Below are positions 1 to 64,000 of a stretch of 64,000 nt of DNA, piece by piece. The notes below the pieces were generated by a model, which saw nothing but the letters and a program-made list of their open reading frames with translations, had not been told where the DNA came from and ran no database searches. The position numbers and the translations under genes were made by a program. The DNA comes from Pontixanthobacter sp. CEM42. Its GTDB lineage: Bacteria; Pseudomonadota; Alphaproteobacteria; Sphingomonadales; Sphingomonadaceae. Every line of letters starts with the position of its first letter. Position 1 is the first letter of the stretch. The DNA is taken from the NCBI RefSeq assembly GCF_017812015.1, contig NZ_JADQTN010000001.1, positions 1,342,501 to 1,406,500 of the forward strand, read 5' to 3'.

Positions 1-516
1 ATAGTCATCACCGCGGCCTGCTCGTTCCGCAGATGCATGCCAGCCGGTCGTGCCATCGTCACTCATCAAACCTTGGGCATTGGCTTGTCCATCGCGCCAC
101 GCTTCACGCGCGGCCCGTGTGAGGGCTTCCAGCGATGGTCGATCAAGTGCCAGATTAGGCGGCGATGCACCAAAGCCGAACCATTCCGCATAGAGCGTGT
201 TGGCGCAAGCGAGCCGGTTGGCCCGGTCGGTAATAGCGATGGCAAGCCCCGGTTGTTCGATAGCCGCGACGGTGACCGACCAATCGGGCGGTGCCATCTC
301 GTCAGTTTGTGCGGGTGCGCTGAACCGGCCGAACAAGAACAACGCCGCGATCAAGACAGCCAGACCACCAAGAAACGTCACCGAAAGGACCACGCTCTCG
401 CTGACGAACCATAGAGCCGCCGCGCTGATGACCAAGGCAGCGCCCAGTCCGCCCAGCATCATCCATTGTTTCGAGTCCATCTGGCGCAGGCTTTGCACCT
501 CACCTCGGCTGATCAT
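1..516 (-). CDS. Sensor histidine kinase, N-terminal part, CckA-like (cut by left edge)
   Basis: The start lies inside the window and the protein runs off the left edge after 172 readable codons. Two membrane helices (about residues 19–38 and 42–62) joined by a very short loop are followed from about residue 78 by a PAS-like sensor segment (IEQPGLAIAITDRAN, then CANTLYAEWFG). Kinase and receiver domains would lie outside the window. The ATG overlaps the stop of the DUF2062 gene (ATGA), so the two are translationally coupled. A double-helix N-terminus followed by PAS domains, next to smpB and DUF2062, is what I recall for the cell-cycle kinase CckA in sphingomonads; the CckA identity is inference, and another PAS kinase is possible. 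Confidence 0.6.
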   Translation of the reverse strand, partial: MISRGEVQSLRQMDSKQWMMLGGLGAALVISAAALWFVSESVVLSVTFLGGLAVLIAALFLFGRFSAPAQTDEMAPPDWSVTVAAIEQPGLAIAITDRANRLACANTLYAEWFGFGASPPNLALDRPSLEALTRAAREAWRDGQANAQGLMSDDGTTGWHASAERAGRGDDY

Positions 517-1118
517 CCCTTAGATGCCTCCAGCCGCTTATCGAGCCGCGCTTCCATCTGCTTGAGGCGTTTGGTGCGCTTACGCGCCACTTTAAGTCGC
601 CACACGAAACTGGAGACAACGTAGCCCAGCGCAGCACCAACAACTGCCAGCACGACAAAGCCGAAGATCGTTACCAGCACGGTCACGCCAACGCCTTCGA
701 ACAGTTCGATCAGCCATGCCCAACGGCCACTGGCCATCTCTGTTTCCATTTCACCGCCGGTAGCAGCCCGATCAATCTTTAGAATAAAGCTGCCGACCTT
801 ATTCGCGGCGACCGCCCAGAACGGGAAGGTGAACGGGTTAGTGATGAACGTCACCAAGGCCGAAAGCGGGACATTAGCCCGCGCTGGCAGAGCCAGAAAC
901 GCCGCTAGAAAAATCTGCCCAACCGGAATGATGAAGCCAGCGAATATCCCTAGAGCTACTCCGCGCGGAACCGAGCGGCGGGTGAACCGCCACAGCTCGG
1001 GCGTCAGAAATCGATGTGCAATCGGCGCCAAATATTTGTTACGCGCCATTTCCTCACGCGTTGGCGTGTATTTACGGATCGTGTCCGCAAGAAAAGTCTT
1101 GGAGCGAAAATTGGTCAT
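513..1118 (-). CDS. DUF2062 membrane protein
   Basis: A 201-residue protein with the DUF2062 pattern: a basic segment (RRSVPRG), two closely spaced hydrophobic stretches (about residues 50–80), the motif TNPFTFPFWAVAANKVGSF at about 90–110, and a further membrane helix near 140–165. The C-terminus is a basic tail (RKRTKRLKQMEARLDKRLE) probably facing the cytoplasm. Function in this family is not established. It is the first gene of a minus-strand pair with the CckA-like kinase, overlapping it by 4 bp. The family assignment is firm; any role in the envelope or with the kinase is inference from the gene order. Confidence 0.8.
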   Translation of the reverse strand: MTNFRSKTFLADTIRKYTPTREEMARNKYLAPIAHRFLTPELWRFTRRSVPRGVALGIFAGFIIPVGQIFLAAFLALPARANVPLSALVTFITNPFTFPFWAVAANKVGSFILKIDRAATGGEMETEMASGRWAWLIELFEGVGVTVLVTIFGFVVLAVVGAALGYVVSSFVWRLKVARKRTKRLKQMEARLDKRLEASKG

Positions 1119-1239
1119 GGCAGCCGCACTGCAATGCGCGCGCGACGCATTTTTCGCAACCCTGCAAGGGGAAAATTCGGCCTACCAATCATCATATTGA
1201 TATGGGTAACGGATTGAGAATGGCCAGAGGGTTAATGTG

Positions 1240-1478
1240 TCTTTTGTATAGCCTCAAGCGCCGGCGATCGCATCCGCTCCCTTAGGCTTCCGCGCAACGG
1301 CGCGGCGCACGGTCGTGCGCTGACTGCCGTGACCAAGGTTCAGAACAATAAACGCTGGCTTGGAATGGCTCGGCCCGACCCAGACGGGCCGCAAGGGCGA
1401 CCGCCCGCCCGAGCTTATGCGAGGCAGCCAAGGAATGCGGATGCATTCCGCCCGGCGACTGAGGGTCCAAAACAAACC
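1240..1478. repeat. Intergenic repeat R1, MITE-like, two outward-facing arms
   Basis: This 240-bp gap between smpB and DUF2062 is filled by a composite repeat. Left arm (minus sense) ends GCCTCAAGCGCCGGCG at 1251–1266; right arm (plus sense) ends CCCGGCGACTGAGGGTCC at about 1452–1469, followed by AAAACAAAC. The central part (GACCAAGG, then GGAATGG, GACCCAGACGG, GAGCTTATGCGAGG) is shared with the inverted copy R2 at 27068–27357, and the right arm with the half copy R3 near 28302–28425. No protein gene is supported here. The right arm abuts the smpB stop codon. Confidence 0.7.
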
Positions 1479-1960
1479 TACCCCTTCTCGCGGAGCAGCC
1501 TCTGCTTATCGCGTTTCCAGTCGCGATCCTTGATATATTCACGCTTGTCCTGCGCTTTGCGGCCCTTGCCCAATGCCAATTCAACCTTCGCCCGGCCGGT
1601 CTTGTTGAAATAGATCGATATCGGGACCAACGTCATCCCTTTGCGCTCCACCGCGCCCATCAGCTTGTTGATCTCGCGCTGGTTAAGCAGCAGCTTGCGC
1701 GGACGTTTGGCTTCGTGGTTCTCACGATTACCGTGGCTGTATTCGGGGATGTTGGCATTAACGAGCCACACCTGTCCGTCCTTCACTTCGGCATAGCTTT
1801 CCGAAATTGTTGCCTCACCCGCACGCAGAGCCTTCACTTCGGTGCCTTGCAGCATCAGCCCGGCTTCGAACTTGTCCTCGATCGCATAGTCAAACCGCGC
1901 CCGCCGGTTCTCGGCGACCACTTTCTGCTTATCGAAGGTTTCGGGTTTCGGGCGAGCCAT
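1478..1960 (-). CDS. smpB: SsrA-binding protein SmpB
   Basis: A 160-residue SmpB, the partner of tmRNA in rescuing stalled ribosomes. The conserved core is visible: [20 protein letters not shown], then [26 protein letters not shown] and [14 protein letters not shown], with the basic C-terminal tail ([20 protein letters not shown]) that enters the ribosomal mRNA channel. I chose the ATG at 1960 (MARPKPETF) because it gives the usual family length; an in-frame ATG 12 bp upstream is possible, and neither has a strong Shine–Dalgarno. The tmRNA gene itself was not found in the window. dapA, usually close by in this group, is separated from smpB here by about 2.4 kb of inserted genes. Confidence 0.95.
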
Positions 1961-2019
1961 AATGCGCGCCATGTAGGGAGGAAATCGCATCGGGGGAAGA
2001 GGTAGCGGCGCGTTCTTGC

Positions 2020-3816
2020 TTGCCAAACAGCCCGATGCGCGGAATGCTGCCCTGCAAAGTTCGGGAGGGATATATCGCAATACACATCAGCCGCAGAGCC
2101 GCTTTGGCCGGATTTTCGGCCGCACCATTGATGGCTGCATCACCAGCGGCACTCAGCCCTCAGCGGCGCGGCCCCGTTACAGTCTTCGAAGCCCGCAGCA
2201 TTGTTACAATGGAACAAGCACTTCCCTCCGCACGGTTTATGGCGGTTGCAGACGGCACCATTCTTGGAGTGGCCGATAGTCTGGACGAACTCGGCCCATG
2301 GACCAAGGACCGCGAGACCAAGGTCGATAGGCAGTTCGCGGGTAAGGTCCTGTTCCCAGGCCTCGTCGATCCGCATATCCACCCGATGCAGGCCGCCGTG
2401 ATGCTAGGTATGCCTTTCGTCGCGCCCGATGATTGGAAATTGCCCGGACAGAATTGGCAAGGCGTAGCGGGGCAGGAGGCTTACCGCAGACGCCTCAAGA
2501 AAGTCATCGATGGGCAATCGGGCGAACCGATCGTGATCTGGGGCCACCATGAACTGTTCCACGGACCGATGGATCGGCAAGTGCTCGACGCGATTGAGCG
2601 CGATCGACCTGTAATTGTCTGGCAACGCAGCTTCCACGATGTGTTCGCCAATAGCGCGGCTTTGCGCTGGATGGATCTCGACACCAAAGCTAAGTTCGAC
2701 GCGGCGATCGCGGCTGGGAAAGCCGACCCCGAGCATGGCGATTTCGCGAAGGGCATTTTCTCGGAAACCGCATTGCAGGTCGCGATAGGCAAGTTGCGAC
2801 CGGTCATCCTTGCACCCAAAAAACTGCAAAGCGGTTTTGCAGGCTTGCAGACCATGATGCACGATCGCGGGGTCACCACCACTGCCGATATGGCGACCGG
2901 TATCTTTGCAGGGTTCGAGATGGAGGCCGGGCTGATCGCCAACGCCTTCAATCGCCCGAATGGAAAGGCGCGTGTATCGCTGATTCCCATTGCTTCGGAG
3001 CTCGACAGCTATCCGAACTTCGATCCGGAGGCTTGGTACAAGCGCACTCGCGACAAATTCGCCAGCGACAAGATCATCGTCGACAAGCGGGTCAAACTGT
3101 TCGTCGATGGCGCATTCTTCGCGCAGAATATGCGGATGGGTTCGCCGGGCTATAGCGACGGTCATGTGGGCAAATGGCTGACCGAACCCGATGTGATGCG
3201 CGACCAATTGGCGCGCTATTGGGACGCAGGTTTCTCGCTACATATCCATGTGAACGGCGATGAAGGTGCGGCGGTGTTGCTCGATACGTTGGGCAAATTA
3301 CCACACCGTCTCGCGCAAACAGTAACATTGGAACATCTCGGCTATTGCACGGAGGCGCAGATCGAGCAGATTCTGCAATTGGGCCTGATGGTCTCGGCAC
3401 AGCCCAATTACATCCGGGTTTTAGGGGATGTGTATTCCCGAACCGGCCTTGGCGCGGACCGGGCATCGTTGATGAACCGGCTCGGCTCGCTCGAACGAAC
3501 CTGGACGCCGCTCGGGCTCCACAGCGATTTCAATATGGCCCCGATTGATCCGTTCTACCTCGCATGGATCGCCCAAACCCGCGAAGGAATCGACGGCGTT
3601 GCGCGCGGCGAGGAAGAGCGGTTGAGCCGTTGGAAAGCGCTGCGTGCGATCACAATCGAGGCCGCGCAAGTGATCGGCATGAACGATACTATTGGCTCGC
3701 TCTCAGCAGGAAAAAAGGCCGACTTTGTTGCGCTCGATGACGATCCGTTTGAAGTCGAAACCGACGCGATGAAAGAGATGCCGATTGCTGCGACGGTGTT
3801 TGAGGGAGTGGTCTAG
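2020..3816 (+). CDS. Tat-exported amidohydrolase, YtcJ-like (amidohydrolase family 3)
   Basis: A 598-residue metal-dependent hydrolase of the urease/amidohydrolase superfamily. Ligand motifs are in order: HIHPMQ after the small N-terminal beta-sandwich (about residue 115), [10 protein letters not shown] (about 410), LEHLGY (about 438) and LHSDFNMAP (about 504); the C-terminal sandwich ends [13 protein letters not shown]. The N-terminus has a twin-arginine signal (SRRAALAGF, residues 24–32), so the enzyme is probably exported folded. The substrate cannot be told; relatives act on N-substituted formamides or similar amides. It is divergent from smpB. The start is uncertain: ATG codons at 2020, 2038 and 2044 are in frame and a GGGAGGG lies downstream of all of them. 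Confidence 0.85.
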
Positions 3817-3817
3817 T

Positions 3818-3852
3818 TCGTCGCCCCTGCCCAGGCAGGGGTCTAGATAAGC
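3818..3852 (+). repeat. REP-like palindrome, copy A
   Basis: A perfect 7-bp stem CCCCTGC / GCAGGGG with tetraloop CCAG, preceded by TCG and followed by TCTAGATAAG. It starts directly at the stop of the amidohydrolase gene. It is a direct repeat of copy C (4241–4273; one mismatch over 31 bp) and inverted relative to copy B. The three copies bracket the GIY-YIG gene. Confidence 0.85.
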
Positions 3853-3866
3853 TTTCTGGCACGCAG

Positions 3867-4157
3867 TCAGATAATTGCCTCGAACAGATCGTCCCACTCG
3901 GGATTAGCCTCCTGAATCAACCTCAACTTCCATTGCCGTTTCCAACGCTTCATCGCTTTTTCACGCGCAATCGCTTCTTCAATAGTGGAATGCTCCTCGC
4001 AATATACAAGCCGGGTCAGCCCATGTTTGCGGCAAAACTCAGACCCTTTACCTTCCCGATGTTGATAGATCCGTACAGCGAGATCAGCGGTTACGCCAAT
4101 ATAGAGCGTGCCGAAATTCTCGTTGGTCATGATATAGACCCAACCGCCTTTCGACAT
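3867..4157 (-). CDS. Small GIY-YIG endonuclease-like protein
   Basis: A 96-residue protein consisting of little more than one GIY-YIG nuclease domain of the YhbQ/UPF0213 type. Motif residues: VYIMT (about 7–11) and LYIGVT (about 18–23) form the two strands of the GIY-YIG signature, the catalytic arginine would be in ADLAVRIYQHR (about 25–35), and the conserved glutamate/lysine helix is EAIAREKAMKRWKR. I chose ATG 4157, which has GGAGA eight bases upstream, over a TTG two codons earlier. The gene stands alone and is flanked on both sides by copies of one short palindrome. The cellular role of these small nucleases is not settled; the repeat association suggests a role in spreading or processing the palindromes, which is inference. 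Confidence 0.85.
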   Translation of the reverse strand: MSKGGWVYIMTNENFGTLYIGVTADLAVRIYQHREGKGSEFCRKHGLTRLVYCEEHSTIEEAIAREKAMKRWKRQWKLRLIQEANPEWDDLFEAII

Positions 4158-4181
4158 CTGCAATTCTCCTATTTAGACCAC

Positions 4182-4213
4182 GTCTAGACCCCTGCCTGCG
4201 CAGGGGTGACGAG
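4182..4213 (-). repeat. REP-like palindrome, copy B (inverted)
   Basis: The same hairpin as copies A and C in opposite orientation: stem CCCCTGC / GCAGGGG with tetraloop, here flanked by a complete TCTAGA on the left and GTGACGAG on the right. It lies about 25 bp upstream of the GIY-YIG start codon, so it could also affect that gene's promoter or leader. Confidence 0.85.
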
Positions 4214-4240
4214 GTAATAGTAGCGCCGCCGAACTAACAC

Positions 4241-4273
4241 GTCGCCCCTGCGCAGGCAGGGGTCTAGATAAGG
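4241..4273 (+). repeat. REP-like palindrome, copy C
   Basis: GTCG, then stem CCCCTGC / GCAGGGG with tetraloop GCAG, then TCTAGATAAGG. It is a direct repeat of copy A. Copies B and C are 27 bp apart in inverted orientation, the paired arrangement typical of REP doublets. It lies downstream of dapA (minus strand) and could also act in ending that transcript. Confidence 0.85.
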
Positions 4274-4321
4274 TCAATTAATCGCTCACTGCGACAAACA
4301 AACATAACGCTACCAAAAACC

Positions 4322-5203
4322 CTAAACCAACCCCGCATGCTCCAGCGCAGCGTCAACCGCTTTGCGCGCATGTTCGCTGCACGCAACAATCGGCAAGCGT
4401 ACTTCGTCGGTGATGTAGTCGAGCACTCGGCTCATCGCGTATTTGACCGGCGCGGGGCTGCTATCTTCGAACATTGCGTAATGCAGCGGATAGAGGCGGT
4501 CGTTGAGTTTGCGCGCGGCGACCAGATCATTGTCGGCGCAGGCTTGTTGGAATTCGGCGCACAGGGCCGGTGCAACATTGGCGGTGACCGAGATACAGCC
4601 CTTCCCGCCTGCTGCGTTGAACGGCAGCGCAAGCTCATCATTGCCCGATAGTTGGCAGAAGTCGCGACCGATGCCCATGCGGTGATCGGCAACGCGCGAC
4701 AAATCTTCGCTCGCATCTTTGATCGCGACAATCTGATCGGGGAATTTATTGGCCAGCTCAATCGTGGTTTCGGGCGCGATATCGGTCACGGTGCGGCCCG
4801 GCACATTATACAGCACAATCGGCAGATCGCAGTTGCTCGCCAGATGGCTGAAATGCGCGACCAAACCAGCCTGGCTTGGCTTGTTGTAATAGGGTGCAAC
4901 GCAAAGCCCTGCACTTGCTCCGGCCTTCTTGGAGAAGTTCATATGCAGCAGAGCATTTTGCGTATCATTGCTGCCGCAACCGGCGATTACGGGGACACGG
5001 CCCGCAGCCTGTTCGATGCAAATTTCGACAACGCGGTGATGCTCTGCATTGGATAGCGTAGAGGCTTCGCCAGTGGTCCCGCAAGGCACCAGAGCCTTGC
5101 TACCGCATTCGATTTGCCAGTCGACCAGCTTGCGAAAAGCGGCCTCGTCAAACGATCCGTCGCGAAAAGGAGTCACCAGAGCGGGAATTGAGCCCGAGAA
5201 CAT
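4322..5203 (-). CDS. dapA: 4-hydroxy-tetrahydrodipicolinate synthase
   Basis: DapA (293 residues) condenses pyruvate with aspartate semialdehyde, the first committed step towards diaminopimelate and lysine, in the cytoplasm. Seen in the TIM-barrel sequence: GTTGEASTL (about residues 43–51), the catalytic tyrosine in LYNVPGRT (about 132–139), the Schiff-base lysine in AIKDAS (about 160) and the glycine-rich GNDELALPFNAAGGKG (about 186–201). The length is normal for the family. It has AGGA before the ATG and stands divergent from the lytic transglycosylase, a pairing common in sphingomonads. Confidence 0.95.
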   Translation of the reverse strand: MFSGSIPALVTPFRDGSFDEAAFRKLVDWQIECGSKALVPCGTTGEASTLSNAEHHRVVEICIEQAAGRVPVIAGCGSNDTQNALLHMNFSKKAGASAGLCVAPYYNKPSQAGLVAHFSHLASNCDLPIVLYNVPGRTVTDIAPETTIELANKFPDQIVAIKDASEDLSRVADHRMGIGRDFCQLSGNDELALPFNAAGGKGCISVTANVAPALCAEFQQACADNDLVAARKLNDRLYPLHYAMFEDSSPAPVKYAMSRVLDYITDEVRLPIVACSEHARKAVDAALEHAGLV

Positions 5204-5298
5204 TTGCGTAATCCTGTATTTGGCCTCATGAGAATCACTTAAGAATTCCCACCATTAAGGCGTTTCATTCAGCGCCTGATAAGGAGCCGCCACCCACT

Positions 5299-7257
5299 AT
5301 GTCCAGCATGGACCGCAAACCGCTTCCCCTTCTCGCCCTTCTTGCCATCCCCGCACTTACCCTGTCTGCCCCCACTTGCGCGCAAAGCCCGTCGCAATGG
5401 GATCAAGCACGACAGGAGATGGCGGCGAGTGCGCCAACCAGCATGGCACGGACGATCGACCGGTGGGAACAGCTGGCGAATAACAATCGCTTGGGCTTCG
5501 ATGCCTATGCGAATTTCCTGATCGCCAATCCGGATTTCCCGCGCGAAACCCGGCTGCGCACGATGGCCGAAAACACTTTGGATAGCGAAGCGGTTGAGGC
5601 AGCACGACTGGTTGCATTCTTCGATCAATATCCACCACTGAGCAATGGAGCGAAGGCGCGCTATGCGCTGGCACTGAACGCGGTGAACCGCCCCGAGGCT
5701 TCAAAAATCGCCGTCGACGCATGGCGTGGCGGCGAAATGAGCGGTCCATCGGCTGCCTATATTGATGGGCTGTTCGGATCGCGCTTTACGCAGGACGATC
5801 ACGATGCGCGGATGGATGCGCTACTTTGGCAAGGCAAAGCCGAAGATGCGCGTCGTCACCTCGTGAAAACATCTGCGGTGAAACAAAACCTGTTCGCAGC
5901 GAGGCTTGCCTATCTGGACGGCGGTTCGCCAGCCTCTGCGGGCGTTACAGTGCCAGCAGGTGCCTCCAGCGATGCTGGCTATCTGTTCAATCAGGTGCGC
6001 CATTATCGCAAGACGCGCCAAGGCGGCACGGCGGTGAATCTGCTCGCCAACCGGCAGCAATTTCAGGAGCTGCCGCATAATGCCGAAGCCATGCTGATCG
6101 AAATGCTCAAGCTCGCGCGGACTGGAACCGCACGGCAAGCCCAGCAAATCGCGGCCAAAATTGACGATCTGTTCGAGCCTGGCGTCGATATTCGCACCAA
6201 GAGCTACCGCATTCGCGATGACTATACCTCGCTGATGTGGCTTGGCGGGACCAAGTCGCTGTGGACGCTGGGCGATGCAGCAGCAGCTGCACCGCTATTC
6301 TATCGTTATGGCGCAGCTGCACAGACACCGCAGACGCGCTCCAAAGGCTTCTATTGGGCTGGTCTCGCAGCCTCGCAAGCTGGTGATACAGCGGGTGCCA
6401 ATCGCTATTGGGAAATGGCCGCTGTTCATCCGGACCGTTTTTACGGCATGCTCGCTTTGGACAAACTTGGCCGAACAATGCCCTCATTGACTAAACAGCC
6501 AAGCGCTGTTCCGACGCCGCAGCAAGCCGCCGAATTCAGTTCATCGCGCATCGCAAATGCCGTGCGCGAAGTATCAAAACGCTCGCCATGGAAGACCGGC
6601 ATCCAGTTCTACCGCACAATCGCGCAGGCTGCCGATACGCCAGCCGAGCACGCGTTGGTCGCCGATTTGGCGATTGAAATCGGTCGCCGCGATCTGGCAG
6701 TGAATGTGGGAGAGGCCGCAGGAGCAGATGGCCTGAAGGAGTTCGTACCCTTCGGTCACCCACTGCTCGACAATCCTCCGGGCACGAATTGGACCATGGT
6801 TCACGCGATCACGCGCCAGGAAAGCCAGTTTGCCGAAAACGCGATCAGCCACGCCGGCGCACGCGGACTAATGCAGTTGATGCCGGGCACTGCACGCGAG
6901 CAATCGGGCAAGCTCGGCATGAGCTACATGCGCGCCAATCTGATCAATGACACCAGCTACAATATGAAGCTGGGCGATGCCTATTTCGCGCGGATGCTGC
7001 GTTATTATGATGGCGCCTATCCACTGGCGATCGCGGCCTATAATGCCGGTCCGGGCAATGTGAACAAATGGCTGCGCCGCAATGGCGACCCGCGCAAAGG
7101 TGGTATCGATTGGGTCACTTGGGGCGAGAGAATCCCGATTTTCGAGACCAAGAATTACGTCCAGCGCGTGATCGAAAACGCGGTGGTGTACGAGCAGCTT
7201 TACCCTGAAAAGACGCTCTACGGATCGGCGCGAACGGTGCGGGCGTTTTTGCGGTAA
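5299..7257 (+). CDS. Periplasmic lytic transglycosylase, Slt-like
   Basis: A 652-residue soluble lytic murein transglycosylase that would cleave glycan strands to form 1,6-anhydromuropeptides in the periplasm. It has a signal peptide (LPLLALLAIPALTLSAPTCA, cut near residue 30), a long helical superhelix region as in Slt70, and a C-terminal goose-lysozyme-like domain from about residue 500: ITRQESQF with the catalytic glutamate, then SHAGARGLMQLMPGTA, and AYNAGPGNVNKW. An AAGGAG lies 13 bases before ATG 5299; the ATG at 5308 is an alternative. It is divergent from dapA and followed closely by an IalB-like gene. Confidence 0.93.
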   Translation: MSSMDRKPLPLLALLAIPALTLSAPTCAQSPSQWDQARQEMAASAPTSMARTIDRWEQLANNNRLGFDAYANFLIANPDFPRETRLRTMAENTLDSEAVEAARLVAFFDQYPPLSNGAKARYALALNAVNRPEASKIAVDAWRGGEMSGPSAAYIDGLFGSRFTQDDHDARMDALLWQGKAEDARRHLVKTSAVKQNLFAARLAYLDGGSPASAGVTVPAGASSDAGYLFNQVRHYRKTRQGGTAVNLLANRQQFQELPHNAEAMLIEMLKLARTGTARQAQQIAAKIDDLFEPGVDIRTKSYRIRDDYTSLMWLGGTKSLWTLGDAAAAAPLFYRYGAAAQTPQTRSKGFYWAGLAASQAGDTAGANRYWEMAAVHPDRFYGMLALDKLGRTMPSLTKQPSAVPTPQQAAEFSSSRIANAVREVSKRSPWKTGIQFYRTIAQAADTPAEHALVADLAIEIGRRDLAVNVGEAAGADGLKEFVPFGHPLLDNPPGTNWTMVHAITRQESQFAENAISHAGARGLMQLMPGTAREQSGKLGMSYMRANLINDTSYNMKLGDAYFARMLRYYDGAYPLAIAAYNAGPGNVNKWLRRNGDPRKGGIDWVTWGERIPIFETKNYVQRVIENAVVYEQLYPEKTLYGSARTVRAFLR

Positions 7258-7273
7258 AGTTGCGGCAGGGGGG

Positions 7274-7780
7274 ATGTCCGTGAGATTTGCATATCCTGCA
7301 CTCGCTTTGGCAGCGTTTGCCTGTCTGGCAACACCACTCGCTGCGCGCGATAGTCTTGGCATATTCTCCGATTGGGGTGCGTTTCGCGATCCGGAAACGC
7401 CGCGCTGCTATGCCATCGCCAAGGCCGCGCCGAGCAACCAGCAGCGGGACAATGATCCGTTTGCCAGTATCGGCACGTGGCCAAGCCGTCAGGTGCGTAA
7501 CCAGCTGCATCTGCGGATGTCGCGCAATCTGGCGAGTGATAGCTCGATACGTCTGTCGATCGGTGACCGGACTTTTGAGCTTACCGGTTCGGGCGGCAAT
7601 GCCTGGGCGAAGGATCAGCGGATGGATGCGGCCATCGTTGCCGCGATGCGCTCCGCCAGCCGAATGGTAGTGCGCGCCAAAGATAGTCGCGGCCGCAATT
7701 TCTCTAACACTTATGATCTGGAGGGCGCGGCGACCGCTATGGACGCGGCCACCGTTGGCTGCGCGCAATTGGGCCGGTAG
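7274..7780 (+). CDS. Exported IalB-like protein
   Basis: A 168-residue protein with a clear signal peptide (FAYPALALAAFACLATPLAA) and a mature part resembling the invasion-associated locus B (IalB) family: an early W-G-A-F motif, a cysteine in RCYAIAKA, a TFELTGSGGNAWA segment and a late cysteine (TVGCAQL), a pair that could form a disulfide. An AGGGGGG Shine–Dalgarno precedes the ATG. It begins 16 bp after the transglycosylase and is probably co-transcribed. IalB-family function in free-living alphaproteobacteria is not known; the assignment rests on the overall pattern and is moderate. Confidence 0.65.
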   Translation: MSVRFAYPALALAAFACLATPLAARDSLGIFSDWGAFRDPETPRCYAIAKAAPSNQQRDNDPFASIGTWPSRQVRNQLHLRMSRNLASDSSIRLSIGDRTFELTGSGGNAWAKDQRMDAAIVAAMRSASRMVVRAKDSRGRNFSNTYDLEGAATAMDAATVGCAQLGR

Positions 7781-7829
7781 CGCGCACCGCTAGCTTTCCG
7801 CCCCGCCCGCGCCTATATCGCGCCCAATC

Positions 7830-9095
7830 ATGGCCGATACAGCACTTATGTCGATTCCGGGACAAGTCGATCCCGTTCCCGTTGCGCGTGACATCACGCC
7901 GCGCGAGGATGGCCGTATTGACCTGATCGGTCTGCCCAAGGCGCGGATCAAAGAGCTGTTCGAGGAAGCAGGGCTGGAGCCGAAACAGGCAAAGCTGCGC
8001 TCCAAACAAGTGTTCCACTGGCTCTACCATCGCGGCGTAACCGATTTTGCGCAGATGACCGACATCTCCAAATCCATGCGCCCTTGGCTGGCGGAGCGCT
8101 TTGTTGTTGGCCGCCCGAATGTCGTCGAGGCGCAGCATTCGAGCGACGGCACGCGCAAATGGCTGCTCAAAACCGATGACGGCCATGAATTTGAAATGGT
8201 TTTCATTCCCGACGACGCCCGCGGAACTTTATGCGTTTCCAGTCAAGTCGGCTGCACACTCAATTGCACCTTCTGCGCGACCGGCACGATGCGGCTGGTG
8301 CGTAATCTGACGCCTGGCGAAATTGTAGGCCAGGTCATGCTGGCGCGTGATGCACTCGGCGAGTGGCCCAAGGGCAGAATGGATGTCTCCGACGTTGCCG
8401 AGGATGACGAAGACGAAAGCGAATACCGCGCAGATGGACGCCTGCTGACCAACATCGTGATGATGGGTATGGGCGAGCCGCTGTATAATTTCGACCATGT
8501 CCGCGATGCGCTACAATTGGTGATGGACGGCGAAGGTCTTGCCCTGTCCAAACGCCGGATCACCCTCAGCACCAGCGGCGTTGTGCCGATGATGTATAAA
8601 TGCGGCGAAGAAATCGGCGTGAACCTCGCCGTATCGCTCCACGCCGTGACCAAAGATGTCCGCGACGAGATTGTGCCGATCAATCGTAAATATGGCATCG
8701 ACGAATTGCTCAAAGCCTGTGCTGATTACCCAGGTGCGTCGAACGCGCGGCGTATCACATTTGAGTATGTGATGCTCAAGGACAAGAACGATAGTGACGA
8801 TGACGCACGCGAGTTGATCCGCCTGATCCGCAAATATGATCTGCCAGCGAAGGTCAATCTGATCCCGTTTAATCCGTGGCCCGGTGCCTCATACGAATGC
8901 TCCGATCCGCAGCGGATCAAGAGCTTCAGCAGCATTGTGTTCGATGCGGGGATCAGCGCGCCCGTGCGAACCCCACGCGGCCGCGATATCGATGCGGCCT
9001 GCGGTCAACTAAAGACAGCCGCCGAAAAGAAAAGCCGTGCGCAACGCGACCGCGAGGCGGCTGAGAAAGCCGAACAGACTGCATCCGCATCTTGA
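7830..9095 (+). CDS. rlmN: Dual-specificity 23S rRNA/tRNA A2-methyltransferase RlmN
   Basis: RlmN (421 residues) is a radical-SAM enzyme that methylates C2 of adenine 2503 in 23S rRNA and adenine 37 in some tRNAs. The iron–sulfur motif CTLNCTFC lies at about residues 141–148, preceded by VSSQVG and followed by [12 protein letters not shown]. Further motifs are [12 protein letters not shown] (about 211), [13 protein letters not shown] and the C-terminal [12 protein letters not shown] with the second catalytic cysteine. Compared with the usual RlmN there is an acidic insert (AEDDEDESE, about residues 189–199) and an alanine/glutamate/lysine-rich tail. It stands alone between the IalB-like gene and a hydrolase. 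Confidence 0.95.
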
Positions 9096-9142
9096 TAGGC
9101 TGCGTATCTTCCGTATCGTTCACCTGATCGGGAGAGAAAATC

Positions 9143-10123
9143 GTGAAATATCTGCTTTGCCTGACCGCGTCGCTCGCACTAGGCTTTACTGCGCCTGTTG
9201 CTGCGCAAACTACCACCGAAGCGCCTGCCGCACTGGCGGCACCAACCGAGATCATGGTTGGCGATACCATGCCGGGCGCGTTCTTCATGGCGCCCGAGGG
9301 CGATGGCCCTTTTCCAACATTGATCCTGCTTGGCGGCAGCGAAGGCAATGACCGCGGCGCGCGCGGCAAAGCTCCCGCTTTCCTTGCTGAAGGTTATGCT
9401 GTGCTTGGCGTCCCATATTATTCACCAGCGTGGGGAGGTCAGGAACAGAAGTTTCCTGCTCTGCCCGAAGCTTTCGACGCCATTCCAGTTGATAAGTTGG
9501 AAACGGCGCTCAACTGGCTGACTGCCCGCGCCGATGTGCGGGCCGATGCAATTGGCGTATACGGAGTTTCCAAGGGCGCGGAATTCGCGCTGATCGGTGG
9601 AACAAAGATTGACGGCTTTGCTGCAATCGCCGCCATCGTGCCCACCGATGTCGTGTGGGAAGGATGGGGCCCGGGCACCGAGGCGGGAAAAAACAGCTCC
9701 TTCAGTTGGCGCGGAGAGCCGCTGCCCTTCGTACCCTATGACGGTATGAATGAGGAATTTGCCAATCCATCGGGAGCAAATGGCCGCCCCCGTCTGCGCT
9801 TGCCGCATGACAAGGGCCGACACGCCAATCCCGAACTGGCGGTAGCGGCGCGGATCGCTGTAGAAACCATTGATGAGCCGGTGCTGGTCGCAGGCGGTGA
9901 TGGTGACAATGTGTGGAACAGCGGGGAAATGACGCAGTCCATTGCCGAAACCCGTGCAAAGGCAGGTTTGCAAACCGTCTCACTGATCTTCACCGATGCA
10001 GGCCATTCGCTGTCCGGCAATGGTTCTCCCAGCAAATGGGCAACTGACGAGGAAGAAGCCGCACAGAAAGTAATCTGGCCAGCGACGCTCTCCTTCTTTG
10101 CCAAACATTTGAAAGGCAAATGA
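9143..10123 (+). CDS. Exported alpha/beta hydrolase, BAAT/dienelactone-hydrolase-like
   Basis: A 326-residue alpha/beta hydrolase with a signal peptide (LLCLTASLALGFTAPVAAQ), so probably periplasmic. Catalytic elements: nucleophile serine in GVYGVSKGAEFAL (about residue 148), aspartate in VAGGDGDNVWNS (about 252) and histidine in TDAGHSLSG (about 288); the oxyanion region is LLGGSEG. The pattern fits the C-terminal domain of acyl-CoA thioester hydrolases/BAAT, but an exported enzyme would act on another ester or amide; the substrate is unknown. The start is GTG with GGGAGAGA upstream. The stop overlaps the next gene's ATG (ATGA), so the methyltransferase is coupled to it. Confidence 0.75.
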   Translation: MKYLLCLTASLALGFTAPVAAQTTTEAPAALAAPTEIMVGDTMPGAFFMAPEGDGPFPTLILLGGSEGNDRGARGKAPAFLAEGYAVLGVPYYSPAWGGQEQKFPALPEAFDAIPVDKLETALNWLTARADVRADAIGVYGVSKGAEFALIGGTKIDGFAAIAAIVPTDVVWEGWGPGTEAGKNSSFSWRGEPLPFVPYDGMNEEFANPSGANGRPRLRLPHDKGRHANPELAVAARIAVETIDEPVLVAGGDGDNVWNSGEMTQSIAETRAKAGLQTVSLIFTDAGHSLSGNGSPSKWATDEEEAAQKVIWPATLSFFAKHLKGK

Positions 10124-10713
10124 CCGACCAAGCTACCATCGAATACTACCAGCGCGAAGCACCGCGCTACGTCAAAGCATTTACGCATGGCCACAGCCGC
10201 GATCTGGACGGATTCCTCGATCTGCTTCAGCCGGATGCAAAAATCCTCGAACTCGGGTGCGGCGGCGGGCGCGATACTAAACGGATTATGGAACGCGGTT
10301 TTGCAGTCGATGCAACCGATGGCACGCCGGCTATTGCACAAGAGGCAGCGAAACATATCGGTGCACCCGTCCGCGTGATGCGGTTTGATGAACTGACATC
10401 CGCAGCAGAATATGACGCCGTGTGGGCTCATGCTTGCCTGCTACATGCGCCTTGGGACGATCTTCCCTCCATACTGTCAGCAATCTTTCGCGCGTTGAAG
10501 CCGGACGGTTGGCACTATGCCAACTACAAATTGGGTGATGGCGAAGGCCGTGACTTGCTGGGGCGTTTGGGCAACTTTCCCAAAGCCGAATGGCTCGAAG
10601 ACCTTTATCGGGCTGCTGGTTTCGTCATCCACTCATCGCACCGATATCGCGGCGAAGGAGCCGACGGCACTGTCAGGGACTGGCAGGCTATTGTGGTCAG
10701 GAGACCTGAATAG
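10120..10713 (+). CDS. Class I SAM-dependent methyltransferase
   Basis: A 197-residue cytoplasmic methyltransferase. Motif I is ILELGCGGGRDTKRI (about residues 44–58), the acidic residue ending strand 2 is in VDATDGTP, and motif IV-like sequence is DAVWAHACLLHAP, followed by ALKPDGWHYANYKLG. This is the Methyltransf_11/25 type acting on small molecules or other acceptors that cannot be named. Translation is coupled to the upstream hydrolase by a 4-bp ATGA overlap, although the hydrolase is exported and the methyltransferase is not. Confidence 0.8.
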   Translation: MTDQATIEYYQREAPRYVKAFTHGHSRDLDGFLDLLQPDAKILELGCGGGRDTKRIMERGFAVDATDGTPAIAQEAAKHIGAPVRVMRFDELTSAAEYDAVWAHACLLHAPWDDLPSILSAIFRALKPDGWHYANYKLGDGEGRDLLGRLGNFPKAEWLEDLYRAAGFVIHSSHRYRGEGADGTVRDWQAIVVRRPE

Positions 10714-10722
10714 CTCACGCAC

Positions 10723-11226
10723 TCAATCAGGGTCGGTCAGATCTTCAATAGCATCAACTGCATCAGCGGTAACAGCAACTGCGGCAACTAAATATCCAGT
10801 GACTAGGACACCGCCAATGATCAGTAGGGTATTACCGCCGCCCTTTTTGGGTTTCTCCGTTGCATCAGCCTCATCTGCAAAGGTCGACAGACTGAAGCGC
10901 GCAACTTGTTGCTGGTTGAGCAACATCCGCGGATTGTCCTCGAGCGTCAGCGACAGTGTCATACGCCTCCGCTCTTGCGCTTGATTTGTATACCATGGGC
11001 GGGCGAGCAAAACCTCGTTCCGCTGAGCACTTTGCTCAAAGCCGAAATCGAAGCGGGGTTTCGTTTCGACAGAACGGCTCTTGCCGCCAAAAGGAATGGT
11101 AATCCCGGCCGATACCCTGACATCCGATGCATCGTCATAATGCAGATCACGGATTGATTGCGCGGCAACGGGCTGTGCTAACAGCAACGTCGCCATTGCA
11201 CCGGTGACAAGGCTTTTGATTTTCAT
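10723..11226 (-). CDS. Hypothetical exported protein with C-terminal membrane helix
   Basis: Not recognised. A 167-residue protein with a signal peptide (LVTGAMATLLLAQPVAAQS, cut at about residue 22), a segment resembling a short beta-barrel or beta-sandwich (VRVSAGITIPFGG, then a repeated polar/hydrophobic alternation and MTLSLTLEDNPR), a glycine/lysine linker (KPKKGGG) and one hydrophobic helix (LLIIGGVLVTGYLVAAVAV) close to the C-terminus. The pattern VSAGITIPFGG recalls outer-membrane barrel strands in sphingomonad proteins. It is convergent with the methyltransferase and divergent from the MOSC gene. Confidence 0.6.
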   Translation of the reverse strand: MKIKSLVTGAMATLLLAQPVAAQSIRDLHYDDASDVRVSAGITIPFGGKSRSVETKPRFDFGFEQSAQRNEVLLARPWYTNQAQERRRMTLSLTLEDNPRMLLNQQQVARFSLSTFADEADATEKPKKGGGNTLLIIGGVLVTGYLVAAVAVTADAVDAIEDLTDPD

Positions 11227-11308
11227 GAGAATTCCCCTTTGGCAGGATAGCTATCCGGCTTTTTTGGCGCTAGCAATTGCAAAGCGCGGATTGAGCAGAG
11301 GATTCCAT

Positions 11309-11968
11309 ATGAGTTGGCAAGTCGATGCTCTGCTGGTTGGGAAAGCCAAACCCTTCCGCGATCAAGAGGAAAGCGCGATTGGCAAGCAACCGGTTGATGG
11401 CCCCGTCGCGATAAGAACACTTGGTCTGGCCGGTGACGAACAAGCCGATCCTAAACATCATGGCGGCCCGCATATGGCCGTGCATCATTACCCGCGCGAT
11501 CACCACACCTTCTGGCGCGAGACAATCGGCGAGCATCCTTTGCTGGATGATCCGGGCGCATTCGGCACAAACCTATCCGTCACCGGACTGACAGAAGCCG
11601 ATGTCAAACTGGGCGACCGCTTCCGGCTCGGCAGTGCGATTCTGGAAGTCAGCCAACCGCGTATGCCATGCTGGAAAATCGAACACAGGTTCGAACGCAA
11701 AGCGATGGTCGCGAAGATCATCAAGAACGGGATCTCCGGCTGGTATTACCGTGTGATCGAGGAGGGCTCGGCAAAAGAGGGGGACACGCTCGAGCGGCTG
11801 GAAAGCGATGCGAGCGATTGGACTATAGAGCGGATTTTACTAGCCATCGCCTATCCCAAAAGCGTGGTCGAAATTCCCGAGCTGGAAGCCATGGCCGCCA
11901 GCGAATTGCTCGGCCCATCTTGGCGCGGCGGCGCGCAGCAGAAGATCGATTATATAAAGTCGATGTAA
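11309..11968 (+). CDS. MOSC domain protein, YiiM-like
   Basis: A 219-residue stand-alone MOSC protein of the YiiM type. Seen: GLAGDEQADPKHHGGPHMAVHHYP (read as GLAGDEQAD followed by HHGG), then FGTNLSVTGL and the conserved cysteine in QPRMPCWKI. MOSC domains bind molybdenum or sulfur-carrying ligands; YiiM-type proteins give resistance to 6-hydroxylaminopurine through reduction of N-hydroxylated compounds, which would apply here by family only. I chose ATG 11309 (GAGG upstream) because the longer reading frame adds only an unrelated hydrophobic stretch overlapping the divergent gene's promoter. Confidence 0.85.
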   Translation: MSWQVDALLVGKAKPFRDQEESAIGKQPVDGPVAIRTLGLAGDEQADPKHHGGPHMAVHHYPRDHHTFWRETIGEHPLLDDPGAFGTNLSVTGLTEADVKLGDRFRLGSAILEVSQPRMPCWKIEHRFERKAMVAKIIKNGISGWYYRVIEEGSAKEGDTLERLESDASDWTIERILLAIAYPKSVVEIPELEAMAASELLGPSWRGGAQQKIDYIKSM

Positions 11969-12084
11969 TTTGCACTTTTCAACCTGCTCGGTATGAGTTT
12001 TTCAAGTTCCCGATCGAATATCAACTGGTCTCCTATCTCAGAATAAGATAGCTTTCTTACCGAAGTTAATGTCGGGGGGAAATA

Positions 12085-13635
12085 ATGCGCAAATCACTAT
12101 GTCTATTACCAATAGTTTTACTTCTTGGGCAGGCTTCCGCGTCGGCTACGTCTGGTGCGACAGCGACTTCACCCGGAGATGTGCTGAGCGCTTGGTCGCA
12201 ATTTGTCTCTGACAAAGGCGCAGCAAAAGGCTTCCCAACGGCCCAACCCAAGATTGAATTGCGCTATGTAGTGGCGAGCGGCACGAATGCCGCAGGAGAT
12301 GCGGTTGGGTGTGACGATTTTGCGATTGCGTATACCGATTCTAGCGGAACATCGGGCGTGGCCACAGGCGGCACGGCGCGCGACAACCCTGATGCGTACC
12401 GCTTTCCGATTATTGTCTGCTCATTGGCGTTGAAATCTGATTGGGCAGAGCTGCGCCTTGTCGCCGCTGGCACAGGCACCAGCGGGAAAACGATCTCCAT
12501 TGCAGAGGATGGAACCGGCACAGGCGTCGACGTGGCCTTGCCCGGCCCGCACAAGATTGGTCGCCGCCATAAAGATGCCAACGGTGATGCCGAATTGCTG
12601 ATTGCAACGATGGGCGATTCTGGCTGCCGTGGTGCGAGCGGCGGGCAGAATTGCGACTTTGGCTGGCCCTTCCAACGCATTACCGAACTGGCAGCAGAGG
12701 CACAACCTGACCTGTTTCTGCACGTCGGCGATTATCGGTATTACAAGCAATACGATTCACACAAACGCTGGGACTATTGGCAAAAAGACCTGCTGCTCCC
12801 GGCACGGCGCGCTTTGCTCGCTGCGCCATGGGCCTTCACTCGCGGCAATCACGAAGAATGTAGCCATCACAAATCTGGTGTCGGCTTCACCTTTCTGTTC
12901 GGTGTCGGCAACGCGGCGTGCACTGGATCAGAAGTAGATGTCGAACCGAGTTGGTCGTTCGATGTCGCACCTGGCGGGATTGACGCGTCAGGCAAGGCAA
13001 GTGACGCGCATCGCTTTGTGATGATCGATACGTCGGATGAATATTCCTCCGAACTCAAAGGCGCGTTTACGGACGCAATCAATCGCTCAAAAACAGACAG
13101 CGCGTGGTGGGTATCACATGTTCCGCCGGTTCATCTGCTAAACTACGGAGGTAAAACGCGTCCGTATAACGGCAATGTTCGCTACCAATTGGCCGAAGCT
13201 ATCAAAAACACTGGTCCGCTATGCGACAGCTCGCGCACTGGATCCGCACCTTGCCGCCCCAGTCTGATTTTGCTGGGCCATGACCATATGTTCCAGACGG
13301 TGACATTCGGCGGACCGAGCGGGCCATTTACATGGCCGCAAATCTATATCGTCGGCCATGGCGGCGTTGATCTGCGTAGTGCCAATTTGAGCAGCACCTC
13401 TTGCACATTTAGGTTCAAAGACTTGCCGGGAAGCAGCGCCGCTCAGACTGGCACTGTCCACTCTCGCAGCAAGTTCGGATATGTGATGTGGCGCCGATCG
13501 GTTGCAACGACGAAATCACCAACCGGATGGATTGCCGATCCGCGCGACGATCAGGGCAACGCGTGGCAGCCCTTCAGCACTCCGACCGGCGATTGCGATC
13601 CTAAGCCGCCGGCTCCAACAAACCCAAACCCCTGA
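12085..13635 (+). CDS. Exported metallophosphoesterase
   Basis: A 516-residue calcineurin-like phosphoesterase with a signal peptide (LCLLPIVLLLGQASASA). Metal-ligand motifs in order: TMGDSGCRG (about residue 175), LFLHVGDYRYY (about 212), TRGNHEEC (about 252), the SHVPPVH region (about 345) and LGHDHMF (about 397). The N-terminal 170 residues form a separate beta-rich region of unknown role (T/G/S-rich, IAYTDSSGTSG). Several cysteine pairs suit a periplasmic or secreted location. The substrate is unknown; phosphomonoesters or phosphodiesters are possible. It lies upstream of, but 67 bp away from, the SDR gene. Confidence 0.85.
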   Translation: MRKSLCLLPIVLLLGQASASATSGATATSPGDVLSAWSQFVSDKGAAKGFPTAQPKIELRYVVASGTNAAGDAVGCDDFAIAYTDSSGTSGVATGGTARDNPDAYRFPIIVCSLALKSDWAELRLVAAGTGTSGKTISIAEDGTGTGVDVALPGPHKIGRRHKDANGDAELLIATMGDSGCRGASGGQNCDFGWPFQRITELAAEAQPDLFLHVGDYRYYKQYDSHKRWDYWQKDLLLPARRALLAAPWAFTRGNHEECSHHKSGVGFTFLFGVGNAACTGSEVDVEPSWSFDVAPGGIDASGKASDAHRFVMIDTSDEYSSELKGAFTDAINRSKTDSAWWVSHVPPVHLLNYGGKTRPYNGNVRYQLAEAIKNTGPLCDSSRTGSAPCRPSLILLGHDHMFQTVTFGGPSGPFTWPQIYIVGHGGVDLRSANLSSTSCTFRFKDLPGSSAAQTGTVHSRSKFGYVMWRRSVATTKSPTGWIADPRDDQGNAWQPFSTPTGDCDPKPPAPTNPNP

Positions 13636-13702
13636 CTTAGGAACGCTGTTACCTTTCAATCGGCTCTTCCCCGCGCTGCGGAATTGTGGTCCAACCATCG
13701 GC

Positions 13703-14497
13703 ATGGCAATTCCAACAGTTCTCATCACCGGAGCAGCAAAGCGGATCGGGGCGGAGATCGCCCGCGCATTCGGCACCAATGGCTGGCATGTAATTATCCA
13801 TTACGGCCGATCCGCCGAAGAGGCAGAGGCCCTCGCCGCCGAACTGCCTTCTGCCGAGGCAATTCATTGCGATCTGGCGGATACTGACGGCGCGGTTGCA
13901 TTGGTCAAGAGCCTCGCAGGCCGGATCGACAATTGGCGGGCGCTGGTCAACTCCGCGTCAATTTTTCGCTATGACGATGCAACCGATATCGATCGCGCAA
14001 CGTATAACCGTTCAATGATCATCAACGCCAAAACTCCTGCCCGTATGGCCCAAGCCTATCTAGCGCATGCCCGCGCGGATGGAGGCCAAAAGAAAGGGCG
14101 GCGTGTGATCCATGTGACTGATCAGAAGCTGGAGAACTCCAATCCGGACTTCTTCTCATACACCATGAGCAAACACGCATTGGATGCCACGATTGAAATG
14201 CTGGCAGACGGAGCAGCAGGGCCAGACGACCGTGTCTACGGCCTCGCTCCCGGAGCAATCCTTGCCAGTCATGATCAAACCGCCGACGAAACCGACCAAT
14301 CGCATGTATTGAACTTGCTGCAGCGCAAGACAGAGGCGTCAGAGATTTCCGATGCGATGCTGTTTCTGGCCGAGGGGCATCTGGCCAGCGGAGAAACGCT
14401 CTTTATCGACAGCGGGCAGCATCTGCTCGATCAGCCGCGCGATGTGATTTACCTCGCGCGGAATACTGAGAACCACGCGCAGGCACAGGGAGCCTAA
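13703..14497 (+). CDS. SDR family oxidoreductase, pteridine-reductase-like (FolM-like)
   Basis: A 264-residue short-chain dehydrogenase. The nucleotide-binding motif is unusual for general SDRs, TGAAKRIGAEIA (residues 8–19), and the catalytic tyrosine/lysine are in FFSYTMSKHAL (about 154–164); after the Rossmann core comes YGLAPGAI. TGxAKRIG with a P-D-F-x-S-Y-T-x-S-K active site is typical of pteridine/dihydromonapterin reductases (PTR1/FolM), which reduce pterins with NADPH. That assignment is inference. It is the first gene of a tight trio with a b-type cytochrome (1-bp gap) and a molybdopterin enzyme. I chose ATG 13703 because the family domain begins there. Confidence 0.75.
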   Translation: MAIPTVLITGAAKRIGAEIARAFGTNGWHVIIHYGRSAEEAEALAAELPSAEAIHCDLADTDGAVALVKSLAGRIDNWRALVNSASIFRYDDATDIDRATYNRSMIINAKTPARMAQAYLAHARADGGQKKGRRVIHVTDQKLENSNPDFFSYTMSKHALDATIEMLADGAAGPDDRVYGLAPGAILASHDQTADETDQSHVLNLLQRKTEASEISDAMLFLAEGHLASGETLFIDSGQHLLDQPRDVIYLARNTENHAQAQGA

Positions 14498-14498
14498 G

Positions 14499-15203
14499 AT
14501 GGCGAAGACGACGAAACGACATGGATTGATGACGCGGTTTTGGCATTGGCTGAACCTGCTTTGCATCGTTATCCTGTTTATGTCGGGTCTGAATATCTCC
14601 AACGCGCATCGCTTTCTTTATTGGGGCAATTACGGTTTTGATCCCGCCGATGCGTGGCTCGCCGTCCCACGCTTTCCCGGATGGGCCACCATTCCCGATT
14701 ATTACAGCCTCGCCGCCGCGCGCGATTGGCATATTCTGATGGCTTGGCCCTTCGCGGTCGGTTTGCTGGTGATGTGGATCGCGATGCTCGTGAAAGGGCG
14801 GTTCTGGCGCGAGATGCGGACTACTCCGAAGGAATGGCATCCGAAGGCGATTTGGAAAGACATTGTCGAGCATCTGAAGCTCAATTTCGAACATGGCGAT
14901 GCGAAGTATAATTTCCTGCAGAAAGTCGCTTACGGAGTAGTTCTGGGCATCTTCCTGCCGGGGATGATCTTCACCGGCCTCGCGATCAGCCCCGGTTTCG
15001 AACCTGCCGCGCCATGGCTGGTCGATATTCTGGGCGGACGGCAAAGTGCGCGATCCATCCACTTTATCTTCTCATGGGGCATCTTCGCCTTCTTCGTGGT
15101 GCATGTGGTGCTGGTGGTGCTCGCCGGGCCGATTGGCCAGATCAGGGATATGATCACCGGCGGCAAGCTCGCCGAAAAAGCCGACAATGGAGATGCGCAA
15201 TGA
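14499..15203 (+). CDS. Cytochrome b/b6-type di-heme membrane protein
   Basis: A 234-residue integral membrane protein with four to five hydrophobic segments, resembling the b-type cytochrome subunits of hydrogenases, formate dehydrogenase and cytochrome b561. Candidate heme-ligand histidines sit in membrane helices: RFWHWLN (residue 16 area), DWHILMAW (about 76), SIHFIFSWG (about 187) and FFVVHVVLVV (about 199). It would pass electrons between quinone and a periplasmic partner. Its stop overlaps the start of the following molybdopterin enzyme (ATGA), so the two most likely form a membrane-anchored redox pair. Confidence 0.8.
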   Translation: MAKTTKRHGLMTRFWHWLNLLCIVILFMSGLNISNAHRFLYWGNYGFDPADAWLAVPRFPGWATIPDYYSLAAARDWHILMAWPFAVGLLVMWIAMLVKGRFWREMRTTPKEWHPKAIWKDIVEHLKLNFEHGDAKYNFLQKVAYGVVLGIFLPGMIFTGLAISPGFEPAAPWLVDILGGRQSARSIHFIFSWGIFAFFVVHVVLVVLAGPIGQIRDMITGGKLAEKADNGDAQ

Positions 15204-15952
15204 ACGGCACTATTGGAAGACGCGGCGTATTGGCCGGAGCAAGCATGCTATTCCTTGGCGCTTGTTCCAAAGTCGCAGACAGCACGGTCGGCTCACATCT
15301 GCTCGGCGCGGCAGAGACGTGGCACAAAAAAGTCCACCGCTCGCTCGCTGACCGGACGGCCCTAGCCCGCGAATATTCGAAAGAAGACATTTCGCCCACG
15401 TTTAAAGGCAATGGCACACTCAATATCGATACGCCCGAATATCAAGCCAGCATCGAAAACCAGTTTGCCGATTGGCGGTTGGAAGTGCGCGGGATGGTCG
15501 ACAATCCGATGACGCTGAGCATGGATAATATCCGCGCCCTGCCCCAGCGCACGCAGATCACGCGGCATGATTGCGTTGAAGGGTGGAGTGCCATCGGTGA
15601 ATGGACCGGACCGCAGCTATCGACCTTGCTGGAGGCTGCCGGCGTGCAGGAAGGCGCGAATTTCGTGGTGTTCCGCTGTGCTGACCGTTTCAGCCAAGGC
15701 CCCTACTACGAGAGCGTCGATATGGTGGACGCGATGCACCCCCAAACCATCGTCGCGCATATGCTCAATGGCGAGCCGGTACCGGTCAAAAACGGTGCCC
15801 CACTGCGCATGCGGATTGAGAAGCAGCTAGGCTACAAACATGCCAAATACCTCACCGCAATCGAGCTGGTCGCAAGCCTGGACGATATCGGCGAAGGCGA
15901 AGGCGGCTATTGGGAAGATCACTATGGTTATCAGTGGTATGCGGGGATTTAG
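15200..15952 (+). CDS. Tat-exported molybdopterin-dependent oxidoreductase (sulfite-oxidase fold)
   Basis: A 250-residue protein of the oxidoreductase molybdopterin-binding family (SUOX/YedY fold). The molybdenum-coordinating cysteine is in RHDCVEGW (about residue 120); other core motifs are EWTGPQLSTLLEAAG, PYYESVDM and HMLNGEPVPVKNGAPLR. The N-terminus has a twin-arginine signal (GRRGVLAGASMLFLGAC) whose end also fits a lipobox (LGAC), so it may be a Tat-exported lipoprotein. It is coupled by a 4-bp overlap to the b-type cytochrome, as in sulfite-oxidase or MsrP-like systems. The substrate is unknown. Confidence 0.85.
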   Translation: MNGTIGRRGVLAGASMLFLGACSKVADSTVGSHLLGAAETWHKKVHRSLADRTALAREYSKEDISPTFKGNGTLNIDTPEYQASIENQFADWRLEVRGMVDNPMTLSMDNIRALPQRTQITRHDCVEGWSAIGEWTGPQLSTLLEAAGVQEGANFVVFRCADRFSQGPYYESVDMVDAMHPQTIVAHMLNGEPVPVKNGAPLRMRIEKQLGYKHAKYLTAIELVASLDDIGEGEGGYWEDHYGYQWYAGI

Positions 15953-15955
15953 GCG

Positions 15956-16393
15956 TTAGTCCGGATAAATCCGCGCCATCGTTTCCCAATCTTCGCCGAT
16001 CATTTCTTCGAGGACGTCCAGATCCACATCGGCCAGCTTGTTGATATACAGGCAGCTCTTCCCGCGTGAATGTTTGCCCAACCGTTCCAACTGCGTGTCG
16101 CGGCGTTTGCCAGACAATTCGTCACAATAGCCGCCCATCAAATAGAGCGAATGCTTGGCCTTGCGCGGGCTAAACCCGCCGCGCATCCATGTAACATCGC
16201 GCCCGCTGGCATAGGTTGTCTCATACGTACCGTAACCGATGATCGAGGGTCCCCACATCTTGGGTTCCTCACCAGTCACCTTGCGGAACATCGCGTCCAG
16301 CACTTTGGCTTCCTCGCGCTTACGCTCCGGCTCTACGCCTGCGATAAAATCCTCTACCGAGACATCGGTCGGCATGGTTTTCGGTTCGCTCAT
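15956..16393 (-). CDS. DUF1801 domain protein
   Basis: A 145-residue cytoplasmic protein with the DUF1801 (YdhG-like) pattern: VEDFIAGVEPERKREEAKVLD, the MWGPSIIGYG motif (about residue 46), and RGGFSPRKAKHSLYLMGG (about 71). Structural relatives include the iron chaperone frataxin-like YdhG of Bacillus; no function is certain here. ATG 16393 was chosen because the conserved domain starts immediately after it; a longer frame upstream overlaps the divergent CFA-like gene's leader. It is convergent with the molybdopterin enzyme (3 bp apart). Confidence 0.8.
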   Translation of the reverse strand: MSEPKTMPTDVSVEDFIAGVEPERKREEAKVLDAMFRKVTGEEPKMWGPSIIGYGTYETTYASGRDVTWMRGGFSPRKAKHSLYLMGGYCDELSGKRRDTQLERLGKHSRGKSCLYINKLADVDLDVLEEMIGEDWETMARIYPD

Positions 16394-16494
16394 AATACTT
16401 CTCCCGCCCATAGAATGCGCGATTGATTGACAGGACGCAAGCGAACGGCAATCTGCCGAAAATACAAAGAAAATAATTGAGGGGCTGAATACAT

Positions 16495-17832
16495 ATGTGG
16501 CTTTTGAGCAAATTCCTGTCGGGCGCGATTCATACGGGCACAATCATCGTGACCGATCATGACGGCAAGGAATACACATTCGGTGCAGGCGAAGGGCTCG
16601 ACGGACGCGGCCCGATCAAAATCACCCTGACCAACAAGAAAGCCGCAAACCACATCGCCCGCTATCCGCAAATGGGCGCTGGTGAGGCGTTTATGTGGGG
16701 CTGGCTGGTAGTCGAAGAACCGCATGACATCCGTGACATGATCCTGTTCGTGACGATGAACACCAAGAAACAAGGCGACAGCGCGATCCAGGCCAAAGGC
16801 ATCCTGCGCAAAACCGGCCAAGCGATCAAAGCCAAGCTCGACGGGATCAATCTGCGCAGCAGCGCGCGCAAGAATGCCGAGCACACCTACAACCTCACCC
16901 GCCGCCTGTATGAGCTGTTCCTCGACGAGGACCGCCAATACACCATGGCCTATTACCGCGAAAACCCGGAGACGACTTCGCTCGAAAAAGCGCAGATGGA
17001 CAAGAAGGCGCATATGGCCGCCAAGATGAACATCAAGCGGCCAGAGGATAATGGCGGCGTGCCAATGAAAGTGCTCGATATCGGCTGCGGCTGGGGCGGT
17101 TTCGCGCTCTATCTGCACGAGCATTATGGCTGCGAAGTCCTCGGCGTCGCCCTCGCCCCCGATCAGATCGCTTTCAGCAAAGAACGCGCAGAGGCGGCTG
17201 GCGTGGCCGACAAGGTCAAATTCGAACTGATGGATTACCGCGATGTGCCGAGGGACTACTTCGGAGCCGGTGACAATGACGGATTTGACCGCATTTCCAG
17301 TGTCGGCCTACTCGAACATGTCGGCACGATTCACTATCCGCAATTCTTCGAGCATACCAACCGCCTGCTCAAGACCGACGGCGTGATGTTCAGCCATTGC
17401 TGCGGCCGGGCGGGGCCTCCGGGATTAACTGATGCATGGACGCGCACCTACATCTTCCCCGGCGGATACATCCCTGCTCTGTCCGAGCTGGTCACGCAGA
17501 GCGAGCAATATGGCTGGCAAGTGATGGATGTGGAGGCAATGCGCTTCCACTACTCCTACACGCTGGAGGAATGGTACAACCGCACCGTCATGCACAAAGA
17601 CGAGATCGTCGAAATGTATGACGAGGTCTTCTACCGCATGTGGCTGTTCTACCTGGCCGGCGCCGAACAAAGCTTCCGCAATGGCACCATGGTCAATTGG
17701 CAATTACTCTACGTCAAAGAGCGCGACGCCATCCCGATGACGCGCGAATATATGGAAGAAGAAAGCGCGCGGCTGCGCGATGCAAGCGTTGTGCCGGAGT
17801 GGAGTTTGGGGATGCGGGAAGCGGCGGAGTGA
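16495..17832 (+). CDS. Cyclopropane-fatty-acyl-phospholipid synthase family protein (1)
   Basis: A 445-residue SAM-dependent enzyme of the CFA synthase/mycolic acid cyclopropane synthase family, which adds a methylene or methyl group to unsaturated fatty acyl chains in membrane phospholipids. The SAM motif VLDIGCGWGGFALYL lies at about residues 193–207; further family motifs are ISSVGLLEHVG, FPGGYIPALSEL, HYSYTLEEWYNR and FYRMWLFYLAGAE. The N-terminal domain (about 1–130) is the non-catalytic CFA domain. A second paralogue lies at 22483–23733. Which of the two makes cyclopropane rings cannot be told. Confidence 0.88.
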   Translation: MWLLSKFLSGAIHTGTIIVTDHDGKEYTFGAGEGLDGRGPIKITLTNKKAANHIARYPQMGAGEAFMWGWLVVEEPHDIRDMILFVTMNTKKQGDSAIQAKGILRKTGQAIKAKLDGINLRSSARKNAEHTYNLTRRLYELFLDEDRQYTMAYYRENPETTSLEKAQMDKKAHMAAKMNIKRPEDNGGVPMKVLDIGCGWGGFALYLHEHYGCEVLGVALAPDQIAFSKERAEAAGVADKVKFELMDYRDVPRDYFGAGDNDGFDRISSVGLLEHVGTIHYPQFFEHTNRLLKTDGVMFSHCCGRAGPPGLTDAWTRTYIFPGGYIPALSELVTQSEQYGWQVMDVEAMRFHYSYTLEEWYNRTVMHKDEIVEMYDEVFYRMWLFYLAGAEQSFRNGTMVNWQLLYVKERDAIPMTREYMEEESARLRDASVVPEWSLGMREAAE

Positions 17833-17909
17833 CTGGGTAGACGGCTCAATACAAATTGAGTATCCAAATGTTTTTTAGTATAAAATATGGGCGTTTAGGG
17901 GAACAATAA

Positions 17910-19391
17910 ATGATAGAGGGCGCAAATATAGCACTAAGCCTAACGGCAATAAGCCTAGCGTTCTTTTTCTACCTCGGGCAGCGCAATAGGATTCTGAGCG
18001 AAGGAAGCGATGATTTTTGGTTCGGTGGACGAGAAATCAGTCAGAAAGCTCACTTCTTCACCTGGCTTGCATCTGCCGTCGCATTTTCTTCTGCGATTGT
18101 ATATTATATGCAAGTTACCTCAATATGGGGTTACTGGGTCTACTTCGGCAGTATATTGACATATATTATTGGTCTTCTGGCGGCAGTGTTTATCGTCTCT
18201 CGTTATGATTTCAAACTGAGTGAATTTGAGACAACCGGTAGAATGGTCGAAACACGTTCTGGTAATCGATATGCAGGTATTATCGTCGATGGAATGAACG
18301 CCCTATCGCTACTTGCTTTAGTTTACATAGAAATTGGTCTGGGCGTGAAGATATTCTCATTCCTTTTTTCTGAATCGAATTTGCTATTCGAACTCTTTTG
18401 CTTTTCGGCTCTGATTAGCATCCCATATTTTTATATAAAGCTAGGCGGTTTTCGAGCCATTGTTTCATCAGATATATGGCAAGGGGTTTTGATAGTTCTT
18501 GGGCTTGCTTTCCTTTTGGTATTCTTTCTTTCTGGCGGGATCACGGGGTCGACGGTTTCAGCGAAGGACTTTTGGCCACAACCATCGGTCGGATTTGACA
18601 AGATTCTCCCCTATTTGATGTTCGCTCTCGTTGTTAATTTCTTCACAAGCATTCCGCAGGTGTCCGTCTGGCAGCGGTTCGCTGCATCTGCGAACACGGC
18701 GAACAAGTATCGTACAGCGCTTCTTGCCATCATCGTTGTCGGTTTAGTTTTTGCTCTCTACATCGGACTCGCTGGTGCTTACATCAATGCCGGCAAGCCA
18801 GTCGGATCGATAGCCGATATCTTTACACCTATCGTGGACTCAGGCCCTGTTGCAACGCAGGTAATTTTTCCATTGGTATTTGTTGGCTTTATCGCCGCTC
18901 TTGTGTCTTCAGCCGACAGCGCAAGCCTTGCGGCGACCATGACAATTTTCGGACGAAGGCGTTTAGGCGCCAGCGCCGATGCGGGTGCATGGCAACAGCA
19001 AAGATCTCGCGCGACGACATTCTTGGCAGTTGCTTTTCTAGCGATGCTGCTCTTTCATACATACGTAGAAACGGTAGGGACCGGCTTTGCTAGCGTATTC
19101 CTAGGGATTATCTTCTATTTGTTCTCGCAGATTGCAGTAGCAGCCCCAATCGTCGTTCTTGCCGTCGTTTCGCCTAGTCGACTACGTTCAGACCGAGCGG
19201 TTTGCTCAGGGTTGCTAATTGCTTGGTCAATAATGACAGCAGGTTTCCTAATTCCAAATAAGATAGCTTGGCTATTCCCACAGATTTCTTCGATCTTTGA
19301 AGACCCGTATACAGGAGGAATGGTGATAACTCTCGTCTCTTTGCTGATCGTCCTGGCCTTCAGCTGCAAAATCTCGGGGAAGCAAATATGA
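17910..19391 (+). CDS. Sodium/solute symporter family protein
   Basis: A 493-residue membrane protein with 12–13 hydrophobic segments in the pattern of the SSS (LeuT-fold) family: DDFWFGGREISQKAHFFTW (about 31–49, the typical N-terminal substrate region), a Q-V-S-V-W-Q-R-F segment (about 249–256) and a serine-rich SSADSASLAATMTIF (about 331–345) in the sodium-site helix. The solute cannot be identified. Base composition is clearly AT-richer than the neighbours, with many A/T-ending codons, suggesting transfer. The next gene overlaps by 4 bp (ATGA). Confidence 0.8.
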   Translation: MIEGANIALSLTAISLAFFFYLGQRNRILSEGSDDFWFGGREISQKAHFFTWLASAVAFSSAIVYYMQVTSIWGYWVYFGSILTYIIGLLAAVFIVSRYDFKLSEFETTGRMVETRSGNRYAGIIVDGMNALSLLALVYIEIGLGVKIFSFLFSESNLLFELFCFSALISIPYFYIKLGGFRAIVSSDIWQGVLIVLGLAFLLVFFLSGGITGSTVSAKDFWPQPSVGFDKILPYLMFALVVNFFTSIPQVSVWQRFAASANTANKYRTALLAIIVVGLVFALYIGLAGAYINAGKPVGSIADIFTPIVDSGPVATQVIFPLVFVGFIAALVSSADSASLAATMTIFGRRRLGASADAGAWQQQRSRATTFLAVAFLAMLLFHTYVETVGTGFASVFLGIIFYLFSQIAVAAPIVVLAVVSPSRLRSDRAVCSGLLIAWSIMTAGFLIPNKIAWLFPQISSIFEDPYTGGMVITLVSLLIVLAFSCKISGKQI

Positions 19392-19795
19392 TTCTCCCTG
19401 ACTTGAATATTATTGATTTCGCTCCCTTTATTGGGATGTTGATAGCTCTGCTTGTCCAGTGGATTGCCTTTAGGCCACGAAATTTCGTTGACCCTTTGAA
19501 AACCCGGGATTTAGATGTTGGAACGGCTCGTCGATACTGGCCAATAGGCGCATTGGAAATGTATAAGCGAGACGATGGGGTGCTCCGGAACAAACGACTG
19601 CTTCACGCCTACTACGCAGAGATTCTCTTATTAAAGTGGATCAACTTTGCGCTTATTGGGCTTATGCTAATTTCTTTCGGTAGCGCAGTTCTGGGAATGA
19701 GCGCGCTCTGGTGTGGTGGTCCTGCGGTTTTGCTTGTGGTGGTCGGCCTGATTTTGAAGAGCGACATCAGTTCCGCCTTACAATTGGCAAAATAG
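19388..19795 (+). CDS. Small membrane protein coupled to the symporter
   Basis: Not recognised by family. A 135-residue protein with hydrophobic segments near residues 10–25 and a probable hairpin at about 78–120, and a polar, basic middle (DLDVGTARRYWPIG, MYKRDDGVLRNKRLLHAYY). It overlaps the symporter by 4 bp (ATGA) and shares its AT-rich composition. The arrangement recalls transporters with a small auxiliary membrane subunit, but no sequence similarity to DUF485 or DUF997 subunits is evident to me. A role as symporter partner is inference. Confidence 0.7.
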   Translation: MILPDLNIIDFAPFIGMLIALLVQWIAFRPRNFVDPLKTRDLDVGTARRYWPIGALEMYKRDDGVLRNKRLLHAYYAEILLLKWINFALIGLMLISFGSAVLGMSALWCGGPAVLLVVVGLILKSDISSALQLAK

Positions 19796-19985
19796 TTTTG
19801 TCACTAAGTGCGAAGGGCACGAATTGCCTTCACCCGTGCCTTGGTATGTGTACGAGCTTGGCGATGATGTTTGCGTGACACTAGGTGCGCGCGCTCCGCA
19901 GTTGCTCGATAGAGCCGCTGGCCCTGCCAAGGTGTCTTCCTGCCCCTAAATCCTTTCTCAACACCATCCTGCTATCCGCGCAGGC

Positions 19986-20813
19986 GTGTTGAAATCGATA
20001 CTCCTCGACGCAGATGTCATTAAGAAGACGCTGCTGCTGGCCGCGATGTCGACTGTGGGTGCAGTCATCATCGTCGGCGGGAGCTATTACGCGATCTATG
20101 GTGTCGATGGCCGGTTCGGCAGCGCGATGCGCTTTGCTCTGTTCGTGCCGTTCTTTTGCTCGTTTCCTATCGGGCTGGTGATCCATTCGCAGGGTAAGCG
20201 GCTCGAAAGGCTCAACGCGGAGCTACAAAGTGCTACCGAGGCGGCTGAGGCGCTTAATCTGCGGCTGATGCATGAGGCATCGCATGATGCGATGACCGGC
20301 ATTCTCAACCGGAAATACTTCCTCGCCGAACTGACCGCCGGTTGTGAAGATGACTCGCCCGACAGCTTGTTGCTGATCGATGCGGACCGGTTCAAGGCGA
20401 TCAATGACCGCTTCGGCCATCATACGGGCGATGAAGCCCTGATCCGGATGACCAAGCTGATCACCAAGCATTTGCAACCCGATGACGTCGTCGGGCGCAT
20501 CGGCGGCGAAGAGTTTGCCGTGCTGCTGAAAGATCAAACCATCGGCGAGGCATGGGTCGTGGCCGAACAAATCCGCAGCGCCATCTACACCGAGAATTTC
20601 CTCGCCGACGAAGGCCAACGCTGCCAACTATCGGTCAGCATCGGCGTAAACCGCGTGGATCAAACCGACCGCCGCTTCCCCTTCCGCAAAGTCGATCTGG
20701 CCCTGTATGAAGCCAAAAGCCTGGGCCGCAACCGGACGGTCAAATTCGAACCGGAAATGGATATCCCGACTTCCGAACGATACGGCAGCGTTCCAGATGC
20801 AGCCGCAGGTTAA
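19986..20813 (+). CDS. Membrane diguanylate cyclase (GGDEF domain)
   Basis: A 275-residue protein that would make cyclic di-GMP. Two membrane helices (about 17–37 and 46–66) precede a short coiled-coil-like linker (RLERLNAELQSATEAAEALNLRL, residues about 74–96) and a GGDEF domain: DAMTGILNRKYF (about 101), LLIDADRFKAINDRFGH (about 127) and active-site RIGGEEFAVLL (about 172–182). No RxxD inhibitory site precedes the GGEEF (the residues are DDVVG), so product inhibition at an I-site may be absent. The start is GTG and no clear Shine–Dalgarno is seen. Confidence 0.87.
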   Translation: MLKSILLDADVIKKTLLLAAMSTVGAVIIVGGSYYAIYGVDGRFGSAMRFALFVPFFCSFPIGLVIHSQGKRLERLNAELQSATEAAEALNLRLMHEASHDAMTGILNRKYFLAELTAGCEDDSPDSLLLIDADRFKAINDRFGHHTGDEALIRMTKLITKHLQPDDVVGRIGGEEFAVLLKDQTIGEAWVVAEQIRSAIYTENFLADEGQRCQLSVSIGVNRVDQTDRRFPFRKVDLALYEAKSLGRNRTVKFEPEMDIPTSERYGSVPDAAAG

Positions 20814-20998
20814 ATCGTGTGGGCTACAAGATCGCGGATTTTCCTACATGCCGTCGCCACGCTATATTCGCGTTGGCTCTTTGAAAATTGAATAGACGAC
20901 GAAACAACTGATGCAGCTTGTACGAGCGTGGACAGCGGATGTACTTCGTCAACTAAACCCGCAAAGTTGGCATCGTCACGCTGCGACTCGGATCAGCG

Positions 20999-22363
20999 CT
21001 AGCTCTTCACCATGCGGTAGACCGGGCCAAAGCCGACCAATGCGGCACCAATAAATGGCAAGGCGACAACCCATAGCCGGACGCCAGTAACACCCTCAGG
21101 GCTGGCAATGCTAATCGCGGCGGTCATGGCGAGACCAGTGCAGATCAACACCATGCCGAGCACCAACCGCCAATGCGGAACGGGGTAATCCCGCTGCACC
21201 GGAACGCTGCCTCTTTCGAACCTGACAAACAGCATAATCAGCGGCAGTGTCAGCGCGATGTAGAGTGCAAACCAGATTGGCCGGGCAAACCACCATGCGG
21301 CGGTTCCGGGTGCCACATCCAGCCCGATACTGCCTGCCAACCATGCGGCGATCATCACCAGCACAAAGGCGGTCAGATGCCACAGATAGATGCTCATGAT
21401 CATCCCGTTCATCAGCACCACACCGGTCCAGATGCGGAGATTGTCGAGCATTTTTCGGGCAGGTTTCTCTAGCGCCAATGCAAAGCCGGTTTGAGTCATA
21501 CCCAGCGCCATCAAAGCAATCGTGGGTGGCATCGAATTGGTGATCTCTGCCCCCGGCACACCGATCATCGCGACCGGATAGGGGCCAACCACCGTCAGCG
21601 CGACCAGTACGGCAAGGCTGGCGATCATCCAGAACAAGCGGTGCCCCAGCCCTCGGAACGCTCCCGACTGCCACGCATAGCCAAGCTGGTGAATGCCGCC
21701 CCATACGAACAGGAAATTGAGGAACCCAATATAGGGTATGCCCTCAAACACGGCGAAGAAATCGGTAAAAATTGCCGCTGAAACAAGCAGGAAGAAAGAC
21801 CGGAACCCCATCTTGCTCCACCATGCATAGGTCAGCGGCGTTAGCGCGGTAACTAGCAAATACACAGCAAGGAACCACACGGGGATCAAAGCCAGTTGGG
21901 TCGCCATCTGCACAATGCCGCGCTCAATCCCCAACTGCGTGCCAAAGAAGGCGATCACACCCCATACTAGCAACACGGGGAACACAGGATTGACCAATCG
22001 CTGGATACGGCTCGCAAACCAGTCGGAGTAGTGGCCCCCCTTCCTCTTGGTCGCCGCCCAACTTATGCCGTTGGAGTATCCACCAACAAGAAAGAAAATC
22101 GGCATTACTTGGAAGGCCCAAGTCAGCCACTGCGTCCACGGCAAGATACCGAGCAGATGGCCGCCCTGCACTGCGCCGCTCTCATCAATATAAGGCGCTG
22201 CGACCAGCCAGTGGCCAATCACAACGGCAAGGATCGAAAATGCACGAAGGAAATCGACATAACGATTACGCTCCGGCGGCGCCATTTCGGCCATCTCCCG
22301 CGCCTTCGACCACAAGCTCCGTTTCGCAGGTTTGCTGGCCGCAGCCGCATCAGAATTTGGCAT
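20999..22363 (-). CDS. Acyltransferase family 3 membrane protein
   Basis: A 454-residue integral membrane O-acyltransferase with about 10–12 hydrophobic segments. The conserved start of the domain is RNRYVDFLRAFSILAVVIGHW (R-x3-D-x2-RA and the catalytic histidine, about residues 32–52), followed by FFLVGGYSNG and, later, MSIYLWHLTAF, the second histidine motif. Such enzymes acetylate or acylate polysaccharides, lipids or small molecules; the acceptor is not deducible and no polysaccharide gene cluster surrounds it. It is divergent from the second CFA synthase. Confidence 0.85.
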   Translation of the reverse strand: MPNSDAAAASKPAKRSLWSKAREMAEMAPPERNRYVDFLRAFSILAVVIGHWLVAAPYIDESGAVQGGHLLGILPWTQWLTWAFQVMPIFFLVGGYSNGISWAATKRKGGHYSDWFASRIQRLVNPVFPVLLVWGVIAFFGTQLGIERGIVQMATQLALIPVWFLAVYLLVTALTPLTYAWWSKMGFRSFFLLVSAAIFTDFFAVFEGIPYIGFLNFLFVWGGIHQLGYAWQSGAFRGLGHRLFWMIASLAVLVALTVVGPYPVAMIGVPGAEITNSMPPTIALMALGMTQTGFALALEKPARKMLDNLRIWTGVVLMNGMIMSIYLWHLTAFVLVMIAAWLAGSIGLDVAPGTAAWWFARPIWFALYIALTLPLIMLFVRFERGSVPVQRDYPVPHWRLVLGMVLICTGLAMTAAISIASPEGVTGVRLWVVALPFIGAALVGFGPVYRMVKS

Positions 22364-22482
22364 AGATTTCAGAACCTCTCGTCGAAGAAGTTAGGTAGCC
22401 GCACTGCCTCGGACAAGTTCCCCCATGTAACGCTTCCCCTTCCACCACCGAATGTTCTATCACTGCAGTCAAAGGAGAGGAC

Positions 22483-23733
22483 ATGAGCAAAAGCTTGGTC
22501 AAAAAGTATCTGGGCAGCATCGTCACGCGCGGCACGTTGAATGTCGCTTTTGCCAACGGTGATACCGCACAATTCGGAACACCGGAGGATGGCTTTCCGG
22601 ATATCTCTCTCCGCCTGACCGATGACCGTGTGCCGCGCGATATTTTGCTTGATCCCCGGCTAGGCGCGGCGGAAGCCTTCATGAACGGGCGGCTCCTGAT
22701 CGAAAGCGGCGATGTGATGGGCTTAATCGCCTTGCTGCGCGGTAATGCCCCGTGGGATCGCGGCGGATCGATTGGCGGACCGAGCACATTTCGTAGGCTA
22801 CGCGACCGGCTGACTTTTGGCCTTGAGGCGGTCAACAACGCCGTCGGATCAAAGCGCAACGTCGCGCATCATTATGATATTGGCAACGATCTCTACAAGC
22901 TGATGCTCGATAGCGAGTACATGCAGTACAGCTGCGCTTACTGGCCGTCCGATGATATGTCTTTGGCCGAAGCACAAGAAGCAAAGCTTGCACATATCGC
23001 CGCAAAACTGGGTCTCGAGCCCGGCCAAGAAGTGCTCGATATCGGCTGTGGTTGGGGCGGAATGGCGATCTTCCTCGCAAGCCGAGCTGGTGTGAAGGTC
23101 CACGGCATCACGCTGAGCGAGGAACAGCTGGCTCTCGCTATCGAACGCGCCGAAGTCGCAGGTGTCAGCGACCGCGTTACGTTCGAACTCGTCGATTATC
23201 GTGATCTTCCCAAGCGGCCGAAGCGGTATGACCGGATCGTGTCGGTCGGCATGTTCGAACATGTCGGAAGACCGCAATTCGAAACCTTCTTCGACTGCTG
23301 CGCCAATCTGATGAAGGCAGACGGCGTGATGCTGCTTCACACAATCGGGCGAATGGGTAGTCCCGGAACGACCGACGCTTTCACGCGCAAATACATCTTC
23401 CCGGGCGGCTACATCCCCGCACTGAGCGAGACGATTGCGGCTAGTGAACGGTACCGGCTGATCCCGACCGATATCGAAATCCTGCGCCTGCACTACGCCA
23501 AGACCCTGCGCGGATGGTACAAGCGTTGCGAGCAGCACCGCGATGCGATCATCGATCTGTTCGACGAGCGCTTCTACCGGATGTGGACGTTTTACCTCGC
23601 CGGTGCGACCGCCGCTTTCGAACATGGTGGCATGTGCAACTTCCAAATCCAATATAGCCGCAGCAGGCATGCTCTGCCGATCACGCGTGACTATCTGGCA
23701 GACAACGAAAGCGACATGCTGCAAAAGCCATAA
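22483..23733 (+). CDS. Cyclopropane-fatty-acyl-phospholipid synthase family protein (2)
   Basis: A 416-residue CFA-synthase-family enzyme with SAM motif VLDIGCGWGGMAIFL (about residues 184–198), IVSVGMFEHVG, HTIGRMGSPG, FPGGYIPALSE and FYRMWTFYLAGATAAFEHG. It is closer to the common CFA synthase than the paralogue at 16495: it has HHYDIGNDLYKLMLDSEYMQYSC (from about residue 126), the segment typical of enzymes that act on phospholipid acyl chains. AAAGGAGAGG precedes the ATG. It stands between a divergent acyltransferase and argG. Confidence 0.9.
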   Translation: MSKSLVKKYLGSIVTRGTLNVAFANGDTAQFGTPEDGFPDISLRLTDDRVPRDILLDPRLGAAEAFMNGRLLIESGDVMGLIALLRGNAPWDRGGSIGGPSTFRRLRDRLTFGLEAVNNAVGSKRNVAHHYDIGNDLYKLMLDSEYMQYSCAYWPSDDMSLAEAQEAKLAHIAAKLGLEPGQEVLDIGCGWGGMAIFLASRAGVKVHGITLSEEQLALAIERAEVAGVSDRVTFELVDYRDLPKRPKRYDRIVSVGMFEHVGRPQFETFFDCCANLMKADGVMLLHTIGRMGSPGTTDAFTRKYIFPGGYIPALSETIAASERYRLIPTDIEILRLHYAKTLRGWYKRCEQHRDAIIDLFDERFYRMWTFYLAGATAAFEHGGMCNFQIQYSRSRHALPITRDYLADNESDMLQKP

Positions 23734-23746
23734 TTCGTTGTGATGT

Positions 23747-23768
23747 CGCCGGTGTCCTGATACCGGCG
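23747..23768 (+). promoter_or_regulatory. Hairpin in the argG leader
   Basis: A perfect 7-bp stem CGCCGGT / ACCGGCG with an 8-nt loop lies between the CFA synthase stop and the argG ATG, 25 bp upstream of the latter. There is no T-run, so it is not a classical terminator; it may be a weak terminator for the upstream gene, an operator or an RNA stabiliser. Confidence 0.4.
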
Positions 23769-23793
23769 CGCCATATCTTCAACGGAGTATAGA

Positions 23794-25008
23794 ATGTCGG
23801 ATATCAAACGGGTTGTCCTCGCCTATTCGGGCGGCCTCGACACCAGCGTCATCGCCAAGTGGCTTGAAGTAGAGCGCGGCTGCGAAGTCGTGACTTTTAC
23901 GGCCGATCTTGGTCAGGGCGAAGAAATCGAGCCAGCACGCGAAAAAGCCCGCGCGATGGGCATTCCGGACAAGCACATTTTTATCGAAGATGTCCGCGAG
24001 GAATTCGTTCGCGATTTCATGTTCCCGATGATGCGCGCCAATGCCCGCTACGAGGGCGACTATCTGCTTGGCACGTCAATCGCCCGCCCGCTGATCTCTA
24101 AGCGCCTTGTAGAGATCGCCCGCGAAACTGGCGCTGATGCAATTGCGCATGGCGCGACTGGCAAAGGCAATGATCAGGTCCGCTTCGAACTGTCCGCCTA
24201 TGCGCTCGATCCCGATATCAAAGTCATCGCACCATGGCGCGAATGGGATCTGACAAGCCGTACCGCACTGATCGAATGGGCCGAAAGCCACCAAATTCAG
24301 GTACCGAAGGACAAGCGCGGTGAAAGCCCCTTCTCCACCGATGCCAACATGCTGCACACATCCAGCGAGGGCAAAGTGCTGGAGGATCCGTGGGAGGAAA
24401 CCCCGGATTATGTCTATTCGCGCACCAGCAATCCTGAAGACGCGCCCGACACGCCTGAGTATATCACAATCGACTTTGAAAAGGGCGATGGCATTGCGTT
24501 GAATGGTACAGCCATGAGCCCCGCGACCTTGCTCGAAGCGCTCAATGAGTTGGGCCGCAAGCACGGGATCGGACGTCTCGATCTAGTCGAGAACCGCTTC
24601 GTCGGGATGAAGAGTCGCGGCATGTATGAAACTCCGGGTGGCGAGATTTACGCCCGCGCCCATCGCGGGATCGAACAGATCACTCTTGATCGCGGTGCAG
24701 CGCATCTCAAAGATGAGCTAATGCCCAAATATGCCGAGCTGATTTACAATGGCTTCTGGTACAGCCCCGAGCGTGAGATGCTGCAGGCTGCGATTGATTT
24801 GAGCCAAGAGAAAGTCAGCGGCACCGTCCGTCTGAAGCTCTACAAGGGCAATGCCGATGTGGTTGGCCGGAAATCACCCAACAGCCTTTATTCCGAGCAG
24901 CACGTCACGTTTGAGGACGATGCCGGCGCCTATGACCAACAGGATGCTGCCGGCTTTATTCAACTCAACGCATTGCGCTTGAAGCTGCTCGCCCAAAGAG
25001 ATCGATAA
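23794..25008 (+). CDS. argG: Argininosuccinate synthase
   Basis: ArgG (404 residues) joins citrulline and aspartate using ATP, the penultimate step of arginine synthesis, in the cytoplasm. The pyrophosphatase loop is [11 protein letters not shown] (residues 9–19); other family motifs are [16 protein letters not shown] (about 128–143), the [15 protein letters not shown] segment (about 178–192), and [17 protein letters not shown] (about 268–284). Normal length. GGAG precedes the ATG. No other arginine genes are nearby. Confidence 0.96.
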
Positions 25009-25055
25009 CGCGGGATCGAAAGCGTCAAATCGCGCTACTGCGACGAGCCGTTGAG

Positions 25056-25098
25056 TTATCCACTCGCGTCCACAAGCGATTTCGCAGAAAGTGGATAA
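25056..25098. promoter_or_regulatory. Inverted pair of DnaA-box-like 9-mers
   Basis: TTATCCACT at 25056–25064 and its exact inverse AGTGGATAA at 25090–25098, 25 bp apart, differ from the DnaA box TTATCCACA at only one base. They sit about 50 bp after argG and at the edge of the possible structured RNA. Two boxes alone do not make an origin; they could be DnaA or other regulator sites for a transcript starting here. Confidence 0.3.
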
Positions 25099-25672
25099 GT
25101 CGGGCTTGAAGTCCTTGCGCGACTCACTTTCGAAGCGCAGCTTTAAGTCATCGGAAAGGCAAGAAAGTCACTTTAGATTGAAGTCTAACGATTTGAATAT
25201 GAAGAGAAATTCAAACCAATTCGAGGTAGCGGTTACTGTCCGCGCGGTCTTTGAGGGATGCATGCAAAAGGCTTCGGTCCAATGCAAGCAAACCGTTTGA
25301 GAAGAACGCGAAAGCATACCGTTGCTTGGCCGAACATACCGGTCTGACATTGAGGCAAAGTGGAAACTCGGATGCAAATCGGAGCAGAAGCAGAGCTGTT
25401 AGAGGTGACAGACCATTATGGGATGATCGGCTGCGGAACCGGAAGGAAACTGGGTGAAATCTTCGGATGGAACCAAAGATCGGAAGGAACCGGATGCCGG
25501 TGCGAGCGCCGGTGATAGCACCTGACCAGCGGAAGATCGCAAGATCGGAGGCAGGATAGGGAAAACATCGGAGGCCAAGTGCTCCAATGATGAAAGATCG
25601 CAAGATCAATCATCGAAGCAGTCCACGCCCGGTAAGAGTGGGGTCGGTAGCAATACCGGCCCCATTTGCTTT
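25090..25672 (+). ncRNA. Possible structured noncoding RNA
   Basis: The roughly 900-bp gap between argG and rlpA holds no convincing protein gene. Its plus strand is purine-rich and, at the 3' end, carries three hairpins capped by a GCAA tetraloop within 130 nt: GATC-GCAA-GATC at 25535–25546; the longer GATGA-AA-GATC-GCAA-GATC-AA-TCATC at 25589–25614; and a 10-bp stem around GCAA at 25640–25663 (GGGGTCGGTA paired with TACCGGCCCC), followed by the T-rich ATTTGCTTTTGG. GNRA-capped stems in such density suggest a folded RNA ending near 25672. The 5' end is a guess. It does not match tmRNA, RNase P RNA or 6S RNA features that I know. The remaining stretch 25673–25907 shows nothing. Confidence 0.45.
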
Positions 25673-25907
25673 TGGGGCTACAACTTTTGGGCCTATGACA
25701 ATCCCCCACCACTCCACCGGAGCTTGCACAGAACGAATTCGAGCGACCATTGCGAATCGCCATTTCTCCTTTGCCCCGATCCGGTGCCTGTAGGACAGCA
25801 CAATCCCCGTCTCACCTGCCACAACGCGGCAGATTGCACGGCATTCGCGGTGTATTCCACAACCCAATGTGCGCGCGGCGCCGCTTTCCGCTAAACCGCA
25901 CAGCAAG

Positions 25908-26414
25908 ATGAATACATCACCCCGCATCCTATCTGCCGCTTTGGCGGCGCTGGCATTGCCGCTCAGTGCTTCGGCGCAGGACCAGCATTCCGATTTCAAC
26001 AACAGCTTTGCACCCTTCGAGGTCGTCCCCGCATTCCCGGAGGCCGAGGGCAACGAAGTCGATATCAAGACCATCACCCCGCCGGTCGAGAAGCCCAAAC
26101 CGAAAGCCACCGGTGTTGTCCGCTCGCTCGGCAATGGTGTGGCGAGCTATTACGGCAAGCGGTTTCATGGCCGCCGCACCGCCAATGGTGAACGGTTCAA
26201 TATGAACGCGATGACCGCCGCGCATAAGACGTTGCCATTCGGCACCAAGGTCCGGGTGACCAACGCGCGCAACGGCAAGTCAGTGGTCGTCCGCATCAAT
26301 GATCGCGGGCCATTCATCCGCGGCCGCACGATCGATCTGAGCCGCGCCGCAGCCCGCAAGATCGGGATTATCCAGCGCGGGCATGGCCGCGTAAAGCTGG
26401 ACATCGTCAGCTAG
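25908..26414 (+). CDS. RlpA-like septal ring lytic transglycosylase family protein
   Basis: A 168-residue exported protein: signal peptide ([16 protein letters not shown], cut near residue 22), a linker rich in proline and lysine (VEKPKPKAT), and a C-terminal double-psi beta-barrel of the RlpA type: [22 protein letters not shown], with the conserved H-G-R-R-T-A-N-G-E, then [16 protein letters not shown] and VRINDRGPF with the aspartate. RlpA cleaves glycan lacking stem peptides at the septum. The SPOR domain of classic RlpA is absent. ATG 25908 gives the correct signal peptide; an ATG 39 bp upstream is in frame. Confidence 0.88.
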
Positions 26415-26433
26415 GCGGACACCCGAATGTTAC

Positions 26434-26461
26434 GGGCCGGAAGCGCATCACGCCCCGGCCC
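26434..26461. terminator. Bidirectional hairpin between convergent rlpA-like and CHRD genes
   Basis: Stem GGGCCGG / CCGGCCC with an inner GCG / CGC pairing, midway in the 57-bp gap between the two convergent stop codons. There is no T-run on either side, so termination by this hairpin alone is uncertain, but its position suits a shared bidirectional terminator. Confidence 0.45.
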
Positions 26462-26471
26462 GCATCACTGA

Positions 26472-26906
26472 CTATTCGTCATTCTCGATCTGACCACGCA
26501 GCGCGCCCGCAGGGAACGCTTCGCTGTTGATAGAGACGTAGTAGTTGCCCGGCTTGCCGCCGATGGCTTTGGCCAGCTTGGAGTCCATGCTGGTGCAGAC
26601 TTCCTTGCCGCCTTCACCCGCTTCCAAAGCGAAGACAGCCGCACCGGCTTTGCCTTCGTGGATCGCTGCGCCGGTCATGGCGAGGTCTTCGAGCACGAGG
26701 GTGTAACAGAACTGGCTGGACTTGGCGTCGATACGGCCATTGAAGTCGGCATAGCCTGTGGTGTCACCGCCACCAGGCACGCTGTCCGCGTCGAGGTAAG
26801 CAACAACCGGCATCCCGCCGTCAGCTGCAACAGCAGGTACGGCAACAGGAAGCAGAACGAGCGCAGCGGCAAACGGCCGCGCAGCGACAGAGATAACAGA
26901 ACGCAT
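26472..26906 (-). CDS. Exported CHRD domain protein
   Basis: A 144-residue protein made of a signal peptide (AARPFAAALVLLPVAVPAVAA, cut near residue 28) and one CHRD domain: GYADFNGRID, CYTLVLEDLAMTGAAIHEGKAG (in two parts about residues 67–88), and the ending YYVSINSEAFPAGALRGQ typical of the family. CHRD domains were named from chordin; bacterial ones are exported and of unknown function. Two cysteines may form a disulfide. ATG 26906 is chosen because the longer frame runs through the intergenic repeat R2. Confidence 0.85.
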   Translation of the reverse strand: MRSVISVAARPFAAALVLLPVAVPAVAADGGMPVVAYLDADSVPGGGDTTGYADFNGRIDAKSSQFCYTLVLEDLAMTGAAIHEGKAGAAVFALEAGEGGKEVCTSMDSKLAKAIGGKPGNYYVSINSEAFPAGALRGQIENDE

Positions 26907-27067
26907 TTTCGAGATACTCCCGTTTCCAAGTGCCGGAGCTCCGAGGGAAGACCCCACGTCCGAGACGGCAGGAAACGCAGCGTAATTATACTGCGATTCG
27001 TTTTGGGCGGGAATAGAGAAAATGCATGCCGTGATTTTAGCGTTGAAATTGGCTGAATATTTCTTGG

Positions 27068-27357
27068 AGTTGTTTGTTTTGGCCTCAAGCGCCGGAGTCT
27101 TTTTGTTTTGGCCCTGCGGGCGCGAGGCATCCGCCTCGCTTGCTTCCTCGCATAAGCTCGGGCGCGCGGTCGCGCTTGCGGTCCGTCTGGGTCGGACCGG
27201 ACCATTCCCGGCCATTTCCGTATTGCGCCCGTTCTTGGTCGCGGCAGTCATAGGGCAAAGCGGCCCGCCCGCAGCGCAGCGACCGTCAGGGAGCGAAAGC
27301 GAGGATAGCCAAGTGCCCGGATGGGCACGCCGGCGCTTGAGGCCAAACAAACAACTC
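27068..27357. mobile_element. Intergenic repeat R2, MITE-like element with terminal inverted repeats
   Basis: A 290-bp element with 28-bp imperfect terminal inverted repeats: GAGTTGTTTGTTTTGGCC, TCAAGCGCCGG on the left (27068–27095) and CCGGCGCTTGAGGCC, AAACAAACAACTC on the right (27330–27357). Inside are two arms of a common unit in opposite orientation and a short centre. The left two thirds is an inverted copy of R1 (1240–1478), sharing GACCAAG, GGAATGG, GACCCAGACGG and GAGCTTATGCGAGG. It has no coding capacity, like a MITE needing a transposase from elsewhere. It lies between the CHRD gene and a terminase-like gene; the rest of the gap (26907–27067) is the CHRD leader with nothing else seen. 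Confidence 0.7.
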
Positions 27358-27403
27358 ACTCCCGCGCACACGACGCCATCAGCTCCTCGTGGTTCGTCAC
27401 CAG

Positions 27404-28282
27404 TCACCATTCATGCCCGCCTGCTTCGAAGGCTTCGAGCTGGAGCGCTTCCACTTCGCTGACCTGATCCAGACCGTCGGCCTGCAAATATGTCTTCACC
27501 GCATCCTTGGGCCGCGCGGCACTCATTCGCGCGATCCGGTTACCGAGCCATTCGCAATCATCCGGCCCCAATTCGACGTTGGGATCGTCGCAATTGCCCC
27601 CGCAATCCCTACACGATGGAACACTTGGAACACGGTCCTGATTGAAAATATCCGCGTCCTCTTGGGCGGAACCAGATGGCGAAGGCTCCTCCAACGCCTC
27701 ACCCCGCTCCAGCGCCTCGATCTGGTCATCGAGCACCGCAAGCCCCTCCGCCACACCCTCGCGGGCGGCCACCGAGTCGAGCCGCGCCAGATGCGCCAGC
27801 AACAATCGGTCGGAATAGCGCCGCCGCCGCGCAATCTCCTCCCCGTGATAGAAAACCGGCTCCTCCCACCCCTCCAGCGCGCGGTCGGCCAAAGCATCCT
27901 CCGCCACCACACGCGCAGAGGCGAGCGCCGCATCCCAAGCCCGCGCAAACCCCGCCGAGCGCCGCCGCGCGCGGTACACCGTCTGCGCAGAGACCGCCGC
28001 CGCCCTGCACGCCAGCCGCACATTCCCCCGATACGCAAGGCTCGCAAGAAATGCCCCCTGCGCCTGCGGAGTGAAGACGGTGTGATGCCCGAGGGACGAG
28101 GTGGCGGTGGTGTCGGTGAAGTGGGTTTGCGGGAGGAGAGCGTCAGCCTCCCCTTCCCGTTCACCCTGAGCCTGTCGGACTCGCAGAGGGGACGCAGTCC
28201 CAACGGTTGTACTTTCTTCCGGCTCAACACTAGCGAGTTGCTTCTGTTGAGCCCGAAGCTGCGCAGCAGAGATATAGCTCAT
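27404..28282 (-). CDS. HTH protein resembling phage terminase small subunits
   Basis: A 292-residue protein of a type often found in sphingomonads. The middle (about 66–170) looks like a terminase-small-subunit DNA-binding region: FTPQAQGAFLASLAYRGNVRLA, then CRAAAVSAQTVYRARRR as a helix-turn-helix, FARAWDAALASARVVAEDALADRA and EEPVFYHGEEIARRRRYSDRLLLAHLARLD. The N-terminal segment at about residues 29–43 is encoded by a REP-like repeat. The C-terminal part has a cysteine cluster (CRDCGGNCDD) and acidic residues. No phage genes lie around it, so it may be a relic or domesticated gene. It is bracketed by R2 and R3. Confidence 0.7.
   Translation of the reverse strand: MSYISAAQLRAQQKQLASVEPEESTTVGTASPLRVRQAQGEREGEADALLPQTHFTDTTATSSLGHHTVFTPQAQGAFLASLAYRGNVRLACRAAAVSAQTVYRARRRSAGFARAWDAALASARVVAEDALADRALEGWEEPVFYHGEEIARRRRYSDRLLLAHLARLDSVAAREGVAEGLAVLDDQIEALERGEALEEPSPSGSAQEDADIFNQDRVPSVPSCRDCGGNCDDPNVELGPDDCEWLGNRIARMSAARPKDAVKTYLQADGLDQVSEVEALQLEAFEAGGHEW
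28157..28202. repeat. REP-like sequence inside a coding region
   Basis: The stretch CCCGTTCACCCTGAGCCTG followed by TCGGACTCGCAGAGGG resembles the intergenic palindromes of the CCCTGAGCCTGTCGAAGGG type common in sphingomonad genomes. Here it is in frame in the terminase-like gene and gives the residues PLRVRQAQGERE. No second copy was seen in the window, so the repeat identity rests on my knowledge of related genomes. Confidence 0.4.
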
Positions 28283-28301
28283 CCCGCACCTCCCACGCTA
28301 A

Positions 28302-28425
28302 CTGGCACCAAGAAACGTGGTCGCGGCAGCCAAAGGGCCAAACGGCCCGCCCGAGCGTTAGCGAGGACAGCCAAGAGGCGCGGATGCGCCTCGCCCGGCG
28401 ACTGAGGTTCTAAACAAACAGATTT
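28302..28425 (+). repeat. Intergenic repeat R3, half copy of the R1/R2 element
   Basis: A single arm of the R1/R2 repeat in plus orientation: ACCAAG and GTGGTCGCGGCAGCCAAAGGG, then CGGCCCGCCCGAGCGTTAGC, GCCAAGAGGCGCGGATGCGCC and CCCGGCGACTGAGGTTC followed by TAAACAAACAG. The second arm is missing. It lies between the terminase-like gene and the AT-rich dCTP-deaminase operon, and marks the left boundary of that island. The remaining 140 bp to the next start codon are AT-rich and probably hold the operon promoter; no clear −35/−10 pair can be picked. Confidence 0.65.
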
Positions 28426-28564
28426 CATGGTTCACCTATGGGGAGTTCAGGGAACCGGATGAGTTAGCCAGATTGGGGTGTGTAGGACAGTTGAACATAC
28501 AGTATTGGCTCAAAAGTTCCCGATATGTTTCTTTTTTCTCAATCTCTGCTACACACTCGGACTC

Positions 28565-29230
28565 ATGTCGATTCAGTCAATCAACCTCAGAAAGCTGCTT
28601 CGCTTATTTTTCGCGCCAGATAACCTGCAAATATCTCTCCTAAGAGCGGATATTCGAAACGAAATTGCAAAGGCTGAAGGGTTCGAGGCAGGTGGCGGAG
28701 ATTTCTACGTTCCATTTTGGAGAGACGCGAAAGACCATACAATCGGGATCGAAGACCTGTCTGTAATGGTCAGAGCCAGAATTGACGCGAACGAACGCAG
28801 GGGAAATCTTTACCCGCGATTGCAGAACGGATTTCTCCTTTGGTGGAACGAACGCAGACGATGGACAAATGAACCTTTCGAGAAAATACAATCACCAAAA
28901 GGCAACCTTCGACTCGAAGAGTTAAACGCAATTGTAAAAATTGAAAACTTCTTATCTCTTCGCGGTTCACAAGAGGATGTCCATTATGTTTACCCCTATT
29001 TCTCACCGAATCCTGAATTGAATAAAACTGCTGCAAAGTTAGGTTTGTGGGCAATTTCCGAAACTGGGATTATTGAGAATAATGATGCTATTCGATTACT
29101 CGATGTTATTCGCGGTACGAGCTTCGCTATTTCTGATTTTGAGTTTGACGGAACCGAAAGAAGTGAGTTTTTATCACGGTACCAGAGGCTAATAAGCAAC
29201 TGGAAAGACCTATGGAGTGATTATGAGTGA
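28565..29230 (+). CDS. Unknown protein, first gene of the dCTP-deaminase operon
   Basis: Not recognised. A 221-residue, probably cytoplasmic protein with no signal peptide or membrane helix. It is rich in tryptophan and basic/aromatic pairs in the middle (YPRLQNGFLLWWNERRRWTNE, read in two parts near residues 83–102) and has a C-terminal helix with three more aromatic residues (YQRLISNWKDLWSDYE). Start ATG 28565 is chosen because the frame upstream encodes an unrelated hydrophobic stretch; no strong Shine–Dalgarno is present. It overlaps the dCTP deaminase by 8 bp and shares its AT-rich composition, so both probably came together. It could be a sensor, inhibitor or second effector of the deaminase; this is inference. 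Confidence 0.75.
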   Translation: MSIQSINLRKLLRLFFAPDNLQISLLRADIRNEIAKAEGFEAGGGDFYVPFWRDAKDHTIGIEDLSVMVRARIDANERRGNLYPRLQNGFLLWWNERRRWTNEPFEKIQSPKGNLRLEELNAIVKIENFLSLRGSQEDVHYVYPYFSPNPELNKTAAKLGLWAISETGIIENNDAIRLLDVIRGTSFAISDFEFDGTERSEFLSRYQRLISNWKDLWSDYE

Positions 29231-30779
29231 ATCGAATGATTCTAGACCCGATATTTACATTGGTTTGGTCGGAGCTGCTGGAACCGATCTTAAATCGGTT
29301 CTACGGGAACTCAAATCACAACTCTTAGTTGTCGGCTATACAGTAGAGCACATAAAAGTCAGTGAGCTCATCAAAGCCGCCGTCGGAATTCCCGATCTGG
29401 CAGATGAAAATGAACGCATTAAGCATCACATGAAGGCTGGTGATCTCATTCGATCAAACTCAGCGAACGGTGGCGGTGTCGCAGCTTTAGCGATGCAAGC
29501 AATTGTCAGCACGCGTGGTAAGACCACGAAGGGAAAATCCAGAGCCTTCGTAATCGACTCTTTCAAGCACCCTGATGAAATAGAACTTTTCGATCGAGTT
29601 TACGTTCGAAATTATTACACGATGTCAGTGCATTTGCCGAGAATAACACGGCAAAAGAACTTAGAAATACAAATTGCGAAGGATCAGCATCAACCTCCTG
29701 ATCCTGAAATGGCTATGCTCGCGAAGCAAATTATCACTGATGATGAGAAGAGTCAGGGGGACAAAGCTCAGAATGTCCGTGACGCATTCCCTAAAGCTGA
29801 TTTCTTCGTGAATGGAAAGAGCGACTTACCACAGCAGATCAAACGTTTTGTCGAAATCGTTTTTGCCGAGCCGTTCGTAACACCAACGCTAGACGAATAT
29901 GGGATGTTTATGGCGAAAGGCGCAGGTTATCGTTCTGCTGATCTTTCTCGCCAAGTGGGTGCCACCATAATTGATCAGAACGGCTCTTTGATCGGCACCG
30001 GTTGCAATGAGGCACCCTATCCCGGCGGTGGATTCTATGTTGACGGCCATTCGGACGGGATTGATGACAATCGAGATTACGTAAAACAAATCGATCCGAA
30101 TGCTGCCGAAATACAAAGCACTTTCATTGAAATTGTAGGAATATTGCGAGAGGCGGGCCACATTGGCGATACAAAGAAGGATAAAAGGGGAGACGTTGAA
30201 CTCGTTGACGATCTTCTCCAAGGTGATTTGAAGCACCTCGCTAGAAACGCCCGCATCCGGAGTTTGATCGAGTTTGGTAGAGTTGTGCACGCCGAAATGC
30301 ATGCGATCTGCGATGCCGCCGCAGCCGGCAAAGCAGTTCGCGACTCTTCTTTGTATTGCACGACTTTCCCGTGCCATCTCTGCGCAAAGCACATCATGGC
30401 CTCAGGCATCGCCGAAGTTGTCTACATTGAGCCCTACCCAAAGAGCCTGACTGCTAAGCTATACTCTGATGAGATCGAGTTCGCTGATGAACGGCGAGAA
30501 ACCGGAAATAATACCGGTCAAAGACGGCTTGTGTTCCGCCCTTTTCACGGCGTGAGTCCAATCCTGTTTCAACGCGCTTTTCGGCAGAAGAAGCGAAAGG
30601 ACAGCCGTGGAATTTTGGCGCTTTGGGATCCTACAATGGCCGAGCCAACAGATGCATCGAGAACTGTGGAAAGGCCACGGTTGGAGACTACTGCCGTGAA
30701 CTCCGTCGTGAGAGTACTCAAGAAGGCAAAAGCCAAATACGATTCGTGGTCGGAGGAGAGTATCGATGAAGAGGGATGA
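29223..30779 (+). CDS. Anti-phage dCTP deaminase (DcdV/AvcD-like)
   Basis: A 518-residue two-domain protein. The N-terminal domain starts YIGLVGAAGTDLKSVLREL (residues about 11–29), a modified P-loop as in the kinase-like domain of anti-phage deaminases, followed by a region with FVIDSFKHPDEIELF. The C-terminal cytidine/deoxycytidylate deaminase domain has zinc ligands HAEMHAICDAA (about 356–366; the E is the proton shuttle) and TTFPCHLCAKHIMASGI (about 379–395). Members of this family were shown experimentally to deaminate dCTP on phage infection and so starve phage replication. I use ATG 29223, with GGAG five bases upstream. It is flanked by an unknown gene and a 53-aa ORF, both overlapping. 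AT-rich compared with neighbours. Confidence 0.9.
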   Translation: MSESNDSRPDIYIGLVGAAGTDLKSVLRELKSQLLVVGYTVEHIKVSELIKAAVGIPDLADENERIKHHMKAGDLIRSNSANGGGVAALAMQAIVSTRGKTTKGKSRAFVIDSFKHPDEIELFDRVYVRNYYTMSVHLPRITRQKNLEIQIAKDQHQPPDPEMAMLAKQIITDDEKSQGDKAQNVRDAFPKADFFVNGKSDLPQQIKRFVEIVFAEPFVTPTLDEYGMFMAKGAGYRSADLSRQVGATIIDQNGSLIGTGCNEAPYPGGGFYVDGHSDGIDDNRDYVKQIDPNAAEIQSTFIEIVGILREAGHIGDTKKDKRGDVELVDDLLQGDLKHLARNARIRSLIEFGRVVHAEMHAICDAAAAGKAVRDSSLYCTTFPCHLCAKHIMASGIAEVVYIEPYPKSLTAKLYSDEIEFADERRETGNNTGQRRLVFRPFHGVSPILFQRAFRQKKRKDSRGILALWDPTMAEPTDASRTVERPRLETTAVNSVVRVLKKAKAKYDSWSEESIDEEG

Positions 30780-30927
30780 GCTTGAGCGGGAGTTACAAAA
30801 AACTGTTCGCAGATTCAATCGATTGAGTGCTGACGAAGCAAATGTTTATCAGACTGAGCTTAAACGTAGATCCGGAACGAATCCCGGTTACATTTTTGAT
30901 TCAGAACGCAAGTCACGCGGCGGCTAA
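30766..30927 (+). CDS. 53-residue ORF overlapping the end of the dCTP deaminase gene
   Basis: A small ORF of 53 codons starting inside the deaminase gene (14-bp overlap). The start is well supported: GGAGGAGAG lies 5–6 bases before ATG 30766. The product is highly charged and helical at the N-terminus (MKRDELERELQKTVRRFNRL), with a G-T-N-P-G-Y turn and a basic end (SERKSRGG). It resembles no family I know. Overlap and Shine–Dalgarno suggest it is the third gene of the operon; it may be a small regulator or antidote to the deaminase. It might also be untranslated. Confidence 0.5.
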   Translation: MKRDELERELQKTVRRFNRLSADEANVYQTELKRRSGTNPGYIFDSERKSRGG

Positions 30928-30983
30928 CTCAGGAATTTGGCGCGAATTTACCGTTCGACGGCACCAGTTTTGCTGTTCGATTG

Positions 30984-33896
30984 TTATGCTCGCCCCAACA
31001 TCCCCTTCAAATACCCGCCCGTAAAACTCCCCTCGGTCTTCGCAACCTTCTCCGGAGTCCCCTCAGCAACCACCTCACCACCGCGCACCCCGCCCTCGGG
31101 CCCAAGGTCCAGGATCCAGTCGGCGACCTTAATCACGTCGAGATTATGCTCGATCACCACCACGGAATTGCCCTGATCGACCAGCCGCTGGAGGACCTCC
31201 AGCAGTTTGCGGACATCTTCGAAATGCAGGCCGGTGGTGGGCTCGTCGAGGATATACAGCGTCTGGCCGGTGCTGCGTTTGCTGAGTTCCTTGGCGAGTT
31301 TGACGCGCTGCGCCTCTCCGCCTGACAGGGTGGTGGCTTGCTGGCCGACTTTCACATAGCCCAGCCCGACTTCGTTGAGCATGTGCATTTTGTCGCGGAT
31401 CGGGGGGACGGCTTTGAAGAATTCTTCCGCATCCTCGATCGTCATATCGAGCACATCGGCGATGGAGAGGCCTTTGAATTTCACTTCCAGCGTTTCGCGG
31501 TTGTAGCGTTTGCCGCCGCATTGCTCGCACGTCACATAGACATCGGGCAGGAAGTGCATTTCAATCTTGATCAGCCCGTCGCCCTTGCATGCCTCGCACC
31601 GGCCGCCTTTGACGTTGAAGCTGAATCGGCCCGACTTGTATCCGCGCGCGGCGCTTTCGGGCAGGCCGGCGAACCAGTCGCGGATATTGGTGAACGCGCC
31701 GGTATAGGTTGCCGGGTTGCTGCGCGGGGTGCGGCCGATGGGCGATTGGTCGATCTGGATGACCTTGTCGCAATATTCGAGGCCGGTGATGCTGTCATGC
31801 GCGCCCGCGATCACCCGCGCGCCATTGAGCGCCCGCGCCGCGCCGGCATGCAGCGTGTCGATGGTGAAGCTGGACTTGCCGCTGCCCGATACGCCGGTGA
31901 TGCAGGTAAAGGTGCCGAGCGGGATGGAGGCGGTGACATTGCGCAGATTGTTGGCCCGCGCGCCTTTGACGGTCAGCTTGTGCCCGTTGCCCTTGCGGCG
32001 CTTGGCGGGAATGGCGATTTCGCGCTTGCCGGTCAGGTAATCGGCGGTCATCGAATTCTTCGCCTTCATCACCTGTTTGAGCGTGCCCTGCGCGACAATC
32101 TCGCCCCCGCGAATACCCGCGCCGGGGCCGATATCGACCACATGATCGGCCTGACGAATGGCATCCTCGTCATGCTCGACCACGATCACGGTATTGCCCA
32201 GATCGCGCAGACGCTTGAGCGTTTCGAGCAAGCGGTCATTGTCGCGCTGGTGCAGGCCGATAGAGGGTTCGTCTAGAACATAGAGAACGCCGGATAGGCC
32301 GCTGCCAATTTGCGAGGCGAGGCGGATGCGCTGGCTCTCGCCGCCGGACAGAGTGCCCGAAGTCCGGTCGAGATTGAGGTAATCGAGCCCGACATTGTCG
32401 AGGAAGCCCAGCCGCTCGTTGATTTCCTTTAGGATAGCCTTGGCGATCTGGCTCTGTTGGTCATTCAGCTTGTCATCGAGCGCGAGGAACCAGTCCTTCG
32501 CGTCGCTGACCGACATCCGCGTCGGCGCGCTGATATGCGTCGGGCCATCGGCGCTGGGGATCTTGACCGCGAGCGCCTTGGGATTGAGCCGCGCGCCTTC
32601 GCAGCTTTCGCATGGCTGGCTGGTCTGGAACTTGCCCAATTCCTCGCGCATCCACGCGCTATCGGTCTGCATCATCCGGCGATTGAGATTGCCGACGACA
32701 CCCTCGAACGCCTTGTTGACGGTATATTGCTTGCGCCCGTCCTTGAAGGTGAGCGGGACACGCTGCCCCTTGGTCCCGTTGAGAATGATGTCCTGATGCT
32801 CTTCGCTCAGCTGGTTCCAAGGGGTTTCGAGGTCAAAGCCAAACTCGGTCGCGAGACTGCCCAGCACTTGCATGTAATAGGGCGACGGCGGATTGGACTT
32901 GGCCCACGGCACAACCGCGCCTTTCTTCAAGCTGAGCGCTTCATTCGGGACCACCAATTGCGGATCGAATAGCTGCTTCTCACCCAGCCCGTCGCATGTC
33001 GGACACGCGCCTTGGGGAGAGTTGAACGAGAACAGCCGCGGCTCGATTTCTTCAATCGTGAACCCGCTGACCGGGCAAGAGAACCGCTCCGAGAACACGA
33101 TGCGGTTGGCCGGTATACCCGCACCCTTCATCGCGCCACCGGAAGCGCCTTCATCCTCACGTCCCGGCACAACGCCATCGGCCAGATCAACGTAGGCAAG
33201 CCCGTCCGCCAGTTTCAGCGCAGTCTCAAAACTGTCGGCAAGGCGCGTTTCCAGCCCTGACTTCACCGCCAGCCGATCGACCACCACTTCGATGTCATGC
33301 TTGAACTTCTTGTCGAGCGCGGGCGCTTCCTCAATCGGATAGAGCTCGCCATCGATCCGCACGCGGGTAAAGCCCGCCTTCTGCCATTCGGCCAGCTCCT
33401 TGCGGTATTCGCCCTTCCGCGCCCGCACGACCGGCGCGAGCAAATAGAGCCGTGTCCCCTCAGGCAATTCCATCACCCGGTCGACCATGGTCGAGACAAC
33501 TTGCGCCTCAATCGGCTTGCCCGTGGCCGGCGAGTACGGAACCCCTACCCGCGCCCATAGGAGCCGCATATAGTCGTAAATCTCGGTAACCGTCGCAACG
33601 GTCGAACGCGGATTGCGCGAGGTCGTCTTCTGCTCAATCGAAATCGCTGGCGAAAGCCCGTCAATATGCTCGACATCAGGCTTCTGCATCATCTCAAGGA
33701 ATTGCCGCGCATAAGCGCTCAGACTCTCGACATACCGCCGCTGCCCCTCGGCATATATCGTATCAAACGCGAGGCTCGACTTACCAGAGCCCGACAGCCC
33801 GGTAATCACGATCAGCGCATCGCGCGGCAGATCAATATCAATACCCTTGAGATTATGCTCGCGCGCACCGCGAACCGAGATGTTTGTGAGTGCCAT
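30984..33896 (-). CDS. uvrA: Excinuclease ABC subunit A
   Basis: UvrA (970 residues) is the damage-recognising ATPase of nucleotide excision repair. Two ABC modules: Walker [14 protein letters not shown] (about 33–45) and [13 protein letters not shown] (about 656–668); signature [14 protein letters not shown] (about 499) and [14 protein letters not shown] (about 840). Zinc-finger cysteines are seen in CPVSGF...CPTCDG (about 268–301), and CEACKGDGL with CEQCGGKRY (about 753–790). Normal length. A LexA-like site about 70 bp upstream fits SOS induction. It is convergent with the deaminase operon, 56 bp from the small ORF. Confidence 0.97.
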
Positions 33897-33966
33897 GCAC
33901 AGGCATTTGGGGGGTGTAGGCGCGTGAGTCCAGTGGGGTGAGCAGCCCGCGGTAGTTTATCCCAAT

Positions 33967-33981
33967 GTTCTTGGTTTGTTT
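33967..33981. promoter_or_regulatory. Candidate LexA box upstream of uvrA
   Basis: GTTC-N7-GTTT (GTTCTTGGTTTGTTT), one mismatch from the alphaproteobacterial SOS box GTTC-N7-GTTC. It lies about 70 bp upstream of the uvrA start in the shared region with the divergent lipoprotein gene. uvrA is a standard SOS gene in alphaproteobacteria, which supports the assignment; the single mismatch keeps it tentative. Confidence 0.5.
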
Positions 33982-33999
33982 TTTCTTAAAACTGGCGAG

Positions 34000-34015
34000 T
34001 GTGACTAAGGTCACG
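34000..34015. promoter_or_regulatory. Candidate CRP/FNR-family site
   Basis: TGTGA-N6-TCACG, within a longer imperfect inverted repeat AGTGTGAC-TAAG-GTCACGCT (one mismatch in eight). The half-sites match the CRP consensus TGTGA-N6-TCACA at all but the last base. It lies about 55 bp upstream of the ATG at 34070 and about 104 bp from uvrA, so it would more likely act on the rightward envelope genes. Confidence 0.4.
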
Positions 34016-34069
34016 CTCACACCAAAAATTGGGGGCTATCAACGCTTCAACGTTACGTAGGAGTCGAAG

Positions 34070-35188
34070 ATGATGCGGAATTCTATGATTGCACTAGCTT
34101 GTGCCACAACACTAGGTGGTTGCGCTGCAACAAGCTTCGCGCCCCCAAAAATTGACCTCGATCATTCAACGAACACGCGATCAGCATTCCACGCAGGATG
34201 CCAACAGGTAAGTAATTCGAACACCGTTCCAATCGCAGAGAACTTCAACGGCGCGATGCAGCTCATCGACAATTTTCTTGTCGGCTATCGGTGCGCAGAA
34301 CGTGATGCGGCTGAGGGCCGAGCGCACTTCGAAGTGCCCGCGTTTCTCTTCGCAGCAACCGCAGCGCTCGGGCAGCCATTCGGAATTTCAGAGGATGCCA
34401 CAATTGCTCTAGGTGCAGCAGCGTCGGGTGCTGGGGCAGGAAATTCCTACTTTGCGTCTCAGGAGAAAGCTTCGCACCTGAACAGCGCAATAGATGCTCT
34501 GACGTGCATCCAGTTGGAAGCAGTCGGAATACCGGCTTTCGAACTCTCGCTAGACGACATCAAAATAAGGACACCGACGACCACGCCGACACCAAGCCCT
34601 TCTCCGACACCGTCGCCAACGGCGTCACCAGCCACGAATTCGACAATTTCGTCACTATCGTTGCCTGATCTAGAAACTAGTACCGAAACGATCTCCACCT
34701 ATGGGTTCCTCTCAGAAGAAATCGGACGACTACAAGAGTTGGAGTGGCCGCTTAGCACTCCCTCGACTCAGGCCAACGAAAATGCCCACTCAAGTAACAT
34801 CTCGATAGGGAGTCAAAAGCAATACTTCAGAATGATCTATGGAGCACTGCTATCAGTCGAGCGCATTCTAGCCCGACGTCTCAGCCATGCAGGCCAAGAT
34901 TTTGACGCCGACGGTATTGTTGCCGAAATTCAGCTCCTCTCAAAACAGATTGAAGACAATACCGCAAACACAGCTGGCGAGGGCGATCCGCAAGAAGTAT
35001 TGGAGGATGCTCAAGAAGATTTGATCGACACACTTAGCGCAGTCGGATCGACATTGACTTCAACTGAAGAAATTCAAGTTAGCGCTAAACTGACGCGGTT
35101 AAAATGGGCCCATGACGTCGTAATCGCGAAAAGCGCCAAAGATCTGCAGCCTAAACTTCAAAGGTGCATGGTAAAAGCAAAGATATAA
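34070..35188 (+). CDS. Hypothetical lipoprotein (1)
   Basis: Not recognised. A 372-residue lipoprotein: signal sequence (SMIALACATTLGGCAA) with a lipobox LGGC, cysteine at about residue 18. The mature part has two other cysteines (HAGCQQ, GYRCAERDAA), an alanine/glycine-rich hydrophobic stretch (about 92–125: FLFAATAALG, IALGAAASGAGAG), a proline/threonine/serine linker (about 167–186, PTTTPTPSPSPTPSPT) and a helical C-terminal domain (about 220–372). GGAG precedes ATG 34070. AT-richer than its right-hand neighbours. First of four same-strand genes of unknown function ending in a protease. Confidence 0.7.
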   Translation: MMRNSMIALACATTLGGCAATSFAPPKIDLDHSTNTRSAFHAGCQQVSNSNTVPIAENFNGAMQLIDNFLVGYRCAERDAAEGRAHFEVPAFLFAATAALGQPFGISEDATIALGAAASGAGAGNSYFASQEKASHLNSAIDALTCIQLEAVGIPAFELSLDDIKIRTPTTTPTPSPSPTPSPTASPATNSTISSLSLPDLETSTETISTYGFLSEEIGRLQELEWPLSTPSTQANENAHSSNISIGSQKQYFRMIYGALLSVERILARRLSHAGQDFDADGIVAEIQLLSKQIEDNTANTAGEGDPQEVLEDAQEDLIDTLSAVGSTLTSTEEIQVSAKLTRLKWAHDVVIAKSAKDLQPKLQRCMVKAKI

Positions 35189-35363
35189 CCCATATGCACC
35201 TACGACTGCCATAGAATGTTGCCGACCGTCGATGGGAAACTAGTTGAACATTCGTTTAGAACTCAATGGGGCTAAAACGTCGCCTGATAGTCAAATCCCA
35301 CTTCCCTTCCCCAGCACCCCTTCTTATACTCGGTGCAATACAAGGACCTAGGGACGCTATTAG

Positions 35364-37307
35364 ATGAAAACTATCGGGTTGCTCGCAGCGGGGGTTGCTG
35401 CGGTTGGGTTTGCGCATAGTGTACTGGCGCAGGATGCAGGATCAGATGATGATCTGATCGAGATCGGCGGGGATCGCTCTGCTATATCGGAACAACCCGC
35501 ACCGGCTGAGGCGCAAACGGTTGCTGTTCCTGAACCGCTGCCGATTTCTCTGACACCGCAAAGTGATCCTGTTGGCCTCGCCCGGCTGCGCGCTCCGTTT
35601 GATTTGATTGCTGACGACGAGGCGCTTGAAAAACGCCTCAGCAAACAGGGGATCGTCCACCGGTTACGCGGGATCGATGTCCCGTTCCTGTTACAACCCC
35701 CTGGAGACGTCCAGCCGGACGGGCGCATTTGGCACAAGGGTAAAATGCCCAAGAAGACTTTGCTCGCACGGCTATCTACCCGGCCGCTGAGTGAGGTGGA
35801 GATTACTTTCACCGACAAAGATGAGCAGCAAATTGTGATGCGTTTGGCGGAGGCTGCTTGGCGCTCAACCAATGATCCCAAGCCCGCCTATGCGCAGACC
35901 GGGATAATCTATTGCTCCCGCTCGACCGAAAAAACCGAGGATGATGACGAAAATCCGGGTCTCGGCAGCTTCTGTTTGGTCGATGAAGACCGCAACGGCA
36001 CTTTCGACGCTTATATGGCGGGCGAAGGCGAGCGCAACGGCACTGTCCATGCACTGAACTTTGTCGGCCCGCCTTTGCCGCTGGCTACACCTGCGCAATA
36101 CCGCACAGTCGATGACTTCCAGCTCGGCCAGACTGCCGAGTGGCACACGTGCGGCAAGGATTGGGACAAGCCCTATTTCGTGCCGCATTTGGTCGAGGGG
36201 CAGATTGAGGGCGATGCGCCGTCAGAAATCTCCGCACGCCGTTGGGGTGTTTATTGCGATCGCGGCGAACCAACCGAGGCGTTCCTGCCGGTCGAGAAGA
36301 AAGCCATCACTGCCGACCTTGGCTCGCTGATATTCGAAATCGGATCGAAGAAACGCGGCGCGAAAGCAACCGTGCGCGGCTTGCTCAATCAGGATGTCAA
36401 ATACCGCGAGGAAAGCGGCAAGATCGTACCAACCAGCGTTGGCATGACGCCGATGCATGCGCGCATCTCAACCGCGCAGCATTTCGATATCAAACCGTTC
36501 CTGTTCGATGGCCGTGAAAACCGCGCCGAGGGCGTGTTCGGTAAGGACGAAGTGTTCCTGACTTTGGGTTTCCGCCACGGTTACACCGGCGTTGTGGAGT
36601 CCGATGTGGTCATCCGGACATTGCTATCAAAACGTACCGTCGAAGGCGGCGAGTATGTGTATGGCGTTCCGGCTGAGAAACGCTCGGTCGTATATGGCGG
36701 GTATGGCGGCACGACAATCTTGGGTCCGCCGGTCAAAAGGACGATGAACACCGCATTGGTATGGTGCCTTCCGACGCGCGAAGAGAAGCCGATTTATGAC
36801 CGCCGCAGTCGCAAACCGACCGGCAAAGTCGATATTGAATGGACCGCAACCTGCTTACCAGAAACCAGTGCGGGCAATCACACGGTTCTGAAAGACCAGT
36901 CCCCTGCCCTTGCGGTCAACAATATGCGGATGGAAGCGAGCATCAGCACCAATGATGGCCCGCCACCGGTAACGCAGACACAGAATGCCGATTTTGGCGC
37001 GCCTTTGTCCTTCCGTTATAAAGTGGACTCGGTCAGCAAGAACTTGATCACTTTGAAAGAGGAAGTGCTGCTGGGTGAAGAAGTTACTTCCACAAGCGAC
37101 GTATTGCTCGCGATTGTCGGAGAGGACAGCGCGCCGGTAACGGCGGCTGGCGGGCAGCTTTTGCTTAAGATCGTCGAAGACAAAGATGGCGATAATCCGA
37201 AGTTCGAGCTGCAAGAATTGCGCCCGCTCGAAGAAGGTGAAAGCGCCCGCGTGGTCGGAGTGGATATCCTGGCCATGCTACGGGCATTGCTGGCCAATGG
37301 GCGTTAA
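35364..37307 (+). CDS. Hypothetical large exported protein
   Basis: Not recognised. A 647-residue protein with a signal peptide (IGLLAAGVAAVGFAHSVLAQ, cut near residue 23) and a probably periplasmic or outer-membrane-exposed mature part without membrane helices. Visible features are several cysteine pairs (IIYCSRS, SFCLVDED, HTCGKDW, VYCDRGE), a short D-E-D-R-N-G-T-F-D segment that resembles a calcium-binding loop, and a glycine-rich YGGYGGTTILG (about 451–461). Second gene of the envelope cluster, 175 bp after the first lipoprotein. Confidence 0.7.
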   Translation: MKTIGLLAAGVAAVGFAHSVLAQDAGSDDDLIEIGGDRSAISEQPAPAEAQTVAVPEPLPISLTPQSDPVGLARLRAPFDLIADDEALEKRLSKQGIVHRLRGIDVPFLLQPPGDVQPDGRIWHKGKMPKKTLLARLSTRPLSEVEITFTDKDEQQIVMRLAEAAWRSTNDPKPAYAQTGIIYCSRSTEKTEDDDENPGLGSFCLVDEDRNGTFDAYMAGEGERNGTVHALNFVGPPLPLATPAQYRTVDDFQLGQTAEWHTCGKDWDKPYFVPHLVEGQIEGDAPSEISARRWGVYCDRGEPTEAFLPVEKKAITADLGSLIFEIGSKKRGAKATVRGLLNQDVKYREESGKIVPTSVGMTPMHARISTAQHFDIKPFLFDGRENRAEGVFGKDEVFLTLGFRHGYTGVVESDVVIRTLLSKRTVEGGEYVYGVPAEKRSVVYGGYGGTTILGPPVKRTMNTALVWCLPTREEKPIYDRRSRKPTGKVDIEWTATCLPETSAGNHTVLKDQSPALAVNNMRMEASISTNDGPPPVTQTQNADFGAPLSFRYKVDSVSKNLITLKEEVLLGEEVTSTSDVLLAIVGEDSAPVTAAGGQLLLKIVEDKDGDNPKFELQELRPLEEGESARVVGVDILAMLRALLANGR

Positions 37308-37430
37308 ATCGCTGGATAGAGGAACGGCGTAAAAATCGCATCGAGCGACCAATTCTAAGGGCAATTTGACTTCGTTGCTCTCCCACACCCATAGTGCCTG
37401 CGCAGAAGCGGCAAGTATGGGAGCAGTGCT

Positions 37431-38684
37431 GTGCGATTTTTTTCGATAGTTCTTTTGGCTTTGGCACTTGGTGGATGCGCGACGGTTAGCAGCGGCAATT
37501 TCCGCGACGGAAATATTCAGGGCATTCCATACAGCCTTGCACGCGGACAATTGCAGATATCCATTGTCGATGAAGGCGGCGCTCTGTCCGTCAGCCTTGC
37601 CGGCCCGGTCGTATCTGCCGATGTCGATGGGCAGATGATCGCCAAGATCAATCGCAGTGCGTTAGCCGACAACAACGTCACCATCACAGTCGATCCAAAA
37701 ACCAATCTTCTCACTAAAGTTGATGCGACTTCGACTGGCCGATTGGGGGATATCGCCAAGCAGGTAGCGAGAAGCTACGCCTTCCAAGGCGCAGGCGATC
37801 TGGAAGGGACGCCTGTGTTCAATCGGTTATTCAATCCTTTGGTTGACCCGATTGAGGACATCAATCTCGCAGCCAATGCGGCATTGCAGGCATATTTCGA
37901 CCGGCGCTGCGTCACCGGACTGAATCTGGCCACTTATTCGGCGGGCAGCGCCTTGGCGAATGCCGGCTATACTGAGAGTGACAGCAACACCGCGATGCTC
38001 CAGCGCTTGCTGAGATGTCGCGCGCTGGAAGAAGCCGGAGTGAAGGCCACCTCTCAAGGAGCGATCAACCTGATCCGGCTGGGTGTCGGAGGGCAATCGA
38101 GCGGAACGATTTCACTGTCATCTGACAACGCCACCGCCAGCCGCGCGCAATGCGCTCGCGGTATTTGCTTCCGGCCTTTCCGCCCGGTTGATGTGTCGTT
38201 GGGCCTCGGTGAGTATTATTCACAGAATGACGTCTTCCTGCTCCCCGACCCGACGAAGTTGGCTTATATCAATCTCGCTTCTGGTGTCTTCGCCGAGCAG
38301 AAATATGTGGTCGACTTCACTGACGGCATGATGACCTCGTTCCAGCAGGATTCGCAAAGCGAACTGCTCGGGCTCGTCAAAGTGCCAGCCGACGTTGCGG
38401 CGGAATTGATAAGGGCTCCGACCGAGGCTTTGGGCCTCAAGAAAACCGAACTGGAAGCCGAGAACCAATATCTGCAAACCGTTCGGACCAATGCTGATGA
38501 GCAGAACAAAACCGAAGAGGCCTGCAACGCCAATCCCGGCGCTTGTCCTGACCGTGCATTTAAGATCATTCGACTGAAACTCACCGACGAAGCCGAACAG
38601 GCGGGACCGCCGCCAGACAGCGATGGACCTGGCACGAATGTCACTCCGCCAGGCTCAGATGGTCCCAACATTTTCGGCGGCTAA
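37431..38684 (+). CDS. Hypothetical lipoprotein (2)
   Basis: Not recognised. A 417-residue lipoprotein; the GTG start is followed by FFSIVLLALALGGCATVSSG with lipobox LGGC (cysteine at about residue 15). The mature protein has an early beta-rich region, two cysteine pairs (RRCVTG, LRCRALEE; RAQCARGICFRPF) and a helical segment near 330–365 (LGLKKTELEAENQYLQ), then NPGACPDRAFKIIRL and a low-complexity tail (PPPDSDGPG, TPPGSDGPN). It sits 123 bp after the large exported protein and 42 bp before the protease gene, probably in one transcript with the latter. Confidence 0.7.
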   Translation: MRFFSIVLLALALGGCATVSSGNFRDGNIQGIPYSLARGQLQISIVDEGGALSVSLAGPVVSADVDGQMIAKINRSALADNNVTITVDPKTNLLTKVDATSTGRLGDIAKQVARSYAFQGAGDLEGTPVFNRLFNPLVDPIEDINLAANAALQAYFDRRCVTGLNLATYSAGSALANAGYTESDSNTAMLQRLLRCRALEEAGVKATSQGAINLIRLGVGGQSSGTISLSSDNATASRAQCARGICFRPFRPVDVSLGLGEYYSQNDVFLLPDPTKLAYINLASGVFAEQKYVVDFTDGMMTSFQQDSQSELLGLVKVPADVAAELIRAPTEALGLKKTELEAENQYLQTVRTNADEQNKTEEACNANPGACPDRAFKIIRLKLTDEAEQAGPPPDSDGPGTNVTPPGSDGPNIFGG

Positions 38685-38726
38685 AGGCGCGGGCGAGCAA
38701 AACAATCGCATTCGGAGGGAAAGCAA

Positions 38727-39425
38727 ATGGCAAACTGTCCCGACGGGCTAACCAGCGGTTTCGGCGTTCCTGACAGCCTCCGAAGTGCGTTATGTTCGAC
38801 CCGAAGCTACTTCGGCAAGGACCACAACGGATTTGGGGTCTATGTCGCCGGGAGCGGCTGTTTCATCGGAAACACCGGACGCCAAAGCGTTGTTATGACA
38901 GCAGCGCACAACCTCTATCACCCTGTGCTCAAACGCAAAGCGCGATGGGTCAATTTCCAGTTCGGCCGCGTGGGGCAGAACTTTATGGCGTCACGCACAT
39001 TGAGCAGCGGGAATGTTCCGATTGAATTTATTCGCGGCGTCAATGCGCTGCACGAATGGGATTTCGCGCTCGCACGGATACCGCTGCTGCGCAGTGATCG
39101 CTTCACGCCGCTTCCGATCGAGAAATCGACTGCAACGGGAGAGACCGGCAAGATCTTGGTCGGCTATCCCAATGAAGGCGCATGCAAAGGTCTGTTCAAA
39201 CCTTATCACACGGTGGTTTCGGTCACCCCCTCTTCACCGGCGAATTACTCTTACCGCAATCAGGAAACCTATCGCGGGATGAGCGGCGGGCCTCTTATCG
39301 GGAAGACTACTGACGGTGGGGAGTATGTGTCCTACGGTGTGCATACGCTGGGCCGCAGCAATATTCCGCACCGCGCCGTTCGCTTTTCCGAACCGGTTAT
39401 GAGGCGTATCCACGGCTGGCTTTAA
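38727..39425 (+). CDS. Trypsin-fold serine protease
   Basis: A 232-residue protein with the chymotrypsin/V8-like catalytic triad in order: histidine in VVMTAAHNLYHP (about residue 57), aspartate in HEWDFALARIPLL (about 112) and serine in YRGMSGGPLIGKT (about 190). There is no signal peptide or lipobox, which is odd because the three preceding genes encode exported proteins. Four cysteines are present. GGAGGGAAAGC precedes the ATG. Trypsin-fold proteins without signals occur in bacterial signalling and conflict systems; here the partner could be the upstream lipoprotein gene. Target unknown. Confidence 0.85.
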   Translation: MANCPDGLTSGFGVPDSLRSALCSTRSYFGKDHNGFGVYVAGSGCFIGNTGRQSVVMTAAHNLYHPVLKRKARWVNFQFGRVGQNFMASRTLSSGNVPIEFIRGVNALHEWDFALARIPLLRSDRFTPLPIEKSTATGETGKILVGYPNEGACKGLFKPYHTVVSVTPSSPANYSYRNQETYRGMSGGPLIGKTTDGGEYVSYGVHTLGRSNIPHRAVRFSEPVMRRIHGWL

Positions 39426-39609
39426 GCGAGCCGAACTGACCGCTACCATCGACCAACGGCATAGTGGGCTCGACCGATTGCGCGCTTACCCTTGCCAACG
39501 CAGGCAATCTGCGGTTCAAGCGTCTCCAGCTAAGAAAGCGATACGCCGCGCGGCGGGGATTTCCCTCGCGCAGCGCGCATGAACATAGATTCACCGGAGA
39601 CTGATCCAC

Positions 39610-41814
39610 ATGAAATTGAAATTCCTCACCGCCAGCGCGCTGGCGCTCTCGCTCGCTGTTACAGCCTGTAATATGCCCGCCGCAGACGAACCGCCGCGCG
39701 TCCTCGCTGAAGAAACAACTGCGCTGTTTGCTGACATTCCAGCAGGTACCGGTTACTTTGCAACCAACAGTGAACTGCCATTCCAGACACCTGATTTCAG
39801 CAAAATCAATGATGAGGATTACGAACCGGCTTTCATGGAGTCGATGGAAATCCACAAAGCCGAAATCGAGGCAATCAAGAACAACCCAGCTGAGGCGAAC
39901 TTCGACAATACGATCGTTGCGCTCGAAATCTCCGGCGAAATGCTCGGCCGCGTTGCCCGCGTGTTCTTCGCTCTGACCGGGTCGAATACCAATGACACGC
40001 TTGATGCGGTCAACGCGAAAGTATCACCGCTGCTTACTGCACATAGCGATGCGATCACGCTCGACCCTGATCTGTTTGCGCGCGTGAAAGCGGTTTACGA
40101 TGCCCGCGACGAACTCGACCTCAACACCGAAGACACCACGCTGCTCGAGCGGACTTATGACGACATGGTTCATGCCGGCGCGCTGCTGACCGAAGAGCAG
40201 AAGGAAGAGGTCAAAAAGATCAACACCCGCCTCTCCGAAACGACAACCAAATTCGGTGTTACAGTACGTGAGGCGACTGTCGATAATGCGCTAGTCGTAG
40301 ACACACGCGAGGAACTGGCCGGCCTGTCGGACAGCGACATCGAGAACGCGGCGAAAGCTGCATCCGAGCGCGGCCTTGCGGGCAAGTTCGTAATTCCGCT
40401 GCAAAACACCACGCAGCAGCCGCTTCTGCCGGAACTGGAAAACCGCGATGTGCGTGAAAAGCTGTTCAAGCTCAGCGTGAACCGTGCGGATCAAGGCGAC
40501 AGCAATGACACCCGCCTCCTTCTGGCCGAAATCGCCAGCCTGCGCGCGCAGAAAGCTGCTCTGTTCGGTGAACCTGATTGGGCGAGTTACACCATGTACG
40601 ACCGCATGGCGAAAACCCCCAAGACCGCTCTAGACTTTATGGAGCAGATGGTCGGCCCGCTCGCTGAAACACAGCGCCGTGAAGCCGGTCTGTTGAACGA
40701 GCAGATCAAGAAAGACGGCGGCGACTTCACCGTGCAGCCATGGGATTGGTACCGCTATGCCAACCAGGTTCGCAAAGAGAAATATGACCTCGATGAAAGT
40801 CTGGTCACGCCATATTTCCAGATCGATAGCGTGCTGGAGAATGGCGTATTCTACGCAGCAACCGAACTATACGGCATCACGTTCGAAAAGCGCGATGATC
40901 TGCCCGTCTATCACGAAGACGTGACCACCTATACCGTGTTTGACGCTGACGGATCAGAGCTGGGTCTGTTCTACTTCGATCCATACCAGCGCCCATCGAA
41001 GCGTGGCGGTGCTTGGATGAGTAACTTTGTCCAGCAGAGCCATATGTATGGCACCAAGCCGGTGATCTACAATGTACTCAACATTCCGAAAGCCGCCGAA
41101 GGCGAGCCACAATTGGTCAGCTTCGACAATGTGAACACGCTGTTCCACGAATTCGGCCACGCACTGCATGGCCTGTTCGCCGATCAGAACTATCGTTCGA
41201 TTGCTGGTACTGCGACAGCGCGCGACTTTGTCGAGTATCCGAGCCAAGTGAACGAGATGTGGGCGACCTATCCGTCGGTCCTGCAAAACTACGCCAAGCA
41301 CCACGAAACGGGTGAAACGATCCCGACCGAGCTGATCGAGAAAATCGAAGCAGCGGCGAAGTTCAACCAAGGCTATGACTTTGGTGAAGTCGTCGAGGCA
41401 GCATTGCTCGATATGAAGTGGCACGCATTGTCACCCGAAGAAGCAGCCGCGATCAACACGCCGGAAGCAGTGGACGAGTTCGAGCGCAAATCGCTTGAAG
41501 AACTGGGCCTCGAAATCGGTCTGGTTCCACCGCGCTATCGCAGCACGTACTTCAACCACATCTTCTCCAGCCCGGCAGGCTATAGCTCAGGCTACTACTC
41601 CTACCTCTGGACAGAGATGCTGGACCGCGACAGCCGTAAATGGTTCATGGATAATGGCGGCCTGACCCGCGAAAATGGTGACCATCAACGTCGTACAGTG
41701 CTCAGCCGAGGCGGCACGATGGACTATTTCGAAATGTTCGAGAATTTCGCCGGGCGTGAACCTGACGTGACGCCGATGCTCGAAGCGCGCGGCCTGACAG
41801 GCGACAGCGAGTAA
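39610..41814 (+). CDS. M3 family oligopeptidase lipoprotein (Dcp/oligopeptidase-A-like)
   Basis: A 734-residue zinc metallopeptidase of family M3. The zinc motif is LFHEFGHALHGLF (about residues 513–525) with the third ligand glutamate in YPSQVNEMW (about 545). The N-terminus is a lipoprotein signal (SALALSLAVTAC, lipobox VTAC, cysteine near residue 20), so it probably acts in the periplasm as a peptidyl-dipeptidase or oligopeptidase on short peptides. The C-terminal IFSSPAGYSSGYYSYLW is conserved in Dcp-like enzymes. A rho-independent terminator follows. Confidence 0.92.
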   Translation: MKLKFLTASALALSLAVTACNMPAADEPPRVLAEETTALFADIPAGTGYFATNSELPFQTPDFSKINDEDYEPAFMESMEIHKAEIEAIKNNPAEANFDNTIVALEISGEMLGRVARVFFALTGSNTNDTLDAVNAKVSPLLTAHSDAITLDPDLFARVKAVYDARDELDLNTEDTTLLERTYDDMVHAGALLTEEQKEEVKKINTRLSETTTKFGVTVREATVDNALVVDTREELAGLSDSDIENAAKAASERGLAGKFVIPLQNTTQQPLLPELENRDVREKLFKLSVNRADQGDSNDTRLLLAEIASLRAQKAALFGEPDWASYTMYDRMAKTPKTALDFMEQMVGPLAETQRREAGLLNEQIKKDGGDFTVQPWDWYRYANQVRKEKYDLDESLVTPYFQIDSVLENGVFYAATELYGITFEKRDDLPVYHEDVTTYTVFDADGSELGLFYFDPYQRPSKRGGAWMSNFVQQSHMYGTKPVIYNVLNIPKAAEGEPQLVSFDNVNTLFHEFGHALHGLFADQNYRSIAGTATARDFVEYPSQVNEMWATYPSVLQNYAKHHETGETIPTELIEKIEAAAKFNQGYDFGEVVEAALLDMKWHALSPEEAAAINTPEAVDEFERKSLEELGLEIGLVPPRYRSTYFNHIFSSPAGYSSGYYSYLWTEMLDRDSRKWFMDNGGLTRENGDHQRRTVLSRGGTMDYFEMFENFAGREPDVTPMLEARGLTGDSE

Positions 41815-41852
41815 GCCTGACGCCTTCGGGTTCTATCCGAAGTGGAAAATTG

Positions 41853-41886
41853 CAGCCGGTTACCTTTTAGGTAGCCGGCTGTTTTT
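41853..41886 (+). terminator. Rho-independent terminator after the M3 peptidase gene
   Basis: Stem AGCCGGTTACC / GGTAGCCGGCT (one bulge) with a short loop, followed by GTTTTTC. It overlaps the last codons of the convergent bestrophin-like gene. Confidence 0.75.
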
Positions 41887-42679
41887 CTATTGGACGGCCG
41901 CACCCGAGCAGCTCGACGAATTTCTCGGCATTGATGGCAACATCATCCGGGCCGATCTGGTCGAATGGATCCTCCAGATGCTGCTGGATATTGTCGAGAC
42001 CGGTTAGAATAACCGCGAACAGAACCGGCATGATGTAGGTCAGCACCGGTGCTTCATATTCGATCGCTTGATGCGCGAAATAGGGACCATAGATCACCGG
42101 CAGCAACACAATGAAGAAGTCACTGAACGCCCGCAATGTGCGCGGGGTGCGGTATTGGTAGATGTGCTTCACGCTTTCAAACGCGACGATCATTTTCGAG
42201 ATGTACTGGTTGCAGCGCGAACATTCTCCCGAGGCCAAGCCCTCTGCCCGCATGCGCTTCACAAATTCCGAAAGTTCGGAGAACGCAGCATACACTGCGC
42301 GCTCGTTGGCGGGCATGTCCTCACGCGCACCTTTGAACATATCGCGGCAACTATGGAGTAGATCAGCCAGAATACGCTCCAGGTGCTGGATCCGGTCATC
42401 ATCATGCTCAGGCAGCCAATCGCGTGCGGCAAAGTAGATTGCTCGGCCATGCGCCTTGATCGATCCGTAGTCATCCAGCGCACTCTCGCGGCGTTTGTAG
42501 GCATGACCAATCGAGAACACGATTGGGAAAATTACCGCAGTTGAAATGATCGTAAGCGGATAGTCCGCAATCAGATTGAGCTTGAGTGAAAGCCACGTCG
42601 CAAACACTGCCAGCACAGCCACAGCGAGCGAGTTCCAGCTGACGATCAGCCCGATACGTGTGAAACGATCAAAAATCAT
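41867..42679 (-). CDS. Bestrophin-like membrane protein
   Basis: A 270-residue membrane protein with two N-terminal hydrophobic segments (about 13–32, 37–57), a long soluble helical region, and a hairpin of two further helices (about 187–205 and 214–230). After the last helix comes LDNIQQHLEDPFDQIGPDDVAIN, resembling the ending of bestrophin-type proteins (L-E-D-P-F followed by D-D). Bestrophins are chloride-type anion or cation channels. Two cysteines in SGECSRCNQY could bind a metal. The family assignment is moderate because the N-terminal part is unlike textbook bestrophin. Confidence 0.6.
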   Translation of the reverse strand: MIFDRFTRIGLIVSWNSLAVAVLAVFATWLSLKLNLIADYPLTIISTAVIFPIVFSIGHAYKRRESALDDYGSIKAHGRAIYFAARDWLPEHDDDRIQHLERILADLLHSCRDMFKGAREDMPANERAVYAAFSELSEFVKRMRAEGLASGECSRCNQYISKMIVAFESVKHIYQYRTPRTLRAFSDFFIVLLPVIYGPYFAHQAIEYEAPVLTYIMPVLFAVILTGLDNIQQHLEDPFDQIGPDDVAINAEKFVELLGCGRPIEKQPAT

Positions 42680-42755
42680 AATGCCCCCGAATGTAGATTC
42701 AGCGGCAAATAGCCCGAAGGCTTTGAGACATGGTTAATTTTTGATTTCGCGAAAG

Positions 42756-43484
42756 TTAGCGGACCACCAGAGCCTTTGCACCGTCGTCATCTAGCCATTG
42801 GATGTCCACACCCCAGACATCAGCGATGTGACGTTCAGCAAGCGCCTCTGCTGGCATTCCATCAGCGATCAGGCGACCCTGATCAAGAACAAGCACGCGA
42901 TCCGCATGGTTCATTGCGAGTGATAGGTCATGCAGCACGATAACCACGCCGGTGCCGCTCTGCGCCTCGCGCTTCATATGTCCGATCAGTGCCAATTGAT
43001 GGGCAATGTCCAATGCTGCGAGTGGTTCATCGGCAAGTATCCAATCGGGTTCGCCAGCCAAGACCCGGGCCAGAAACGCACGGGCCTTCTCTCCACCTGA
43101 CAGCTGCGACATTGGCCGATTGGCGAGAGCCGTCAGATCAAGCGCCTCTAACGCCGCATCGATGGGTCCATCGGCTATATCTCCATGCGGCATTCGACCC
43201 AGGGCGACGACATTGCGCACTGCGACATCCCACGCGGCCTCGCCATTTTGCGGCAGGTAGCCAATCCGCTGCGCGCGCGCCTTTGCAGCGAGGTTCAAAA
43301 GTGTATCACCACCGAGCTGCACATTCCCGCTGTCCGGCACCAGCAATCCGGCAAGGATGGACAGCAGCGTGGACTTACCCGCTCCATTGGGACCGCAAAT
43401 AGCAGTGATCTGGCCAGACCGGAGAGCAGTCGAAACGCCGCTTAGTCGGCCTTCAAGCGATATCGCATGTGCAGAGAGTGTCAC
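42756..43484 (-). CDS. btuD: B12 ABC transporter ATP-binding protein, BtuD/FecE-like
   Basis: A 242-residue ABC ATPase: Walker A GPNGAGKSTLL (about 31–41), signature LSGGEKARAFLARVL (about 127), Walker B WILADEPLAALD (about 147–158) and the switch histidine in VIVLHDLS. It powers import of cobalamin through the FecCD-type permease encoded just upstream. I use the GTG at 43484, which forms a GTGA overlap with the permease stop, repeating the coupling seen earlier in the operon. It is the last gene of the riboswitch-controlled B12 operon. The B12 substrate is inferred from the riboswitch and operon. Confidence 0.9.
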   Translation of the reverse strand: MTLSAHAISLEGRLSGVSTALRSGQITAICGPNGAGKSTLLSILAGLLVPDSGNVQLGGDTLLNLAAKARAQRIGYLPQNGEAAWDVAVRNVVALGRMPHGDIADGPIDAALEALDLTALANRPMSQLSGGEKARAFLARVLAGEPDWILADEPLAALDIAHQLALIGHMKREAQSGTGVVIVLHDLSLAMNHADRVLVLDQGRLIADGMPAEALAERHIADVWGVDIQWLDDDGAKALVVR

Positions 43485-44446
43485 GATAGCCCCCCCGAAT
43501 AACCTCGGCGCATTTTCAGCAGCAACCACAGGAAGAATGGCGCACCGATCAGGCTCAGCGCGATACCCAGCCGCAGCTCAGTTACAGTTGGGAGTATGCG
43601 CACCACACTATCCGCGATCAGGACCAACAACGCCCCGGCCAATGCGCTTGGAATGATCAGCGACGATGGTCGGCGATCGGTCAGTGGACGCACCAGATGC
43701 GGCACGATCAGACCAACAAATCCAATAATTCCGGCGACGGCTACGCCGCTGCCAACGGTAAGGCCTACACCCGCAATCAACCACGCTTGCAAAACGCCGC
43801 TGCGCATACCGAGGGAACGCGCAGCGGCATCACCCAGGATCAAAGCATCAAGATCTTTGCGCGCCATCCAGAAGCACACGATCCCAATTAGGGTCATTGG
43901 TGTTGCAAGATATACCTCTCGCCATGAGCGGTCCGTCAACGCGCCCATCAGCCATGTGACAATCTCGCTCATCGCAAAGGCGTTTGGCGCGAAACTGATC
44001 GCAAGGCTCATTAAGGCTCCGGCGAGACTGGCGATCATCATCCCGGCCAGCGTGAACAGCGCAATGCCGCCGGTTCGGCCTGCGATAAGCGCTAGCAAAG
44101 CCATCGCGCCCGCTGCGCCAATCAGCGCAAATATCGGCAGCAACCACGCGCTCGCAGCATACCCAAACCAAAAGCTGGTCACTGCTCCGAGGGCTGCGCC
44201 GGGGGCAATCCCGAACAGTCCCGGATCGGCGAGCGGATTGCGCAAATAGCCCTGCATAGCGGCACCTGCGGCGCCAAGACCAGCTCCGACTATCATAGCC
44301 AAAAGAGCGCGTGGCAGGCGCAACTCAGCAAGGATCACCATGGCGTTGGGAGTATCGGCAAAGTCGAGCCAGACGCGGCCCGCGAACAGCGAGAGCGCGA
44401 ACGCCACAACGAGCCCTGCCAGCAATATCCATATCGCGCGGCTCAC
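43481..44446 (-). CDS. btuC: B12 ABC transporter permease, BtuC/FecCD family
   Basis: A 321-residue inner-membrane permease with about ten helices. Family motifs: LRLPRALLAMIVGAGLGAAG, MQGYLRNPLADPGLFGIAPG and, near the end, GFVGLIVPHLVRPLTD. Together with the BtuD-like ATPase it moves cobalamin from the periplasmic binding protein to the cytoplasm. I use the GTG at 44446 because it overlaps the binding-protein stop (GTGA) and has AAGGAG nine bases upstream; a longer frame is possible but adds a hydrophilic, unlikely N-terminus. Confidence 0.9.
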   Translation of the reverse strand: MSRAIWILLAGLVVAFALSLFAGRVWLDFADTPNAMVILAELRLPRALLAMIVGAGLGAAGAAMQGYLRNPLADPGLFGIAPGAALGAVTSFWFGYAASAWLLPIFALIGAAGAMALLALIAGRTGGIALFTLAGMMIASLAGALMSLAISFAPNAFAMSEIVTWLMGALTDRSWREVYLATPMTLIGIVCFWMARKDLDALILGDAAARSLGMRSGVLQAWLIAGVGLTVGSGVAVAGIIGFVGLIVPHLVRPLTDRRPSSLIIPSALAGALLVLIADSVVRILPTVTELRLGIALSLIGAPFFLWLLLKMRRGYSGGLS

Positions 44447-45252
44447 GACACTTCGCTCCTTATAGCCGCCAGCCGCTCGATCGCGGGAATGATCGTCGGG
44501 CCAGCACAATAAAGCAGTGAGGTATCAAAGGTCGCTCGATGTGTATCACTCTGATCGAGTGCAGGATGCTGCTGCGAACGTTCCTGACCGGCCAGTAACA
44601 GAACCTCCGGCGGATCAACCAGCATCTGCTCAAGCGACAAGTAGTCCGCCTGCCCCAACCCGCTTGCGGCACTGTGACTGACAAAGCCGGCATGACGCAT
44701 AAGATGACTCACAAGCGCACCCTCACCCGGAACAATGCCGGATGGTTGCCACAAAACCGCGCTTACGGTTTTTTCGTCTTTCGCTTCGGTTTGAGCAAGC
44801 GCTTCGGCAATCTGCGCAATCAGCGCTTCGCCGGCCGCGGGATTGCCCGCAAGCACCGCTAACTTGCGAATTTGATCGTCGCTATCTTCGACTGTCGATG
44901 CAATACTGAAGGTTTTGACCCGAATGCCGAGATCGGCAAAGGCGTGCCGCGTGGCCGGCGGAAGGAAACTGCCCGCCACTACCACATCAGGATCAAGCGC
45001 GAGCACTTCCTCCACTGTCCCGCCGGTGACCGCAAATTGGCGCGCCTGTTCCACATCCATCGACGACGATTTCGGATTGTGGCTGTAGTGCGAAATTGCC
45101 AGCAATTGCTGAGGCGACGCTACCTCAGCCAAGACCGCATCGGTGCACGGGTTGAGGCTGACAATGGTGGGCCGGTCCCCCTCCCCGCGAACGATATCCG
45201 GCTGCCCGCAGGCCGCCAGCAACACCGCTGCGAGAAGGGGGAAATAGCGCAT
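44443..45252 (-). CDS. btuF: B12 periplasmic binding protein, BtuF-like lipoprotein
   Basis: A 269-residue substrate-binding protein of the BtuF/FhuD type. It begins with a lipoprotein signal (FPLLAAVLLAACG, lipobox LAAC), followed by RPTIVSLNPCTDAVLAEV, the standard start of the TroA-like fold, and DPDVVVAGSFLPP. It would pick up cobalamin in the periplasm and hand it to the permease. The ATG at 45252 shares one base with the btuB stop (TGATG). Second gene of the operon. Confidence 0.88.
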   Translation of the reverse strand: MRYFPLLAAVLLAACGQPDIVRGEGDRPTIVSLNPCTDAVLAEVASPQQLLAISHYSHNPKSSSMDVEQARQFAVTGGTVEEVLALDPDVVVAGSFLPPATRHAFADLGIRVKTFSIASTVEDSDDQIRKLAVLAGNPAAGEALIAQIAEALAQTEAKDEKTVSAVLWQPSGIVPGEGALVSHLMRHAGFVSHSAASGLGQADYLSLEQMLVDPPEVLLLAGQERSQQHPALDQSDTHRATFDTSLLYCAGPTIIPAIERLAAIRSEVS

Positions 45253-47174
45253 CAAAACTTCGCCCGCGCTCCCACGAAAGCACCACGGCCCGGTGTTCCA
45301 AATCCAGCAGCTGTCTGGTAATCCTCGTCGAATACATTCTCGACACGGCCGAACAATTCGACTGTCTCGCCAAACGGTACCGAGGCTCGCAACGTCACGA
45401 CGTGATAGCCATCCAGCCGTGTGAAGTTGCCCGCATCATCGAAGCTGTCACCCACCATGCGGATGTCGCCGCCCACTTTGAGACCCGCCAGCGGCGTCTC
45501 CCAATCGGCAGTGAAAGTCAGCGCGTGTTTGGGGCGCCGCGCAAGGACGTTGCCCTCATTCGCAGCACCGGCCGTACGGTTTTCGGTATCGACATAAGCA
45601 TAGACCGCAGCAATCCCGAATGTGTCCGACGGGTTCGCGCCCAGCTCGACTTCAAAGCCTTGCGCGCGAACCTTCCCGACATTGTCGTAAGTACCGAACG
45701 GGCGATTGGTGCAGATACCACCAACCACGCCGAAGCAGGATACGAACTCGATCTGGTTTTCGCTATCGCGCTGGAATGCAGTGGCGCCTGCGTAGAACGG
45801 ATCGTTCCGGTTATGCCATGCGATGCCGAGATCGAAGCTGGTGCTCTGCTCGGGTTCGAGCAGCTCATTGCCGAAATCTGAGAAGAGCTGGAACAGGCTG
45901 GGCGCTTTAAAACCTTCGCCCACGCTGGCCCGCAGACGAATATCTTCCGCCACTTCATAGCTGATATCAGCACCAAAGCTGGTTGCGCCGCCGAAATCCT
46001 TATGGTCATCATGCCGTGCCCCAAGATGCGCCGACACTCGCCCAAGTTCGATACCGAGCTGCGCATAGGCACCCGCGATCCGGGTTTCCTGCCGCGCCGT
46101 GAAATTGGTCTCCAAGCTGGTCCACTCATTCTCACCGCCGAAATTGACGATTAGCGGGCCGATAGGGCGCCATTCGCCGCGCAGTTCGATCCGATCCGAA
46201 TGGCCGTCGCTGGTAAAGCCTGGCGCGGTACCAAAGGCCGGATTGAAATTCTGACGTTCAGTGTCGGCGAAGGAGTAAGCTGCCGTCAAATAGAGCGGGC
46301 CGCTGTCAAACGATGCGCCAGCCGCTGCCGAATATTGCTGTGTTTTCTGGAACTCATCAGTGTCTGCGAGCGCGAAGGCTGGCGCGGGGAAGCCGTCGAT
46401 ATCGAGATCACCCTCCGCGTATCGACCGCGTGCAAACAGGGTAATCCGGTCACTGACATAGACGCTAGTCCGGCCCGCAATGTCCCATTGCTCGAAGCCA
46501 TCAGCTTCGGCTCCGCTCGCGGCAGAAGAGAAGCCGTCTGTCGTCAGATAGCTGCCCGACACACCGGCATAGAACGCGTCAGTTTCGATACCGCCAGTAG
46601 CGGTGCCAAAAATCGTATCGCGCGCGCCATATTCAGCGCTGGCCTGAAAGCCTGTCTCGTCGCGGGTCGTTGCGACCAATACTCCGCCAATCGCGTCCGA
46701 TCCCCAAATCGTGCTGTTCGATCCGCGTAGCAGGTCGATTTTGTCCAGATTGCCCGTTTGCAAATTGCCGAAGTCAAAACCGCCGGATGGTGAAGCCGGA
46801 TCGGCGACGCGAACGCCATCAACAATGACCAGCAATTGCTCTGCTTCAGCGCCACGAACGCGAACGCTGGTCACACCGCCAATGCCACCATTGCGGCTGA
46901 TCGCAACGCCCGGTGCACGTTCGAGAACCCGCGTAAGGTCAGCGCCCTGCACGTCCTCGATTTCATCGCGACTGATGATTGTAATGGCTTGGCCAGTATC
47001 CTCGACTTCAGAGCGCCCGCCAGTAGCAGTGACTGTAATTTGCGTTTCGGGCGTCGTCGGTATCGCGCAACACAAGTCGAGTTCACCGAACTCATCTTCG
47101 GCAGCAACGTCCTGCGCCACCACAGGCACCGACCAAACTACACCACAACTCAACAATAACAAATATTTACGCAT
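45252..47174 (-). CDS. btuB: TonB-dependent cobalamin receptor, BtuB-like
   Basis: A 640-residue outer-membrane TonB-dependent receptor. Signal peptide (YLLLLSCGVVWSVPVVAQ, cut near residue 20), an early TonB-box-like ETQITVTATGG, plug domain with AITIISRDEIEDVQG, VSIRG-like VTSVRVRGAEAEQLLV and GSNSTIWGSDAIGGV, then a beta-barrel ending in ...FVGARAKF with the C-terminal phenylalanine. The paired CC in LDLCCAIPTT after the signal is unusual. ATG 47174 has GGAG seven bases upstream. First gene of the B12 operon, about 110 bp after a cobalamin riboswitch; this supports BtuB rather than another TonB receptor. Confidence 0.9.
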   Translation of the reverse strand: MRKYLLLLSCGVVWSVPVVAQDVAAEDEFGELDLCCAIPTTPETQITVTATGGRSEVEDTGQAITIISRDEIEDVQGADLTRVLERAPGVAISRNGGIGGVTSVRVRGAEAEQLLVIVDGVRVADPASPSGGFDFGNLQTGNLDKIDLLRGSNSTIWGSDAIGGVLVATTRDETGFQASAEYGARDTIFGTATGGIETDAFYAGVSGSYLTTDGFSSAASGAEADGFEQWDIAGRTSVYVSDRITLFARGRYAEGDLDIDGFPAPAFALADTDEFQKTQQYSAAAGASFDSGPLYLTAAYSFADTERQNFNPAFGTAPGFTSDGHSDRIELRGEWRPIGPLIVNFGGENEWTSLETNFTARQETRIAGAYAQLGIELGRVSAHLGARHDDHKDFGGATSFGADISYEVAEDIRLRASVGEGFKAPSLFQLFSDFGNELLEPEQSTSFDLGIAWHNRNDPFYAGATAFQRDSENQIEFVSCFGVVGGICTNRPFGTYDNVGKVRAQGFEVELGANPSDTFGIAAVYAYVDTENRTAGAANEGNVLARRPKHALTFTADWETPLAGLKVGGDIRMVGDSFDDAGNFTRLDGYHVVTLRASVPFGETVELFGRVENVFDEDYQTAAGFGTPGRGAFVGARAKF

Positions 47175-47283
47175 AATAACTCCATTCATAAGCAACATCG
47201 CTCATAATGGAGGAGACACACGTATTCGTGCCTTCCCATCTGCCCTCGGTACACCCCGCCCGCCAGCTCGAACGACCATCATG

Positions 47284-47460
47284 GGCAGGTCTCCTGGCTC
47301 CCGGATCATCGCGCCGCTTCCGCCTTCCCGGCTCGCCCCCAAAACTAATTGGATTAGACGCACCAGTGGCATTTGGAGGCGGCCCTCCCCGGTCACAGTT
47401 GCGGGGGCAGCGGATGGTTTGGGAAAATCCCGCACATCCTTCCCTCTTAGGTCCGTTTTG
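47284..47460 (-). promoter_or_regulatory. Cobalamin riboswitch
   Basis: Reading the minus strand: AGGGAAGGATGTGCGGG, GCTGCCCCCGCAACTGTGAC, CCACTGG, GGGAAGGCGG and the B12 box GAGCCAGGAGACCTGCC (47284–47300) appear in the order and spacing of the cobalamin (AdoCbl) aptamer. It lies in the leader of the btuB operon and would switch it off when B12 is plentiful. The expression platform lies between 47175 and 47283, where a stem could cover the btuB Shine–Dalgarno. The stretch 47461–47686 beyond it shows no further feature. Confidence 0.93.
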
Positions 47461-47686
47461 ATGCAGACAACCTATGACGTCACCGGCCCTTTACGCCCGC
47501 TAGGTCGGCACTTCAAGGCCAGAGATGCATCGGTAAATGGCCAGCTAGGCGGCAGGTAAGCAATTCTTCAGCATGCGGCTTAACCGCATATTGCGATCTG
47601 TGCTGCATTGGGACGGTGCTCGATGGCGCGTGGATGCACCCCCTCCTGCCTGATACGCGCTGGAGCGCGCCGTCGGCCCCCTGCCA

Positions 47687-48889
47687 ATGGACCTGCAAAG
47701 AAGGACTCAATTGACCGCAACGCCCGCCCTTACCGCCGAACAACGGACAGCAGCGTTTCATGCTCGGATGAGCAAGAAGCGCCCGTCTCTGTGCGCGCGG
47801 ACGGCGGCTGTTGCAGCGGGCCTGATCGGCGGTAAGCATCGCGGACGCCGGATCATTGCGCTTGCCGCTGCTATCACCGTTCCGGCCATGGCGACTGAAG
47901 GCGATTGGAAGTCTTTCGGTCAGCAAGAACCGGAAATGGCGCTGATCCAGACGGTCGAAGCAATGCCATTTGAGCGGCCAGGGCACAGCTTCCCCGGATC
48001 CGCTTTCTACTATCTCGAAGACGCGCCACGTGCGGACTATGCAGCTGCTGCGACCGACATGGCGTTGTTCGATATTTCCGGCACCGGCGATACCGACGCG
48101 GCAGAACTCGTCGCGGCCAATAATGCCGGCCCTGCCGCACGGGCCTTCCGTGCACTGGGGGGCGGGCTGGATAAAGCCCGTGCGCTGCAGTGCATGACGA
48201 AGGCGATCTATTACGAAGCAGCCAGCGAAGCGACTGCAGGCCAGCGTGCCGTGGCGCAGGTTGTCCTAAACCGCGTTTCACACCCAAGCTATCCAAACAG
48301 CGTCTGCGGTGTCGTATTCCAGGGGTCCGAACGTAAGACTGGCTGCCAGTTCAGCTTCACCTGCGACGGGTCGCTCAATCGCAAGGCGAGCAGCGCTGCT
48401 TGGGCACGTGCACAAGGCGTCGCGCAGAAGGCGCTTTCCGGCAGCGTCTACAGCCCGGTTGGCCTCGCCACGCATTACCACACAATCTGGATCAGTCCCT
48501 ATTGGGCGCCCAGCCTCGACCACATCGGCACAATCGGCGCCCACCGTTTCTACAAATGGAAAGGATCCGCCGGTAAACCTGCCGCGTTCCGCGCTGCCTA
48601 TTCAGGCCGCGAACCAGCAGCAACGCCCAAGCCGCGCACCGCTTCTGCAGCCGGGCCGGCAACCGACGCCGCTGATCCTATCGCGCTTGCGAAAGCTTAC
48701 GAAGATGCGCGGCTGAAAGCCGTCGCGGACTCCAAATCGGTTGCCCCACGCGCACCCGCTCCCACATACTCGGCGCAAATCGAAGAACGCGGCGGGGATG
48801 AGATTTTCCAAGCGGACAATCTGCCCGACAGCGGCGGCGTTAAAGAAGAATATCGCAATAGCGGACGCTGGATAAACGAACCCAAATAG
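47687..48889 (+). CDS. SleB-type cell wall hydrolase
   Basis: A 400-residue protein with a membrane anchor or signal (RRIIALAAAITVPAMA, about residues 53–68) and, from about residue 167, the hydrolase_2 domain of SleB: MTKAIYYEAASE with the catalytic glutamate, RAVAQVVLNRVSHPSYPNSVC, GCQFSFTCDG and ATHYHT. SleB-type enzymes are lytic transglycosylases acting on peptidoglycan. The C-terminal 90 residues are low-complexity (alanine/proline-rich). The start is uncertain: ATG 47687 lacks a Shine–Dalgarno and ATG 47768 is a good alternative. Confidence 0.88.
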   Translation: MDLQRRTQLTATPALTAEQRTAAFHARMSKKRPSLCARTAAVAAGLIGGKHRGRRIIALAAAITVPAMATEGDWKSFGQQEPEMALIQTVEAMPFERPGHSFPGSAFYYLEDAPRADYAAAATDMALFDISGTGDTDAAELVAANNAGPAARAFRALGGGLDKARALQCMTKAIYYEAASEATAGQRAVAQVVLNRVSHPSYPNSVCGVVFQGSERKTGCQFSFTCDGSLNRKASSAAWARAQGVAQKALSGSVYSPVGLATHYHTIWISPYWAPSLDHIGTIGAHRFYKWKGSAGKPAAFRAAYSGREPAATPKPRTASAAGPATDAADPIALAKAYEDARLKAVADSKSVAPRAPAPTYSAQIEERGGDEIFQADNLPDSGGVKEEYRNSGRWINEPK

Positions 48890-49014
48890 CTCCGATTTGC
48901 CACGCTTTCTGAGCAGGTTAACGCCTTCGAAACCGTGATTTGGAACCACGCCTTAGGGTGATGGCGGTAGATAGCTCTCAACACAGCGATCTCCCCCTAA
49001 AGGATCACCTTTCG

Positions 49015-49317
49015 ATGACCGTTCATTTTGCAGCTGCCCGTGATGCAGTAAACTCTCCGGTTGCTCGCGTACTCTCGCGGCGCGCATTGCCGCAAGCGGC
49101 CAACGATAGTGGTGCGGAAAACGACAACAACCATTTGTTGCACGCAGCGTTACGCCATTTTGCAAAGTATGGACTTGGGGCAGCCAGCGAAGCCCGCAAA
49201 CAGGCCGAAGAGGCTTTCTTTGCCGGTGACCGCGAGAGTTACGATTGGTGGCTCAGCGTATGCCGGACCTTGGATCGACGCATGGCTGAGGAAGTTGCGC
49301 GCACCAGCGCGAAGTAA
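49015..49317 (+). CDS. Hypothetical small soluble protein
   Basis: Not recognised by name. A 100-residue, probably cytoplasmic protein with a polar N-terminus (RRALPQAANDSGAENDNN) and a helical C-terminal half: HLLHAALRHFAKYGLGAASE, ARKQAEEAFFAGDRESYDWW and CRTLDRRMAEEVA. I recall this pattern as a conserved sphingomonad hypothetical. ATG 49015 has AAAGGA about ten bases upstream; a longer frame begins at 48940. It lies alone between the SleB and GGDEF–EAL genes. Confidence 0.65.
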   Translation: MTVHFAAARDAVNSPVARVLSRRALPQAANDSGAENDNNHLLHAALRHFAKYGLGAASEARKQAEEAFFAGDRESYDWWLSVCRTLDRRMAEEVARTSAK

Positions 49318-49459
49318 ACCTTCATCATGAGCCAAGAAGGGCGCGGCGTCATGACGTCACGCTCGATTTGCTACATCTGGCCCTACCGAAACTCCTATAG
49401 CCCACGCCACGCGAGGTCTCGGTAAGCGTGCGTTAACTAAACAGTGACGTCTCCTGTCT

Positions 49460-51436
49460 ATGGCGGTGTCCATGGCATTTGGCGTCTCCAAGCTGAAGAT
49501 TGGTAAGATCTTCGCACGCTACCGGCGGACCGACGCACTTTCAGAGCGCGTCCGGCGCACTTTGGTGCGTACCTTGTACACCCAGCCGACCAGCCTTGCC
49601 ATCGGCGCTATCAACGGCATCGTCTCAAGCGCCATCGCTGCATATGTCAGCGGAGAGCCAACCCTTCTCTATGCTTGCGTCGTCCTCAGCGTTATCGCCG
49701 TTGCGCGCGTTATTGCCGCGCTGGGACTGTCGCCTGACGACGAAGGCAATACTACACGGCAACTCGAAGTCATTTATGAGATAGGCGCGTTTAGCTATGC
49801 GTTTCTGATCGGGACAATCGCCGCGACGACGCTGGTGCTTGATGTCGGTGCGCCGGTCGAAGTGCTGATGATCGCCAATGCAACGTGTTATGGTGTGGGC
49901 ATCTGCGCACGCAATGCCGGTCGTCCCGCTATCGCGCTCGGACAATTGACGCTGACCGTCGCCCCCATATTCGTTGCATCGCTTTATATCGCCACCTTGC
50001 CATTCATCTTCCTAGCCGTGAACATTGCCCTACTTGTCCCGGCGATGGCGTCGATCACATTCAATGTTTTCAAAGTTCTGCGCGACTCCATTGGTTCGGC
50101 AGAGACCAGCGGTCGTCTGGCGGAAAAGATGCGGAATCTGGCGCGAACCGACGTCGTAACTGGTCTCGCCAACCGCGCGGGTCTCAATCACGACATGGTC
50201 GAAAAGCTGATGGACATCGATGATGACCAGATGCTCGCGTTGTTCTGGATGGATCTGGATCGCTTCAAAGAAGTGAACGACCTGCTTGGCCATCCTGTTG
50301 GTGACCGCGTGCTAACCGAAGTCGCTAAGCGTCTCAGCGAGGTTTCTCCCAATCACGCAACGGTTTCACGCTTCGGCGGCGATGAATTCATCATCTTCTG
50401 CGAGGTTAAGGATCGCCAAGAGAGCGAACGTTTGGCAAGCGAAATTCACGCAGAAGTCATGCGCCCGTTCCGGATCGACGGAGAGCGGCTAGAGATCGGT
50501 GCCTCTATTGGTATCGCTCTGCTTCCTGACGATGGATTGGACGCGGACTCGCTCATGCAAAATGCCGATCTGGCATTGTATCATGCGAAAGTGAACGGCC
50601 GGAAACAGAGCTGCTTCTACAATGAAACGATGAGCCGCGATCTCGCGCGCCGCCGCGAGATTGAGGCAGAGCTTCGCTCAGCCATCCAAAAGAACGAATT
50701 ATCGATCTTCTTCCAGCCGATTGTCGATCTGGATACTGGCCGCATCCGCACTTTCGAAGCGTTGGTGCGCTGGTTCCATCCCCAGAAAGGCGAGCTACGT
50801 CCTGACGAGTTTATTCCGGTGGCCGAGGAAACCGGCGTTATCGTAACACTCGGCAATTGGATCACCGCACAGGCTGCGAAAGCTGCGGCACAATGGCCCG
50901 ACGATATAACGATCGCGGTCAACCTCTCACCGCTACAAATTAAAGCGCCCGGCGCAGCCTTGGGCGTGAAGAATGCGCTGCGCGAAGCGGGTCTTGATCC
51001 GTCACGTCTGGAGCTCGAAGTCACCGAAAGTCTGTTCTTGGACGACAATCACGCGACCGAGAACTTTATCGAAGAGCTATCAGAAATTGGTGTGCGCTTT
51101 GCACTCGATGATTTCGGCACGGGCTACTCATCGCTCGGTTACATCCAGAAATATCCGTTTAAGAAGATTAAGGTGGACCGCAGCTTTGTTTCCGGCCCTG
51201 ATGTCGGCAAGAAGACAGACGCGATTATCCACGCTGTGGCGGAGCTCGGCTCCAAGCTGGAAATGGACATCGTCGCTGAAGGCCTTGAGACGGTCGAACA
51301 AGTCCGCATCGTTCGTGAGGCTGGCTGTACGCTTGGCCAGGGCTATTATTTCAGCCGTGCAGTGCCAGATTATCTGGCACTGATGCTGCTCGCCCAGGAA
51401 GACGAAGCAAACGCCGCGAAGCGCGCGCTGGGCTAG
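49460..51436 (+). CDS. Bifunctional GGDEF–EAL c-di-GMP protein
   Basis: A 658-residue membrane protein. The N-terminal 220 residues hold about six hydrophobic segments in three pairs, followed by a GGDEF domain: DVVTGLANRAGLNHDM (about 232), FWMDLDRFKEVNDLLGH (about 262–278) and RFGGDEFIIF (about 305–314), and an EAL domain: FEALVRWFHPQKGEL (about 434–448), EVTESLFLDD (about 518), DDFGTGYSSLGYI (about 547–559) and IVAEGLETVEQ (about 605). Both active sites look complete, so it could make and break cyclic di-GMP. ATG 49460 is used; an ATG four codons later is possible. Confidence 0.92.
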   Translation: MAVSMAFGVSKLKIGKIFARYRRTDALSERVRRTLVRTLYTQPTSLAIGAINGIVSSAIAAYVSGEPTLLYACVVLSVIAVARVIAALGLSPDDEGNTTRQLEVIYEIGAFSYAFLIGTIAATTLVLDVGAPVEVLMIANATCYGVGICARNAGRPAIALGQLTLTVAPIFVASLYIATLPFIFLAVNIALLVPAMASITFNVFKVLRDSIGSAETSGRLAEKMRNLARTDVVTGLANRAGLNHDMVEKLMDIDDDQMLALFWMDLDRFKEVNDLLGHPVGDRVLTEVAKRLSEVSPNHATVSRFGGDEFIIFCEVKDRQESERLASEIHAEVMRPFRIDGERLEIGASIGIALLPDDGLDADSLMQNADLALYHAKVNGRKQSCFYNETMSRDLARRREIEAELRSAIQKNELSIFFQPIVDLDTGRIRTFEALVRWFHPQKGELRPDEFIPVAEETGVIVTLGNWITAQAAKAAAQWPDDITIAVNLSPLQIKAPGAALGVKNALREAGLDPSRLELEVTESLFLDDNHATENFIEELSEIGVRFALDDFGTGYSSLGYIQKYPFKKIKVDRSFVSGPDVGKKTDAIIHAVAELGSKLEMDIVAEGLETVEQVRIVREAGCTLGQGYYFSRAVPDYLALMLLAQEDEANAAKRALG

Positions 51437-51545
51437 CTTGCCGGCACGAGAGCAGGAACAATTGCTCTCCCCACCCATTGGACAATTATATGCGCCAATT
51501 CCGCGCATCAATAACCTGTGTCAATCGACCCTAATTGCAATTGCG

Positions 51546-51565
51546 AACTATTTGCAAAGATAGTT
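51546..51565. promoter_or_regulatory. Imperfect palindrome upstream of mdh
   Basis: AACTAT-TTGCAAAG-ATAGTT, a 6-bp inverted repeat around TTGCAA, about 150 bp upstream of mdh in an AT-rich promoter region. It could be an operator of the TCA-cycle block. No known consensus is matched. The rest of 51437–51712 shows only a further 6-bp inverted repeat (ATGCGC / GCGCAT) near 51490–51508. Confidence 0.2.
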
Positions 51566-51631
51566 TGTGAAACCAGGTGTTTGCGGTTGCATTCGCCCAT
51601 CCCGAAGCTTAATTCGTCTTCCATACGCTAG

Positions 51632-52675
<1,044 letters not shown>

Positions 52676-52678
52676 GGC

Positions 52679-52945
52679 ATGGAATTGGTCCTGATCTCTT
52701 TGTTGATAATCGCCATCGGTGCAGGACCGGTCCTTTTCGCTTCGCTTCGCGGCTCTTCTCGCAGCGCCAACATTACCGGAGGAATCACGTTTCTCCTTCT
52801 TTTTTCCATCGCGGTATTTGGTCCCCAAGAACCGCACCCATTCATTCCTAACGTGGCAATGCTCGGGCTGTTTTTCCTTCTGTTAGGATGGATGATTGCT
52901 TACGTGATTGCGCTTTGGAAAAGCCCCATTCGGGAGAGTAAATAA
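52679..52945 (+). CDS. Small membrane protein between mdh and sucD
   Basis: Not recognised. An 88-residue protein with two to three hydrophobic segments (about 2–20, 35–48 and 58–80), [20 protein letters not shown] in the first loop and a short basic C-terminus (WKSPIRESK). The ATG follows the mdh stop by 3 bp and the stop overlaps the sucD start (TAATG), so it is embedded in the operon in the position where sucC is found in many alphaproteobacteria. Function unknown. Confidence 0.7.
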
Positions 52946-53835
52946 TGTCCATCCTCGTAAACAAGAACACCAAAGTCATCACGCAAGGGATGACCGGCGA
53001 CACCGGAACTTTCCACACGCAGCAGGCGCTCGATTACGGGACGCAGATGGTTGCGGGTGTGACCCCCGGCAAAGGCGGCACGACGCATATCGGCCTGCCC
53101 AACTTCAACACTGTACGCGACGCGGTGGCCGAAACCGGTGCGACCGCATCATGCATCTACGTTCCGCCGCCATTCGCAGCGGATGCGATTTGCGAAGCCA
53201 TCGACGCGGAGGTCGAGCTGATCATCGCGATTACCGAAGGTATTCCGGTACTCGACATGGTCAAAGTGAAGGCGGCGCTCGAAGGTTCTAAATCGCGCCT
53301 CATCGGTCCCAACTGCCCCGGCGTTCTGACCCCCGGCGAGTGCAAAATCGGCATTATGCCCGGTTCGATCTTTCAAAAGGGTTCGGTCGGCGTTGTTTCC
53401 CGCTCGGGAACACTCACTTACGAAGCTGTCCACCAAACCACTATGGTTGGCCTTGGCCAGACCACAGCGGTTGGCATTGGCGGCGACCCTGTCAACGGCA
53501 CCAACTTTATCGACGTACTCGACCTGTTCCTCGACGATGAGGAAACAAAGTCGATGATTATGATCGGCGAAATCGGCGGCAGCGCGGAAGAAGAAGCCGC
53601 AGAATTTCTCAAGCAAGAAGCAGCTAAGGGCCGCAGCAAGCCAACCGTCGGCTTTATCGCTGGCCGTACGGCTCCTCCGGGACGCCGCATGGGCCACGCC
53701 GGTGCGATTGTTTCGGGCGGCAAAGGCGGCGCGGATGACAAGATTGCGGCGATGGAAGATGCGGGCATCCGCGTTTCTCCAAGCCCAAGCGAACTCGGCA
53801 CCACGCTCGACGCTTTGCTGAAAGAACTCGTCTGA
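52945..53835 (+). CDS. sucD: Succinyl-CoA synthetase, alpha subunit
   Basis: SucD (296 residues), the subunit of succinyl-CoA synthetase that carries the CoA-binding Rossmann domain and the phosphohistidine. Motifs: [19 protein letters not shown] (about 12–30), [30 protein letters not shown] (about 117–136), [11 protein letters not shown], and the phosphorylated histidine in [16 protein letters not shown] (about 245–260). The beta subunit gene sucC is not next to it and not in the window, so the partner must be encoded elsewhere. The start shares one base with the preceding stop. Confidence 0.95.
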
Positions 53836-53918
53836 TTTGATGCGGGCGCATTTCCTCCCCGGGAGCGCCCCATCACCTCAACTCCAATGCCGATCGTTCG
53901 GCGTCAAAGGTGACCCCC

Positions 53919-56747
53919 ATGGGTAACGAAAGCCACGATTTCTCGGACCCCGAATTCAAGGGCGATCCATCGACCGAGCCCCAAAAAGGTCCGTCCTGGG
54001 ACAATCCCCGCTGGCCGCTTGTTGGCGGCGAGAGTGAGGATGAATTCACGCAGGCGCTTGATCCGACGACGATGAAACTCGCGGTCAAAGAGGCCGCGAA
54101 GAAATCGGGCAAAGTGATGGATGCGGCGGCCGTCGAAGAGGCTGCGGGCGATTCCATCCGTGCGATGCTGATGATCCGGCTATATCGTGTGCGTGGCCAT
54201 TTGGCGGCTGATCTTGATCCGCTGGGTCTGTCACACCGTGATGTGCCCGAGGATCTCACGCTGGAATGGCACGGCTTTGCCGGGCAAGAGGACAAAGAAG
54301 TCTATGTTGGCGGCGTGTTCGGCCTTGAATGGGTCAAAGCCGGTGAGCTGTTTGAGCTGCTGCGCCGGACCTATTGCGGGCATGTCGGCCTCGAATACAT
54401 GCATATTTCGGACACTGAGGAACGGCGGTTCCTGCAGGACAAGTTCGAAAGCCCCGAAGACACCATCCAGTTTACACCGGAAGGCAAGAAAGCCATTCTC
54501 GCAGCGGTTATTCGCGGCGAGCAATATGAAGCATTCCTCGGCAAGAAATATGTCGGCACGAAACGCTTCGGGTTAGACGGCGGCGAGTCGATGATCCCTG
54601 CGCTTGAAGCAGTGATCAAAAATGGCGGCCAGATGGGCGTGCGTGAGATCATTTACGGGATGGCGCACCGCGGGCGTTTGAACGTCCTCGCGAACGTCAT
54701 GGCCAAGCCTTACAAAGTGATCTTCCACGAGTTTTCGGGCGGCAGCGCGAACCCTGAAGATGTTGGCGGCTCTGGCGATGTAAAATATCACCTCGGCACC
54801 AGCACAGACCGCGAATTTGACGGTATCGAAGTGCATATGTCGCTGGTCCCCAACCCGAGCCATTTGGAAGCAGTAAACCCAGTCGTTCTCGGTAAAACTC
54901 GGGCGCAGCAGGCGATCCGCGACGATCTAAGCAAGCACGAGCAGGTGCTGCCGGTGCTGATCCACGGCGATGCGGCCTTTGCCGGTCAAGGCGTGGTGTG
55001 GGAATGCCTCGGCCTGTCGGGTGTGCGCGGCTATGACACTGGCGGTTGCCTCCACTTCATCATCAATAACCAGATCGGCTTCACCACGAGCCCGAAATTC
55101 GCGCGCAACAGCCCCTACCCGTCCGACGTGGCAAAGGGCGTTCAGGCGCCCATCCTGCACGTTAACGGCGACGATCCGGAAGCGGTGACATTCGCCTGCA
55201 AGCTCGCGGTTGAGTACCGCCAGAAATTCGGCCGCGATATTGTGATCGACATGTGGTGCTATCGCCGCTTCGGCCACAATGAAGGCGATGAGCCCAAATT
55301 CACCCAGCCGCTAATGTATGGCGAAATCGGTAAGCACCCCAAGGTCAGCAAAGTCTACCAAGACCGTCTGATCGCAGAGGGCATGATCGAAGACGGCTAT
55401 GCCGAAGGTCTGGTGAAGGAATTCACCGATCTACTCGAAGAAGAATTCCAGGCTGGTAAAAGCTACGAACCCAACGATGTCGACTGGTTTGCCGGTCGGT
55501 GGAGCGGGTTGCATAAGCCTGCAGATGCAGAAAGCGCGCGGCGCAATGTTGAAACCGCAATCGACAAAAAGCTGTTCGACAGCCTCGGGCGGACATTAAC
55601 GACCGTCCCAGACGATCACGAAATCCACAAGACTTTGGGCCGCGTGCTCAAGGCCAAGAGTGAGATGTTCGGCAGCGGCGACGGCTTTGATTGGGCTACC
55701 GCTGAAGCGCTGGCCTTCGGTAGCCTAGTGACCGAAGGCTATGGTGTGCGTCTGTCGGGCCAGGATTCCGGTCGCGGAACATTCAGTCAGCGCCACGCGG
55801 TCTGGATCGACCAGAAAAGCGAAGACAAATACATCCCGCTCTCAACTCTGCCGCACGGCAAGTTTGAGGTATATGACAGCACGCTCAGCGAATATGGCGT
55901 GCTTGGCTACGAATACGGCTTCGCGATGGCGGACCCGAAAACGCTGGTTCTGTGGGAAGCGCAATTTGGCGATTTCGCCAATGGTGCGCAGATCATGATC
56001 GACCAGTTTATCGCATCGGGCGAAGCCAAATGGTTGCGCGCCAACGGCCTTGTGATGCTGCTGCCGCACGGATATGAAGGCCAAGGGCCGGAGCACTCTT
56101 CCGCCCGCCTCGAACGGTTCCTGCAATTGTGCGCGAACGACAATATCCAAGTCTGCAACATCACTACACCGGCGAACTACTTCCACGTACTGCGGCGCCA
56201 GATGTTGCGTCCGTTCCGCAAGCCGATGGTGATCATGACGCCGAAGAGCCTGCTGCGCCATCCGATGGCGAAAAGCAGTGCCGAGGAATTTCAGGGCGAC
56301 CATCACTTTATGCGGATCAAATCCGACACGAAGGAAATCGCCGATAGCAAGGTCAAGCGACTCGTCCTGTGTTCAGGCAAAGTCGCGTACGACCTGATTG
56401 AAAAGCGCGATGCAGAAGGCATTGATGATGTCTCCATCGTGCGCATCGAACAGCTTTACCCGTTCCCCGGCGAACCCTTAACTACCCGCCTCAAGCGCAT
56501 GAAAAACCTTGAGGATATTATCTGGTGTCAAGAAGAGCCCGAGAACAACGGCGCATGGAATTTCGTCGATCGTCTGATCGAGAAATCCGCTGCGGATGCG
56601 GGCAAGAATTTGCGCCCGATCTATGCCGGGCGTGATGCGGCCGCGTCGCCTGCGACCGGCCTCGCCAAACGGCACAAACAACAACAGGAGGCTCTTGTCG
56701 CTGACGCGCTTGGCCTCGATTTGAAACCATCCGGCAAGAAGGCCTAA
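53919..56747 (+). CDS. sucA: 2-oxoglutarate dehydrogenase E1 component
   Basis: E1o (942 residues) decarboxylates 2-oxoglutarate with thiamine pyrophosphate and passes the succinyl group to the lipoyl arm of SucB. Seen: [20 protein letters not shown] region typical of the N-terminus, [16 protein letters not shown] (about 245–260), [16 protein letters not shown] (about 348–363), [18 protein letters not shown] (about 442–459), and [17 protein letters not shown] (about 710–726). Normal length. ATG 53919 is used because AAAGG lies at suitable distance; a GTG at 53910 is in frame. Confidence 0.96.
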
Positions 56748-56758
56748 GGAAACACATC

Positions 56759-57979
56759 ATGGCCCAAGAAATCACAGTTCCCACGCTCGGTGAATCGGTT
56801 ACCGAAGGCACAATTGGCGAATGGCTAAAACAGCCCGGCGATGCCGTCGCGGTTGATGAACCGATTTGCAGTCTTGAAACTGACAAGGTCGCAATCGAAG
56901 TCCCCTCACCCGTTGCAGGCGTGATGGGCGAGCTCAAAGCCGAAGTCGGCGACACGGTCGAAGTGGGCGCAGTTATCGCGACTGTCGAAGCTGGTGGAGC
57001 TCCCGCAGCGAAAGCGGCGTCACCCGCCCCAGCGGCCTCACAGTCATCCTCTCCGGCACCAACCGCAAGCGAAGCAAGTGATGCATCGCAAACGCTGTCG
57101 CCAGCCGTGCGCCGCGCGGTTCTGGAACACGGGATCGACCCCTCCACTGTCAAAGGCACCGGCAAAGATGGCCGCCTGACTAAGGAAGACGTCATCGCCG
57201 CCGCCAAAGCTAAGGGCGACGCACCTGCGCCGGCTGCAACTGCTGAGGCACCGGCACCCGTCGCAGCCCCTACCGGCGCGCGCAATGAGGAACGTGTTCG
57301 CATGACACGCCTGCGCCAGACAATCGCCAAACGTCTGAAAGGCGCACAGGAAGAAGCCGCGCTGCTCACGACGTTCAACGATGTCGATATGACCGCGGTG
57401 ATAGAAGCCCGCACCAAGTACAAAGAGCTGTTCGCCAAGAAGCATGACATCAAGCTCGGCTTTATGGGCTTCTTCGCGAAGGCAGCGCATCTGGCACTGA
57501 AAGACGTACCAAGCGTCAACGCGCAGATCGATGGCGATGAAATCGTCTATCACGACTATGTCGATATTTCGGTTGCGGTTAGCGCGCCTAACGGCCTCGT
57601 CGTTCCGGTAGTCCGTGATGTCGACAAGAAAGGCTTTGCCCAGATCGAGAAAGACATTGCCAATTACGGCAAGGCAGCACGCGATGGCACGCTGACCATG
57701 GCCGATATGACCGGCGGCACATTCACCATTTCCAATGGCGGTGTGTTCGGTTCGCTGATGTCGACCCCGATCATCAATCCGCCGCAAAGCGCCGTTCTGG
57801 GCCTGCACCGGATCGAAGACCGCGCAGTCGTTGTAAACGGCGAAGTGGTTGTGCGCCCAATGATGTATATCGCGCTCAGCTATGACCACCGCCTGATCGA
57901 TGGCCGCGAGGCTGTGACTGCGCTCAAAATTATCAAAGATGCGATCGAAGATCCGACACGGATGCTGATTGATTTGTGA
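56759..57979 (+). CDS. sucB: Dihydrolipoyllysine-residue succinyltransferase (E2 of 2-oxoglutarate dehydrogenase)
   Basis: A 406-residue E2o. The lipoyl domain (residues 1–78) has its lipoylated lysine in [13 protein letters not shown] (about 39–51); an alanine/proline/serine linker follows; the peripheral-subunit-binding domain is at about 108–145 ([31 protein letters not shown]); and the catalytic core has [16 protein letters not shown] and the active-site [12 protein letters not shown] (about 379–390). Succinylates CoA via the lipoyl arm. It follows sucA by 11 bp. Confidence 0.96.
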
Positions 57980-57990
57980 GGTAATAATCA

Positions 57991-58572
57991 ATGGGCATCG
58001 CATATTGCCTGATCAGAACCGCTCCTGAAAACGTTGACGCGCTCCGCGGACGACCAAAAGCGGTGGCCGAATTTGTGTATCAGGACCCCGATTTTTACGA
58101 GGCACCCAAGCTCACCTTTCTGGAAAAGCTATTCGGAAAGAAGCCCGAATTGGACACGGGCGATATACCTGAGCGAGTAGAGGGAGATGAGACCGACCTC
58201 GATAAGGCATGGCATATTATCCACTATCTTCTTTGTGGAAATAGTGGGCGGGGAGAAGGCCCACTCGGCCTAATAGGCGACGACCTAAATCCGCTGGCGG
58301 ATCTCGATTTCGGCTTGGGCAAACCCAATGTCATTTCTTCATCATGGGTCAATGAATTCGCTGAACTCACCGCTCGGATGACAGACGGTGATTTTCTCGC
58401 GCGCTACGAACCAAATTCGATGCCATTGGATGAGCTATGTATGGGCGATGTCGTGGCTAGAGGTGATGTCGACGACATCAAAGAATACGCGACTGAGAAT
58501 TTCCATTTCCTGCGCGACTTTGCGCGCACGGCTGCTGACAATAGCCAAGCAATCATAACCTATTACACGTGA
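57991..58572 (+). CDS. DUF1877 (YfbM-like) protein inserted in the oxoglutarate dehydrogenase operon
   Basis: A 193-residue cytoplasmic protein with DUF1877 features: MGIAYCLIRTAPENVDAL at the start, ETDLDKAWHIIHYLLCG (about 66–82; D-x2-K-x-W-x-x-I-H-x-L-L is the family core), the G-E-G-P-L-G-L-I segment, and an aromatic C-terminal part (NFHFLRDFARTAAD). The domain's function is unknown. It sits between sucB and lpdA, 11 bp and 12 bp from its neighbours, in a place where the operon normally continues directly. Codon use looks slightly more AT-rich than the flanking enzymes. Confidence 0.8.
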   Translation: MGIAYCLIRTAPENVDALRGRPKAVAEFVYQDPDFYEAPKLTFLEKLFGKKPELDTGDIPERVEGDETDLDKAWHIIHYLLCGNSGRGEGPLGLIGDDLNPLADLDFGLGKPNVISSSWVNEFAELTARMTDGDFLARYEPNSMPLDELCMGDVVARGDVDDIKEYATENFHFLRDFARTAADNSQAIITYYT

Positions 58573-58584
58573 ACGGATATATCC

Positions 58585-60000
58585 ATGGCTGACCACACAT
58601 ACGATTACGACGTCCTTGTTATTGGCGCTGGCCCTGGCGGCTATGTTGCGGCAATTCGCGCGGCGCAGCTTGGGTTGAAGACCGCCTGTGCAGAGAGCCG
58701 CGAGACGCTGGGCGGTACGTGCCTCAATGTCGGGTGTATTCCGTCCAAGGCGATGCTTCACGCGTCGGAGTTTTACGACGCTGCGGCGAATGGTGCGATG
58801 GCTGACATGGGTATCGAGGTTAAGCCCAAGCTCAATCTGGATGCGATGCATGGCCAGCGCACGGACGCAGTCGACGGTCTGACCAAAGGCATCGAATTCC
58901 TGTTCAAGAAGAACAAGGTCGACTGGAAGAAGGGCCTAGCCACATTCCAAGACGCGCATACTGTCAAAGTGGGCGACGAGACCGTCACCGCCAAGGACAT
59001 CATCATCGCGACTGGTTCTTCAGTAACGCCCCTGCCGGGTGTCGAAGTCGACAATGACAAGCAAGTCGTGGTCGATTCCACCGGCGCGCTTGAGCTGGCC
59101 AAAGTTCCGAAGAAAATGGTCGTCATTGGCGGCGGCGTGATCGGTCTTGAGATGGGCTCGATCTGGAACCGCCTCGGCGCGGATGTGACCGTAGTTGAAT
59201 TCCTCGACCAATTGCTGCCCGGTATGGACGGTGATGTTCGCAAGGAAGCGGGCAAGATTTTCAAGAAGCAAGGCATGACGCTGAAGCTCAAGACCAAAGT
59301 CACCGGTGTGACGGTCAAAGGCAAAAAAGCCGCGCTGACGCTTGAACCCGCCGCTGGTGGTGACGAGGAGACGATGGAAGCCGACTGCGTACTGGTGTCC
59401 ATCGGTCGTCGTCCGAATACGGAAGGTCTGGGTCTCGACGCCATTGGCCTCGAAACCAACAAACGCGGCCAGATTGAAACCGATCACGACTTCCGCACAT
59501 CAGTGGACAGCGTGTGGGCCATTGGCGACGTGGTCCCCGGCCCGATGCTGGCACACAAGGCCGAGGATGAAGGCATCGCCTGCGCAGAAAACATCGCGGG
59601 CCAGACGGGCATCGTCAATCACGATATTATCCCCGGCGTAGTCTACACGCTGCCCGAATTTGCCGGTGTCGGCTTGACGCAGGAAGAGGCCATTGAGAAG
59701 CTTGGCGACAAAGCCAAGATCAAAGTCGGAAAATTCCCGATGATGGCCAACAGCCGCGCGAAAACCAATCATGAGCCGGACGGCTTTGTGAAGATTATTG
59801 CAGACGCAGAGACCGACCGTGTGCTCGGCGTCTGGGCGATTGCCAGCGTTGCCGGCACAATGATCGCGCAGGCAGCGCAAGCGATGGAATTCGGCGCTAC
59901 ATCGGAAGACATTGCCTATACCTGCCACGCGCACCCGACCCATTCGGAAGCAATCAAAGAAGCGGCGATGGCGGTAACCGGAAAACCGATCCATATCTGA
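58585..60000 (+). CDS. lpdA: Dihydrolipoyl dehydrogenase
   Basis: E3 (471 residues), the FAD- and NAD-binding enzyme that reoxidises the lipoyl arm of the 2-oxoglutarate dehydrogenase (and probably other) complexes. Seen: FAD motif VLVIGAGPGGYVAAIRAAQ (about 10–28), redox disulfide in GGTCLNVGCIPSKAML (about 44–59), NAD motif VVIGGGVIGLEMG (about 180–192), FAD motif IGDVVPGPMLAHKAEDEG (about 313–330) and the catalytic histidine/glutamate in CHAHPTHSEAIKEA (about 446–459). Normal length. Last enzyme of the TCA block. Confidence 0.96.
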   Translation: MADHTYDYDVLVIGAGPGGYVAAIRAAQLGLKTACAESRETLGGTCLNVGCIPSKAMLHASEFYDAAANGAMADMGIEVKPKLNLDAMHGQRTDAVDGLTKGIEFLFKKNKVDWKKGLATFQDAHTVKVGDETVTAKDIIIATGSSVTPLPGVEVDNDKQVVVDSTGALELAKVPKKMVVIGGGVIGLEMGSIWNRLGADVTVVEFLDQLLPGMDGDVRKEAGKIFKKQGMTLKLKTKVTGVTVKGKKAALTLEPAAGGDEETMEADCVLVSIGRRPNTEGLGLDAIGLETNKRGQIETDHDFRTSVDSVWAIGDVVPGPMLAHKAEDEGIACAENIAGQTGIVNHDIIPGVVYTLPEFAGVGLTQEEAIEKLGDKAKIKVGKFPMMANSRAKTNHEPDGFVKIIADAETDRVLGVWAIASVAGTMIAQAAQAMEFGATSEDIAYTCHAHPTHSEAIKEAAMAVTGKPIHI

Positions 60001-60004
60001 TCGG

Positions 60005-60877
60005 ATGAAAGGCTGGCTGCAACGCAGCCTGGCGCGTCTGCGCTGCACCGAGCCTTTTATCTTTCTGGCAATCGTCGGGGTCGCCTACCTCGCCGCCGCT
60101 GGCGCGCCCACGCACTATGTCTGGATCAACGGTACCTCACTGATCGCGGCAATCGTTGCAATTGTGGCGCTAGGACCAGTGCGTTCTGCGCCGGTGCGGT
60201 ATGTGCTCGTCGCCGGAGCCGTGGCTTTGCTCGCCCTCACTCTACTGGTCGGACCATCGGTGGCGGACGTTCAACGCTGGCTGCAAATGGGGCCCGTCAC
60301 CGTGCACATTGGCATGCTCGTGCTGCCCGCCTTGTGCGCGCTGCTACCGAGCCTTGATGATCGGATAGCTGCAATCGTGATGATCGGCGTAGCTGCAATC
60401 CTCGCTTTGCAGCCCGATGCAGGCACGAGCATCGCGTGGATGATCGCCTCCTTTGCGCTTGCTGTCAGAGCATACTCTATTTGGATTGGCATCGCTTTCG
60501 TTCTCACCCTGCTCGCCTGGATTAGCGCGGCGTTCGGAGCACTTGCGGGCGCGGAAAACCTGCCGCCTGTAGCATTTGTCGAGGGTGTGTTCGGCTATCT
60601 TCTGCGCAATGAGATCTGGTGGTTTTTTCCTGCTTCCGGCTTCGCATTATGGCTCGTATTCCGGATCGGCTCCATCACGGCCGACCTGGCTGCGGGCCAC
60701 ATGCTACAGTCATTCACTTACGGATTGTTTTTGGCTGCGGTTTTACGCGACTATCCCACGCCAATCCTGGGGTATGGTGCAGCTCCAATCTTGGGTTACG
60801 GTCTGGCGTTGGGCCTGATGGAATTGCAACAGTCGCGTAGCCGGGAGTTCGATGATGACGATTTTGACACTTACTAG
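60005..60877 (+). CDS. Polytopic membrane protein with SEDS-like segment
   Basis: A 290-residue protein with about eight hydrophobic segments. The middle (about 88–155) reads VQRWLQMGPVTVHIGMLVLP, then LQPDAGTSIAWMIASF, close in pattern to the RWI-x-LG and QPD-x-GT motifs of FtsW/RodA SEDS glycosyltransferases, but the protein is much shorter than those and lacks the usual second half. Near the C-terminus a short tandem duplication gives PILGYGAAPILGYG (about 257–270). It starts 4 bp after the lpdA stop and overlaps the amidase by 26 bp. Whether it is a working SEDS relative or a remnant is open. Confidence 0.6.
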   Translation: MKGWLQRSLARLRCTEPFIFLAIVGVAYLAAAGAPTHYVWINGTSLIAAIVAIVALGPVRSAPVRYVLVAGAVALLALTLLVGPSVADVQRWLQMGPVTVHIGMLVLPALCALLPSLDDRIAAIVMIGVAAILALQPDAGTSIAWMIASFALAVRAYSIWIGIAFVLTLLAWISAAFGALAGAENLPPVAFVEGVFGYLLRNEIWWFFPASGFALWLVFRIGSITADLAAGHMLQSFTYGLFLAAVLRDYPTPILGYGAAPILGYGLALGLMELQQSRSREFDDDDFDTY

Positions 60878-62189
60878 CGAACCCGGTGCGTTAGAATTGG
60901 CGGCACAGCTACGTGCGGGTGACCTCTCTCCGCTTGAAGCAGTGGATGCAGCCATTGGACGCGTTGAAGCACTCGACGGCCCGATCAACGCGGTCCCGGT
61001 TCGTGATTTTGATCGGGCGCGGGAAGCTGCGAAGGCATTGGACGGCAAGACCGCTTCAACTGATCAGCCGCTGTTTGGCGTGCCGATGACCATCAAGGAA
61101 AGCTTCGATATCGCAGGCCTTCCCACCACTTGGGGGCATGCGCAGTTCAAAGGCAATATTGCCACGCGCGATGCAAAGGTCGTGCAGCAACTCAAGGCCG
61201 CAGGGGCGATCCTGATTGGTAAGACCAATGTTCCGCCCGATCTCTCCGATTGGCAAAGCAACAATCCCGCTTATGGCCGCGCGCGTAATCCGCATAATCT
61301 TGATCGCAGTCCCGGCGGATCATCCGGAGGCGCATCGGCGGCGGTCGCAGCAGGAATGGTGTCATGCGAATTTGGGACTGATATTGGCGGTTCCGTCCGT
61401 GTGCCAGCACATTTTTGCGGCGTGTGGGGGCACAAGAGCAGTTGGGGACTCATCAGCAAGCACGGCCATGATCATCCCGCGATGGCAGGCAAGGACGCAC
61501 ATGATGGTGTGCTGTCGATTGCCGGACCTATTGCCCGCAATGCCGATGACCTCGACGCTCTGATCCGGATCACCGCGACGCTGCCTCTGCAAGCGGCAAG
61601 CAAACCTCTCAAAGAGTGCCGTATTCTGTTGGTGGCGGATCAGGAAGTCAGTCCGGTCGATGCAGCGGTCGCTAGACCTCTTGAAGAGGCTGTGAGAACG
61701 CTTGAGGCAACGGGTATTGCTATCGATAGATCATCAGACCTGTTGCCGGACTTGGAAGCCCAGCACGCCGATTATATGCGGATGCTAGGCATCGCGATGG
61801 TGCGCGGTGCTCCGGGCCCCGATGGCAAGCAAGCCACAGCGACCGATTGGTTCAATCTGCTCGACGCGCAAGCGCGCGCGGAGATCGCTTGGGCGCAGCT
61901 ATACGAGACATATGATTTCGTAATTGCACCACCCGCGCCGATCGTTGCGTTTGAACATGACGATACACCGGTGCGCGACCGCAAAATTACGATCAATGGC
62001 GAAGTGCGCGACTTTGCAGAAGTTTTTGCTTGGGCAGGCATCTCCACCTTCCCCAACCTGCCCAGCACAGTGCTGCCCATTGGCGAAAGTGGTGGGCTCC
62101 CCACAGGCATGCAGGTCATCGGTCGGCGCTGGTCGGACCTCGATTGCATTGCTATCGCGCGCGAAATGGGTGCGATCCTGCACCATTAG
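60852..62189 (+). CDS. Amidase (amidase signature family)
   Basis: A 445-residue hydrolase of the GatA-like amidase signature family. The Ser-cis-Ser-Lys triad is visible: lysine in MTIKESFD (about residue 79), the cis-serine in RSPGGSSGGASAAVAAG (about 153–169) and the nucleophile serine in FGTDIGGSVRVPAHF (about 174–188). Not part of a gatCAB set, so it probably hydrolyses a small amide. The start is ATG 60852 or 60855, inside the end of the upstream membrane protein gene. Confidence 0.9.
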   Translation: MMTILTLTSEPGALELAAQLRAGDLSPLEAVDAAIGRVEALDGPINAVPVRDFDRAREAAKALDGKTASTDQPLFGVPMTIKESFDIAGLPTTWGHAQFKGNIATRDAKVVQQLKAAGAILIGKTNVPPDLSDWQSNNPAYGRARNPHNLDRSPGGSSGGASAAVAAGMVSCEFGTDIGGSVRVPAHFCGVWGHKSSWGLISKHGHDHPAMAGKDAHDGVLSIAGPIARNADDLDALIRITATLPLQAASKPLKECRILLVADQEVSPVDAAVARPLEEAVRTLEATGIAIDRSSDLLPDLEAQHADYMRMLGIAMVRGAPGPDGKQATATDWFNLLDAQARAEIAWAQLYETYDFVIAPPAPIVAFEHDDTPVRDRKITINGEVRDFAEVFAWAGISTFPNLPSTVLPIGESGGLPTGMQVIGRRWSDLDCIAIAREMGAILHH

Positions 62190-62208
62190 GATTCGTCGGA
62201 CATTCGGC

Positions 62209-62916
62209 ATGGCAAAACCACAATGGATGAAACGCTTCGCGAAGTGGCATATTTGGCTGGGATGGCTTGTCGCTGTGCCTCTGCTAATGTGGACGGTTTC
62301 AGGCCTGCTGATGGTCTCGCGCCCGATTGAGGAAGTGCGCGGCAACCATCTGCGCCAGCCAGTGCAAGAGCAAGCTCTTCCGCCGGATACCAACATTGCG
62401 ATTGCGCTACCCGAAGACGGCACGCGGCCGGTAAAATCGGTCAGCACCGCAATGCAAGGTAGCGTCGCGATCACAACAATCACTTATATGGATGGCACAG
62501 TCGAGCGTTTCAGCGCTGAAGGCGTTAAACTCCCCAAAACAGGCGAAGTGGCTGCCAGAGCGATTATCGCTGAAAGGATCGTGGGCGGCGATAAAGTAGC
62601 CAGCTCAACCTTCTTCGCGGCGGAGGACGTGCCGATTGATTTCCGCAGACCGATGAACGTCTGGCAAGTGGTTCTTGAAGACGGCACCAATGTCTATGTC
62701 AGTCAGGACACCGGAGAGATCGCAGCCGTTCGCACGCGCTTTTGGCGGGTCTTCGACTTTATGTGGGGCCTGCATATCATGGATTTGGAGACGCGCGCGA
62801 AGACGCATCACCCGATCTTGGTATTCTTCGCTGCCCTCGCCGCGATCACCGTGACATTCGGATCGATCCTGATGTTCCGCCGCCGCAAGAAAAAAGTCCG
62901 CGCCAATGCCGGTTGA
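62209..62916 (+). CDS. PepSY-domain membrane protein
   Basis: A 235-residue protein with an N-terminal membrane helix carrying WHIWLGWLVAVPLLMWTVSG (about 13–32), a periplasmic PepSY-like domain (about 60–185, with VSQDTGEIAAVRTRFWRVFDF), and a C-terminal helix (ILVFFAALAAITVTFGSILM) followed by a basic cytoplasmic tail. PepSY-associated membrane proteins of this build are found near iron-uptake or reductase genes; none is adjacent here. ATG 62209 starts the conserved part. It overlaps the next gene by 11 bp. Confidence 0.82.
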   Translation: MAKPQWMKRFAKWHIWLGWLVAVPLLMWTVSGLLMVSRPIEEVRGNHLRQPVQEQALPPDTNIAIALPEDGTRPVKSVSTAMQGSVAITTITYMDGTVERFSAEGVKLPKTGEVAARAIIAERIVGGDKVASSTFFAAEDVPIDFRRPMNVWQVVLEDGTNVYVSQDTGEIAAVRTRFWRVFDFMWGLHIMDLETRAKTHHPILVFFAALAAITVTFGSILMFRRRKKKVRANAG

Positions 62917-63553
62917 TACCGCGATCCTGACACCCGTGCTCGATATATTGGACTTGCTCGGGGTGGCCGTCTTTGCGCTTTCGGGTGCTTTGCTCGCAGC
63001 CAAAGAGCGACAGACCTTTGTAACCATGGCGTTCTTCGCGCTGGTCACTGGAGTTGGCGGAGGCACGATCCGCGACTTGCTGATCGATGCACCGGTTTTC
63101 TGGGTCGCCGACGCGTGGGTCGCCGCGATTTGTTTGGGTATAGCGGTACTCACGTGGTTCACCCCCACCCGCTGGTGGGATGGCAAACTGCTGGATTACG
63201 CTGATGGATTGGGTTTGACCGCCTACGCGGTACTCGGCGCATCTAAAGCGATGACATACGGCATTCCGCCCGTTCCAGCGGTTTTGATGGGCATCATCAC
63301 GGGCTGTGTGGGCGGGATTATTCGTGACGTCGTAGCGGGCCGTCCGTCGATCATCATGCGACCCGAACTCTATGTGACAGCCGCAGCCTTGTCCGCCAGC
63401 CTGTGTGTAGCCGGGACGATGCTGCAGCTACCCAACTATATCGTTTGGACGGTCGCGACCGCTGCGGGCTATGCCTTGCGCAGCGGTGCAATCCGGTGGA
63501 ATTTGGCGTTACCCTCCTACCGAAGCGGTAAAGTGGGCATTGGCGAGAACTAA
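62906..63553 (+). CDS. TRIC-type cation channel family protein (UPF0126)
   Basis: A 215-residue membrane protein built of two similar halves of three helices each, as in trimeric intracellular cation channels. Repeat motifs are GVGGGTIRDLLIDAPVFW in the first half (about 49–66) and GCVGGIIRDVVAGRPSIIM in the second (about 133–151). Bacterial members conduct potassium or other ions, or are annotated as glycine transport related; the ion here is unknown. The ATG lies within the PepSY gene, so translation is coupled. Confidence 0.9.
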   Translation: MPVDTAILTPVLDILDLLGVAVFALSGALLAAKERQTFVTMAFFALVTGVGGGTIRDLLIDAPVFWVADAWVAAICLGIAVLTWFTPTRWWDGKLLDYADGLGLTAYAVLGASKAMTYGIPPVPAVLMGIITGCVGGIIRDVVAGRPSIIMRPELYVTAAALSASLCVAGTMLQLPNYIVWTVATAAGYALRSGAIRWNLALPSYRSGKVGIGEN

Positions 63554-63559
63554 GAGTTT

Positions 63560-64000
63560 TCAGCCGCCTAGGCGCGTATCCTCATACCCTTCTTCACCGG
63601 GAAGCGGACCACCAGGATAGGCAGGCTGCGGACCAGTCGATTCCAGATCAACTTGTGCGGATTGTGCGTCAACACGGTCCCATGCTGCGGAATAACGCGC
63701 ATCGCTATATTGGCGATCTTGGGCTGGACCAGTTGGGGCATAGGCGGCTTGGCCACCATATGAGATACCATCGATCCGGCCATTATTACCAATGCTGCAA
63801 GTGAATGCGGTGCCATTGAAAAGCGTACCCGCGACATTCCATCCTGCACCTGTGCGACTAACGGAATCGACGCCTTCAACACGGATATCCCGCTCGATTT
63901 CACGCAGACACATATTCACTGCGCGGTCGATCCCCTCGCCTCCACCAGAACGGCGTACACGTGTCCGTTCGTCGTAGCGCGGCGTGCTGACACGCTGGCG
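63560..64000 (-). CDS. Hypothetical protein, C-terminal part (cut by right edge)
   Basis: The frame is open to the right edge of the window, so the start is not seen unless the GTG at 63919 is used. The readable part begins with a basic stretch (RYDERTRVRRSGGGEG), then a conserved-looking domain: VNMCLREIERDIRVEGVDSV, GAGWNVAGTLFNGTAFTCSI and GNNGRIDGISYG with two cysteines, and a low-complexity end (QPAYPGGPLPGEEGY). I recall similar domains in sphingomonad exported proteins of unknown function. It is convergent with the TRIC-type gene, 6 bp apart. Confidence 0.65.
   Translation of the reverse strand, partial: RQRVSTPRYDERTRVRRSGGGEGIDRAVNMCLREIERDIRVEGVDSVSRTGAGWNVAGTLFNGTAFTCSIGNNGRIDGISYGGQAAYAPTGPAQDRQYSDARYSAAWDRVDAQSAQVDLESTGPQPAYPGGPLPGEEGYEDTRLGG

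Follow-up and report, generated by a model that had tools for sequence, protein, structure and literature searches.

Repeats of the CGTC REP type are widespread in bacteria; a 2013 survey (Di Nocera) found them apparently without a dedicated transposase (PMC3733652). The superfamily comprises CGTC-1 to -4, including Neisseria dRS3 and Rickettsia RPE, and GIY-YIG is absent from the text of that survey (PMC3733652). Three things link the locus analysed here to RAYT/REPtron loci and REPINs: a nuclease gene with cognate REPs on its flanks, dispersed pairs at fixed spacing and a single-strand hairpin logic (PMC3116915, PMC2817692, PMC3733652). It is not a RAYT locus but is laid out like one: its nuclease has a GIY-YIG fold whereas RAYTs are HUH/Y1 tyrosine transposases, its hairpins are CGTC-tagged and lie at the locus only whereas RAYT REPs are GTAG-tagged and dispersed, and the ends of its unit are mirror images whereas IS200/RAYT ends are read on one strand. 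The RAYT-like layout with a different nuclease fold, as first read from the letters, extends to dozens of genomes and many phyla, with hairpins that are cognate to the nuclease and with filled, solo and empty sites.

A second comparison comes from the protein itself. Its homologue in N. gonorrhoeae (52% identity over 90 aa, E 4e-22) sits within a cluster of cgtcATTCCCGCgcagGCGGGAATctaga repeats (dRS3-like), and those repeats also carry ctaga. We take this homologue to be Ssn. In a 2025 study on Neisseria, Ssn is reported to be a nuclease of the GIY-YIG type that cuts only single-stranded DNA, at the repeat NTS, and that affects transformation; thousands of Ssn homologues are said to show matching specificity. 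If the gonococcal homologue is this Ssn, a nuclease–repeat partnership is already known; the partnership, which had been put forward as a new kind of REP mobilisation, is thus supported here but has probably been described before. REP/REPIN-type mobility of such nuclease–hairpin units seems not yet to have been described, as none of the papers compared, the 2025 study aside, links CGTC repeats to GIY-YIG genes or gives an account of unit, REPIN and solo anatomy. The protein studied here resembles Ssn as a single-domain GIY-YIG protein of about 95 aa with a complete catalytic set and cognate CGTC-type hairpins beside its gene. It differs in that its hairpin class occurs only at its own locus, that features of a mobile element come in addition, namely unit ends, solo scars and pairs of the REPIN kind, and that its nuclease activity is a prediction.

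The nuclease gene and its three palindromes

The window, by which we mean the whole 64,000-nucleotide stretch that was analysed, carries the 96-aa GIY-YIG gene and the three palindromes that had been read from its letters (Table 1). Palindromes A and C form a 33-nt direct repeat (97% identical), and A and B an inverted repeat (93% over 30 nt), in agreement with the orientations first assigned to them. The gene is bracketed by mirror-image A and B with their tags facing outward, C lies outside in the orientation of A, and the outward mirror-image arrangement of A and B is also seen in 31 homologous loci. Folded as single strands, the palindromes give hairpins with z-scores of -2.8 to -4.7.

Table 1 Features of the nuclease locus and its flanks, in window positions
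Feature	Position	Strand	Remarks	Basis
GIY-YIG nuclease gene, 96 aa	3867..4157	-	ATG start 4157, RBS-like AGGAG upstream	PF01541
Palindrome A, CGTC-G-CCCCTGC-CCAG-GCAGGGG-TCTAGA	3819..3847	+	3'-side end of the unit; CGTC tag outward	repeats, genome pattern, folding
Palindrome B, CGTC-ACCCCTGC-GCAG-GCAGGGGT-CTAGA on minus strand	4183..4211	-	unit end on the 5' side; mirror image of A	repeats, genome pattern, folding
Palindrome C, CGTC-G-CCCCTGC-GCAG-GCAGGGG-TCTAGA	4240..4268	+	additional copy of the A type, beyond the unit towards dapA	
Proposed mobile unit A-gene-B, 393 bp	3819..4211			analogy with unit-only homologies and filled/empty sites elsewhere
dapA (flank)	4322..5203	-		PF00701
Amidohydrolase gene (flank)	2020..3816	+	true start may be internal	PF07969
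smpB (flank)	1478..2080	-	ORF limits; true start probably internal	PF01668, matching residues 55-197

The palindromes share with CGTC REPs, which are mostly alphaproteobacterial, the CGTC tag, a stem of 7-8 bp, a 4-nt loop and a short tail. Measured against the description of a CGTC REP as an 8-9 bp stem starting with A-T and a 4-5 nt loop, B agrees fully (8-bp stem, 4-nt loop), and in A and C the first pair is G.T, so that the stem is 7 bp. The palindromes differ from CGTC REPs in their tail, TCTAGA rather than CCA, and in being three copies rather than a dispersed multi-copy family. The exact stem CCCCTGC-N2-8-GCAGGGG is found at three sites in the 3,075,034-base genome, all at this locus, and at none with a reversed-pattern control; GTCRCCCCTGCN4GCAGGGGTCTAGA with up to three mismatches returns the same three genomic sites only. 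Dispersal of the CCCCTGC hairpin class beyond the locus was therefore not found in either genome-wide pattern search, and the reading of this palindrome as a genome-wide REP was rejected: the class is low-copy in its genome, with one unit and one extra hairpin. A search of the whole window for Rfam families found none at the nuclease locus; the sole match in the window is a cobalamin riboswitch (RF00174, 116.6 bits, 47267-47490, minus strand).

The protein is assigned to PF01541 (E 1.6e-16), and its AlphaFold model is confident, with a pLDDT of 94.9. Among 38 homologues G16, Y19, G21, T23, H33, E66, N85, W88 and D90 show no variation and Y8 and R29 hardly any, and the window protein holds what is, by residue identity, the full predicted GIY-YIG catalytic set (Y8, Y19, R29, H33, E66, N85). 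The nearest solved folds are the UPF0213 structure 1zg2 (E 1.6e-6) and also 1ywl, followed by Slx1. These UPF0213-like small GIY-YIG proteins have the same fold; the more distant GIY-YIG genes of the same genomes differ in being without palindromes. NCBIfam and PHROGs searches with the nuclease gave weak homing-endonuclease matches only. A GIY-YIG homing endonuclease is expected to cut unoccupied alleles only, from an element that lacks the intact target; around the present gene, hairpins persist on both sides.

Cognate hairpins accompany one nuclease subfamily

Family members occur in 37 of 60 related genomes, with up to nine matches per genome. A set of 60 homologous loci from related genomes plus the window (61 in all) was searched for GTC-tagged perfect hairpins within 160 bp on each side, with 1008 windows from the same contigs, plus shuffles, as controls. 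Tagged hairpins lie upstream at 44 loci, downstream at 42 and on both sides at 35 of 61, compared with 1.4%, 0.7% and 0.2% of the control windows and near zero in shuffles. The palindromes are thus enriched beside GIY-YIG genes in relatives, a test proposed at the outset, and are not distributed without relation to them. A second set, 80 named loci, came from a collection scan with an alignment subset, the alignment of all 38 proteins being too divergent; here 48 loci have hairpins on both sides (control 2.3%), and the set spans Alpha-, Beta-, Gamma- and Deltaproteobacteria, Elusimicrobia, Omnitrophota, Chloroflexi and candidate phyla. GIY-YIG genes that belong to other subfamilies (31-41% identity) and come from these same genomes have no such hairpins (0/16, Fisher p 2e-5). 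The hairpins that flank the gene are not there by chance.

The two hairpins of one gene also match each other. Left and right stems differ on average by 0.68 of 7 bases, compared with 3.19 when permuted (minimum of 5000 permutations, 2.19), and loop lengths are equal in 31/31 loci. On a tree of 141 nucleases, loop length changes 14 times against 34.4 when shuffled (minimum 26), and the four loop-proximal stem bases change 31 times against 60.1 (minimum 55). The hairpins are therefore specific to this nuclease subfamily and follow its phylogeny, and since those of one gene match each other while hairpin type tracks the nuclease tree, nuclease and hairpins form a cognate pair. Combined with the presence of a gene and matching-hairpin package in many relatives, often at different sites, this makes the hairpins very probably the recognition sites of the nuclease, and the package resembles a mobile element.

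Unit-only homology and filled, solo and empty sites

In three pairs of loci (L045/L049, L065/L076, L076/L083) DNA homology stops exactly at the outer hairpin edges, tag included, and in two more (L074/L076, L082/L083) it stops within 1 nt of the outer palindrome edges; in every case the flanks are unrelated. One genome (G037) holds two 90%-identical copies of a unit with different flanks, and another (G057) two gene copies 578 bp apart among many hairpins.

Comparisons between strains add sites in different states. Among Sphingobium strains, the plasmids of TomTYG46, TomTYG73 and TomMM7A have filled sites, whereas TomTYG72 and TomTYG65 have the site without the hairpin that remains in TomTYG64. 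That solo hairpin, CGTCACCCCGGG-TCAAG-CCCGGGGTGACG, is made of the left half of the upstream hairpin and the right half of the downstream one, and it and the solo hairpin in TomTYG74 are variants of each other. Such a solo hairpin would be the expected residue of recombination or slippage between two hairpins or, conversely, a site for a unit to copy in. In Azospirillum lipoferum a unit separates sufB from sufC, and at this place three relatives with ~95% identity have a short spacer only; in strain 4B the unit (L288, 870-1487) lies inside the Fe-S assembly operon. On Sinorhizobium meliloti pSymB an intact unit is adjoined by an internally deleted copy, in which the last ~78 nt of the gene stand between two hairpins, and a related strain has a solo hairpin at that site. 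The deleted copy (L286, about 660-830) resembles a young non-autonomous derivative. No target-site duplication could be resolved at the Azospirillum, Sphingobium and Sinorhizobium empty sites, because the intergenic sequence adjoining the unit is unalignable or because a solo hairpin is still present. Homology confined within the outer hairpin edges, combined with filled, solo and empty sites between strains, argues for a mobile unit.

Paired hairpins away from the gene

The genome that contains the window has 28 matches to hairpins of the ATTCCCGC class, of which 22 form 11 pairs. All 11 pairs face outward and none inward, with a spacing of 50-55 bp apart from one of 77. In G023, hairpins of the TGAA class are paired at about 63 bp, and their tags also face outward. 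In the ten pairs that were picked first, one end has ATGCTGAA and the opposite end ATCCTGAA, an asymmetry that the resident unit (L076) has as well. Pairs in G038 are mostly ATTCCCGC/ATCCCCGC, matching that genome's own unit (L072). RAYT systems have REPINs in this same arrangement of outward pairs at fixed spacing.

Among genomes of the family, those that encode a nuclease of the TGAA class are richer in TGAA hairpins even after flanking hairpins are subtracted (Mann-Whitney p 6e-4, Fisher p 4e-4). We considered whether the number of palindromes depends strictly on a cognate nuclease and rejected this; there is a tendency, with exceptions. G044 and G007, for example, have 57 and 20 palindromes of the ATTCCCGC class, respectively, and no GIY-YIG match at E 1e-5. 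Several such genomes, with many palindromes and no detectable cognate nuclease, indicate that the nuclease is not needed to keep the palindromes, which outlive it or do without it.

History of the dapA-smpB site

The locus had been described as an insertion between dapA and smpB, genes usually close in this group. Adjacency of the two is indeed common (11 of 20 relatives examined), but the window has the amidohydrolase gene in this interval as well, which places the insertion, strictly speaking, between dapA and that gene. The intergenic gap between dapA and the amidohydrolase gene is 505 bp in the window, compared with 14 bp between last sense codons in G002. An amidohydrolase gene (75% identity) adjoins dapA in G002 as well and is missing from this place in G004 and G006, which marks the dapA-smpB gap as a variable site.

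The locus is not identical in all relatives, and the proposed comparison of dapA-smpB sites shows several states. G006 has a bare 27-bp gap, and G004, whose DapA is 97% identical, has one degenerate solo copy of hairpin C and no nuclease gene in the gap. At the window's locus neither a target-site duplication nor an empty site could be resolved to the base, the intergenic region beside dapA being unalignable. Elsewhere, G004 has one paired copy of the window's hairpin class with the same CTAGATAAG tail. The degenerate hairpin C at the same site suggests that a C-type hairpin was probably there before G000 (the window's genome) and G004 split, and the A-gene-B unit would then have been either acquired in the lineage of the window or lost from the others. 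As direct repeats, A and C could recombine and so delete the unit again.

A proposed mode of movement and its alternatives

Hairpins of this kind match within a locus, mark the ends of the unit that has moved and occur elsewhere as outward pairs at fixed spacing. We consider it probable that the locus is a small mobile cassette, in which an Ssn-like single-domain GIY-YIG gene lies between mirror-image CGTC hairpins that are putatively its own recognition sites. In the mode of movement that we propose, a hairpin would fold when DNA becomes single-stranded, whether on uptake in transformation, on the lagging strand or in repair, and the nuclease would recognise the folded, CGTC-tagged hairpin in single-stranded DNA and cut beside it. 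Since the ends of the unit are mirror images, each strand would present one tagged hairpin, and one end would be cut per strand. A GIY-YIG domain of 96 aa has no means of joining DNA, so insertion would have to rely on host repair, and the ends may be joined by annealing in the host and by recombination with further copies of the hairpin. Such repair might occasionally copy the unit, or a gene-less REPIN, to a new place; alternatively, it might remove the unit and leave a solo hairpin. That the nuclease itself drives mobility, the remaining part of the original prediction, is plausible but unproven.

Against this reading stand the lack of a base-resolved target-site duplication or empty site at the window's locus, the lack of dispersed copies of its hairpin class in its genome and the palindromes kept in genomes with no detectable cognate nuclease; the units could also spread by transformation and recombination alone. 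An alternative is an Ssn-type gate: single-stranded DNA that enters the cell or becomes exposed would be cut by the nuclease at cognate hairpins, with an effect on natural transformation or recombination; gene and hairpins would not be a nuclease-driven element, and their movement would be ordinary homologous exchange. The similarity to the gonococcal homologue in its cgtcATTCCCGCgcagGCGGGAATctaga repeat cluster speaks for such a gate, as do the single-strand-specific cutting and the effect on transformation said to characterise Ssn and NTS. A gate alone does not predict unit-only homologies with unrelated flanks, internally deleted copies or pairs at fixed spacing, and we regard it as possible but rather unlikely.

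Much less probable is a purely regulatory role of the hairpins as terminators, attenuators or mRNA-stability elements of the nuclease gene. Their distance of 20-50 nt from the gene ends and their good folding would suit this role; the same hairpins, however, also occur far from the gene and in pairs, are not followed by poly-T, keep their outer CGTC tag and vary in sequence with the protein tree. Least probable of all is coincidence or site preference, by which GIY-YIG genes landed beside pre-existing REPs: alphaproteobacteria are rich in CGTC palindromes (PMC3733652), and G004 has a solo hairpin of the window's class at its dapA site. The mirror-image symmetry and the matching of stems and loops on both sides speak against this reading, and the tree congruence and the bare flanks of other-subfamily genes refute it, except as the route of one unit to one site.

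Beyond the cassette reading, the chances seem evenly balanced that the CGTC REP superfamily, Neisseria dRS3 and the alphaproteobacterial palindromes included, has its missing dedicated mobilisers in small GIY-YIG nucleases. These nucleases would be a second solution to REPs and REPINs, unrelated to RAYTs, with three states: autonomous unit, gene-less REPIN pair and solo scar. If the nuclease co-evolves with CGTC REPs and travels between them, the question of the missing transposase becomes testable, and hairpins could, by implication, shape bacterial genomes without an HUH transposase.

Relatives of the nuclease gene

The enzymes of the family and their hairpins form a large natural collection of specificity pairs. 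In the closest relative of the window protein (71% identity, in G034) the stems are CCCCAGC and TGCCAGC, in place of CCCCTGC in the window, with both stem arms altered together, and the two genes make a natural specificity-switch pair. A second family member in the window's genome (G000:C1:609081-609341) is 51% identical. The locus of this second GIY-YIG gene (L075, G000:C1:606581-611841) has degenerate flanks, with one imperfect ATTCCCGC hairpin ~58 bp downstream. Additionally, a decaying GIY-YIG gene with two stops (G005:C1:883743-883946) is still adjoined by a TGAA-class hairpin.
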